A stretch of DNA of 38,675 bases, taken from NCBI GenBank assembly GCA_022767485.1, contig JALEMY010000024.1, positions 1 to 38,675 on the forward strand. The letters are read 5' to 3'. Each line of letters begins with the position of its first letter. Position 1 is the first letter of the stretch. The translations under genes were made by a program, and so were the position numbers. A model generated the notes under the pieces. That model was not told the origin of the DNA, searched no databases, and worked only from the letters and a program-made list of their open reading frames with translations. Shown one piece after another: positions 1 to 38,675 of this stretch. The stretch comes from Erysipelotrichaceae bacterium. GTDB lineage: Bacteria > Bacillota_I > Bacilli_A > RFN20 > CAG-631.

Positions 1-3000
1 AATATTTCATTACCTTCAAGTGTTAATTATATTGGTGATAGAGCATTTTCAGAAAGTGGTTTAGAAAGTTTTACTGTTAATGAAAATACTACTCATCTTG
101 GAGAAGGTATATTTGCATATTGTGATAATCTTACTACATTAGATGTTGAAGAAGGAAATAGTGTTTATTCTTCAACTAATAATGTAATTTATTATACAAA
201 TGAGAATAATAAAAAGGTATTATATTGTCATGCTTCAGGCATCGATGATGATTTTATTGTACCAAATGATGTTTATATTATTGATATGTATGCTTTTGCA
301 GGTTGCAATATGCAACATGTTACATTAAATGAAGGATTAAATGAAATTAAAAATGATGCATTTTCAAAGTGTAATGATTTAGTTGAAATTGTCTTTCCTC
401 AAAGTTTAGAGACTATAGGTGTACGGGCATTTGAATCCTGTACATCTCTTGGCGATATAGTAATAACAAGAAATATAATCAATTTATCTAGACATGCATT
501 TTGTTATGACTATAATATTAAAAACATTACTATTGAAGAAGGAAGTAAACTAAGTCGTCTTGGAAGTGGTGTTTTTGGCTATACAGGTATTACGAGTTTT
601 ACTATTCCTTCAAACATAACAAGTATTGCTCAATATGCTTTTGAAGGATGTAATAATCTAAAAGAAGTAACTTTTGCAGAAGGAAATACTCTTGAAAGTA
701 TTTCTGCATACATGTTTGATGGAGCATATTCATTAGAAAGGATTACTTTTGCTAATGATAACAAAATAAAACATATACAAGCACGTGCCTTTTCTGGAAT
801 GTCTTCTTTAAAATACGTTAACTTTGAAGTGTTAACAAGTCTTGAAGAGATAGATAATTATGCTTTTTGGGGATGTTCTTCTTTAGAAAATGTCACTTTA
901 AATGAGGGATTAACATATATAGGAAGATATGCATTTACTGGATGTAAATTGCTAACTCGTATAGACATTCCAGAAAGCGTAGAGTATATAGGAAGATATG
1001 CTTTTTCTAGTTCATCACAATTAAATGTATATTTTAAGTCTGTTACATTACCGCAAAACTTACAAGATAATTGGGATTATGGAATTCGTGGATTTTACGT
1101 TGGCGTTTTAGAAGTCTTTGAAAACGGAGATTTTAGTTACGCTTTATTAAGTGATGATACGATTTCTTTAGTAAAATACTTAGGAAGTGAAACTTCACTT
1201 GATATATCAACAATTGATGGAAAAATTGTTTCAGCAATTGGTGGTTATGCTTTTTATGAAAACACGACACTTCAAAGTATTACACTACCTAATACAATCA
1301 ATGCTATATATAATTATGCTTTTGCAAAGACATCATCATTACAAAGCATAATTATTCCTAATGGAGTAAATGTAATTCATGATTATGCATTTTATCAAAG
1401 TGGAATTACTTCAATTAATCTTCCTTCATCTTTAAAAAAGATTGGAAAATATGCTTTTGCAGAAACTTCAAATTTAAATAGTGTAACTATTCCTAATACT
1501 GTAGAATATATAAATGATTATGCATTCTATCAAAGTAATATATCATCACTTACATTTGAAGAAAACAGTTCTTTATTAGAAATAGGTGAAAGTGCTTTTA
1601 TTAGTACAAAGATTACTTCTTTAAATATTCCTGATAGTGTCATTAGAATTCATGATAATGCATTTTATAATACTACTTTGCTATCTAGCTTAACACTAGG
1701 TAATGGAGAATTAAGAATTGATGCTAATGCTTTTTATAATAGTGGAATTACAGGAGAATTATATATTCCATCAACGACATATTACATAGGCGAGTTTTGC
1801 TTTGGATTAAATAGTAATTTAACAGCAATTAATGTGTCTGAAGATAATACATATTACGCTTCAGTTGATGGTGTTTTATATAAGAAAGATTTGTCTAGAC
1901 TTATTACTTGTCCTGGTGGAAAAGAAGGAAGTTTTACGATTGATAGCAGTATTCAAAGTATTGCTTTTGGGGCTTTTGAAGGAAGTAAATTATCTGAAAT
2001 TATTATTAGTGAAGATAGCAATCTAACTACAATTGGTTATCGTGCATTTTTAGCAATGAAAAATTTAAGAAGTATTACTATTCCTGATAATGTTTTATCA
2101 ATTGATTATTATGCTTTTGCATATTGTGAGAAATTGGAAGAAGTAAATATTTCTGAAAATAGTGAAATTAGTGGAATTTATGAAGGAGCTTTTTATAATT
2201 GTTCTTCTTTACAAAGCTTTTATATTCCAAAAGGAATTCAAGAAATATCAGATTATGCATTTTATGGATGTACTTCATTAACTAGTGTTACTTACCATCC
2301 TGAATGTGAACTTAAAGGAATTTATAAATATGCTTTTTCTTATACTGGAATGAGTGAAATTATTCTTCCAGAAACTTTATTAGAAATTGGTGATTATGCA
2401 TTTGCTGATATGCCAAATATTACTATGAAAGAACTAAATATTCCATCAACTGTTGAAGAAATTGGCTTTGCAGCATTTAAAGGATGGAACACTCTTGAAA
2501 AAATGACGATTTCTAAAATGTACAACACCTTAGGATATTATTTTGGAGATAACAATTTATTTGATGATTTTATTTATGTTCCTGACACGCTGCTTTATGT
2601 TTCGATTATTGGTGGCAATTTTATTCCTGCTTATGCATTTTATAAATGTAAAAATATAGAAATAATTCATATTTCACAAAGTATTACTATTATACTGCCA
2701 GAAGCTTTTGAAGGTCATAACGAGGATTTATTATTGTGCTTAGAATCAGATACTATACCAATTAATTATGCTGGCATGCCTAGTAATCTTTTGTTTGAAA
2801 TAACATCGCTTTGTGTCAATGATTCTTATATATATGTAATTGATAAAAGCGATAATGCCATAATTATTAAGTATATTGGTTCAGAAACCAATATTATTAT
2901 AAATGGAATAGATGGTCATGAAGTTTCTTATATCTATAAAAATGCATTTTATTTAAATTATAAAATAACTAGTGTTGAAATATTAGATAGTATAAAATCT

Positions 3001-6000
3001 ATTGATGATGCTGCTTTTAGTGGGTGTGAAGCATTAGTTAGTATTGTGTTGCCAGATGGTTTATTATCAATCGGTAGTAATGCTTTTAATATGTGTATTT
3101 CTTTGACAAGTATAGCAATACCAAATAGTGTAACAAGTATTGGAAAAAGTGTTTTTAATGGATGTAGTTCATTGTCTAATGTAGAAATGTCAAGCAGCAT
3201 TACTATCTTCGAAGAAAATGCTTTTAGAGGATGTAGTAGCTTAACAAGTATAACAATACCAGATGGTGTGACAAGTATTGGAAATAACGCATTTAATAGC
3301 TGTAGTTCATTAACTAATATTGTGATACCAGATACTGTAAAATATATTGGAAATTATACATTTTCTTCGTGCATAAATTTATATATATTATTTCAAAATG
3401 ATAATCTTCCTGAAAATCTTGGAGAAGAATGGAATGGAGGTAATGAGTATTTTCTTGGCGTTACCAAATTCGGAAAAAATGATTTATTTGTATATTTACT
3501 ATTTAATAATAATAGCGCTTTAATATTAAAATACATTGGTTCAGATAATGAAATTGAAATTGGGAAGATTGAAGAATGCGATGTTACAATTATTTATAAA
3601 GAAGCTTTTAGATCTTGTGTAAATTTGCAGAACATATCGTTTGGAAATAATAGTCAATTAACAAGCATAGGAGAATATGCATTTTATGGATGTAGTTCCC
3701 TAACAAGTATTACTATTCCAGATAGTGTAACAAGTATAGGAAGTGATGCATTTTCTGGCTGTAGTTCCTTAGCAAGTATAACAATTCCAAATAGTGTAAC
3801 AAGTATTGGAGATTTTGCATTCTGGGGATGTTGTTCCCTAACAAGTATTACTATTCCAAATAGTGTAACAAGTATTGGTAAAAGCACATTTAATAACTGT
3901 AGTTCCCTAACAAGTATCACTATTCCTAATAGTGTATCAAGTATTGGTGCTTCAGCATTTTCAGGCTGTAGTTCCTTAGCAAGCATCAACATTCCAGATG
4001 GTGTTACTAGTATAGGTGATTATGCATTTTCAAGATGTAGTTCCTTAGCAAGCATCAACATTCCAGATGGCGTTACAAGTATTGGAGCTTCTGCATTTTC
4101 AGGATGTTTTTACTTGATGAATGTGTCATTTGAAAGTAATAGTAGTTTATCAAGTATTGGAAATAGTGCATTTTCAGGATGTAGTTCCTTAGCAAGCATC
4201 AACATTCCAGATGGTGTTACTAGTATAGGTGATGATGCATTTTATTATTGTAGATCCTTAACAAGCATAACATTTCCAGATAGTGTAACAAGTATTGGTA
4301 ACAATGCTTTTGAAAATTGTGAAAATTTGACAAGTATTTTAATACCTGAAAGTGTAACGAGTATTGGTAACAATGCTTTTAGAGGAATTGTTAATTTAAT
4401 CATAATGTTGAAGTCTAATGAGTTGCCTGAGATGATTGGTGAAAATTGGAATGGGACAGGTAATTATTATTTGGGTATAAAACAACTTTCATCAAATGAA
4501 CATTATAAATATTTGATTAATAATTCTGATAATGCAATTATTTTAGAATATATTGGCACAAACACAGATATTATAATAAATAACATCGATGGTTATAGTG
4601 TATCAACTATTGGTGAGAAAGCTTTTTATGGATGTAGAGACATTACTAGGGTAACTTTACCTAGTGATTTAAATACGATTATGGATAATGCTTTTGAAAA
4701 TTGTTATAATTTGACAAGTATTTTAATACCTGAAAGTGTAACGAGTATTGGTAACAATGCTTTTTACAGGTGCAATAATTTAACTATTGGATTTAAGTCC
4801 AATAATTTGCCAGAAAATCTTGGTGAAAATTGGAACGGAGGAAGAAGGTATTTTTTAGGAATAAAGCTAATATCTTCAAATGAACAATTTAATTATATTA
4901 TAGATAATTCCGATAATGCAGTTATTTTGAAATATATTGGCACAAACACGGAAATCATTATAGATAAAATCGATGATTATAGTGTTAGTACTATTTCTGC
5001 TTATGCTTTTAAAGACTGTACAGATATTGTAAGCATAAATATGTCTAATAGTGTAATATTTATTGATGAATTCGCTTTTGATGGTTGTAGTAGTTTAACA
5101 AGTATCGTATTATCGAGAAATATTACCAATATTGATTCTTATTTGTTTGGAAATTGTAGTAGTCTAATAAGCGTTGATATACCTGACAGTGTAACAAGTA
5201 TTGGTTATGGTGCATTTTCAGGATGTAGTTCATTAACAAGTATTTCAATTCCAGATAGTGTAACAAGTATTGAAGTGAGTGCATTTTCAGGATGTAGTTC
5301 ATTAACAAGTATAACAATTCCAAATAGTGTAAAAAGTATTGGAGCGAGTGCATTTTCAAGATGTAGTTCCTTAGAAAGCATAGTATTACCAGAATCTATG
5401 TCAACTATTTCATCTTATTTATTTAAAGGATGCAGCAGTTTAACAAGTGTTTTTATACACGATAGTATTACGATAATAATGGATAATGCATTTAGTGAAT
5501 GCACTAATTTAAAAAGTATTAAAATATCTGATAGTGTTACAGCAATAGGTAATGAAGCATTTTATAATTGTAGTAACTTATCTAGTGTTAATTTCGGAAA
5601 TAATAGTAAATTATTGAGTATAGGAAACAATGCGTTTTATAAATGTGTGAATTTAAAAGAATTTGAAATACCTTTAAGTGTCGTATATATTTATGATTAT
5701 GCATTTAACAATTGCAGTAGTTTAACTAATATTAAAATACCTGAAGGAATAACAAACATTGGGAATGGAGTTTTTAATAATTGTAGCAGTTTAATTAATG
5801 TTGAAATACCTTCAACTGTTTTATCAATAGGAAACAGAGCATTTTATTTGTGTAGCAAATTAGATAATATTATATTACCAGAAAATGTATCAACAATTGG
5901 CAGTTATGCTTTTGGAGATTGTTCTAGTTTAAAAATTATTAGAGTATTAGGCTACCCATACATTAATGCTAATGCATTTTATAATGTTAAAGGAAATATT

Positions 6001-9000
6001 GTTTTTGAAAAGCATAAGGAAGAAGTTCCTAGCTGGGATACAAACTGGAATCAAGGATTTAAAGGAACAATCACATATTTATCTGATGAAAATTATCAAC
6101 CATTTTTTACAGATGGTTTGACATTTGCTTTATTAAAGAATGGAACATATAGTATAAATGGATATAATGGAACTGAATCAAAAGTAATAATTCCTAATAT
6201 TTATCAAGGATTATTTGTTACAAATATTGGTGTGAATGCTTTCAAAAACAACGTAAATATAGCATCTGTTACAATACCAAATAGTATAACAAGTATTGGA
6301 AATAGTGCATTTTCTGGCTGTGTTAACTTGATGAATGTGTCATTTGAAAGTAATAGTCGTTTATCAAGTATTGGAAATAGTGCATTTTCAGGATGTAGTT
6401 CCTTAGCAAGTATAACAATACCAAATAGTGTAACAAGTATTGGATCTTCTGCATTTGCTCAATGTAGTTCATTAGCAAGTATAACAATACCAAATAGTGT
6501 AACAAGTATTGGATATAGTGCATTTTATGAATGTGTTAACTTGATGAATGTGTCATTTGAAAGTAATAGTCGTTTATCAAGTATTGGAACTTCTACATTT
6601 TATTATTGTAGTTCTTTAGCAAGTATAACAATACCAAATAGTGTAACAAGTATTGGAGCTTCTGCATTTGAAAGATGTAGTTCCTTAGCAAGTATAACAA
6701 TTCCAAATAGTGTTGCAAGTATTGGAGCTTCTGCATTTGATAGGTGTGTTAACTTGATGAATGTGTCATTTGAAAGTAATAGTCGTTTATCAAGTATTGG
6801 AAATGGAGCATTTTATGGATGTAGTTCCTTATCAAGTATAACAATTCCAAATAGTGTAACAAGTATTGGAGCTTATGCATTTGAAGGATGTAGTTCCTTA
6901 GCAAGCATCAACATTCCAGATGGTGTTACTAGTATAGGTGATTATGCATTTTATGATTGTGAAAAATTAAAGATAATGCAAATTCCTGAATCAGTAACAA
7001 GTATAGGTGATTATGCATTTAATTATTGCTTAAGATTGAGCATAGGATTCAAATCCAAGCAACTACCTAATTCACTTGGTATCGAGTGGAATAATGGTAC
7101 AGAGTATTATCTAGGCATTATTGAAATTAATGCTAATGATCAATACAAATACATATTAAAAGAGAACAACCAATTAGAAATAATTCGATTTATTGGTGAT
7201 GAATCTATAATATCTATTGAAAGGATTAACGGAATCAATGTAACAAGCATTGGTAAAAATGCATTTGAGGAGTGCTACAATTTGAAAGTCATTGTAATAT
7301 CAGAAACTGTGACGAATATTGATGCAAATGCTTTTGAACAAGGCAGTCGGATTAAAATTTGTTTTAAATCAGAGCAATTACCTGAGTCTCTCAGTGGTAA
7401 TTCGAAATTTGATAATGAGTATTTTTTAGGTGTTAAAGATTATATAAATGATTCAATGTTTGAATATTTAGTTTATAAAGATGGGAATGTAGTTATATTT
7501 AAATATATTGGATCAGAAAATAGAATTGAGATAGGGGATTTAGATGGAAATAGTGTAACATCAATATATGAATATGCATTTTCAGATTGCAGCAATCTAA
7601 CTAGTATTATAATACCAAAGTCTGTTACAAATATTGGTGCATATGCATTTGATAAATGTAGCAATTTAATAATAGGATTTGAGGGAGAAACATTGCCTGA
7701 AAAACTTGGCAATAGTTGGAACGGAAATAGAAAGTATTATTTTGAAGTTCAAAGATGTAACGTATACGATAATATAGAATATTTTGTCACATATTCAAAT
7801 ACAATTATTGTCATTGGTGTTTGTGATAAAGAAATGGAATATATTTATATTCCAGATAAAATAGAAGAAATGCCTGTAACAATAATTTATGAAAATCTTT
7901 TCTTAAGTTGCACGTTATTAAAATATTTACGTTTACCTGTTATAACATACAATGCTTTTCCTGATACTCTACGTCAGTTAATTCTATCATCATGTGTGGA
8001 TTCGATTACTGATTTTTCTTCTTCTGCTGAAAATGTTTTAGAAATATATTGTTATCAAGATAGAAACAATTGTGAGTGGGAATATATTTGGAAAGACAAT
8101 TGCATTTCATACTTTTTAAACGAGTGGAATGAAGCTGTTTTCCACGATTATAAAGGAAATATATTAGCTTTCTCAGCATATAAAAGTAGTGAAATATTAA
8201 GAGTTCCAGCAGATCTTTTACTCGAAGTAAATGAGGAACACTATATATACAGTTTTATTGGTTGGGATATTAATAACGATGGTGTTGCAGATACATTGCC
8301 TGCAATTCTAAAAGGAAAAATAATTGCTTATCCACTTTATGAAGTGACTTGTAAACATGATATTATAGAATGGGTAATTGACATAGAACCATATTGTGTT
8401 ACAACAGGATTAAAACATAAAGAATGTTCAGTTTGTGGTGAAATGTTTGAAAAAGAAGTACTAGCAGCACTTGGTCATTCTCATGCAGATGCAGTCGAAG
8501 AAAATAGAGTAGAAGCAACATGTTTAGAAACAGGATATTATGAAAGCGTTGTTTACTGTAGCGTATGTGGTGAAGAATTATCAAGAACTGAAATTACTCT
8601 TGATGCACTAGACCATGATTTAATACATCATGAAGCAGTTGCACCAACATGTACAGAAATTGGATGGAATAAATATGATACATGTAGTAGATGTGACTAT
8701 TCTACTTATGTAGAACTAGCAGCAATCGGTCATACTCATGCAGATGCAGTAGAAGAAAATAGAGTAGAACCTACATGTTTGGAAACAGGACATTATGATA
8801 GCGTTGTATACTGTAGTGTATGTGGCGAAGAATTATCAAGAACTGAAATTACTCTTGATGCACTTGGTCATACTTCTTCAGAAGTTGTAGAAGAAAATAG
8901 ATTAGAACCTACATGTTTAGAAGCAGGACATTATGATAGTGTTGTATACTGTAGTGCATGTGGCGAAGAATTATCAAGAACTGAAATTATACTTGAAGCT

Positions 9001-10254
9001 TTAGGTCATACTCCTGCAGAAGCTGTAGAAGAAAATAGATTAGAACCTACATGTTTAGAAGCAGGACATTATGATAGCGGTGTTTACTGGAGTGTATGTG
9101 GTGAAGAATTATCAAGAACTGAAAGTGCTCTTGATGCACTTGGTCATGATTTAACACATCATGAAGCAAAAGCACCAACATGTACAGAAATAGGTTGGGA
9201 AGCATATGATACTTGTTCTCGTTGTGATTATTCTACTTATAATGAACTTTCTGCTTTAGGTCATACTCCTGCAGAAGCAGCAGAAGAAAATAGAGTAGAA
9301 CCTACATGTTTAGAAGTAGGACATTATGATAGCGTTGTTTACTGTAGTGTATGTGGTGAAGAATTATCAAGAAGTGTAATTATTCTTGAAGCACTAGGAC
9401 ATGATTTAACACATCATGAAGCAAAAGATGCAACATGTACAGAAATCGGATGGGAAGCATATGATACTTGCTCACGTTGTGATTATTCAACTTATAATGA
9501 ACTTTCTGCTTTAGGTCATACTCCTGCAGAAGCTGTAGAAGAAAATAGAGTAGAACCTACATGTTTGGAAACAGGACATTATGAGAGTGTTGTATACTGT
9601 AGTGTATGTGGTGAAGAATTATCAAGAACAGAAATCACACTTGAAGCTTTAGGACATGATTTAACACATCATGAAGCAAAAGATGCAACATGTACAGAAA
9701 AAGGCTGGAATGAATATTATACATGTAGTAGATGTGATTATTCTACTTATAACGAGATTTCTGCTTTAGGTCATACTCCTGCAGAAGCAGTAGAAGAAAA
9801 TAAAGTAGAAGCAACATGCTTAGATAAGGGACATTATGATAGCGTTGTATATTGTAGTGTATGTGGCGAAGAATTATCAAGAAGTGTAATTATTCTTGAA
9901 GCACTAGGTCATAAATATGACTTTGATAATATTTCTTGGAGTTTTGCTGATGATTACTCATCTGCTATTGCAACATTAACTTGTTTTACTGATAATACTC
10001 ATGTGCTTGAAGTAGTTGCAAATATTACTTCATCAACAAATGAAGAAGGAAAAATAGTATATACAGCAACTGCTGAAATTGCTGGTAAGATCTATAGTTA
10101 TGAAAAGATAGTTGATGCACCAAATGATAATAAGATTGATTTTGGTTGTAATGGTATGGTTAATGAAAGTTCAGTTGCAGGAAATATTGTATTAGTATTA
10201 GTAGCATTTATTATTGCACTTATTAAAAGACGTAAAAGTAAAATGCTAGGATAA
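1..10254 (+). CDS. Giant BspA-like LRR_5 surface protein (5' end outside window)
   Basis: The reading frame is open from base 1, so the start lies upstream; 3417 residues are visible. Residues 1 to about 2660 are leucine-rich repeats of the BspA/LRR_5 type, about 23 residues each, with the core SLTSITIPDSVTSIG followed by AF and C. Nine non-LRR modules of about 65 residues interrupt them. Bases 8118-8343 (ending FIGWDINNDGVADTLP) resemble an InlB B-repeat. Bases 8350-9912 hold Cys-rich repeats. The tail has FGCNG, a hydrophobic stretch and RRK at the extreme C-terminus, which suggests membrane anchoring; no LPXTG motif is seen. BspA-type proteins are surface adhesins in other bacteria, so host or microbe attachment is likely here but inferred. 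A hairpin terminator follows the stop directly. The next gene has its own promoter, so this gene ends its transcription unit. Confidence 0.93.
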   Translation, partial: NISLPSSVNYIGDRAFSESGLESFTVNENTTHLGEGIFAYCDNLTTLDVEEGNSVYSSTNNVIYYTNENNKKVLYCHASGIDDDFIVPNDVYIIDMYAFAGCNMQHVTLNEGLNEIKNDAFSKCNDLVEIVFPQSLETIGVRAFESCTSLGDIVITRNIINLSRHAFCYDYNIKNITIEEGSKLSRLGSGVFGYTGITSFTIPSNITSIAQYAFEGCNNLKEVTFAEGNTLESISAYMFDGAYSLERITFANDNKIKHIQARAFSGMSSLKYVNFEVLTSLEEIDNYAFWGCSSLENVTLNEGLTYIGRYAFTGCKLLTRIDIPESVEYIGRYAFSSSSQLNVYFKSVTLPQNLQDNWDYGIRGFYVGVLEVFENGDFSYALLSDDTISLVKYLGSETSLDISTIDGKIVSAIGGYAFYENTTLQSITLPNTINAIYNYAFAKTSSLQSIIIPNGVNVIHDYAFYQSGITSINLPSSLKKIGKYAFAETSNLNSVTIPNTVEYINDYAFYQSNISSLTFEENSSLLEIGESAFISTKITSLNIPDSVIRIHDNAFYNTTLLSSLTLGNGELRIDANAFYNSGITGELYIPSTTYYIGEFCFGLNSNLTAINVSEDNTYYASVDGVLYKKDLSRLITCPGGKEGSFTIDSSIQSIAFGAFEGSKLSEIIISEDSNLTTIGYRAFLAMKNLRSITIPDNVLSIDYYAFAYCEKLEEVNISENSEISGIYEGAFYNCSSLQSFYIPKGIQEISDYAFYGCTSLTSVTYHPECELKGIYKYAFSYTGMSEIILPETLLEIGDYAFADMPNITMKELNIPSTVEEIGFAAFKGWNTLEKMTISKMYNTLGYYFGDNNLFDDFIYVPDTLLYVSIIGGNFIPAYAFYKCKNIEIIHISQSITIILPEAFEGHNEDLLLCLESDTIPINYAGMPSNLLFEITSLCVNDSYIYVIDKSDNAIIIKYIGSETNIIINGIDGHEVSYIYKNAFYLNYKITSVEILDSIKSIDDAAFSGCEALVSIVLPDGLLSIGSNAFNMCISLTSIAIPNSVTSIGKSVFNGCSSLSNVEMSSSITIFEENAFRGCSSLTSITIPDGVTSIGNNAFNSCSSLTNIVIPDTVKYIGNYTFSSCINLYILFQNDNLPENLGEEWNGGNEYFLGVTKFGKNDLFVYLLFNNNSALILKYIGSDNEIEIGKIEECDVTIIYKEAFRSCVNLQNISFGNNSQLTSIGEYAFYGCSSLTSITIPDSVTSIGSDAFSGCSSLASITIPNSVTSIGDFAFWGCCSLTSITIPNSVTSIGKSTFNNCSSLTSITIPNSVSSIGASAFSGCSSLASINIPDGVTSIGDYAFSRCSSLASINIPDGVTSIGASAFSGCFYLMNVSFESNSSLSSIGNSAFSGCSSLASINIPDGVTSIGDDAFYYCRSLTSITFPDSVTSIGNNAFENCENLTSILIPESVTSIGNNAFRGIVNLIIMLKSNELPEMIGENWNGTGNYYLGIKQLSSNEHYKYLINNSDNAIILEYIGTNTDIIINNIDGYSVSTIGEKAFYGCRDITRVTLPSDLNTIMDNAFENCYNLTSILIPESVTSIGNNAFYRCNNLTIGFKSNNLPENLGENWNGGRRYFLGIKLISSNEQFNYIIDNSDNAVILKYIGTNTEIIIDKIDDYSVSTISAYAFKDCTDIVSINMSNSVIFIDEFAFDGCSSLTSIVLSRNITNIDSYLFGNCSSLISVDIPDSVTSIGYGAFSGCSSLTSISIPDSVTSIEVSAFSGCSSLTSITIPNSVKSIGASAFSRCSSLESIVLPESMSTISSYLFKGCSSLTSVFIHDSITIIMDNAFSECTNLKSIKISDSVTAIGNEAFYNCSNLSSVNFGNNSKLLSIGNNAFYKCVNLKEFEIPLSVVYIYDYAFNNCSSLTNIKIPEGITNIGNGVFNNCSSLINVEIPSTVLSIGNRAFYLCSKLDNIILPENVSTIGSYAFGDCSSLKIIRVLGYPYINANAFYNVKGNIVFEKHKEEVPSWDTNWNQGFKGTITYLSDENYQPFFTDGLTFALLKNGTYSINGYNGTESKVIIPNIYQGLFVTNIGVNAFKNNVNIASVTIPNSITSIGNSAFSGCVNLMNVSFESNSRLSSIGNSAFSGCSSLASITIPNSVTSIGSSAFAQCSSLASITIPNSVTSIGYSAFYECVNLMNVSFESNSRLSSIGTSTFYYCSSLASITIPNSVTSIGASAFERCSSLASITIPNSVASIGASAFDRCVNLMNVSFESNSRLSSIGNGAFYGCSSLSSITIPNSVTSIGAYAFEGCSSLASINIPDGVTSIGDYAFYDCEKLKIMQIPESVTSIGDYAFNYCLRLSIGFKSKQLPNSLGIEWNNGTEYYLGIIEINANDQYKYILKENNQLEIIRFIGDESIISIERINGINVTSIGKNAFEECYNLKVIVISETVTNIDANAFEQGSRIKICFKSEQLPESLSGNSKFDNEYFLGVKDYINDSMFEYLVYKDGNVVIFKYIGSENRIEIGDLDGNSVTSIYEYAFSDCSNLTSIIIPKSVTNIGAYAFDKCSNLIIGFEGETLPEKLGNSWNGNRKYYFEVQRCNVYDNIEYFVTYSNTIIVIGVCDKEMEYIYIPDKIEEMPVTIIYENLFLSCTLLKYLRLPVITYNAFPDTLRQLILSSCVDSITDFSSSAENVLEIYCYQDRNNCEWEYIWKDNCISYFLNEWNEAVFHDYKGNILAFSAYKSSEILRVPADLLLEVNEEHYIYSFIGWDINNDGVADTLPAILKGKIIAYPLYEVTCKHDIIEWVIDIEPYCVTTGLKHKECSVCGEMFEKEVLAALGHSHADAVEENRVEATCLETGYYESVVYCSVCGEELSRTEITLDALDHDLIHHEAVAPTCTEIGWNKYDTCSRCDYSTYVELAAIGHTHADAVEENRVEPTCLETGHYDSVVYCSVCGEELSRTEITLDALGHTSSEVVEENRLEPTCLEAGHYDSVVYCSACGEELSRTEIILEALGHTPAEAVEENRLEPTCLEAGHYDSGVYWSVCGEELSRTESALDALGHDLTHHEAKAPTCTEIGWEAYDTCSRCDYSTYNELSALGHTPAEAAEENRVEPTCLEVGHYDSVVYCSVCGEELSRSVIILEALGHDLTHHEAKDATCTEIGWEAYDTCSRCDYSTYNELSALGHTPAEAVEENRVEPTCLETGHYESVVYCSVCGEELSRTEITLEALGHDLTHHEAKDATCTEKGWNEYYTCSRCDYSTYNEISALGHTPAEAVEENKVEATCLDKGHYDSVVYCSVCGEELSRSVIILEALGHKYDFDNISWSFADDYSSAIATLTCFTDNTHVLEVVANITSSTNEEGKIVYTATAEIAGKIYSYEKIVDAPNDNKIDFGCNGMVNESSVAGNIVLVLVAFIIALIKRRKSKMLG
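6321..6959 (+). repeat. Three tandem 213-bp units inside the LRR region
   Basis: Copies begin at 6321, 6534 and 6747, exactly 213 bp (71 codons, three LRR_5 units) apart. Each starts with the same stretch of about 55 bases, encoding NLMNVSFESNSRLSSIG. Differences between copies fall mainly at the codons between SIG, AF and C. A related copy lies near 4110. This looks like recent intragenic duplication. Confidence 0.9.
8350..9912 (+). repeat. Cys-rich C-terminal repeat array (7 long and 4 short units)
   Basis: After a divergent first unit (CSVCGEMFEKEVLAALGH) there are seven 46-residue units containing PTCLETGHYDSVVYCSVCGE and four 39-residue units containing PTCTEIGWEAYDTCSRCDYS, all ending in LGH or a close variant. 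Each unit normally has three Cys: one lone Cys and a CxxC pair. In the fourth long unit the first Cys of the pair is Trp (TGG at 9088-9090). The spacing suggests metal-binding or disulfide knuckles in a stalk; that role is inferred. Confidence 0.88.
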
Positions 10255-10260
10255 AATCAT

Positions 10261-10290
10261 ATGGGCGATGAATGTTTCATCGCCTATTTT
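10261..10290 (+). terminator. Terminator of the giant surface protein gene
   Basis: A stem of 9 perfect pairs, GGCGATGAA / TTCATCGCC, with loop TGT can be extended by three weaker pairs. It is followed by a short T-rich stretch, starting 7 bases after the stop codon. Confidence 0.8.
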
Positions 10291-10330
10291 GAAAAAAAAT
10301 GAAAAATGGTGAAAAAAATCATAAAAAACC

Positions 10331-10359
10331 TTGAATATTATTATGTTTTTTGCTATAAT
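10331..10359 (+). promoter_or_regulatory. rplS promoter
   Basis: TTGAAT (10331-10336), a 17-base spacer, then TATAAT (10354-10359) preceded by TGC, giving an extended -10. This is one of the best sigma-A-type promoters in the window, fitting a ribosomal protein gene. The start of transcription is expected near 10366. Confidence 0.85.
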
Positions 10360-10365
10360 AATTAA

Positions 10366-10449
10366 GCGTTATGCCCTGATGCTCCGCTAGGAAATAGTCA
10401 CAGCCTATGAGCAACTTGTAAAAATATATGAAAAAGGAGAAAAAAGCTT
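10366..10449 (+). promoter_or_regulatory. Structured 5' leader of rplS, candidate L19 leader
   Basis: About 84 bases separate the predicted transcription start from the rplS ATG. A two-part stem forms from TGCTC with GAGCA and, inside it, TAGG with CCTA, spanning about 10380-10415. Ribosomal-protein leaders that bind their own product are known in Firmicutes, including one for L19. Identity with that family is inferred from position and structure only. The ribosome site GGAG lies at 10436-10439. Confidence 0.5.
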
Positions 10450-10797
10450 ATGAACATGAATTTAGTAAAAGAAGTTACAGCTAATCAAATTCGTAGTGAT
10501 ATTCCTGAAATTAGAATTGGTGATACTGTTGTTGTTGGTGTTAACATTATTGAAGGAAATAAAAAGAGAGTTCAAGATTACCAAGGCTTAGTAATCAAAC
10601 AAAGAGGAGAAGGCGTATCAAAATCATTTGTTGTTAGAAAAATTTCAAATGGTGTTGGTGTTGAAAGAGTTTTCCCAGTTAATAGTCCAATGATTGCATA
10701 CGTTAAAGTTGTAAGTCATGGAAAAGTAAGAAGAGCTAAACTTTACTATTTACGTAAGTTAAAAGGTAAAGCTTCTAAAGTTGCTCAAAAGATATAA
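10450..10797 (+). CDS. rplS: 50S ribosomal protein L19
   Basis: This 115-residue protein matches L19 along its whole length. The family signature GDTVVVGVNIIEGNKKRVQ lies in the first half and VVRKISNGVGVERVFPVNSP in the middle. The C-terminus has the expected basic AKLYYLRKLKGKA. L19 sits at the 30S-50S interface of the ribosome. The start ATG at 10450 is 10 bases after GGAG; a second ATG two codons later is less well placed. In Bacilli rplS closes the rpsP-rimM-trmD operon; here it has its own promoter and is preceded by an unrelated giant surface gene, so that operon is broken. A strong terminator follows. Confidence 0.98.
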   Translation: MNMNLVKEVTANQIRSDIPEIRIGDTVVVGVNIIEGNKKRVQDYQGLVIKQRGEGVSKSFVVRKISNGVGVERVFPVNSPMIAYVKVVSHGKVRRAKLYYLRKLKGKASKVAQKI

Positions 10798-10813
10798 TTG
10801 ATATAATGTGACT

Positions 10814-10842
10814 AATGTAATGGTTTACCATTACATTTTTTT
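10814..10842 (+). terminator. rplS terminator
   Basis: A perfect 10-bp stem AATGTAATGG / CCATTACATT with loop TTTA is followed by a T run. It lies 16 bases after the rplS stop. It also shows that the next gene cannot start at the upstream ATG at 10808. Confidence 0.9.
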
Positions 10843-10894
10843 CTTTATAATAGCGCTTGTATCGTGTATAATTATAAATAAGGGAGATGATAAT

Positions 10895-11488
10895 GTGAAA
10901 GCAAAACATAAATGGTATGATATTTTATTAAATATAGTGCTAAGCATTGGTATTGTTTTTGTTTTGATTTTATTATCATTTAAGTTATTTTTTATTAAAG
11001 TTGTGGTTAATGGTGAATCTATGAATCCTAATATTCAAGATGGCTCCATTGGTTATATGGTAAAAGTTAATCGTAACAGTAATATTGAACGTTTTGACGT
11101 TGTCGTTAGTCAATATGATCAAAAGGATGATTATTATATCATTAAAAGAGTATTAGGTCTTCCTGGTGAAATAATAGATCTTGTAAATAATGAATTATAT
11201 GTAAATAATGTTTTAACTGAGCAAAATTTCACTTTTATTGAAAGAAAAAATAATTTTTCTATTACGCACTATGAATTGAAAGAAAACGAATATTTATTGG
11301 TGGGTGATAATCGTAATCACACGATTGCACCAGCAATTGAAGAAAAATCATCAATTATTGCTAAAAATGGTTTTTCATATGCTAAATATGATGTTACTTC
11401 TTCCTCTTGTGATTCGTATACTGATTATTCATCTTGTCCAATAGACAAAGTGAAAATCTATAAATTTAATCCTTTAAGTCTTTTTTAA
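10895..11488 (+). CDS. lepB: Type I signal peptidase
   Basis: This 197-residue membrane protease removes signal peptides from exported proteins. One N-terminal membrane segment (about residues 7-30) precedes the catalytic Ser in VNGESMNP and the catalytic Lys in YYIIKRVLGLPGE. Box E is present as VGDNR but continues NHTIAPA, not the usual S-x-DSR, so this box is degenerate. Two Cys residues near the C-terminus are unusual. The start is the GTG at 10895, 8 bases after AGGGAG; the frame is open back to 10808, but that part overlaps the rplS terminator and has no ribosome site. A TATAAT at 10867-10872 is a plausible promoter element. A signal peptidase gene between rplS and rbgA recalls the sip cluster of Listeria. 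Confidence 0.93.
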   Translation: MKAKHKWYDILLNIVLSIGIVFVLILLSFKLFFIKVVVNGESMNPNIQDGSIGYMVKVNRNSNIERFDVVVSQYDQKDDYYIIKRVLGLPGEIIDLVNNELYVNNVLTEQNFTFIERKNNFSITHYELKENEYLLVGDNRNHTIAPAIEEKSSIIAKNGFSYAKYDVTSSSCDSYTDYSSCPIDKVKIYKFNPLSLF

Positions 11489-11576
11489 AAGTTGTTATAC
11501 GAATTATAAAATTCAGTATTTAATATAGTTGATAATCAACTTTATTATCATAAATATATGTTGCGAAATAAAAAAC

Positions 11577-11600
11577 AAGCATCATTTTGGTGCTTATTTT
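11577..11600 (+). terminator. Probable lepB terminator
   Basis: A 7-bp stem AAGCATC / GGTGCTT (one G-T pair) with loop ATTTT is followed by ATTTT. It is weaker than others in the window and lies about 90 bases after lepB. Confidence 0.55.
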
Positions 11601-11661
11601 AATATTAATATTAAAAAAAAGTATTATTCATGATATAATTAATTTGAAAGAGGTAGTAAAA

Positions 11662-12528
11662 ATGACTGATAAAAACATTAATAACCAAGCTAATGTTAAC
11701 TGGTTTCCAGGACATATGGCTAAAGCTATAAGAGAAATAAAAGAAAAATTAAATCTTGTCGATATGGTCATTGAAATATGTGATGCCAGAGCGCCTTTTT
11801 CATCATCAAATCCTCTTGTTAAAGAATTAGTAAATAATAAATTTTATTTTAAAGTATTAAGTAAAATTGACTTAGCGGATGATGCAAAAACACAAGAATA
11901 TAAAAGCAAATTAGAAGATAATAATATTCCTTGCTGCCTTGTAAATTTAAATAATAAAGATTCTATAAAACCATTAGTTAATAAAATCAAAGAAGTAGCA
12001 AAACCTATGGTAGAAAAAGATTTAAAAAGAGGATTAAAGCCACGCAATGTTAGAGTGATGGTAATAGGCATTCCAAATGTTGGTAAATCAACTCTTATAA
12101 ATTTACTTGCTAAAAGAAAAAGTGCAGGTGTTGGCAATATACCAGGTTTTACAAGAGCACAAAAATGGGTTCATTGTGATTCGTTTGATTTGCTTGATAC
12201 TCCAGGTATTTTATGGCCTAATTTAAAAGAAAACAATGCTGGTATAAAGCTTTCTTTAATAGGTTGTATTAAAAGCGATGTATTACCAGTGTTGGATTTA
12301 GCTCATATTGCCATAAATTTTTTAAATAAACATTATAAGGATTTATTATTTGCTAAATATGGTATACAATATAAAGATGATGAAAGTTATTTAATTGACT
12401 TATCAATTAAAATGGGACATTTGTTAAAAAATGGGGAAATCGATAATATTCGCTGTGCAACATTTTTATTAAATGAAATAAAAAATGGTAAAATTGGAAA
12501 AGTATCTGTAGAAAATTTGGAGGTATAA
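11662..12528 (+). CDS. rbgA: Ribosome biogenesis GTPase RbgA (YlqF)
   Basis: This 288-residue protein is a circularly permuted GTPase that completes late 50S subunit assembly in Bacilli. It opens with the family hallmark NWFPGHMAKA. The G4-type motif (SKIDLAD) comes before the P-loop (GIPNVGKST) and the G3 motif (DTPG), the permuted order expected. The ATG at 11662 follows GAAAGAGGTAG; an upstream in-frame start at 11587 would run through the lepB terminator and the extended -10 TGATATAAT (11631-11639), so it is rejected. rnhB follows after 3 bases, as in Bacillus and Listeria, so the two form an operon. Confidence 0.96.
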   Translation: MTDKNINNQANVNWFPGHMAKAIREIKEKLNLVDMVIEICDARAPFSSSNPLVKELVNNKFYFKVLSKIDLADDAKTQEYKSKLEDNNIPCCLVNLNNKDSIKPLVNKIKEVAKPMVEKDLKRGLKPRNVRVMVIGIPNVGKSTLINLLAKRKSAGVGNIPGFTRAQKWVHCDSFDLLDTPGILWPNLKENNAGIKLSLIGCIKSDVLPVLDLAHIAINFLNKHYKDLLFAKYGIQYKDDESYLIDLSIKMGHLLKNGEIDNIRCATFLLNEIKNGKIGKVSVENLEV

Positions 12529-12531
12529 GAC

Positions 12532-13197
12532 ATGGCAAATTTTGATTATGAAAATCAATATTGGTGGAGTGGAAAAGAAATTGTCGCAGGACTTGATGAA
12601 GCAGGTCGTGGACCTATTGCTGGACCTTTAGTTATCGGCATTTGTGTGTTTCCACCATTTTATGATAATTACGAGATTAATGATTCAAAACAATTAACTG
12701 ATAAAAAAAGAAGAAAGTTATTAGAAATTATTAAAAGAGATGCTTTGTATTATAACTTTGAAGTTATTAGTGTTGAAGAAGTCGATCAGTATAATATTTA
12801 TGCTGCTACTCAACTTGGAATGGAAAGAGCAATTAAAAGAATGGAAAAAGTTCCAGAAGCTATTTTAACTGATGCTATGCCTCTTCCTCACATTGATAAA
12901 AAAATACCATTAGAAGCAATAATTAAAGGCGACTGTAAATCTGTTACTATTGCTGCTGCTTCAATTATTGCTAAAGTTGTTCGTGATGATATAATGATTG
13001 AACTTGATAAGAAATATCCACAATATAATTTAAAACAAAATAAAGGATATTGTACTATGCAACACATGAACTGTTTAAAAGAATATGGAATTTGCGATAT
13101 TCATCGTAAAACTTATGAGCCAGTTATTCAATATATAAAACATGATGAGCAAATAACGATCGATGAAATTTTAAAAGATCCACAAAATATAAAATAA
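12532..13197 (+). CDS. rnhB: Ribonuclease HII
   Basis: This 221-residue enzyme cuts RNA-DNA hybrids and starts removal of single ribonucleotides from DNA. The N-terminal motif IVAGLDEAGRGPIAGPLV supplies the first two acidic catalytic residues (D, E). LTDAMPLP and KVVRDDIM supply the other two Asp residues. The conserved motif AAASIIAKV is present. Length is near the family's usual 200-260 residues. It is translated from an ATG after GGAGGTATAAGAC, three bases beyond rbgA. Confidence 0.97.
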   Translation: MANFDYENQYWWSGKEIVAGLDEAGRGPIAGPLVIGICVFPPFYDNYEINDSKQLTDKKRRKLLEIIKRDALYYNFEVISVEEVDQYNIYAATQLGMERAIKRMEKVPEAILTDAMPLPHIDKKIPLEAIIKGDCKSVTIAAASIIAKVVRDDIMIELDKKYPQYNLKQNKGYCTMQHMNCLKEYGICDIHRKTYEPVIQYIKHDEQITIDEILKDPQNIK

Positions 13198-13213
13198 TTT
13201 AAGTAAAATGTAG

Positions 13214-13247
13214 AAAAAATCACTATATAATATTGAGGTGATTTTTT
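13214..13247 (+). promoter_or_regulatory. Hairpin spanning the rnhB end and the dprA ribosome site
   Basis: AAAAAATCAC (13214-13223) and GTGATTTTTT (13238-13247) are perfectly complementary over 10 bases, with a 14-base loop. The stem and loop contain the dprA ribosome site AGGTGA (13236-13241) and end two bases before its ATG. It could act as the rnhB terminator, as a block on dprA translation, or both. A TATAAT (13226-13231) lies inside the loop. Confidence 0.6.
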
Positions 13248-13249
13248 TT

Positions 13250-13999
13250 ATGCGTAAGATTTTACTATATTTTGCTTTAAAATATGAAGGAGATTATAAC
13301 AAAGTTTACTTAGCAATTAAAAGTAAAGAACATGTTAATCTAAATTCATTAAAACAAATTGAAGAAAAAATAAATTGTAATTATTTAACTATTTTAGACG
13401 AAAATTATCCGGATTGTTTAAAAGGCATTGCTAATCCTCCAATCGTTTTATTTTATTATGGTGATATTTCATTATTAAAGAATAATAATATCGCAGTTAT
13501 TGGAACTAGAAAGTATTCAACTTATGGTAAAAATATGACTATAAAAATAGTATCTGAATTGAAAGAATATTGTGTTAATACTATTAGTGGCTTAGCAATC
13601 GGTATCGATTCTTTCGTCCATCAAGAATCGCTAAATAATAATATTAAGACCATTGCAGTTTTAGGATGTGGCATAGATTATTGCTATCCAAAGCAAAATG
13701 AAGAATTATATGAACAAATAAAGCAAAAAGGATTGGTTATTTCAGAGTATCCAGGTAATCAAGTTCCAAGACCTGCTAACTTTTTGATTAGAAATCGCAT
13801 TATCGCTGCTTTAAGTCAATCAATCGTCGTAATTGAAGCAAGTTATAAATCTGGAACAATGAATACGGTAGCTTATGGCTTAGAATATGGAAAAGATATA
13901 TTTGCAATACCATATCTTGCAAACAAAAAAAGTGGTTGCAATTACTTGATAAAGCAAGGGGCAAAACTTATCGAAGAGGCTAAAGATATCTTTTTATAA
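13250..13999 (+). CDS. dprA: DNA processing protein DprA (Smf)
   Basis: This 249-residue protein loads RecA onto incoming single-stranded DNA during natural transformation. The Rossmann-like core is clear: VIGTRKYSTYGK, SGLAIGIDSFVHQESL, AVLGCGIDYCYP, ISEYPGNQVP, and FLIRNRIIAALS. It is short and ends right after the core (KLIEEAKDIFL), so the C-terminal winged-helix domain of many DprA proteins is absent. The ATG at 13250 follows AGGTGA by 8 bases; an in-frame GTG at 13238 overlaps that ribosome site and is rejected. No other competence gene is visible in the window. Its place before topA is the usual Bacilli order. Confidence 0.95.
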   Translation: MRKILLYFALKYEGDYNKVYLAIKSKEHVNLNSLKQIEEKINCNYLTILDENYPDCLKGIANPPIVLFYYGDISLLKNNNIAVIGTRKYSTYGKNMTIKIVSELKEYCVNTISGLAIGIDSFVHQESLNNNIKTIAVLGCGIDYCYPKQNEELYEQIKQKGLVISEYPGNQVPRPANFLIRNRIIAALSQSIVVIEASYKSGTMNTVAYGLEYGKDIFAIPYLANKKSGCNYLIKQGAKLIEEAKDIFL

Positions 14000-14091
14000 C
14001 GAATTAAAGTACTTTATATGGGAATAATGTTAAAGAAATAAAAAAAGATTAATATAAATATAATATATCTATATTAATAAGATAAGACCAG

Positions 14092-14119
14092 TTGACATAT
14101 TTTTTTTTTTAAGTAAAAT
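14092..14119 (+). promoter_or_regulatory. topA promoter with a T11 tract in its spacer
   Basis: TTGACA (14092-14097), a 16-base spacer, then TAAAAT (14114-14119). Eleven of the 16 spacer bases are an uninterrupted T run (14100-14110). The predicted transcription start lies only about 17 bases before the ATG. Confidence 0.75.
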
Positions 14120-14142
14120 AATACATGCTATGGAGGGAAAAC

Positions 14143-16098
14143 ATGAAAGAAAATCTAGTTATCATTGAATCACCCTATAAAGTAAAAACTCTGCAAAAAT
14201 ATTTAGGCAATAATTATAAAGTGGTTGCTAGTGTAGGACATATTCGTGATTTAGCAATTGGTAATTATAAAAATGATTTAGGCGTAGATATTAATAATGA
14301 TTTTATGCCAATATATGAAATTAGTCCTTCAAAGAAAAAAATAGTTAGTAATTTAAAGAAGTTAGTTAAAGAAGCAAAAGAAGTATTTTTAGCAACCGAC
14401 CCAGATAGAGAAGGTGAAGCTATTTCTTGGCATTTAGCTGAAGTATTAGATTTAGATGTTAAGACTACAAAAAGACTTGAATATCATGAGTTAACATATC
14501 ATGCAATACAAGAAGCGATAAACAATCCTAGAACTATCGATCTTAATTTAGTTTCTTCCCAAGAGACAAGAAGAATATTAGATCGTATTATCGGATTTCG
14601 TCTTTCGCAATTGCTTCAAGATAAAATCGGTAGCAAATCAGCAGGAAGAGTACAATCGGTTGTTTTAAAGTTAATTGTTGATAGACAAAATGAAATAGAT
14701 TCGTTCGTTGAAGAAAACTATTATAGAGTTATTGGAACATTATCAATTAATAAACATAATGTCAATGTCACTTTAATTGATGATGATAATAATGAGATTC
14801 ATTTTAAAACATTAAAGGAAGCACAAGATAAAATAGATGAGCTTTCAAATAATGAAATTGTAATGTCATCATTTAATCTTGAAAATAAAAGTAGAGCTAG
14901 CAAACCTATATATACGACATCTTCAATGCAACAAGATGCTGCTAATATATTGAAATTTGATTCTATAAAAACTATGAAAGTTGCTCAATCATTATATGAA
15001 GGCGTTGACGTTGGTGATGGTGCGGTAGGTTTAATTACATATATGCGTACTGATAGTATTAGAATGAACCCATCATTTATAAACAAAACTAAAGAAGTCA
15101 TTAAAGAAAAATATGGTGAAGATTATGTTGGTGTCGCTAAAATATTTTCACAAAAAGGCAATGTTCAAGATGCTCATGAAGGTATTAGACCAACAGATTT
15201 AAAAATAACTCCTGAAATCGTTGAAGAAAAATGTAGTAAAGATCAAGCAAAATTATATCGCTTAATTTATCAAAGAACAGTTGCTTCAGTGATGAAAGAT
15301 GAAATCTATGAACATCAAAGTGTAATTTTTAAATGTAATGATAACAAACTTTTAGCAACTGGTGATAGACGTATCTTTGATGGCTTTGTAAAAGAATTAA
15401 AAGATATGGATAAAGTTGAAAGAATTCCTTTAAAATTAAACTTTAATGAAGAAATAGTTGTAAATAAAAGTAGCTTTCAAACAAAAGAAGGAAAAAGTAA
15501 AGGCCCTATTCCTTACAATGAAGCAAGACTTATTGATACTATGGAAAAAGATGGCATTGGACGTCCATCAACTTACGCTTCAACTTTAGATTTAATTAAG
15601 AAAAGAAAATATGTTGTAGTTAATAAAACATATTATGCACCAACAGATCAAGGAAAACTTACAACTTGTAAATTGGATGAATCATTTTCTAGTATTATCA
15701 ATGTCGACTATACAGCTAATATGGAAACATTACTAGACCAAATAGCTGAAGGAAAAATGACAAGAAGTGCAGTTTTAAGCTCTTTTTATAAGGACTTTGA
15801 AATACTATATGCTAAAGCTAAAAAAGAAATGATAAAGGAAAAACTTCCTTTAGAAGACTTAGGTGTTTGTCCAAAATGTAATAGTCCATTAGTAAAAAGG
15901 ACCTCAAAGTATGGTAGTTTTATTGCCTGCTCTGGTTATCCTAATTGCAAATATATTGTAAACAATAATAAAGACAGCAAAGTAGGACAAAAATGTCCTA
16001 AATGTCATCAAGGTGAGTTATTATTACGTTCATCGAAATTTGGAAAATTTTATGCATGTAGTTGTTATCCAAAATGCGATTATAAAGAATCTTTATAG
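14143..16098 (+). CDS. topA: DNA topoisomerase I
   Basis: This 651-residue type IA topoisomerase relaxes negative supercoils. The Toprim domain begins MKENLVIIESPYKVKTL, with DPDREGEAISWHL about 80 residues in. The catalytic Tyr is in GLITYMRTDS. Near the C-terminus two four-Cys zinc fingers are visible: the first opens CPKCNSPLV and closes CSGYPNCKY, the second opens CPKCHQGEL and closes CSCYPKCDY. Many Bacilli carry three, so this form is slightly short. The ATG at 14143 is 5 bases after GGAGGG; an in-frame ATG at 14125 lies at the predicted transcription start and lacks a ribosome site. topA follows dprA and precedes xerC, as in Bacillus subtilis, but an IS200 element stands where trmFO is usually found. 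Confidence 0.98.
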   Translation: MKENLVIIESPYKVKTLQKYLGNNYKVVASVGHIRDLAIGNYKNDLGVDINNDFMPIYEISPSKKKIVSNLKKLVKEAKEVFLATDPDREGEAISWHLAEVLDLDVKTTKRLEYHELTYHAIQEAINNPRTIDLNLVSSQETRRILDRIIGFRLSQLLQDKIGSKSAGRVQSVVLKLIVDRQNEIDSFVEENYYRVIGTLSINKHNVNVTLIDDDNNEIHFKTLKEAQDKIDELSNNEIVMSSFNLENKSRASKPIYTTSSMQQDAANILKFDSIKTMKVAQSLYEGVDVGDGAVGLITYMRTDSIRMNPSFINKTKEVIKEKYGEDYVGVAKIFSQKGNVQDAHEGIRPTDLKITPEIVEEKCSKDQAKLYRLIYQRTVASVMKDEIYEHQSVIFKCNDNKLLATGDRRIFDGFVKELKDMDKVERIPLKLNFNEEIVVNKSSFQTKEGKSKGPIPYNEARLIDTMEKDGIGRPSTYASTLDLIKKRKYVVVNKTYYAPTDQGKLTTCKLDESFSSIINVDYTANMETLLDQIAEGKMTRSAVLSSFYKDFEILYAKAKKEMIKEKLPLEDLGVCPKCNSPLVKRTSKYGSFIACSGYPNCKYIVNNNKDSKVGQKCPKCHQGELLLRSSKFGKFYACSCYPKCDYKESL

Positions 16099-16101
16099 TA
16101 T

Positions 16102-16127
16102 AAAAATGAATCGTTTGATTCATTTTT
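16102..16127 (+). terminator. topA terminator
   Basis: A perfect 10-bp stem AAAAATGAAT / ATTCATTTTT with loop CGTTTG lies 3 bases after the topA stop and is followed by further T residues. Confidence 0.85.
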
Positions 16128-16136
16128 TATTGTTGT

Positions 16137-16164
16137 AAAAGGGACAGAGAAATCTGTTCCTTTT
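16137..16164 (+). terminator. Second hairpin terminator next to the IS left end
   Basis: A 12-bp stem AAAAGGGACAGA / TCTGTTCCTTTT (one G-T pair) is closed by the GNRA tetraloop GAAA. It lies 9 bases after the topA terminator and just before the IS left-end hairpin. It may be part of the element, shielding it from topA read-through, or a second topA terminator. Confidence 0.7.
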
Positions 16165-16167
16165 AAA

Positions 16168-16190
16168 AACCCCTAGATAGTCTAGGGGTT
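16168..16190. repeat. IS200 left-end hairpin
   Basis: A perfect 10-bp stem, AACCCCTAGA / TCTAGGGGTT, with loop TAG. The right end has nearly the same sequence with paired changes that keep the stem. In this family TnpA recognises such hairpins on single-stranded DNA. Confidence 0.8.
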
Positions 16191-16206
16191 CGGTAGTACT
16201 TATAGT

Positions 16207-16280
16207 TTTGCAAATAAAAACCTCCTTGATATAATGTGGTTGCGGCCTGACAAACTGCAATAACAAAATATAGGGAGGTG
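16207..16280 (+). promoter_or_regulatory. tnpA promoter and SD-masking region
   Basis: TTTGCA (16207-16212), a 17-base spacer and TATAAT (16230-16235) form a likely promoter. An ACCTCC at 16220-16225 is complementary to GGAGGT at 16274-16279 in the ribosome site, and a hairpin TTGCGG / CTGCAA (16240-16260) lies between them. The ACCTCC lies upstream of the expected start near 16242, so only longer read-through transcripts could mask the ribosome site. Confidence 0.6.
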
Positions 16281-16287
16281 TTATCAA

Positions 16288-16743
16288 GTGAAAGATAACA
16301 ATATAAGTCTAGCACACACAATGTGGAATTGTAAGTATCATGTAGTATTCGCACCAAAATATAGAAGAAAAGTTTTCTACGGAAGTAAAAGATTGGAAAT
16401 AGGAGCAATACTAAGAAGATTATGTGAGTTCAAAGGAGTAACGATAATTGAGGCAGAGGTATGTCCTGATCATGTGCACATGCTCCTTGAAATACCACCC
16501 AAAATGAGCGTTTCCGGATTCATGGGATACTTGAAAGGAAAATCCAGTTTAATGATTTATCAAAGATGGGGAAACATGAAGTTCAAATATAGGAACCGCG
16601 AATTTTGGTGTAGAGGGTTCTATGTCGACACAGTCGGCAAGAACACTAAGAAAATTAAGGAATATATCAGCAATCAATTAAAAGAAGACGAAGAAATGAC
16701 ACAACTGAGTATAGAATTTCAAGGAGACCCTTTCAAAGGGTAA
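16288..16743 (+). CDS. tnpA: IS200-family Y1 transposase TnpA
   Basis: This 151-residue protein is full length for the family. It starts at GTG 16288, 7 bases after GGGAGGTG. The HUH motif is in CPDHVHMLLEIPP and the catalytic Tyr is most likely in KKIKEYISNQL. TnpA of this group moves one DNA strand by cut-and-join within replication forks, working as a dimer. The opening AHTMWNCKYHVVFAPKYRRK is highly typical. No frameshift or stop is present, so the element may be active. It reads in the same direction as topA and xerC. Confidence 0.96.
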   Translation: MKDNNISLAHTMWNCKYHVVFAPKYRRKVFYGSKRLEIGAILRRLCEFKGVTIIEAEVCPDHVHMLLEIPPKMSVSGFMGYLKGKSSLMIYQRWGNMKFKYRNREFWCRGFYVDTVGKNTKKIKEYISNQLKEDEEMTQLSIEFQGDPFKG

Positions 16744-16828
16744 CCAGTAATATACGCAGGCGTCAGGCCGTCCGTTCACGCTCGATGAGCGTGGCTAATA
16801 AGGGAGGGTTATACCCGAAAATGAAAAA

Positions 16829-16847
16829 CCACTAGATTGTCTAGTGG
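16829..16847. repeat. IS200 right-end hairpin
   Basis: An 8-bp stem, CCACTAGA / TCTAGTGG, with loop TTG. Compared with the left end, CCCC/GGGG has become CCAC/GTGG. The compensated change shows that pairing is under selection. Confidence 0.8.
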
Positions 16848-16899
16848 ATTTTTATTTAATATATCGTTTTTTCATGATAAAATAAGTAAGAGGTAGAAT

Positions 16900-17808
16900 A
16901 TGCAAAGTGCGATTAATGATTATTTAAGATATTTACATATAGAAAAAAGGTATAGTGAAAAAACGATATCTTCTTATAAGTTTGATTTATTACAATTTGA
17001 AAAATATATTATTAACAATCATTTAGATTATAAAAATTTAACGATCAATGATATATACGATTATATAAATCTATTAAAAAAAGAAAACAAAAAAGCTAGC
17101 AGCATTAATCGCAAAATAATTTGCTTGCGTAATTTTTACAAATATTGCATAGATGAAAAAAAAGAAAATTTCAATAATCCTTTATTAAATTTTAAAGCAT
17201 TAAAAACTCCTAAACGATTACCTCGTGATCTTTTTAAAGAGCAAATTAAAATACTTTTAACTTGCAACGAAAAAAGAAATGAGTATGCTATTAGAAATCA
17301 ATGTATAATTTTGCTTTTATTAAATACAGGAATGCGTGTTAGTGAATTGACAGCATTGAATTTATTAGATGTCGATATAACAGAACATACGATAAGAGTT
17401 TTTGGTAAAGGCAGAAAAGAAAGAGCAGTGTATTTTATGCCTTCAGTAGATAGTTATTTAAATGATTATTTGGAAAATGTTAGAAACAAACTACTCAAAG
17501 GTGGACAATCTGAGGCTTTCTTTATCGGTTCTAAAGGAACAAGAATTACTTCAAGAGCGATTGAAGACATTTTGAATAATAGAGCTAGTCAAGCTTTAAA
17601 TTCCTTTAAAATCACTCCACATATGTTAAGACACACTTTTGCTACTAATTTATTAAACAATGATGTGGATTTAAAAATTGTTCAAGAACTACTTGGACAT
17701 TCATCATTATCTACAACGCAAATATATACTCATGTATCGTTAAATAGACTAAAGAAAACTTATGAACAAACTCATCCATTAGCTAAAGCTTTAAACAAGA
17801 TTAAATAG
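16900..17808 (+). CDS. xerC: Tyrosine recombinase XerC/XerD-like
   Basis: This 302-residue recombinase resolves chromosome dimers at dif. The N-terminal SAM-like core-binding domain covers about residues 1-90. The catalytic set is complete: Arg in NTGMRVSELTAL, Lys in FGKGRKERAVYF, HxxR in HMLRHTFATNLL, His in LGHSSLSTTQ, and the nucleophile Tyr in QIYTHV. The symbol rests on position: xerC (codV) lies downstream of topA in Bacillus; sequence alone cannot separate XerC from XerD. An extended -10 (TGATAAAAT, 16875-16883) and AGAGGTAG precede the ATG, so it has its own promoter downstream of the IS. hslVU and codY, which usually follow, are absent. Confidence 0.9.
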   Translation: MQSAINDYLRYLHIEKRYSEKTISSYKFDLLQFEKYIINNHLDYKNLTINDIYDYINLLKKENKKASSINRKIICLRNFYKYCIDEKKENFNNPLLNFKALKTPKRLPRDLFKEQIKILLTCNEKRNEYAIRNQCIILLLLNTGMRVSELTALNLLDVDITEHTIRVFGKGRKERAVYFMPSVDSYLNDYLENVRNKLLKGGQSEAFFIGSKGTRITSRAIEDILNNRASQALNSFKITPHMLRHTFATNLLNNDVDLKIVQELLGHSSLSTTQIYTHVSLNRLKKTYEQTHPLAKALNKIK

Positions 17809-17826
17809 TAAAAGGAGAAGATAAAA

Positions 17827-18036
17827 ATGAAAAAGGAAACGAGCCCATTAAAAATATTAATTATAGCTTCATCAGTTATTTTTCTTGCAGCATTAGTATG
17901 TTTTATTATCAATATGGTAAGCTCGACAAATGAGGGTATTACCATTAAAGATTTACTTTATATTTTTGCAATGGTTATGACATTAATTTTCATCGTTACA
18001 ATAATAATTATTGGCATAAGAAGCAAAAACTTGTAA
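17827..18036 (+). CDS. Small two-pass membrane protein, unknown function
   Basis: This 69-residue protein has a charged start (MKKETSPLK), membrane segments at about 9-29 and 43-64, and a short loop containing SSTNEG between them. It ends in RSKNL. AAAAGGAGAAG precedes the ATG, and only 18 bases separate it from xerC, so the two are probably co-transcribed. I recognise no family. A terminator follows immediately. Confidence 0.75.
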   Translation: MKKETSPLKILIIASSVIFLAALVCFIINMVSSTNEGITIKDLLYIFAMVMTLIFIVTIIIIGIRSKNL

Positions 18037-18043
18037 AAAATAC

Positions 18044-18071
18044 CACTTTTTTATAAAAAGGTGATTTTTTT
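18044..18071 (+). terminator. Terminator after xerC and small membrane gene
   Basis: CACTTTTT pairs with AAAAGGTG (one G-T pair) across a 4-base loop, followed by a run of T. The 18037-18341 interval has no gene; it holds this terminator, a promoter, the lysine riboswitch and its switching terminator. Confidence 0.75.
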
Positions 18072-18072
18072 G

Positions 18073-18100
18073 TTGCATTTAAAATATAATGTGTTAAAAT
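18073..18100 (+). promoter_or_regulatory. Promoter of the lysine riboswitch operon
   Basis: TTGCAT (18073-18078), a 16-base spacer, then TAAAAT (18095-18100) preceded by TGT, an extended -10. Transcription should start near 18107, just before the aptamer. A second TATAAT at 18085-18090 lacks a well-spaced -35. Confidence 0.65.
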
Positions 18101-18110
18101 ATCACCGAAA

Positions 18111-18273
18111 GATTGATAGAGGCGCGACCAAAAATAGTACTTTTTGGAGGAGACATCCTATGAAGCAAAGGAAAGGTGCGGTCGCCGAAACAATAACTTG
18201 GTAGAGTTATTGATTGGGCTATAGGAAAATATCTTATAGACTCCTACATACTTTTGTAGAGGCGCTATTACTT
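18111..18273 (+). promoter_or_regulatory. Lysine riboswitch (L-box) aptamer
   Basis: The conserved blocks of the lysine riboswitch occur in order: GATAGAGGCGCGA, then AGTA, GGAG, GAAAGGTGCGGTCGCCGAA, TTGGGC, and the closing TAGAGGCGCTATT. P1 pairs TGATAG (18114-18119) with CTATTA (18265-18270). A distal arm pairs CTATAGG / CTTATAG and another CTCCTACA / TGTAGAG. The layout matches the well-known Bacillus subtilis lysC leader. It controls the transporter operon that follows, probably shutting it off when lysine is plentiful. Confidence 0.92.
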
Positions 18274-18290
18274 GTAATCCTTAATAAATT

Positions 18291-18327
18291 AAGATTGCTT
18301 GTATAGTCATGCAATCTTTTATTTTTT
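18291..18327 (+). terminator. Riboswitch-controlled terminator
   Basis: AAGATTGC (18291-18298) pairs with GCAATCTT (18311-18318), followed by TTATTTTTT. The same AAGATTGC can instead pair with GTAATCCTTAA upstream (18274-18284) to form an antiterminator, with one bulged C. The two are mutually exclusive. Confidence 0.85.
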
Positions 18328-18341
18328 AAGGAGGAAAATAT

Positions 18342-19217
18342 ATGAGAAAAAGTTTTAAAGTAATTCTTTGCACATTGCTTATTAGTGCAATTTCTAGTTG
18401 TAAGCAAGAAAGTTCTAGTGGTGAACTTTGTATCGTGCATTTTGATCAAACGATTTTAGGTGACGCACAAAAAGATTTAGGAGTTTCAATTGGCGTAAGA
18501 AAAGATGATAGCGATCTTGAAAATTCCTTAAATGAAGCATTAGAAGCATTAACAAGTGATCAAAGAAATAAGATGATGGAAGAAGCAATAGATAGATCAA
18601 ATTCGATTTATGACACTTCTACATCAAGAGTATATGAAGTTGATGTAAACGCTAGTAAAACTTTAAGAGTTGGTCTTGAATGCGATTATGCCCCATTTAA
18701 TTGGACGGATACAGCAGCAAACGATTATAATTATTTAATTAAAGGTAGTGATTTTTATGCTGATGGCTACGATATTCAAGTTGCTCGTTATTTAGCTAAC
18801 TATTTATCTTATTCTTTAGAAATTGTAAAACTTGGTTGGGATGCTTTGATTCCATCATTAAATCAAAATCAAATTGATGTCGTTATCGCCGGGATGACAG
18901 ATACTGAAGATAGAAGACAATCTATTAGCTTCACTAATGAATATTATGTATCTGAACTAGTATTGATAGTTAGAAAAGATAGTCAATATGCAAGTGCTAC
19001 ATCTCTTGAAGAATTTGCCAATGCTAGAATTGTTAGTCAAGTATCTACAGTTACCGATGAAGTTATTGAAGCATGGGTTAATAGTTATAATGTTAATCAC
19101 CTTTCACCTTTAGATACATTTGCAACATGTGCAATTGCAGTTTCAAACAAAACCGCTGATGCTATGACTGCAGAATTACCAGTTGCCAATTCAATTGTTA
19201 ATGGAAGTAAAGCATAA
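18342..19217 (+). CDS. Lysine-type ABC transporter binding lipoprotein, apparently circularly permuted
   Basis: This 291-residue lipoprotein has a signal peptide ending in the lipobox ISSC (Cys20). Residues about 27-85 match the usual C-terminal end of the SBP_bac_3 family (VSIGVRKDDSDLENSLNEAL). After a linker of about 20 residues, residues 107-291 match the usual start and middle: TLRVGLECDYAPFNW, GYDIQVARYL, LGWDALIPSLNQNQIDVVIA, GMTDTEDRRQSISFT, YVSELVLIVRKDS, and stop just after ELPVANSIVNG. Joined end to end the two parts make one whole domain, so this is a permutation, not a truncation. The riboswitch upstream points to lysine as substrate. The stop codon overlaps the permease ATG by one base. 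The ribosome site is AAGGAGG. Confidence 0.9.
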   Translation: MRKSFKVILCTLLISAISSCKQESSSGELCIVHFDQTILGDAQKDLGVSIGVRKDDSDLENSLNEALEALTSDQRNKMMEEAIDRSNSIYDTSTSRVYEVDVNASKTLRVGLECDYAPFNWTDTAANDYNYLIKGSDFYADGYDIQVARYLANYLSYSLEIVKLGWDALIPSLNQNQIDVVIAGMTDTEDRRQSISFTNEYYVSELVLIVRKDSQYASATSLEEFANARIVSQVSTVTDEVIEAWVNSYNVNHLSPLDTFATCAIAVSNKTADAMTAELPVANSIVNGSKA

Positions 19218-19981
19218 TGTCGTGGGATAAAATTGTCATATTATTAAGAGATTTTTATCCAACTTTTTTAAAAGGTGTTGCAGCAACTTTAATTTTGGCA
19301 ATAGTTGGAACATTTATAGGCTTAATTATCGGTATCTTTGTTTCTTTGGCTAGAAATATAAATATTAAGAAAAATGATAATTTAGCTTTAAAGGTTGGAA
19401 AATGGCTTTTAAAATCTCTATCAGCTGTCTATGTAAATTTCTTTAGAGGAACACCGATGATGGTTCAAGCTATGATAATTTTCTTTGGTTCATCATCTTT
19501 TGGTATCGATTGGTTATCTATGGGTAAGTGGTGGATATTTAATGGTTATATGTGGTGTGGCTTACTTGTCATTACCATTAACACTGGCGCTTATATGTCA
19601 GAAATTATACGTTCTGGCTTAAATGGCATTGATAAGGGACAAGAAGAAGCTGCCCGTTCATTAGGTTTACCTTATTTTAAAACGGTTTTTTGTGTCATTA
19701 TGCCACAGGCAATTAAAAATTCCATTCCAACAATATTAAATGAATATATTGTTAATATTAAAGACTCATCTGTATTAAACGTTATTGGCTTAACGGAACT
19801 TTATGCTAGTGTTTCCATCGCTACTAATAAAAATTATTTTAAAGTTGAAGGATATGTTATCATCGCTATTATTTATTTGGTTTTAACTTTACTAGCAACT
19901 TTTATTGTAAATCTTGTAAAAAGAAAATTAGATGGAGAAAAAATGTTTGTTAATCCTTTTAAAAGAAAGGTAGTTAGGTGA
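19217..19981 (+). CDS. Amino-acid ABC transporter permease (His/Glu/Gln/Lys type)
   Basis: This 254-residue membrane protein belongs to the HisM/GlnP-type permeases and probably works as a homodimer, since only one permease gene is present. An N-terminal domain with several membrane segments contains [13 protein letters not shown], a family hallmark. The EAA loop that docks the ATPase is [20 protein letters not shown], followed by [15 protein letters not shown]. It starts at ATG 19217, overlapping the stop of the binding protein by one base, and ends 5 bases before the ATPase start, so the three are tightly coupled. The substrate is inferred to be lysine from the riboswitch. Confidence 0.94.
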
Positions 19982-19986
19982 TATTT

Positions 19987-20727
19987 ATGGCTGAAACTAT
20001 TATCTCTATACAAAATGTTAAAAAATCATTTGATGACACCATTATTTTAAAAGATATATCTTTTGATGTTAAAAAAGGCGATGTCATTACGATTATTGGC
20101 TCTTCTGGTTCTGGAAAATCAACATTGCTTAGATGCCTTAATCGACTAGAGCAACCAGATAGTGGTAAAATTATTTTTGAAGGAGTTAACATTTTAGAAA
20201 AAAATGCAAATTTAAACCAATTAAGACAAAAAATAGGAATGTGTTTTCAATCGTTTAATTTGTTTAACCATTTGAATGTCTTAGCTAATTGTACTTTAGC
20301 GTTAAGAAAAGTAAAGCATATAAGTAAAGAAGAAGCTAAAAAAATAGCAATTGAAGAATTAAGCAAAGTTGGTATGCAAGATTATCTTCAAAGTCGCGTA
20401 TCGACACTTTCTGGTGGACAAAAACAACGAGTAGCTATTGCTAGGGCATTATGTATGAAACCAGATATAATGTTATTTGATGAGCCAACAAGTGCTTTAG
20501 ATCCAGAAATGGTTAATGAAGTATTACAAGTTATGAAAAATCTAGCTCGCGATGGGATGACTATGGTAGTGGTAACCCATGAAATGTCTTTTGCTAAGGA
20601 AGTATCATCGACTATTATTTTTATGGATCAAGGTGTTATTTTAGAACAAGGTAGTCCAAATGAAATATTTACCTGTCCAAAAATGGCTAGAACAAAAGAA
20701 TTTTTATCTTTTTATTTAAACGATTAG
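19987..20727 (+). CDS. Amino-acid ABC transporter ATPase
   Basis: This 246-residue nucleotide-binding subunit (GlnQ/HisP type) powers the importer. Walker A is GSSGSGKST, the Q-loop region is CFQSFNLF, the signature is LSGGQKQR, Walker B is [12 protein letters not shown], and the switch His is in [10 protein letters not shown]. The ATG at 19987 is 5 bases after AGGTGA; an in-frame GTG at 19978 overlaps that ribosome site and is rejected. It is the third gene of the lysine-riboswitch operon, and a terminator overlaps its stop codon. Confidence 0.96.
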
Positions 20728-20757
20728 TATTCAATAATTTTATTGAATACTTTTTTT
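20726..20757 (+). terminator. Terminator of the amino-acid transporter operon
   Basis: A perfect 10-bp stem AGTATTCAAT / ATTGAATACT, loop AATTTT, then a run of T. It begins inside the ATPase stop codon. Confidence 0.88.
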
Positions 20758-20788
20758 AATATTGTTATAATAGCAAAGAGGAAAAATA

Positions 20789-21259
20789 ATGGAAAGTACG
20801 AATGTCATTAGAATATTAAAAGCAAATAATATTAGTTATATTTTACATGAATATGATAATAATTTAACAAACGGACAAGAAATTGCTGCTTTTTTACATG
20901 TTGATGAAAGCGTTGTATTTAAAACATTAGTTACGGTTTGTCCCAATAATCAACATTTTGTTTTTGTAATACCTGTTTTAGCAACCCTTGATTTAAAAAA
21001 AGCCGCAAAAGTTGCTAACGTAAAATCTCTTGCTATGGTTAAACAAAAAGATTTATTCTTTCTTACAGGATATATTCATGGTGGGTGTTCTCCTATTGGT
21101 ATGAAAAAACAATTTGTTACTTTTATTGATGAGACAGCACTCCTTTTTGATAATATTTTTGTTTCTGCAGGAAAGATAGGCAAAAATATTGAAATTAATC
21201 CTTTAGAGTTAGCTAGTTTTATTAAAGCTTCGTTTAAAGATGTTATTGAAGGAATTTGA
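20789..21259 (+). CDS. ybaK: Cys-tRNA(Pro)/Cys-tRNA(Cys) deacylase YbaK/EbsC family
   Basis: This 156-residue editing protein hydrolyses wrongly charged aminoacyl-tRNA, classically Cys-tRNA(Pro). The conserved Lys is in VVFKTLVTV. The typical GYIHGGCSPIGMKK and the ending VSAGKIGKNIEINP are present. It starts at ATG 20789 after AGAGGAAA. An extended -10, TGTTATAAT (20763-20771), lies just upstream, so it begins a new unit with mntP and the yigZ-like gene behind it. Confidence 0.94.
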   Translation: MESTNVIRILKANNISYILHEYDNNLTNGQEIAAFLHVDESVVFKTLVTVCPNNQHFVFVIPVLATLDLKKAAKVANVKSLAMVKQKDLFFLTGYIHGGCSPIGMKKQFVTFIDETALLFDNIFVSAGKIGKNIEINPLELASFIKASFKDVIEGI

Positions 21260-21263
21260 TATT

Positions 21264-21836
21264 ATGGGAGAAATTTTAATTCGCAGTATATTTTTAGCAA
21301 TTGCCTTAGCAATGGACGCTTTTGCTGTTTCTTTAAGCAATGGTTTGAAAGAACCTAATATGAGTAAAATTAAAATGATAGCCATTTGTTTTTCTTTTGG
21401 CTTTTTTCAATTATTAATGCCTTTTATTGGTTATTTATGTGGACATGCTATTATTAAATATATAGTTAAGTTTATTCCTTATATCGCTTTAATACTTCTT
21501 TTATTTTTAGGAATAAAAATGATTATTGAAGGAATCAAGAAAAATGATAAAGAAGAAAAAGAAATACGTAATATAACTTTCACCATAGTTATATTACAAT
21601 CGATTGCCACTAGTATTGATGCCTTGTCAACTGGTCTTACTTTTTCAAATTATACGATTAATCAAGCACTTATTTGTGTTAGTATAATCGGGATAATAAC
21701 TTTTATCATTTGCATATTTGGCTTTTATTTAGGGAAAAAAACAGGAGTGCTTTTTGCTAATAAAGCTGATATTATAGGTGGAGTTATTTTAATTATCATC
21801 GGACTTGATATTTTTCTTAAAGGGATTATTGGATAA
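21264..21836 (+). CDS. mntP: Manganese efflux pump MntP
   Basis: This 190-residue inner-membrane protein of the MntP (YebN) family has about six membrane helices in two related halves. Each half carries its acidic motif: LAMDAFAVSLSNG near the start and SIATSIDALSTGLTFSN in the middle. Family members export manganese. The chosen ATG at 21264 lies 10 bases after AAGGA. An alternative in-frame ATG at 21240 would overlap ybaK by 20 bases. No yybP-type manganese riboswitch is seen upstream. The stop codon overlaps the apparent start of the next gene. Confidence 0.93.
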   Translation: MGEILIRSIFLAIALAMDAFAVSLSNGLKEPNMSKIKMIAICFSFGFFQLLMPFIGYLCGHAIIKYIVKFIPYIALILLLFLGIKMIIEGIKKNDKEEKEIRNITFTIVILQSIATSIDALSTGLTFSNYTINQALICVSIIGIITFIICIFGFYLGKKTGVLFANKADIIGGVILIIIGLDIFLKGIIG

Positions 21837-22453
21837 AGGAATATAAAGGAATAGATCAAAAAATATGCAACACATTAATAGTTGAAAAAAGTAAATTTAT
21901 TACTTATCTTTTTCCATGTTCTTCAGAAGAGGAATTCAAAGAAATATTACAAGATATTAATGAAAAGTATCATGATGCAACTCATATTTGCTACGCATAT
22001 ATTTTATATAAAGATCAAAGTCTTGTTTATAAGGCAAATGATGATGGTGAGCCATCATCTACAGCAGGACTTCCGATGTTAAATGTTTTAAAAAAGAATG
22101 ATTTGATTAATGTTTCTTGCATTGCAATTCGTTATTTTGGAGGAATTAAGCTTGGAGCTGGGGGACTTACTAGAACTTATAGTAGTTGTGCTAGTGAAGC
22201 TTTAAAGAAAATTAATATTGTCACTTATTGCTCTTCTTATTTTTACGAGATAGATTTACCATATGATAAAATAAAAGACATAGAAAAAATATGTGAAAAC
22301 AATGGCTTTGAAATAAAAGAAAAATCTTTCGATTTATCTGTAAAATATAAAGTTTTGACAAAAGATAAAGAAAAATTTGAAAAAATCTTTTCGTCTATGG
22401 CTTATTTAAATATAAATTATCGTTATATTAGTTTTACTTACACGATAAAATGA
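21833..22453 (+). CDS. yigZ: YigZ/IMPACT family protein with an apparent AUA start
   Basis: The open frame, 206 residues from the ATA at 21833, matches YigZ throughout: KEYKGIDQK, VEKSKFITYLFPCSSEEEF, KYHDATHICYAY, ANDDGEPSSTAGLPML, and IAIRYFGGIKLGAGGLTRTY. The function of the family is not settled; it is linked to the IMPACT translation regulator fold. No ATG, GTG or TTG occurs in frame between the upstream stop at 21818 and the first conserved residues. The ATA overlaps the mntP stop as ATAA and lies 7 bases after AAAGGGA. An ATG at 22076 lies inside the conserved core and would remove the N-terminal 81 residues. Either the start is AUA or the gene has lost its start. Identity is firm; the start is uncertain. 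Confidence 0.8.
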   Translation: MKEYKGIDQKICNTLIVEKSKFITYLFPCSSEEEFKEILQDINEKYHDATHICYAYILYKDQSLVYKANDDGEPSSTAGLPMLNVLKKNDLINVSCIAIRYFGGIKLGAGGLTRTYSSCASEALKKINIVTYCSSYFYEIDLPYDKIKDIEKICENNGFEIKEKSFDLSVKYKVLTKDKEKFEKIFSSMAYLNINYRYISFTYTIK

Positions 22454-22458
22454 AAAAG

Positions 22459-22488
22459 TATGCGATGTGTAAATCGTGTATTTTTTTT
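22459..22488 (+). terminator. Terminator after yigZ
   Basis: An 8-bp stem TATGCGAT / ATCGTGTA with two G-T pairs, loop GTGTAA, then eight T. An alternative stem uses TACACGAT upstream with the same 3' arm. Confidence 0.8.
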
Positions 22489-22518
22489 GACAACTCTTTT
22501 TTTGTTAAAAAAAACATG

Positions 22519-22617
22519 TTGTTTTTCATATGATTTATTGATATAATGACTTTGATTTCGGCTTATTTACCAAATAAGCCAAAAGTGAAAAAATTCACAA
22601 ATGGAGGAATATATTTA
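22519..22617 (+). promoter_or_regulatory. pckA promoter and hairpin-bearing leader
   Basis: TTGTTT (22519-22524), 17 bases, TATAAT (22542-22547) with TGA before it. The leader from about 22554 forms a perfect 9-bp hairpin GGCTTATTT / AAATAAGCC (22560-22580) at its 5' end, then a small GTGAA / TTCAC stem. The first could protect the mRNA end. The ribosome site GGAGG lies at 22603-22607. Confidence 0.75.
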
Positions 22618-24297
22618 ATGTCAACAAAAGCTTTTTATCCAATCAGTGAAATTGGAAAAGGAAAACCTGGTTTTTCTAAAACTCGTTCTATTATTGAAGT
22701 TGCTTTTTATGGTAATAATGTCGTTAAAGTTAATTCATTAAAAGAAGCATATAATTTAGCTAAAAACTCACCTGGGACAGTAGTTACTGATATGCCTGTT
22801 TATAATCCTGAAGCTTTAGGACTTGATCGTGATGCTAAAGTATTATTATTTAATGATGGTTCAATTACTGGCCGTTATGCTGCTGCAAGACGTATTCAAG
22901 GTGAACCTGGTGTCAACGAAGATAAACTTGACAAGATTTTAATGGATGCAATATATGATACTCGTTACAAGAAATTATATCATGCTGAAGTATATATTGG
23001 TCTTGATAAAGAATTTATGGTAAAAGCCCATTTATTAATACCAGAAGGTGAAGAAAACATCTTATATAATTGGATGTTAAACTTCCAATATATCAACGAT
23101 ACATATTTAAAGATGTATCAAGAATCAAAGCCTATCGGCAATGAACCTGATATTTATATTTTCTCTGACCCTCAATGGAAGGGAACTGATCAAGTTGATG
23201 TTTGCGATGGCAAATGTTTGTCTTATTTTTCAACAAATACTAACTGTGCTGCTATTTTAGGTATGCGTTATTTTGGTGAACATAAAAAAGGTACTTTAAC
23301 AATCGCTTGGGCTATTGCTAATCGAAATGGTTATGCTTCTTGTCATGGTGGACAAAAAGAATACACTTTAAAAGATGGTAGTAATAGAAAGTTTGTCGCT
23401 TCTGTTTATGGCTTATCAGGAAGTGGTAAATCAACAATTACTCATGCAAAACACAATGGAAAATATGATGTTTTAGTACTTCATGATGATGCATTTATTA
23501 TCAATGATGAAACTTGTGCTTCAATCGCACTTGAACCATCATATTTTGATAAGACAAATGATTATCCTACTGGCTGTTCAGATAATAAATATTTGATTAC
23601 TGTTCAAAATTGTTCGGCTACTAAAGATGAAAATGGTAATGTTGTTTTAGTTACTGAAGATATTCGTAATGGTAATGGTCGTGCTATTAAATCAAAACTT
23701 TGGTCACCAAATCGTGTAGATAAATTAACATCTCCTGTAAATGCTATTTTTTGGATTATGAAAGATCCAACACTACCTCCAATTGTTAAAATAAATGGCG
23801 CATCTTTAGCATCTGTTATGGGAGCTACTCTTGCTACTAAACGTTCAAGTGCTGAAAGACTAGCAGCAGGTGTTGATCCAAATGCACTAGTAGTTGAACC
23901 ATATGCTAATCCATTTAGAACTTATCCATTAGTAAATGATTATAAGAAGTTTAAAAAGTTATTTGAAGAAAAAAATGTTGATTGCTACATTATTAACACT
24001 GGTGACTTCATGGGTAAAAAAGTTACAAAAGAAGATACACTTGGTGTTATAGAAGCAGTCGTTGATAAGACAGCTAAATTTGAAAAATGGGGTCCATTTA
24101 GCGATATTGAAATATGTAAATGGGAAGGATTTATTCCTGATTTAAACGATGAGTATTACGTTAGCCAATTGCTTGCTCGTATGCAAGATCGTGTTAACTT
24201 TGTAAAATCACGTGAAACATTTAAAGATGGTTATGATAAACTTCCAAGTGATGCTTTATCATCCTTAGAAAAAGTCGTTGCTGAATTAAAAAAGTAG
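22618..24297 (+). CDS. pckA: Phosphoenolpyruvate carboxykinase (ATP)
   Basis: This 559-residue enzyme interconverts oxaloacetate + ATP and PEP + CO2 + ADP. The P-loop is VYGLSGSGKSTITHA, followed by the kinase-2 region VLHDDAFIINDETC. The segment MRYFGEHKKGTLTIAWA with the Lys/His site and the GRAIKSKLWSPNRV region fit the ATP-dependent class. It is slightly longer than the common 530-540 residues. The ATG at 22618 is 10 bases after GGAGG; an in-frame ATG at 22546 begins inside the -10 element and is rejected. It heads an operon with oxaloacetate decarboxylase, so here it more likely runs toward oxaloacetate, making ATP; that direction is inferred. Confidence 0.95.
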   Translation: MSTKAFYPISEIGKGKPGFSKTRSIIEVAFYGNNVVKVNSLKEAYNLAKNSPGTVVTDMPVYNPEALGLDRDAKVLLFNDGSITGRYAAARRIQGEPGVNEDKLDKILMDAIYDTRYKKLYHAEVYIGLDKEFMVKAHLLIPEGEENILYNWMLNFQYINDTYLKMYQESKPIGNEPDIYIFSDPQWKGTDQVDVCDGKCLSYFSTNTNCAAILGMRYFGEHKKGTLTIAWAIANRNGYASCHGGQKEYTLKDGSNRKFVASVYGLSGSGKSTITHAKHNGKYDVLVLHDDAFIINDETCASIALEPSYFDKTNDYPTGCSDNKYLITVQNCSATKDENGNVVLVTEDIRNGNGRAIKSKLWSPNRVDKLTSPVNAIFWIMKDPTLPPIVKINGASLASVMGATLATKRSSAERLAAGVDPNALVVEPYANPFRTYPLVNDYKKFKKLFEEKNVDCYIINTGDFMGKKVTKEDTLGVIEAVVDKTAKFEKWGPFSDIEICKWEGFIPDLNDEYYVSQLLARMQDRVNFVKSRETFKDGYDKLPSDALSSLEKVVAELKK

Positions 24298-24306
24298 GAT
24301 TATATT

Positions 24307-25689
24307 ATGGGTGTAAAAATTGTTGATACTGTTTTCCGTGATGGTCCTCAATCATTAATAGCTACTCGTATGACTACCCAAGAGATTTTATCTTGTGCAT
24401 CTATATTAGATAAAGCAGGATATTATGCTTTAGAAGTTTGGGGTGGTGCGACATTTGATGCTTGTATTAGTTTTTTAAATGAAGATCCATGGGAAAGACT
24501 TAGAGCGATTCGTAAAGCTTGCCCAAATAGCAAACTTCAAATGTTATTTAGAGGGCAAAATATATTAGGATACAAACATTATAGTGACGATATTGTTGAA
24601 AAATTTGTTCAAAAATCACTAGAAAATGGTATAGATATCATTCGTGTATTCGATGCTTTAAATGATATTCGTAATTTAAAAAGTGCAGTAGATGCTACCA
24701 AAAAATATCATGGACATTGTCAAATAGCTTTAAGTTATACTACAAGTCCTGTTCATACAGTTGATTATTATGTATCTTTAGCTAAAGAAGTAGAAAAGAT
24801 GGGTGCTGATTCATTATGCATTAAAGATATGGCTGGTGTTTTGCTTCCTTTAGATGCCTATGAACTTATAAGCAAATTAAAAGCAAATATTAAAATTCCT
24901 ATTGAACTTCATTCACATTGTACAGGTGGAATTTGTGAAATGACATATCTTAAAGCAATTGAAGCTGGTGTTGATATTATAGATACAGCACTTTCACCTT
25001 TTGCAAATGGGACAAGTCAACCATCTACTGAAGCTATTAATTATTCATTAGCAAATAGTAAATATGATCCAAAACTTGATGTTAATTGCTTAAATGAAGC
25101 AGCGTCTATTTTATCGAAAGTTAGAGATAAGTATTTAAAAAATGGCACATTAAATCCTAAAGCATTAACATCCAATCCTAATATTTTAAAATATCAAGTT
25201 CCTGGAGGAATGCTTTCAAATTTGATGAGTCAACTTGAAAAGCAAGGAGCTATGGATAAATATGATGAAGTTTTAAAAGAAGTTCCTCGCGTTAGAAAAG
25301 AACTTGGTTATCCACCACTTGTCACTCCTCTTTCTCAAATGGTAGGAACACAAGCTGTTATGAATGTTATTACTAATAAACGATATAAAATGGTTCCAAA
25401 AGAAATAAAAGATTATCTTCATGGAATGTATGGTAAAGCGCCAGCACCAATCGATGAGAATATTCTTAAAGAAATCATTGGCGATGATAAAGTAATAACT
25501 CATCGACCAGCTGATGATTTATCTCCTCAATTTGAAATCTTAAAAGAAAAGTATAAAGGTCTTGCAAGATGTGATGAGGATGTATTATCAATTGCTTTAT
25601 TTGAACAAAAAGCCATTAAGTTTTTAAATGAAAAATATCATCCAACTAATAAAGATGAAGTTGATGAATTTAACTTATATATCGGGTAG
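24307..25689 (+). CDS. oadA: Oxaloacetate decarboxylase alpha chain (carboxyltransferase)
   Basis: This 460-residue subunit moves CO2 from oxaloacetate to biotin, leaving pyruvate. The TIM-barrel motifs are VDTVFRDGPQSLIATR (Zn ligand Asp), SLCIKDMAGVL (Lys of the active site) and IELHSHCTGG (two Zn-binding His). The first motif reads RDGPQ where most relatives have RDAHQ. Many alpha chains carry a biotin domain at the C-terminus; this one ends at YLG without it, and the biotin domain is encoded separately two genes on. It follows pckA after 9 bases. A pyruvate carboxylase B subunit is the main alternative, but the membrane subunits nearby favour a decarboxylase. Confidence 0.93.
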   Translation: MGVKIVDTVFRDGPQSLIATRMTTQEILSCASILDKAGYYALEVWGGATFDACISFLNEDPWERLRAIRKACPNSKLQMLFRGQNILGYKHYSDDIVEKFVQKSLENGIDIIRVFDALNDIRNLKSAVDATKKYHGHCQIALSYTTSPVHTVDYYVSLAKEVEKMGADSLCIKDMAGVLLPLDAYELISKLKANIKIPIELHSHCTGGICEMTYLKAIEAGVDIIDTALSPFANGTSQPSTEAINYSLANSKYDPKLDVNCLNEAASILSKVRDKYLKNGTLNPKALTSNPNILKYQVPGGMLSNLMSQLEKQGAMDKYDEVLKEVPRVRKELGYPPLVTPLSQMVGTQAVMNVITNKRYKMVPKEIKDYLHGMYGKAPAPIDENILKEIIGDDKVITHRPADDLSPQFEILKEKYKGLARCDEDVLSIALFEQKAIKFLNEKYHPTNKDEVDEFNLYIG

Positions 25690-25698
25690 GTGATAATC

Positions 25699-26007
25699 AT
25701 GCTATTATTTACTTTTAAAGATAATTTCAATAATTTTGTCGATGGGTTGATTCCCGCATTAGTATGTATTATCGTCGTATTTTTAATTTTATTTATCATT
25801 ATGTTATTAGTTATGGGTTTGAATTCTTTAAAAAGCAAAGAATTAAAGAAAGAAAATAGTAGTAGCATTAATGATAGTCCACAAAATACTTCAAATGTAA
25901 ATATTGAAGATGAAGATATGATGGTTGCAGTATTAATTGCAACTATCGATTATCGAAATGAAGTTAAAAAAGATGTTCGTTTGGTTAATGTAAAACGTAT
26001 AGGATAG
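25699..26007 (+). CDS. oadG: Oxaloacetate decarboxylase gamma chain (OadG-like)
   Basis: This 102-residue protein has one N-terminal membrane helix (about residues 11-40, IPALVCIIVVFLILFIIMLL) and a charged cytoplasmic tail ending VRLVNVKRIG. OadG subunits hold the alpha and beta chains together; they are recognised by size, topology and position more than by sequence, so this call rests partly on context. The ATG at 25699 is 5 bases after AGGTGA; an in-frame GTG at 25690 overlaps that site. It sits between the alpha chain and the biotin carrier. Confidence 0.8.
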   Translation: MLLFTFKDNFNNFVDGLIPALVCIIVVFLILFIIMLLVMGLNSLKSKELKKENSSSINDSPQNTSNVNIEDEDMMVAVLIATIDYRNEVKKDVRLVNVKRIG

Positions 26008-26015
26008 GAGATATT

Positions 26016-26357
26016 ATGAAAATATATAAAGTTAAAGTAAATGGAAAAGTTTACGAAGTAGAACTTGAAAGTGTTAGTGAAAATGATAACAAAATTGCTT
26101 TAAGTAAAGAAAATAATCAAGTTTCTTCAAATACTTCAAGCGATAAAGTTGTTGTAGCCTCACCAATGCAAGGAACTATTTTAAGTGTTAATGTTTCTTT
26201 AAATCAAAAAGTTAGTAAAGGGCAAGTTTTATTGATTTTAGAAGCTATGAAACTTGAAAATGAAATAGTTTCGCCAGTTGATGGTATTGTTAAAGAAATA
26301 AAAGTCAGCAAAGGAACAAGCGTTAATAGTAAGCAAGAACTATTAATCATTGAATAA
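26016..26357 (+). CDS. Biotin carrier protein of the decarboxylase
   Basis: This 113-residue protein carries the biotin that shuttles CO2 from the alpha chain to the membrane pump. The biotinylated Lys is in LILEAMKLENEI (the common form is EAMKMEN). A short N-terminal part (MKIYKVKVNGKVYEVELE) is followed by a Ser/Asn-rich linker (residues about 32-44) and the lipoyl/biotinyl fold (VVVASPMQGTILSV to the end). The ATG follows ATAGGAGATATT. It plays the part of the missing C-terminal domain of the alpha chain. No biotin ligase gene is visible here. Confidence 0.95.
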   Translation: MKIYKVKVNGKVYEVELESVSENDNKIALSKENNQVSSNTSSDKVVVASPMQGTILSVNVSLNQKVSKGQVLLILEAMKLENEIVSPVDGIVKEIKVSKGTSVNSKQELLIIE

Positions 26358-26361
26358 TATT

Positions 26362-27753
26362 ATGCTAAATGTTATCACAGTTTTTATGAATTGTTTTACT
26401 TCTATTTTAGATTTGATTGGTGACTTTGCTAAAGAATCTGGCATCGCAGGTTTTTTTATCTCAGATGGCTGGAAAAATCTAATAATGATCGTAATTGCTT
26501 TAGTTTTATTATACTTTGCAATTTTTAAGAAAGCGGAACCTTATTTATTAATTCCTATTGCTTTTGGAGTTTTATTAGTAAATCTTCCTTTTTCCAATAT
26601 ATTTGTTGATTCAAGTAAAGAAATATATGATTTAGAAGGGTTTGCATCTTATGTGGGAATTACATTGCAACAAGCGATAACTATCTTTAATTTTTTACAT
26701 TTGGACATAGATAAATCATATCAACTTAAAGATATTATCGTTTTAAGTGATGAGTATGTGGATATGTTAAATACTTTAAATTTAACGAATTATCAACTAG
26801 ATAAGATTGTAGAATTATCACAAGCTCATTATTCAGGATTATTAGGTTATTTATATTATGGTGTTAAAACAGGCATTTATCCTTGCTTAATCTTTTTAGG
26901 AATTGGCGCGACAACTGATTTTGCACCTTTAATTTCAAACCCTAAGTCACTTCTTCTTGGAGCCGCAGCACAAATTGGTATTTTTATTACTTTTCTAGGT
27001 GCTCTATTATTAGGTTTTGATCCTAAAGAGGCAAGTTCTATTGGTATCATTGGCGGAGCTGATGGACCAACAGCTATATTAGTTACTAAAACATTAGCAC
27101 CACATCTATTATCTTCAATTTCTATAGCTGCTTATTCATATATGGCTTTAGTTCCTTTCATTCAACCTCCGATAATTCGCTTGTTGACAACTAAAAAAGA
27201 AAGAGCTATTCATATGGATAATACTATTAAGGAAGTATCCAAAACTAAACGTATCTTATTTCCTCTTATCGTCACTATAGTAGTTATATTATTAATTCCT
27301 TCATGTGCTCCATTAATTGGCTGTCTAATGCTTGGTAATTTAATTAAAGAATCCGGCGTTGTACCAAAACTTACTGAAGCTGCAGGCAATACAATATTAT
27401 ATTTAGTTACTATATTATTAGGACTTTGTGTTGGTGCTACTGCTAGCGCTGATACATTCTTATCGTTTAATACAATTAAAATTTTCATATTAGGAATATT
27501 TGCCTTTGCTATTGCTACTGCTTGTGGAGTATTATTAGGCAAAGTAATGTGTAAATTAACTAAAGGTAAAATCAATCCAATGATTGGTGCTGCAGGAGTT
27601 AGTGCGGTACCTATGGCTGCACGTGTAGTTCATAAAGAAGGCTTAAAAGAAGATCCTTCAAACTTCTTGCTTATGCATGCTATGGGTCCAAATGTAGCAG
27701 GTGTAATAGGAAGCGCTATTGCTGCTGGATTATTAATATTATTATTTGCATAA
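26362..27753 (+). CDS. oadB: Oxaloacetate decarboxylase beta chain, sodium pump
   Basis: This 463-residue membrane protein releases CO2 from carboxybiotin and exports Na+. The key Asp lies in IGIIGGADGPTAILV, and the core also shows IFLGIGATTDFAPLI and the late GAAGVSAVPMAARVVHKEG. About 75 residues between LPFSNIF and GLLGYLYYGV (bases about 26602-26832) have no counterpart in the usual beta chain as I know it. The ATG at 26362 comes 4 bases after the carrier stop; an in-frame TTG at 26350 overlaps it. Neither has a clear ribosome site, so translation is probably coupled. Related decarboxylase pumps for methylmalonyl- or glutaconyl-CoA share this subunit; the alpha chain and pckA favour oxaloacetate. 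Confidence 0.93.
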   Translation: MLNVITVFMNCFTSILDLIGDFAKESGIAGFFISDGWKNLIMIVIALVLLYFAIFKKAEPYLLIPIAFGVLLVNLPFSNIFVDSSKEIYDLEGFASYVGITLQQAITIFNFLHLDIDKSYQLKDIIVLSDEYVDMLNTLNLTNYQLDKIVELSQAHYSGLLGYLYYGVKTGIYPCLIFLGIGATTDFAPLISNPKSLLLGAAAQIGIFITFLGALLLGFDPKEASSIGIIGGADGPTAILVTKTLAPHLLSSISIAAYSYMALVPFIQPPIIRLLTTKKERAIHMDNTIKEVSKTKRILFPLIVTIVVILLIPSCAPLIGCLMLGNLIKESGVVPKLTEAAGNTILYLVTILLGLCVGATASADTFLSFNTIKIFILGIFAFAIATACGVLLGKVMCKLTKGKINPMIGAAGVSAVPMAARVVHKEGLKEDPSNFLLMHAMGPNVAGVIGSAIAAGLLILLFA

Positions 27754-27757
27754 ATTT

Positions 27758-27788
27758 AAAGCCATTAGGATAAAACTTAATGGCTTTT
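27758..27788 (+). terminator. Terminator of the pckA-oad operon
   Basis: A perfect 10-bp stem AAAGCCATTA / TAATGGCTTT lies 5 bases after the oadB stop. Confidence 0.85.
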
Positions 27789-27790
27789 AA

Positions 27791-27838
27791 AAACTGTGAA
27801 ATCACCAAGTTAATAAATTTTGGTTATTTCACAGTCTT
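27791..27838. terminator. Long hairpin, terminator for the minus-strand SGNH gene
   Basis: ACTGTGAAAT pairs with ATTTCACAGT (10 bp); inside, ACCAA pairs with TTGGT across one mismatch. T runs lie on both sides in the proper sense, so it can stop transcription from both directions between convergent genes. Confidence 0.8.
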
Positions 27839-27839
27839 T

Positions 27840-28727
27840 TTATTTATTTAAAATAAATTCGAATAGTTTCTCGTGACCATTTTTTGATAAATGAACAGAG
27901 TCTTGATAATAAAATTTATTAGTTTCATAATCAAAAAATTGCTTCATATAATCCCAAGGATCAATGATCTTTATTGAGTAATCTTTTGCTATTTCTTCAC
28001 TTGCTTTACGTAAAGATTGATAAGTTATATTTTTACCATAAGGTGATGATAAGGCATTAGCATATTCAGAATATGTGCAATTTAGTATGATAATTCTAAC
28101 ATTTGGATTGTTCTTTTTTAATTTATTTATGATATAGCGATAACTATTTTTAAAAGAATGAATATCATTTAATTGCTCAAATTTTATATTTTCTTCATCA
28201 AGTGGTGTTTGAAAATATAAATCATTATGACCAAAAGCAATTATAACATAATCGTAATCTTTTAATTTGTTTTCATCTTCAAGTTTTTTAATGACACGAC
28301 AACCATCAATAGCCTCTTTATTATCGTGATATTCTTTATCGATATTGCTATTTTCATACATGTAAGTTAGTGTTGTTCCACAAATTGCTTGATTATCTAA
28401 TATATTCATGTTACATGCTTCTTTTAATAATGTCGAGTATGTTTTACTATCTTTTATAGTTGCTTGTGCTGATACTGAATCACCGATAACTAATAAGTTT
28501 TTATTTGCTAATCTTTCATATGATAGTGTAAAGCTATCACTTAAAGCATTTTCTTTTAATACATTGATTTCATATTCAATATTATTTATTAATAATGTAG
28601 CTTTTCCAATATTTATTCCTTTTATTGTATTATTATTAATACTAATTATTTGTTTGTTATCAAGGACTTTAATCTTATTGTTTACACAATATGTTTCATG
28701 AATTTCAATATTTATAATATTTCCCAT
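27840..28727 (-). CDS. SGNH/GDSL hydrolase with N-terminal Ig-like domain
   Basis: This 295-residue protein has a short N-terminal beta-rich part (residues about 1-60) resembling a bacterial Ig-like (Big_2) domain, then an SGNH hydrolase. Block I is LLVIGDSVSAQ (nucleophile Ser), block II has the Gly in AICGTTLTYM, block III is FGHNDLYF, and block V is QDSVHLSKNGHEKL with the catalytic Asp and His. Such enzymes remove acyl or acetyl groups from lipids or glycans; the substrate here is unknown. No signal peptide is seen, which is odd beside an Ig-like domain. The ATG (28727) is 5 bases after AGGGTGA, and an extended -10, TGTTATAAT, lies just upstream on the minus strand. Confidence 0.88.
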   Translation of the reverse strand: MGNIINIEIHETYCVNNKIKVLDNKQIISINNNTIKGINIGKATLLINNIEYEINVLKENALSDSFTLSYERLANKNLLVIGDSVSAQATIKDSKTYSTLLKEACNMNILDNQAICGTTLTYMYENSNIDKEYHDNKEAIDGCRVIKKLEDENKLKDYDYVIIAFGHNDLYFQTPLDEENIKFEQLNDIHSFKNSYRYIINKLKKNNPNVRIIILNCTYSEYANALSSPYGKNITYQSLRKASEEIAKDYSIKIIDPWDYMKQFFDYETNKFYYQDSVHLSKNGHEKLFEFILNK

Positions 28728-28812
28728 TTTTATCACCCTAAAAATTATAACATAAAATTGTTGTTCTAAATAAAAAAATTGTGGAATAAAATAAAATAAA
28801 GGAGATTAGTAT

Positions 28813-29049
28813 ATGGAATTATTAAAAAAAATTTGGCCGTTTTCATATGATACTACTAGTAAAGTAAGCTTAATTATCAAAGCGATTATTTATGGTGTAG
28901 TTATATCTTTGTTTTTAACTATGATGTTTCTTGTAAAAAATGTTGTGGTATTAAATGTGATATTTTATATAATAGGGCCACTAATTATTTTATATGGCTT
29001 AGTAGGACTAGTATTGCTTTTATTAACCTATTTTAAAGTCTTAAAGTAA
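28813..29049 (+). CDS. Small conserved-looking membrane protein
   Basis: This 78-residue protein starts MELLKKIWPFSYDT and ends TYFKVLK, with two membrane segments (about 22-42 and 48-72). From memory, proteins with a KKIWPFSF start and a FKVLK end recur in Firmicutes, with no known role. The ribosome site AAAGGAG and a terminator right after it mark a single-gene unit. Its start is divergent from the SGNH hydrolase. Confidence 0.8.
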   Translation: MELLKKIWPFSYDTTSKVSLIIKAIIYGVVISLFLTMMFLVKNVVVLNVIFYIIGPLIILYGLVGLVLLLLTYFKVLK

Positions 29050-29055
29050 AAAAAT

Positions 29056-29093
29056 GCTATGCTTAATAAAACAAGCATAGTTTTCTTTTTTTT
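29056..29093 (+). terminator. Terminator after the small membrane gene
   Basis: Perfect 8-bp stem CTATGCTT / AAGCATAG, loop AATAAAAC, followed by a long T-rich run. Confidence 0.88.
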
Positions 29094-29132
29094 AAAGTAG
29101 TATAATAAGAAAAAAGAAAGGAAGTAAAAAAA

Positions 29133-30164
29133 ATGATATGTTTTGATAAAGAATTGTTTGAAAATATTACTAAAGATATCTTTTCATGTGATTCTCCAAC
29201 TGGTTATACACAAAATATTATAAATAAAATTGCTAGCTACATTGATAAATATCATTATTCGTATAAGATTAAAAATAATGGGGCATTAGAAGTAATTATT
29301 CCAGGGAAAAACCATAATAAAGTAGTAGCAAGTAGTGCTCATTGCGATACACTAGGTTTAATGGTGCGCTCAATAAATAATGATGGTACATTAGCTTTAA
29401 CTACACTTGGTGCACCAATAACGGCAACTCTTGATGGCGAATATTGTATTATTTATACAAGAGATAATAAAAAATATACTGGGACTATTTTATCGACATC
29501 TCCTTCATCTCATGTATATGTAGATGCTAATAGTAAAAATAGAAACATCGATAATTTGTGCGTTAGAATTGATGAAAATGTAAGAACTAAAGATGATGTC
29601 TTAAAACTTAATATAAATAGTGGTGATTTTGTTTGCTATGATACTAAAACAACAATCACTAGTAGCGGTTTTTTAAAATCTAGATTTATCGATGATAAAG
29701 CTTCTGTTGTAATTTTATTAATGCTTCTTGATTACACATCAAAAAATCATATTGAATTTAAATATGATACAAAAATATATTTTGTAAATTATGAAGAAGT
29801 TGGTTATGGTGCTGCAATAATCGATGATAAAATAGATGAATTTGTAACTATTGATATGGGGTGTGTAGGGCTAGATTTAAATGGTAATGAATATGCTGTT
29901 TCCATATGTGCAAAAGATCATTCGGGGCCATATGATTATGAACTTACTACTAGACTTATCAATTTAGCAAAGGATAATAAGCTTGATTATACTGTTGACA
30001 TTTTCCCATATTATGGTTCTGATATTGGTGCTGCAAGAAGAGCTGGAAAAGATATTAAAGGAGCATTGATAGGTATGGGTGTATCGGCAAGTCATGGTAT
30101 GGAAAGAACACATATAAAGGGAATTATCAATACGTTAAATCTAATTTATTTGTATTTGATATAG
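29133..30164 (+). CDS. M42 family aminopeptidase
   Basis: This 343-residue metallopeptidase belongs to the M42 family of large tetrahedral aminopeptidases (glutamyl aminopeptidase/FrvX/PepA type). Metal and catalytic residues are visible: His in ASSAHCDTLG, Asp in SRFIDDKASV, the Glu pair in NYEEVGYGAA, Asp in TIDMGCVG, and the final His in ASHGMERTH. These enzymes trim peptides in the cytoplasm and use two Zn or Co ions. The ribosome site is AAAGGAAG, with a TATAAT at 29101-29106. The ZIP metal transporter follows after 9 bases in the same unit, which may supply the metal. Confidence 0.94.
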   Translation: MICFDKELFENITKDIFSCDSPTGYTQNIINKIASYIDKYHYSYKIKNNGALEVIIPGKNHNKVVASSAHCDTLGLMVRSINNDGTLALTTLGAPITATLDGEYCIIYTRDNKKYTGTILSTSPSSHVYVDANSKNRNIDNLCVRIDENVRTKDDVLKLNINSGDFVCYDTKTTITSSGFLKSRFIDDKASVVILLMLLDYTSKNHIEFKYDTKIYFVNYEEVGYGAAIIDDKIDEFVTIDMGCVGLDLNGNEYAVSICAKDHSGPYDYELTTRLINLAKDNKLDYTVDIFPYYGSDIGAARRAGKDIKGALIGMGVSASHGMERTHIKGIINTLNLIYLYLI

Positions 30165-30173
30165 GGTAATTAT

Positions 30174-30956
30174 ATGACATTAAAAATTATTATAGGTTTA
30201 CTTATTCCTTTTTTAGGAACGACATTTGGCTCTTTTATGGTCTTTTTCATGAAAGACAAATTAAATGTAAAAATAGAAAAGTTTTTATTAGGATTTGCCA
30301 GTGGAGTAATGGTAGCAGCTTCCATTTGGTCACTTATCATTCCAAGTTTAGAAATGTCTTCTTCTTTAAATAAATTTTCATTTGTTCCAGCAAGTGTAGG
30401 ATTTATTTTAGGTATATTGTTTTTATTGTTTTTAGATTGTATCATTCCTCATATCCATCTTGATAGTAAAGAACCAGAGGGAATAAAAGCGCAAATAAAA
30501 AAGACAACTATGATGGTTTTAGCTGTGACATTACACAATATTCCCGAAGGGATGGCAGTTGGAGTTACTTTAGCTGGAGCTTTAGCAAATAATGCTACGA
30601 TAACATTAGCTGGAGCATTTAGCTTATCAATTGGTATTGCTATACAAAATTTTCCAGAAGGAGCAATTATTTCTCTTCCATTAAAAGCGGAAGGAAATAG
30701 TAAAAGAAAAGCATTTACTTATGGGATGTTATCTGGAATTGTCGAACCAATTAGCGGATTAATTACTCTTTTATTAACCAACGCTATTTTACCAGTATTA
30801 CCATATGTTTTATCATTTGCTGCTGGAGCAATGATTTATGTAGTCGTTGAAGAATTAATTCCTGAAGCCCAAAGTGGTAAACATAGTAATATTGCAACTA
30901 TTGGGGTTGCTATTGGCTTTGTATTAATGATGATTTTAGATGTAGCTTTAGGATAA
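30174..30956 (+). CDS. ZIP family divalent metal transporter
   Basis: This 260-residue protein has about eight membrane helices. The two metal-binding signatures of the ZIP family occur as TLHNIPEGMAVGV and IQNFPEGAIISLP; the His-to-Gln in the second is usual in the GufA-like branch. A cytoplasmic loop has PHIHLDSKEPEG. It likely brings Zn2+ or another divalent metal into the cell, though direction and ion are inferred. AGGGTAATTAT precedes the ATG, and the gene follows the M42 peptidase closely. Confidence 0.93.
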   Translation: MTLKIIIGLLIPFLGTTFGSFMVFFMKDKLNVKIEKFLLGFASGVMVAASIWSLIIPSLEMSSSLNKFSFVPASVGFILGILFLLFLDCIIPHIHLDSKEPEGIKAQIKKTTMMVLAVTLHNIPEGMAVGVTLAGALANNATITLAGAFSLSIGIAIQNFPEGAIISLPLKAEGNSKRKAFTYGMLSGIVEPISGLITLLLTNAILPVLPYVLSFAAGAMIYVVVEELIPEAQSGKHSNIATIGVAIGFVLMMILDVALG

Positions 30957-30970
30957 TTATATAAATGAAA

Positions 30971-31004
30971 TGGAGATTGATATTATTATTTCAATCTCTA
31001 TTTT
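30971..31004 (+). terminator. Terminator after the ZIP transporter
   Basis: A 10-bp stem TGGAGATTGA / TCAATCTCTA (one G-T pair) with loop TATTATTATT is followed by TTTT. Confidence 0.8.
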
Positions 31005-31052
31005 ATTGTTTGTTAATAAGACTTTGTAATATTTTAAATTGTAATAATAGTG

Positions 31053-31092
31053 TTGAACATATTTAAAAAGTGTAGTAATATAATAGTACAGT
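31053..31092 (+). promoter_or_regulatory. Promoter and likely operator of the YtrA-type operon
   Basis: TTGAAC (31053-31058), 17 bases, TAATAT (31076-31081). An inverted repeat AGTGTA-N12-TACAGT (31069-31092) brackets the -10. It resembles the AGTGTA/TACACT inverted repeat I recall for YtrA-type repressors, which fits self-repression by the next gene. Confidence 0.65.
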
Positions 31093-31106
31093 TAGGAGGT
31101 AATACT

Positions 31107-31475
31107 TTGAAATTTAATATTGATAAAAAATTACCAATTACCCCTCAAGTTTACAATCAAATTTGCTTGATGATAATCAAAGAAAAATTACAAAGTAATC
31201 ATAAGTTGTTATCGGTAAGAGATTTGGCTATTAAAATTGGTGTTAATCCCAACACAATACAAAAATCATATGAATTATTAGAAGAAAGCAAAGTTATTTA
31301 TTCTATTAGAGGCAGTGGTTGGTATGTAGCTAATGATACGACTATTGCTAGTAAAATCGTAGATGATTTGATTAGCAAAAAAGTTAATGATTTTGTTATT
31401 GAAATGAATAAATTAGGTATTGATAAAAATACATTAATAAAACTAATTGATAAAGGAGATGAAAAAGATGAGTGA
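31107..31475 (+). CDS. GntR family (YtrA subfamily) repressor
   Basis: This 122-residue regulator has an N-terminal GntR winged helix (TPQVYNQICLMIIKEKL, LLSVRDLAIKIGVNPNTIQK, IRGSGWYVAND) and a short helical tail, the hallmark of the YtrA subfamily. Members usually repress their own ABC transporter operon until a cell-envelope stress. The start is a TTG at 31107, 7 bases after AGGAGG; an in-frame ATG at 31050 lies at the -35 element and is rejected. Its end overlaps the ATPase start by 8 bases, which links the two genes. Confidence 0.93.
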   Translation: MKFNIDKKLPITPQVYNQICLMIIKEKLQSNHKLLSVRDLAIKIGVNPNTIQKSYELLEESKVIYSIRGSGWYVANDTTIASKIVDDLISKKVNDFVIEMNKLGIDKNTLIKLIDKGDEKDE

Positions 31476-32166
31476 GATATTAAAATGTGTTAATCTTACT
31501 AAAAAATATGGTGGGATTGTAGCTCTTGATAATATTAATTTATCTATTGAAAGTGGTAAAATTATCGGTCTTTTAGGCCCTAATGGTTCTGGAAAAACTA
31601 CACTTATTAAATTAATTAATGGTTTACTTACTCCAAATAGTGGTGAAATATATGTAAATAATATGAAGATTTCCCCACAAACAAAAAAATTAGTAGCCTA
31701 TTTACCAGACAACAATTTTTTAAACTCTTATATGACAGCTGAGCAAATAATTACAATGTTTACTGATTTTTTTGATGATTTTAGACCAAATATTGCCTAT
31801 GAAATGTTATCTCGTTTAGGTGTTATGAAAAACATGCGTTTAAAAAATTTATCTAAAGGAAATAAAGAAAAGGTTTGTTTGATATTGACGATGAGTAGAA
31901 ATGCTATGCTTTATGTCTTAGATGAACCAATTGCTGCTGTCGATCCGGCAACTAGAGATTATATAATCTCTACTATATTAAATAATTATAATAAAGAATC
32001 TGCTGTTTTGATTTCTACCCACTTAATATCAGATATTGAACAAATATTAGATGATGTAATTTTTATTAATAATGGCAAGATTTATTTACATGAAAGTGTT
32101 GATAATATTAGAAATGTTCATCAAAAAAGTGTTGATGAATTATTTAGGGAGGTATTTAAGTGGTAA
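31468..32166 (+). CDS. ABC transporter ATPase of the YtrA-type operon
   Basis: This 232-residue nucleotide-binding protein has Walker A GPNGSGKTT, signature LSKGNKEKV (typical of the YtrB/EcsA-type class), Walker B LYVLDEPIAAVDP and switch His in LISTHLIS. It pairs with the permease that follows, whose start overlaps its end by 7 bases. Substrate unknown; YtrA-type systems are tied to envelope stress or peptide antibiotics in other Firmicutes. The ATG at 31468 is 9 bases after AAAGGAG; earlier in-frame starts lie before or within the ribosome site. Confidence 0.93.
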   Translation: MSEILKCVNLTKKYGGIVALDNINLSIESGKIIGLLGPNGSGKTTLIKLINGLLTPNSGEIYVNNMKISPQTKKLVAYLPDNNFLNSYMTAEQIITMFTDFFDDFRPNIAYEMLSRLGVMKNMRLKNLSKGNKEKVCLILTMSRNAMLYVLDEPIAAVDPATRDYIISTILNNYNKESAVLISTHLISDIEQILDDVIFINNGKIYLHESVDNIRNVHQKSVDELFREVFKW

Positions 32167-32975
32167 AAAAATTATTTAAATATGAAATTAGATATTATTT
32201 AAAAACATTGGTTTTAATCTTTCCAATTACATTAATTTTAGGTATTTCGTCTTTAGTTTTATCACCCCTTAGAAAAATCGATTCACCAATTTCACTTCTA
32301 TATTATTTTTCTTTGATACCGATGTATTTAGGAATTGTTGTGTCCATAATGGCTCCTATGGTAATTAGTGTTGTAAGGTTTTATAAAAATATGTATTCAA
32401 ATGTAGGATATTTAACTTTTTCATTACCTGCTTCAAATCATGCTCATTTGATAACTAAGTTATTAACACCTGCCATATTTACTGTTTGTGGGGGACTCGT
32501 ATCATTAATTACTATATTGATTTCTTTTTCATCTTTACCTGAGTTTTGGAATACTATTGCTATTTTTATAAATTCTTTATTTGAAATTATATCAGAAGTT
32601 AATGTGGTCCATATTATTTTTTATGGCATTGAAGGTTTATTATTATTAATTATATCAATCATTTCTAGTCCATTAATCTACTATTCTTGTATTAGCATTG
32701 GTCAATTAGGAAAGAAAAATAGAATCTTACTTTCAGTTTTAGTATATTATGTTTTCACAATCATTGTTCAAATTGTTTCATCTGTTGTAATTGTGATCTT
32801 TGTTTTTCTTGGATCATTTGGAATTTTTGATAATATCATTAATTTTATACAAGTTCATCCATATGCATCCATGCATTTATATTTAATTTTATCAATTATC
32901 TTTTCAACAATATTTTCTTGTTTGCTTTACTTTTTAAATTATTATATAATGAGCAAAAAATTAAACTTAGAATAA
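32160..32975 (+). CDS. ABC-2 type permease of the YtrA-type operon
   Basis: This 271-residue protein has about six membrane helices and a basic start (MVKKLFKYEIRYYLK). The GTG at 32160 is 7 bases after GGGAGG, inside the end of the ATPase gene. The layout regulator, ATPase, ABC-2 permease is the usual YtrA-type exporter set. RFYKNMYSNVGYLTFSLPAS is a motif typical of such permeases. What it moves cannot be told from sequence. A terminator overlaps the stop. Confidence 0.88.
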   Translation: MVKKLFKYEIRYYLKTLVLIFPITLILGISSLVLSPLRKIDSPISLLYYFSLIPMYLGIVVSIMAPMVISVVRFYKNMYSNVGYLTFSLPASNHAHLITKLLTPAIFTVCGGLVSLITILISFSSLPEFWNTIAIFINSLFEIISEVNVVHIIFYGIEGLLLLIISIISSPLIYYSCISIGQLGKKNRILLSVLVYYVFTIIVQIVSSVVIVIFVFLGSFGIFDNIINFIQVHPYASMHLYLILSIIFSTIFSCLLYFLNYYIMSKKLNLE

Positions 32976-33004
32976 AAAGGTGCTTGACGTGAGCACCTTT
33001 TAAA
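32975..33004. terminator. Bidirectional terminator between ABC operon and tRNA-Gly
   Basis: A perfect 10-bp stem AAAAGGTGCT / AGCACCTTTT with loop TGACGTG. The A and T arms serve both the plus-strand operon and the minus-strand tRNA gene. Confidence 0.88.
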
Positions 33005-33013
33005 TTATCTTTT

Positions 33014-33087
33014 TGGAGCGGATAACGGTAATCGAAACCGCATATCAAGCTTGGGAAGCTTGCGTTCTGCCGTTGAACTATACCCGC
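33014..33087 (-). tRNA. tRNA-Gly, anticodon CCC
   Basis: The minus strand folds as a full cloverleaf of 74 bases. The acceptor stem is GCGGGTA / TATCCGC with discriminator T and encoded CCA. The D stem is GTTC / GAAC, the anticodon stem CAAGC / GCTTG with loop TTCCCAA, and the T stem GCGGT / ACCGT with loop TTCGATT. The anticodon reads CCC, so it decodes GGG. The U at position 73 fits glycine identity. An extended -10, TGCTATGAT, lies just upstream on the minus strand (33111-33103). Confidence 0.96.
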
Positions 33088-33184
33088 ATATATCGCATAC
33101 AAATCATAGCACAAAAATAAAAACAATGCTATATATATTTACTATATTTTTCCTTTTTGTTATAATCAAATTAGGAGGACATTT

Positions 33185-33601
33185 ATGAACATATTATTTT
33201 TTATTTTACCAAAGGAAAAAACCCATTTTATCTATGACACATATACATTAAGACAAGCATTAGAAAAAATGGAAAATAGCGGTTTTACTTCTTTGCCTAT
33301 CATTAATAAAGAAGGCGAATATGTTGCTACGATTACTGAAGGTGATATACTTAGATATGTTAAAAATAAAAGTGATTTATCACTTAAAAGTGCTGAAAAA
33401 ACACGCATTAGTGATGTTGAGATAAAAAGAGACAATAAATGCATTAAAGTTTATTCTGATATAGAAGACTTAATTGAAGTGTCTTTAGATCAAAACTTTG
33501 TTCCTGTAATTGACGATATGAATCATTTCATTGGCATCGTCACTAGAAAATCAATTTTGTCTTATTTTATGGATTTATATGTTAAGGAGAAAATAAAGTA
33601 A
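33185..33601 (+). CDS. Two-CBS-domain protein, CbpB/DarB-like
   Basis: This 138-residue protein consists of two CBS domains: about 15-65 (TLRQALEKMENSGFTSLPII, EGDILRYV) and 75-135 (NFVPVIDDMNHFIGIVTRKS). Stand-alone two-CBS proteins of this length include CbpB of Listeria and DarB of Bacillus, which bind cyclic di-AMP and control (p)ppGpp synthesis or pyruvate carboxylase. Assignment to that group is a resemblance only. An extended -10 (TGTTATAAT, 33158-33166) and AGGAGG precede it. A hydrolase follows after 2 bases. Confidence 0.85.
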   Translation: MNILFFILPKEKTHFIYDTYTLRQALEKMENSGFTSLPIINKEGEYVATITEGDILRYVKNKSDLSLKSAEKTRISDVEIKRDNKCIKVYSDIEDLIEVSLDQNFVPVIDDMNHFIGIVTRKSILSYFMDLYVKEKIK

Positions 33602-33603
33602 TT

Positions 33604-34533
33604 ATGGAAAATAAAACATTTTTAGATAAAAACAATCAAGAAGTACATTATTTAGCTTATGAGGTATGTAATAGTAAATGTAGTGTTGTGATATCTCATG
33701 GAATGGCTGAACATCCACAAAGATATGAAGATCTTGCAAGCTATTTAAATTCTTATGGAATTAATGTGTATGCAATTTATCATATTGGACATGGAGAATA
33801 TGCTAAAAAATTAGGACATATGGAAAAAAATGATTTTTCTTTATGTATTGAACATTTATCTAATCTTGTTGATATTGTTAAAAAGAAAAATAATCATGAG
33901 GTATTTCTTCTTGCTCATTCTATGGGCTCTTTTATGGGACAATTATACATAACTTTGAATCACAATATTGATGGGTTGATATTATCAGGCTCTACTAAAG
34001 CATCACTAATTATGAAACTTGGTAGTTATGTTTCATCTATAGTATATAGTTTTTCTAAAGAAAAAGATAAGCCATCACCATTTATGGATAAATTAGCTTT
34101 TGGGGCTTACAATAAAAAATATGATGTGGTAAAAACTAAATTTGATTGGTTAAATCAAGATGAAAAAGAAGTAAAAAAATATATAGATGACCCATATTGT
34201 GGATGGGTTGGAAGTGTTGGTTTCTTTTATAATTTAACTCATGGAATTAAAGAAATGGGAAAGAAAAAGAATTTAAAAAATATTGATAAAAATTTACCAA
34301 TATTAATTCATGGAGGAGAAAAAGACCCTGTTTCTAATTTTAAAAAAGGCTTAATTGCCTTATATAAACAATATAAGAATTTAGGTATGGATGATGTTGA
34401 TCTTAGAATTTATGAAAATGATCGTCATGAAATATATAATGAGATCAATAAGAAGGAAGTATATGAGAAAACCCTTGAATTTATCGATCATTGCTTAATA
34501 AAAAAAGAAAAAGAATTAGCGCATATAATATAG
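33604..34533 (+). CDS. Alpha/beta hydrolase, lysophospholipase/monoacylglycerol lipase type
   Basis: This 309-residue protein belongs to the serine aminopeptidase S33 / monoacylglycerol lipase branch. The oxyanion segment is VVISHGMAEHPQRY, the nucleophile Ser is in LLAHSMGSFMGQ, the acid is in LIHGGEKDPVSNF, and the His is in ENDRHEIYNE. It probably cleaves monoacylglycerol or lysophospholipid in the cytoplasm, as no signal peptide is present. It follows the CBS gene by 2 bases; AAGGAG lies a rather long 14 bases before the ATG. The lipid link recalls the acyltransferase convergent with it. Confidence 0.92.
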   Translation: MENKTFLDKNNQEVHYLAYEVCNSKCSVVISHGMAEHPQRYEDLASYLNSYGINVYAIYHIGHGEYAKKLGHMEKNDFSLCIEHLSNLVDIVKKKNNHEVFLLAHSMGSFMGQLYITLNHNIDGLILSGSTKASLIMKLGSYVSSIVYSFSKEKDKPSPFMDKLAFGAYNKKYDVVKTKFDWLNQDEKEVKKYIDDPYCGWVGSVGFFYNLTHGIKEMGKKKNLKNIDKNLPILIHGGEKDPVSNFKKGLIALYKQYKNLGMDDVDLRIYENDRHEIYNEINKKEVYEKTLEFIDHCLIKKEKELAHII

Positions 34534-34542
34534 CAAAATAAT

Positions 34543-34588
34543 AAAAAAACGTAACTTCATATTATTTTTATGAACTTACGTTTTTTTT
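34543..34588. terminator. Bidirectional terminator between convergent genes
   Basis: AAAAAAACGTAA pairs with TTACGTTTTTTT, with an inner TTCAT / ATGAA stem across a C-C mismatch. It serves the hydrolase and the minus-strand acyltransferase. Confidence 0.9.
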
Positions 34589-34603
34589 ATTTAAAAGCCA
34601 TAA

Positions 34604-35857
34604 TTATTCATCATGATTTTTCGTTAAATTATACTCATATATTGCTTCAGTTGTAAAATTAAATTTTGTTAAGCATACAGGATGTAGAGGATATACCCAC
34701 CATGTTGCATCGATTGTAGCTAAATCAATAGCATCGCCACGTCCCTTATAATTATATTCTATATGAACTGATTTTGTTGACAAAGGTGGTTTATGTAAAT
34801 TAAACTGTGTACCATCATCTAATGTACCAAATAATGTATAACCATTAATATCATGAACCATATGAATTGTTCCAACAGATTTAAATTTGACTTTGGCATT
34901 GATAAGTCTTTCTAAGCGAATATCATCTTCAAAGTGATATTTTCCTTCGTAAACTTCTTTATATGCTTCCTCCCTTTCATATTTATACCAATCAGAAACA
35001 TATTCAAATGGCGTCTTATTAGTTAAACAATGAAGTTTACTATATTCATCCATTTCCCATTTATTGTTACAAGCATTACACCAAAGATGAATGCCTTTTG
35101 AATCCATTTTTCCTTCTGTTTTACAAATAGGGCATTTGTATAAAATTCTATGAATTTTTTCTGCGCGTTTTAAACTTTTAATTCTAATTTTGTTTTCATC
35201 AGCATAGCGATATTCATCATAAACGAAAGCATCTTGAATTTTTTGATCGATAAAGTCAGAAGTGTTATTTAATACTTCATCTTTACTTAATAATTGAGTT
35301 GCTTCAACAACAACTTTGTTACCTCTATATGGGTGTTTATTCCATTGTGGAGAAAGCAAATAATTACCAAACGATTTAATCATAATGATTCGACATTTGC
35401 ACAATTTTGCAAGTTTTCCTAAACCATCACCAATTTTTTCATTAACACCAGCTATTGAAAAACGTGCTTCAGGATAAATACATACCGAGATTTTTCTTTT
35501 ACTAATAAGGTTAGCAATGTTTTTAATCAATACTAAATCGGTAGTAAATTTTCTTTTTGGAACGACGCCTAAATGATTAAATAACCATTCTCTACCATTA
35601 AATTCTTCAATAGAGGCCACCCAACATACACGATGAGGAAACATCGATAATACTACTGCGGGGAAATCTATCATACTTGCATGATTACATAAAATTAATG
35701 CTGGTTCTTTATATGATTTGAAATTGGTTTTTTTAAGTTTCATTTTGCCGATTATTTTAAAATATAAAGCGACAATCCATTCAACAGGCATTAAATAAAA
35801 TGTTGGCTTGATAATTTTTCTTCTTCTATTTACAACATCTTTTCTTACTTTTGACAT
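34604..35857 (-). CDS. PlsC-like acyltransferase fused to zinc ribbon and C-terminal domain
   Basis: This 417-residue protein has an N-terminal acyltransferase of the PlsC/LPLAT type (about 1-215): HX4D in LCNHASMIDFPA and the second motif in CIYPEARFS. PlsC enzymes add the second acyl chain to make phosphatidic acid. Around residues 243-270 a four-Cys zinc ribbon follows (CPICKTEGKMD, LWCNACNNKW). The last 130 or so residues are unrecognised and rich in aromatic residues (YVSDWYKYEREE, IDATWWVYPLHP). Ordinary PlsC ends near 240 residues, so the rest is an addition. The gene is divergent from a TetR-type regulator and has the promoter TTCAAC-N17-TATAAT with a palindrome over its start. Confidence 0.88.
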   Translation of the reverse strand: MSKVRKDVVNRRRKIIKPTFYLMPVEWIVALYFKIIGKMKLKKTNFKSYKEPALILCNHASMIDFPAVVLSMFPHRVCWVASIEEFNGREWLFNHLGVVPKRKFTTDLVLIKNIANLISKRKISVCIYPEARFSIAGVNEKIGDGLGKLAKLCKCRIIMIKSFGNYLLSPQWNKHPYRGNKVVVEATQLLSKDEVLNNTSDFIDQKIQDAFVYDEYRYADENKIRIKSLKRAEKIHRILYKCPICKTEGKMDSKGIHLWCNACNNKWEMDEYSKLHCLTNKTPFEYVSDWYKYEREEAYKEVYEGKYHFEDDIRLERLINAKVKFKSVGTIHMVHDINGYTLFGTLDDGTQFNLHKPPLSTKSVHIEYNYKGRGDAIDLATIDATWWVYPLHPVCLTKFNFTTEAIYEYNLTKNHDE

Positions 35858-35883
35858 ACATTTTATCCTTTCATTGCATTTGC

Positions 35884-35929
35884 AATACTTTTATAAAAGT
35901 ATTATAATATAAACGATTTACAAGTTGAA
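35884..35929 (-). promoter_or_regulatory. Acyltransferase promoter with 20-bp palindromic operator
   Basis: On the minus strand TTCAAC (35929-35924), 17 bases, TATAAT (35906-35901). The perfect 20-bp palindrome AATACTTTTATAAAAGTATT spans 35884-35903, overlapping the -10 and covering the expected start. This is the normal place for a repressor site, and the divergent neighbour encodes a TetR-type protein. Confidence 0.7.
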
Positions 35930-35989
35930 TAAGTCATAAAATGAAAAATGCAACATTTAAAAAGTAAATGTGTATTATGAGGTGATCAT

Positions 35990-36598
35990 ATGAAAAATCT
36001 TGATAAAGTTGATAAGAGAGTAGAAAAAACAAGAAGCGCTATTATTTTAGCTTTTAAAGAAATGATTATTGAGAAAGATTTTAATCAACTTACAGTTAAA
36101 GAACTTGCCCAAAGAGCAAATATTAATCGCAAAACTTTTTATTTGCATTATCAATCTTTAGATGAAATATTATTTGATTTAACACTTGAAGTATCTGACT
36201 TATTATTTGAAAGCTTAAATGAAAAAGGTTTTTTTAACCCTGATTGCTATGATATCAATATATTAGTAAATACAATCGATGAAACAATTAACGCGAATTA
36301 TGATTTAACAAAAAGAATTGTATCAGCTAATTCATATCACTTTTTTGCTAGAAATGTGAAAGATATTGTCAAAGAATCATTTATCAATAAGCTTAAAAGA
36401 AAAGTTAATATGGACGAATATTTAATGAATATGGTAGGAGAATTTATTGCTTCAGGGCTTGCAAAAATGTTGAAAGAATGGTTTATAAAGCCTAGCAAAT
36501 TATCTTCTAAGGAATTATCTATGGTCGTATCATCATTTATTTATGGTGGACTTAAGGCGGTTATGGACTTAAATAAAAACAATAGTTTTAAAAACTAA
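35990..36598 (+). CDS. TetR/AcrR family regulator
   Basis: This 202-residue protein has an N-terminal TetR helix-turn-helix (KTRSAIILAFKEMI, QLTVKELAQRANINRKTFYL, HYQSLDEILFDL) and a helical ligand domain of the AcrR type (ASGLAKMLKEWFI near the end). TetR proteins bind palindromes as dimers and let go when a small molecule binds. The 20-bp palindrome in the gap before it, over the divergent acyltransferase promoter, is the likely target. AGGTGATC precedes the ATG at 35990. No promoter for this gene stands out clearly. Confidence 0.93.
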   Translation: MKNLDKVDKRVEKTRSAIILAFKEMIIEKDFNQLTVKELAQRANINRKTFYLHYQSLDEILFDLTLEVSDLLFESLNEKGFFNPDCYDINILVNTIDETINANYDLTKRIVSANSYHFFARNVKDIVKESFINKLKRKVNMDEYLMNMVGEFIASGLAKMLKEWFIKPSKLSSKELSMVVSSFIYGGLKAVMDLNKNNSFKN

Positions 36599-36659
36599 GT
36601 ATCTTTATCTTTACTTCTATAAATGGTATAATGAAAAAGTAATTTTTAGAGGGAAAAGT

Positions 36660-37175
36660 ATGATTGGTGAGGAAATGGTAATTGTGGCCTTTAAACACAA
36701 TGGTTTGGTTCATCGAACATGGTATCAAACTTTTTTAATAGAAGAAAATGATGAGTATATTGCCGTTGGCTCTACACATGCTTTTGTCATTGAAGCAGAT
36801 GATAGGAAATGGCATGCAATAGAACCAGCTGTTTCTATATTTATGAAGAAAAAATGGTTTAATGTTGTATGCATGATGAAACCTAGTGGCATTAATTATT
36901 ATGTTAATATTGCTTCTCCATCATTAGTTGAAAATAATGTTATCAAATATATCGATTATGATTTAGACTTCAAAGTTGATGATATATATATGATTAAAAC
37001 GCTTGATGAGTTTGAATATAAAAGACATAAAGAAACATTAAAATATTCATCTGAACTTGACGAGGTTATTAAATATAACTTTAAAAAAGTTAAAAATATG
37101 ATTATAAAACATGAATTTCCTTTTTCTCATGAGGATGTTGAAAATTTATATAAGAAATTTTTAAATAGGAGTTAG
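36660..37175 (+). CDS. DUF402 protein, NtdP-like nucleoside di/triphosphatase
   Basis: This 171-residue protein matches the DUF402 / YgaC (NtdP) group. Conserved stretches are MKKKWFNVVCMMKPSGINYY and VNIASPSLVENN, then IKYIDYDLDFKVD. Members hydrolyse nucleoside tri- and diphosphates using metal ions bound by the acidic cluster. TGGTATAAT (36624-36632) is a good extended -10, and AGAGGG precedes the ATG. Thymidine kinase follows after 4 bases, so both genes act on nucleotides. Confidence 0.88.
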   Translation: MIGEEMVIVAFKHNGLVHRTWYQTFLIEENDEYIAVGSTHAFVIEADDRKWHAIEPAVSIFMKKKWFNVVCMMKPSGINYYVNIASPSLVENNVIKYIDYDLDFKVDDIYMIKTLDEFEYKRHKETLKYSSELDEVIKYNFKKVKNMIIKHEFPFSHEDVENLYKKFLNRS

Positions 37176-37179
37176 TAAT

Positions 37180-37764
37180 ATGTATAGAACTTATAATTTA
37201 GGTTGGATAGAAGTAATATGTGGTTGTATGTTTGCTGGCAAGACAGAAGAATTAATTAAGCAAATCAAAGTATTGGAATATGCTAAAAAGAAAGTGATTG
37301 CCATAAAACCAACAATCGATAATCGTTATTCTGATAATATGATTGCTTCTCACGCAGGAAATTTATGTAAATGTATTTGCGTTGACCCTCATGATTTAAA
37401 AGCGATAGAGTGTTATGTTGATGATCCAAGTGTCGATGCTATCGTAATTGAAGAAGTGCAATTTTTTGATTTTGGTATCGTCGATATATGTGAAAGATTA
37501 GCAAGTGCCAAAAAAAGAGTAATTGTCGGTGGACTTGATACTGATTTTAGAGGGGAGCCATTTCCAGTTACTGCCTCTTTGCTTGCTCGTGCAGAATTTA
37601 TTAATAAACTTTCAGCAGTTTGTTGTGTTTGCGGGGCGCCAGCCACTAGAACACAACGTTTAATAAATGGTAAGCCAGCCAAATATAATGATCCTGTAAT
37701 TTTGGTTGGAGCCAATGAATGTTATGAAGCTAGATGTCGTAGATGTCATAAAATAATTAAATAA
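37180..37764 (+). CDS. tdk: Thymidine kinase
   Basis: This 194-residue type II thymidine kinase makes dTMP from thymidine and ATP in the salvage pathway. The P-loop is CGCMFAGKTEELI and the magnesium-binding/base region is VIEEVQFF, where most relatives have IDEVQFF or IDEAQFF. The lasso with FRGEPFP and the zinc site made by CCVCG and CRRCH are present. Length is normal. It is preceded by AGGAG and lies between the DUF402 gene and a membrane protein gene, all in one direction. Confidence 0.97.
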   Translation: MYRTYNLGWIEVICGCMFAGKTEELIKQIKVLEYAKKKVIAIKPTIDNRYSDNMIASHAGNLCKCICVDPHDLKAIECYVDDPSVDAIVIEEVQFFDFGIVDICERLASAKKRVIVGGLDTDFRGEPFPVTASLLARAEFINKLSAVCCVCGAPATRTQRLINGKPAKYNDPVILVGANECYEARCRRCHKIIK

Positions 37765-37777
37765 AAAGGAGAAAAAA

Positions 37778-38203
37778 ATGAAAAGAGAAAAAGTTAGTTA
37801 CAAAATTTTATCAACAGTTATCTTATTATTTATTGTTGCTTTATCTTTAGTTTTTGGCTTTTTTATTGCTACTAGCCGTACTGAAGGCAATGTTGCTTAT
37901 TGGGTTTTTAAAGCAATAGTAGTAGCATGGTTAGTATTTGATATCATTTTCCTTTGGTGTCCAAAAACTACATTTTCTAAGCTTTTTCCAAATGTAATAT
38001 TCGCTACTATTTCACAAGCAATTCCTGCATTTATGAGAATTGGTTGGACAGGAGAAGATAAACTTGTACCTCCAACTCTAATCATTGTTTTTGCAATCAT
38101 TTTAATGATGATTATTGCTTTTTCTTCACTTATGAGTATCTCACATGGTCGTTTTAAAAGAGCTGAAGATAGAGTACCTACATCTTCAAATAAAATTGAT
38201 TAA
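37778..38203 (+). CDS. Four-helix membrane protein, unknown function
   Basis: This 141-residue protein has four probable membrane segments (about 9-30, 40-60, 68-88 and 97-120) and a basic, Ser-rich C-terminus. AAAAGGAG lies before the ATG, 13 bases after tdk. I do not recognise a family. It is probably co-transcribed with tdk and with the DUF2974 gene that starts 2 bases downstream. Confidence 0.8.
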   Translation: MKREKVSYKILSTVILLFIVALSLVFGFFIATSRTEGNVAYWVFKAIVVAWLVFDIIFLWCPKTTFSKLFPNVIFATISQAIPAFMRIGWTGEDKLVPPTLIIVFAIILMMIIAFSSLMSISHGRFKRAEDRVPTSSNKID

Positions 38204-38205
38204 AT

Positions 38206-38675
38206 ATGGCCAATATATTAGATTATGTTCATTGGCGTGGGGATTTATCATTTAATCAATCGCATTTCAATCAAATTGATAATTTAATTTTATCTGAGAT
38301 TTGCTATATTGATTTTAAAACTTCTGTTAGCAAATTTTTATCTAGCGAGCTTATTACATTAAAAGAGGCTTCAGAAAAAGTATTTGAAGTAGTACCAAAA
38401 GATGAGATGGTTTTAGGGTTAATCGTTCCTAATTCTATCGTTACATTGTGTGATGTGTGCAAAGATAGCAAAAGATTTGGTAGTATTAATGTTTCAAATT
38501 ATATTAATCAAATATCGCAAGCTAAATCATGTCAGTTTTCTGCGATGTGTTTTCATTTATCAAACGAACTAATATATATTGCTTTTAGAGGAACAGATGA
38601 TACATTGATAGGATGGAATGAAAACCTTGATATGCTTTGTAGATTTCCTGTTTTAGCACAAGCAAAAGCAGCTAA
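38206..38675 (+). CDS. DUF2974 (Mbeg1-like) lipase-fold protein, 3' end outside window
   Basis: The frame is open from ATG 38206 to the window end, giving 156 residues. It starts MANILDYVHWRGDLSF and contains LIYIAFRGTDDTLIGWNENL, the hallmark of the DUF2974 group of alpha/beta hydrolases. The nucleophile Ser, expected further on, is not in the window. The enzyme's substrate is not known. No strong ribosome site is seen; the start lies 2 bases after the previous stop, so coupling is likely. Confidence 0.85.
   Translation, partial: MANILDYVHWRGDLSFNQSHFNQIDNLILSEICYIDFKTSVSKFLSSELITLKEASEKVFEVVPKDEMVLGLIVPNSIVTLCDVCKDSKRFGSINVSNYINQISQAKSCQFSAMCFHLSNELIYIAFRGTDDTLIGWNENLDMLCRFPVLAQAKAA

Follow-up and report, generated by a model that had tools for sequence, protein, structure and literature searches.

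The operon and its binding-protein gene

The window, the whole 38,675-nucleotide stretch of Erysipelotrichaceae DNA analyzed here, carries a lysine riboswitch aptamer followed by genes for a solute-binding lipoprotein (P0001), an ABC permease, and an ABC ATPase (Table 1). The ORF of the binding protein, for which the initial annotation gave the right bounds, overlaps the start of the permease gene with its stop codon, and the permease and ATPase genes overlap as well, which is the genomic context of an ABC-importer binding protein. The signal peptide and lipidated cysteine are also present in the permuted homologues described below. The permease scored below the cut-offs of the GlnP and cystine permease models, and the GlnQ score of the ATPase was below the equivalog cut-off. 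An IS200-like transposase ORF, recognized by eye, lies ~2 kb upstream of the binding-protein gene (window positions 16288-16743, +).

Table 1. Features of the operon in the window and chains of the second register in other loci
Feature	Position	Strand	Basis or remark
Lysine riboswitch aptamer (RF00168), operon leader	18109..18275	+	cmscan, 92 bits vs gathering score 30; full model, 1-182
Signal peptide and lipobox, ISS before lipidated Cys20	18342..18401	+	Read from sequence
Circularly permuted lysine-type solute-binding lipoprotein P0001, 291 aa, order C-linker-Na-Nb	18342..19217	+	ATG start; stop codon ends at 19217
Moved piece, the canonical C-terminal closing segment, residues ~28-90	18423..18611	+
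Linker from old C-terminus to old N-terminus, residues ~91-106	18612..18659	+	Alignment A2
N-terminal part of the canonical domain (lobe 2 and the remainder of lobe 1), residues 107-291	18660..19214	+	Pfam match 108-227; conserved columns
ABC permease, polar amino-acid type, 254 aa	19217..19981	+	HEQRo_perm_3TM above cut-off
ABC ATPase, GlnQ/HisP type, 249 aa	19978..20727	+	Best NCBIfam model GlnQ, E 1.6e-89
Second-register binding domain-permease chain, L111	2660-4441	+
Second-register binding domain-permease chain, L112	1940-3721	-
Second-register binding domain-permease chain, L113	2804-4504	+

Segment order and predicted fold of P0001

The initial annotation proposed that P0001 is a circularly permuted amino-acid-binding protein, in which the canonical C-terminal end of an SBP_bac_3 domain stands straight after the lipobox and the canonical start follows a linker. 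The Pfam SBP_bac_3 profile (PF00497) matched residues 108-227 from profile position 1 to 98 (E 7e-25), and its 87.7 bits, compared with the curated cut-off of 26.4, place the protein in the family; the N-terminal piece weakly matched only the end of this profile (positions 97-122, E 0.096). Likewise, the best match among PDB sequences covered query residues 107-285 and, in an arginine-binding protein of 227 residues, extended to residue 171; a second, weak match paired query residues 49-78 with the C-terminus of the same protein. When residues 27-90 were compared with the canonical homologue L034, the alignment scored 137 and fell entirely within the last 62 residues of L034, compared to a score of 19 against its first 62 residues. 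Chance likeness of the N-terminal piece was ruled out, given that none of 1000 shuffles of the moved piece scored above 49 against L034 (mean 29.7, sd 4.7), and the identity of this piece as the canonical C-terminal end was thus confirmed.

P0001 as encoded aligned with L034 over only 191 positions. After re-circularization, it aligned end to end, with 128 identities in 248 positions (52%) and only a 5-residue gap at the join. The two segments, in exchanged order, therefore add up to one whole domain homologous to the canonical protein, as had been proposed, and the order C-linker-Na-Nb departs from the canonical linear one. Several bounds in the initial annotation needed correction: the moved piece, correctly placed but delimited as residues 27-85, spans approximately 28-90; the linker, proposed to have 20 residues, is present and comprises residues ~91-106 by alignment A2 or 87-106 by the structural model (16-20 residues in length); and the protein ends in ...ELPVANSIVNGSKA instead of the terminus given. 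TIGR01096 was the best of all NCBIfam models for P0001, at 100.7 bits over profile positions 20-188 only, below the subfamily cut-off of 256.35. P0001 is accordingly a topological variant of the SBP_bac_3/type II (cluster F) proteins rather than an ordinary member.

Columns that are invariant or nearly so in the canonical relatives are retained in P0001, namely, EC(D)YAPFNW, W64, AGM, R89, Q137, T140, and E182 (L034 numbering), which, judging from the LAO and ArgBP structures, we take to be the ligand site. The moved piece is under purifying selection, with dN/dS of 0.06-0.23 in three homologue pairs and in comparisons against P0001; the linker is looser in one homologue pair (dN/dS 0.91, over 21 codons only).

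AlphaFold2 (AF2) modeling of mature P0001 from 111 aligned sequences, where canonical relatives entered only as two separate fragments, yielded a mean pLDDT of 92.6 and a pTM of 0.87, with pLDDT mostly 93-98 in the moved piece. The canonical control L034 (51 sequences; pLDDT 96.2, pTM 0.89) contains the same elements unrotated: its E196-201, H203-213, and E214-220 correspond to E9-12, H16-26, and E27-32 of the permuted model, and its H224-235 and H239-254 to H37-49 and H52-66. Thus, the moved piece has the elements E-H-E-H-H of canonical residues 196-254, and the remaining elements follow in canonical order; the linker region, which connects the final C-piece helix with the first strand of Na, lacks regular secondary structure. 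The model is a two-lobe fold with its closing C-terminal segment, all elements of the control being present in rotated order, so that none is missing from the lobe. Given the confident prediction of the whole chain, separate packing of residues 27-85 as a domain of their own appears unlikely.

In Foldseek searches against the PDB, the permuted model retrieved type II amino-acid-binding proteins, mostly over 174-182 columns and with query TM-scores of 0.38-0.56; the canonical control retrieved the same proteins, mostly over 240-256 columns and with TM-scores mostly of 0.60-0.73. The shorter alignments of the permuted model are as expected from a sequential aligner, which should lose columns if the domain is permuted.

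Relatives, a second register, and origins

Relatives with the same segment order, for which the initial annotation suggested a search, were found in eight other genomes. Among 196 genomes of the bacterial order, homologues collinear with P0001 (from approximately residue 3-25 to 290) were present in six at 51-67% identity, and two more (G123 and G138) encode homologues with the same arrangement at 32% identity. Two profile models placed C before N in P0001, L002-L007, L031, L032, L114, and L115 and recovered N before C in canonical relatives; L031 and L032, the permuted loci from a scan of public genomes, are identical in sequence to L003 and L002, respectively. A junction model, that is, a C-linker-Na profile derived from alignment A2, gave full-length matches in 12 of the 279 genomes searched in the bacterial order, nine with the arrangement of P0001 (first register) and three with a second one. 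The first-register genomes span four family groups of the bacterial order. Among the matches listed for the overlapping class (395 genomes) and phylum (392 genomes) samples, full-length junction matches ranked first and all came from this order, with none outside it, and a plasmid search returned partial matches only, to the canonical part. Together, the sequence comparisons, these relatives, the rotated predicted fold, and purifying selection on the moved piece support circular permutation.

Each of the 12 permuted genomes contains a single match to the junction model and no canonical copy, so the permuted gene takes the place of its canonical counterpart; three genera (g24, g7, and g25) include both forms. 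Neither the permuted gene family nor any lysine riboswitch was detected in three genomes of the same genus or family as the window (G008, G014, and G020), and the operon may therefore have been acquired horizontally. Near the first-register gene of G123, matches to group II intron domains D1-D4 were observed (L114, 5463-5722, -).

The second register was identified in ORFs of 567-594 amino acids in G002, G016, and G108, which were considered as intact tandems and rejected as such because each consists of one domain in the second register and a permease. The chain runs from a lipobox through Nb (from ..IIAGMTDTEERR), C, a linker, and Na (to ..WDALLPWA) to the ABC permease, and in L111 and L113 the Pfam matches are to SBP_bac_3 profile positions 57-119 and then BPD_transp_1. 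In this register, the domain is cut elsewhere, in the loop that connects the helix W.ALLP to the strand IIAGMT, and the C-to-Na linker is about as long as that of the first register. Canonical N-C binding domains were also found in long ORFs (L014, L027, and L117-L120); L027, L117, L118, L119, and L120, with a permease match in the same locus, were taken as canonical binding domain-permease fusions. A further arrangement, tandem binding domains in shifted register, was observed in other proteins of the bacterial order, encoded in L123 (1630-3972, -) and L122 (2102-3910, -), where an SBP_bac_3 half domain (lobe 2 and tail) precedes a full domain and a half domain (lobe 1); in L123, a permease follows within the same 781-aa chain.

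For the binding-protein tree, all sequences were put in canonical order beforehand. The seven main first-register proteins clustered (84/82) beside the second-register proteins and canonical sisters of the bacterial order, and L114 and L115 grouped on a long branch with Clostridia-type proteins. A single clade of all nine first-register proteins was rejected (AU p 0.002), as was one of all twelve permuted proteins (p 0.006); for a clade of the main seven with the second register, the test was borderline against (p 0.042). The tree of the permeases, which are not rearranged, agrees with the rejection of a single first-register origin: L114 and L115 stand apart, and the main seven, the second register, and two canonical fusions group together (99/94). 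Because the AU rejection and the permease tree concur, the sequences indicate that the first register originated independently two or more times, subject to the long branches.

The permuted form probably arose via tandem duplication of the canonical gene with subsequent loss of both outer parts, leaving C1-linker-Na2-Nb2. In another lineage of the bacterial order, the binding domain has the arrangement Nb-C-linker-Na and is fused to the permease; G123 and G138, a third group, appear to have reached the first register separately. Among the matches listed for the overlapping order, class, and phylum samples (279, 395, and 392 genomes, respectively), no intact tandem shared this junction, so that we infer the duplication route. 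In a Clostridia genome, two canonical lysine-type binding-protein genes lie next to each other (L091, 2608-3741 and 4073-4936, +), the sort of duplication able to yield a permutant. On balance, we consider it likely that the lysine binders of this bacterial order were permuted several times, in two registers (as a free lipoprotein and as a permease fusion), with the permuted gene as the sole, riboswitch-controlled copy.

Probable lysine uptake and comparison with known permutants

All 12 permuted genomes, those with second-register genes included, have a lysine riboswitch upstream of the permuted gene, and one also lies upstream of the canonical gene at all six loci tested; it was the only lysine riboswitch in each of the ten tested genomes having one (nine permuted and one canonical). 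Lysine, initially a guess, is thereby indirectly supported as the ligand, and the combination of the riboswitch with the permease and ATPase genes makes lysine uptake the likely function of the operon. The riboswitch names lysine as the regulator, and arginine or ornithine could be bound as well. No member of the DHDPS family was detected in G005, G002, G108, or G123 (91-98% complete), in which the permuted gene is the lysine-riboswitch gene, so these bacteria probably are unable to make lysine by the usual route; one DHDPS was found in G000.

Taken together, these observations are best explained, with a probability of roughly 0.88, by P0001 serving a lysine ABC importer as its binding lipoprotein, with a type II (Venus-flytrap) domain that has been circularly permuted in nature. 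The 16-20-residue linker joins the old domain ends, both in lobe 1, and the new ends lie where the chain crosses between the lobes for the second time, after the last lobe 2 helix and ahead of the strand returning to lobe 1. By analogy with canonical members, the protein would bind lysine, close on it, and hand it over to the adjacently encoded permease; its lipid tether, however, would sit on the hinge/lobe 2 side rather than at the first lobe 1 strand.

The assembly of the window genome is fragmented (180 contigs, 81% complete), which could raise the suspicion that two paralogous genes were joined by an assembly or annotation artefact. This is next to impossible: the same arrangement in eight other genomes excludes an assembly error, and its occurrence in four family groups at 32-67% identity, as one copy per genome and with purifying selection on both parts, argues equally against an artefact. 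Somewhat less remote is a domain-swapped dimer, where lobe 1 of one molecule is closed by the N-terminal piece of its neighbor and no intramolecular permutant exists. Segment swapping has been documented for permuted halves of the ribose-binding protein (PMC9815098), but P0001 was confidently predicted as a monomer from one chain, LAO-BP has both old ends on one lobe, and the engineered permutant cpLAO-BP works with a 12-residue linker (PMC5087393), making the swapped form improbable.

Also improbable, and marginally more so, is the reading that the gene is decaying or encodes a protein without a role in transport, for example, a sensor or scavenger, with the real lysine importer using another binding protein. 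The precedent in its favor is the loss of affinity in cpLAO-BP, with a lysine Kd of 107 µM vs 3 µM for native LAO-BP (PMC5087393). Against it, the gene is first in a riboswitch operon and overlaps the permease gene, the same genomes contain no canonical copy and only one lysine riboswitch each, DHDPS is missing in four genomes, and dN/dS is low. The permuted protein is real, conserved, and most likely functional.

Compared with canonical LAO-type binders (TIGR01096, LAO 1LST, L034), P0001 is homologous throughout and shares the conserved site residues, operon type, and riboswitch, but the canonical proteins have the order Na-Nb-C and are lipid-anchored ahead of the first lobe 1 strand. A laboratory-made permutant of the same fold and ligand class, cpLAO-BP, was employed in lysine FRET sensors, after Okada et al. 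2009. In this protein, which still binds lysine, one of the two interlobe connections was opened and the old ends were joined by (GGS)4 (PMC5087393). Like P0001, it has its old ends short-linked and its new ends on different lobes, a likeness at the level of the opened interlobe connection.

Among natural proteins, the closest parallel is TpMglB-2 (Tp0684), a glucose-binding lipoprotein of Treponema pallidum for which a "type Ic/cluster Bc" was proposed; in tests, this type I sugar binder retained ligand binding and closure, and its authors suggested that tethering may favor the topology (PMC4990184). Both are lipid-anchored natural permutants of ABC binding proteins, and TpMglB-2 has same-topology relatives in Gram-positive gut bacteria, but it differs from P0001 in its type I fold, sugar ligand, and cut site, with a fourth crossover. 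Furthermore, the permuted part of TpMglB-2 is ~13% identical to the canonical one, whereas the moved piece of P0001 is clearly homologous, and P0001 has canonical sisters at ~52% identity in the same bacterial order. With type II amino-acid binders, and not type I proteins, as its best structural matches, P0001 is not a type Ic member, although the rearrangement is of the same kind.

Permuted relationships were also reported, in a CPSARST structure search, for glycine-betaine-binding (OpuAC 2B4L, ProX 1R9L/1SW1) and molybdate-binding proteins (PMC2395249). These resemble P0001 in that natural permutation separates ligand-binding proteins with a conserved pocket position, but they were recognized by structure comparison only, at <24% identity, between old families that do not bind amino acids. 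The initial annotation knew of no description of such a permutation; this holds for SBP_bac_3, for which no report of a natural permutant was found in the open-access literature searched, but has to be qualified by the natural glucose and, on structural grounds, glycine-betaine binders and by the artificially permuted LAO. Within a well-known family, P0001 represents a new topology, the recurrent origin of which is, together with the second register, the most surprising aspect.

Most natural permutations were recognized by comparing distantly related proteins, for which causes cannot be told apart from effects. Here, permuted and canonical forms are approximately 50% identical, occur in the same genera, and share the same riboswitch and homologous permeases, so that the effect of permutation on affinity, closure, anchoring, and permease docking is directly testable and the duplication-truncation route traceable. 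The solution adopted in lysine biosensors also exists in nature as a product of long selection, and this natural version may provide better permuted scaffolds. If repeated permutation in two registers is true, these bacteria would offer a living topological series for measuring, between close relatives, what is lost or gained when the anchor moves.

Follow-up and report, generated by a model that had tools for sequence, protein, structure and literature searches.

The window analysed here, the whole stretch of 38,675 nucleotides, carries in order the genes of an ABC transporter (solute-binding protein family 3, permease and ATPase), a gene with a YbaK-like tRNA-editing domain, mntP, yigZ and a PEP carboxykinase gene. 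Our subject is the junction between mntP and yigZ, whose features are collected in Table 1. The product of the yigZ frame matches PF01205 (UPF0029) in Pfam with an E-value of 2.3e-37 and 127.7 bits against a cut-off of 27. On TIGR00257 (IMPACT_YIGZ, NCBIfam) it reaches 167.5 bits, which is 0.45 below the cut-off of 167.95, and its predicted family placement is that given by Pfam and by the orthologue alignment, not by the TIGR00257 equivalog.

Table 1. Features at the mntP–yigZ junction, in positions of the window.
Feature	Position	Strand	Remarks
mntP (putative Mn efflux pump)	21264..21836	+	Pfam Mntp PF02659, E 1e-42; stop TAA 21834-21836
Weak SD-like AAAGGGA	21819..21825	+	AAAGG pairs with the assumed anti-SD; duplex -5.7 kcal/mol
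yigZ-family open frame (IMPACT/UPF0029)	21821..22453	+	210 codons between stops; first canonical start at 22076
TTG, proposed former yigZ start	21829..21831	+	Now opens a 5-codon frame ending at TAA 21844-21846
ATA, candidate non-canonical yigZ start	21833..21835	+	18 codons before KSKF; overlaps the mntP stop as ATAA
Repeat copy 1, ATAAAGGAAT	21833..21842	+	Read from the sequence
Repeat copy 2, ATAAAGGAAT	21843..21852	+	Read from the sequence; identity runs on to 21853
ATA, second in-frame yigZ start candidate	21851..21853	+	12 codons before KSKF; preceded by copy-1 AAAGGA, aligned spacing 8

The missing start of yigZ and the tandem repeat

A first-pass annotation had described yigZ as having no ATG, GTG or TTG before its conserved N-terminus, and our reading of the frame confirms this. 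Within 21821-22453, 85 codons pass without any of these triplets in frame, and the first canonical start is the ATG at 22076, which is codon 86 of the open frame and lies inside the conserved domain. The annotation was also right, in letters as well as coordinates, about the ATA that overlaps the mntP stop as ATAA and about the AAAGGGA that precedes it. Two features had gone unremarked: a perfect 10-bp tandem repeat opens with the ATA at 21833, and a further ATA of the same frame follows at 21851 in a Shine-Dalgarno (SD) context that is equal or slightly better.

The repeat consists of two perfect, adjacent copies of ATAAAGGAAT (unit 10, 21833-21853) and lies exactly where the start of yigZ is missing. 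Its unit length is not a multiple of three, as in a frameshift by tandem duplication, and the mntP stop falls inside the first copy and is the same with one copy or two. Read with a single copy, the sequence runs TTG GAT AAA GGA ATA GAT CAA and onwards, which puts TTG 21829 in frame with yigZ, 16 codons before the KSKF motif. Read with both copies, as it stands at present, the frame of the same TTG stops after five codons.

To estimate the rarity of such an arrangement we made 20,000 dinucleotide shuffles of the 90-base stretch ahead of KSKF. An out-of-frame perfect tandem with a unit of 7-20 arose in 307 of them (5 with a unit of at least 10). The full combination, a sequence with no start as it stands but with a start at 14-19 codons once one repeat unit is taken away, arose in 7, and in 0 with a unit of at least 10. 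Across 168,327 bases of the genome (the window and 12 further stretches) there was one perfect tandem of unit 10, the ATAAAGGAAT pair itself, and there were three of units 10-20. Roughly estimated with a match of 0.3 per base, perfect tandems of unit 10-20 are about as frequent as chance expects in an AT-rich genome, and the case for a duplication therefore rests on the position of the repeat. It also counts against the duplication that the repeat was noticed after the fact.

Related yigZ loci and the state of the protein

For comparison we used 45 other YigZ loci, namely the best-scoring 29 of 55 other matching genomes and 16 loci of a second search. A canonical start stands 14-19 codons before the KSKF-like motif in all 45, with a mode of 15; distances were taken by script at 43 loci and by eye at L024 and L029, where the motif search of the script had landed elsewhere. 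Orthologous yigZ loci without a canonical start thus number 0 of 45, and the non-canonical start is not conserved in relatives. In the yigZ studied here the codons 14-19 before KSKF are TGG, ATA, AAG, GAA, TAT and AAA, the sole ATN codon being ATA 21833. By codon frequencies alone, the chance of an 85-codon gap without a canonical start is about 0.036, so that it is the comparison with orthologues, and not the gap, that gives the observation its weight.

Within the genome itself, the sampled 168,327 bases hold 142 ORFs of at least 90 codons. In two of these the first 35 codons contain no canonical start. One is yigZ, with its 85 codons; the other runs antisense to a giant repeat gene (286-10254). 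Among the 142 sampled, yigZ is the only gene-like start-less ORF of its kind. The giant gene is a single ORF of 3322 aa with repeat arrays of units 69, 207-213, 384, 138 and 255 bases, and its product looks like a giant repetitive surface-type protein.

The mntP–yigZ junction is young, since the pair is absent from a same-genus genome and from the 45 other loci. mntP adjoins yigZ in none of these 45, where some 0.4 to 2 kb upstream was covered; of 46 loci only the present one has the pair, and a conserved mntP–yigZ coupling was rejected. The family search covered four genomes, this one included. In the same-genus genome (G001), yigZ has an ATG start, follows and overlaps an HD-domain gene, and lies upstream of pckA as it does here; its mntP lies on a different contig from yigZ, and the gene after mntP has the opposite orientation. 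The same-genus genome has no mntP–yigZ junction, and there is consequently no ancestral ATGA to point to. The HD-domain gene of the sister species had no match in the present assembly, a weak result at 81% completeness and with no positive control. A scan found no intrinsic terminator between mntP and yigZ, and RNA structure at the junction, considered as a candidate feature, was dismissed as nothing notable (z +1.2). At the end of yigZ (22440-22488) an ACACGAT/ATCGTGT inverted repeat is followed by eight T, an arrangement that is terminator-like by eye and was unreported by the scan.

The YigZ core is intact. Among 43 other YigZ proteins, 23 columns are conserved to at least 95%, and the protein agrees with all 23; the short ORFs at L030 and L031 had been dropped before the count. 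To 42 outgroup sequences it has a mean identity of 0.353, against 0.355 for the sister species, so that evolution has been no faster than there. With the core intact and the two identities so near each other, the loss of the start is recent and any decay of yigZ very recent. In eight other genomes (G027, G028, G033, G034, G037, G039, G045 and G052) the YigZ match lies in an open frame of about 121-166 aa with a stop inside the match, and these are possibly shorter YigZ forms without the C-terminal domain.

Initiation signals and the proposed duplication

The assembly yielded no 16S gene, and SD contexts were therefore scored against the tail of a typical Bacillota 16S rRNA, which we take to represent the anti-SD of this organism. 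The AAAGG then stands at an aligned spacing of 2 from TTG 21829 and of 6 from ATA 21833. Aligned spacings in 43 scored ATG genes of this genome range from 4 to 11, and the 2 of TTG 21829 is unusually short. What precedes ATA 21833 is AAAGG only and not a strong or extended SD at normal distance; a duplex as strong as -5.7 kcal/mol occurs at 97 of 1049 internal ATA codons, and 14 of 132 chosen starts (a fraction of 0.106) have an SD weaker than this one. For ATA 21851, the AAAGGA of copy 1 gives a duplex of -6.0 kcal/mol and an SD score of 14, which equals the median of 54 unambiguous ATG genes. With spacings of 6 and 8 versus 2 for TTG, the predicted SD contexts would mildly favor the ATA codons over TTG, and they do so without singling out 21833.

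The explanation that we favor, with a probability of roughly 0.6, is that a recent 10-bp tandem duplication at the mntP–yigZ junction shifted yigZ out of frame with its TTG start. We infer a former state with one copy of ATAAAGGAAT, in which TTG 21829 would have been the start of yigZ, overlapping the mntP stop by 8 bases. Duplication of the unit would have moved yigZ out of frame with this TTG while keeping the mntP stop, and in the two-copy state ribosomes setting out from TTG 21829 would terminate after five codons. At present, full-length YigZ would come only from weak initiation at one of the two AUA codons, 21833 or 21851, for which ribosomes finishing mntP might be the source; failing this, yigZ would be off.

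The position of the repeat, its effect on the frame and its rarity in shuffled sequence together argue for the duplication as the cause of the missing start. Against this reading, TTG is rare as a start in this genome (5 of 132 chosen starts). The arrangement resembles an ordinary tandem-duplication frameshift in its perfect two-copy direct repeat, its unit indivisible by three and its intact neighbour; it differs from one in that the unit is SD-like and also puts AAAGGA before an in-frame AUA. A literature search on 10-bp or short tandem duplications in bacteria gave nothing, and the same junction had 0 matches in viral contigs. The first-pass annotation had derived the junction from one G-to-A change in a coupled ATGA. 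That origin is probably wrong, since the perfect 10-bp duplication by itself removes TTG from the frame, and for ATA 21833 we consider G-to-A less likely than duplication. Both of the outcomes that the annotation had foreseen, AUA initiation and early decay of yigZ, are still live. Most likely, the loss of the yigZ start reflects a small local mutation, or possibly an assembly variant, and is not proof of exotic initiation.

Alternative accounts and AUA starts elsewhere

Another account is an artefact: the cells would carry a single copy, and the extra one would be an error or a variant present in a minority. Short-read assemblies seldom contain false duplications of 10 bp, which speaks against it. 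Such an artefact is rather improbable in our view, even though the genome is broken into 180 contigs (completeness 81.49%, probably metagenome-derived) and a single base-exact event breaks an otherwise sound yigZ. The other gene-like ORFs among the 142 sampled show no comparable case, so the assembly does not seem to be generally start-broken. We regard as highly improbable a -1 or +1 ribosomal frameshift joining mntP, or the mini-frame of TTG, to yigZ. The yigZ frame does open 13 bases before the mntP stop, but no slippery heptamer was seen by eye in 21819-21846, and such an account has to contend with the lack of notable RNA structure and with the absence of the gene pair from the 45 other loci.

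AUA is a poor start codon that could in principle serve yigZ; how all 64 codons fare in initiation was the subject of Hecht et al. in 2017. True AUA initiation at 21833, arising by G-to-A or present from the outset and fed by mntP termination-reinitiation on AUAA, nevertheless strikes us as unlikely. In its favor, ATA 21833 lies within the orthologue range of distances to KSKF and has an aligned spacing that is ordinary for genes of this genome; another of these genes, infC, has an SD at none of its canonical start candidates and probably begins at ATT. Real AUA starts are described for S. aureus infC and ccpN (PMC13009471), and termination-reinitiation coupling on 4-base AUGA overlaps is established (PMC6728339). 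However, the S. aureus sites are reported to have extended SDs (PMC13009471), whereas that of ATA 21833 is weak. Moreover, this account makes the perfect repeat a coincidence, and yigZ of the same-genus genome starts at ATG after another gene.

The likeness to the S. aureus genes (PMC13009471) is that of an AUA preceded by an SD-like sequence, the genome being AT-rich in both cases. Apart from the strength of the SD, the two cases differ in that the non-canonical start of ccpN is conserved between species, while the site at yigZ is unique among 46 loci. The ATGA overlaps treated in PMC6728339 share with mntP–yigZ the geometry of a 4-base stop/start overlap; unlike them, mntP–yigZ has AUAA, and its proposed one-copy form would be an 8-base overlap with TTG. 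A further paper on translational coupling gave nothing on weak starts.

AUA 21851 might instead be the working start, the duplication having set AAAGGA at a normal distance and so made a new, weaker site. We hold this to be a slim prospect: its median-strength SD and aligned spacing of 8 favor it, but it stands closer to KSKF than the start of any of the 45 orthologues (minimum 14), and in S. aureus reporters AUA gave less than AUG (PMC13009471). There is a similarly small chance that the duplication rewired yigZ. By copying the SD-like AAAGGA together with ATA, it could have led to low-level YigZ made from AUA by ribosomes arriving from the mntP stop, while slippage between the one-copy and two-copy states would let the population alternate between the TTG start and an AUA start. 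If AUA is used, a start site would have been made in one step by duplicating an SD-like unit. Returning to the frame-shifting duplication that we prefer, its wider meaning is that a tiny tandem duplication can leave behind what looks like an AUA start, and that this should be checked before non-canonical initiation is claimed.

Loss of IF3 was considered as a cause of lax start choice and rejected, as infC is present. At infC (L076:1447-1485, contig C52 of this genome, G000) there is no canonical start with an SD, and an ATT after AAGAAGGTATC is the likely start. Duplex energies are +2.8 kcal/mol for the ATG at L076:1483, -10.3 for ATT 1450 and -10.8 for ATT 1453. Because these ATT codons have an SD, ATN starts other than AUG are probably already in use in this genome. 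In the relatives at L074 and L077, the start of infC is arranged in the same kind of way.
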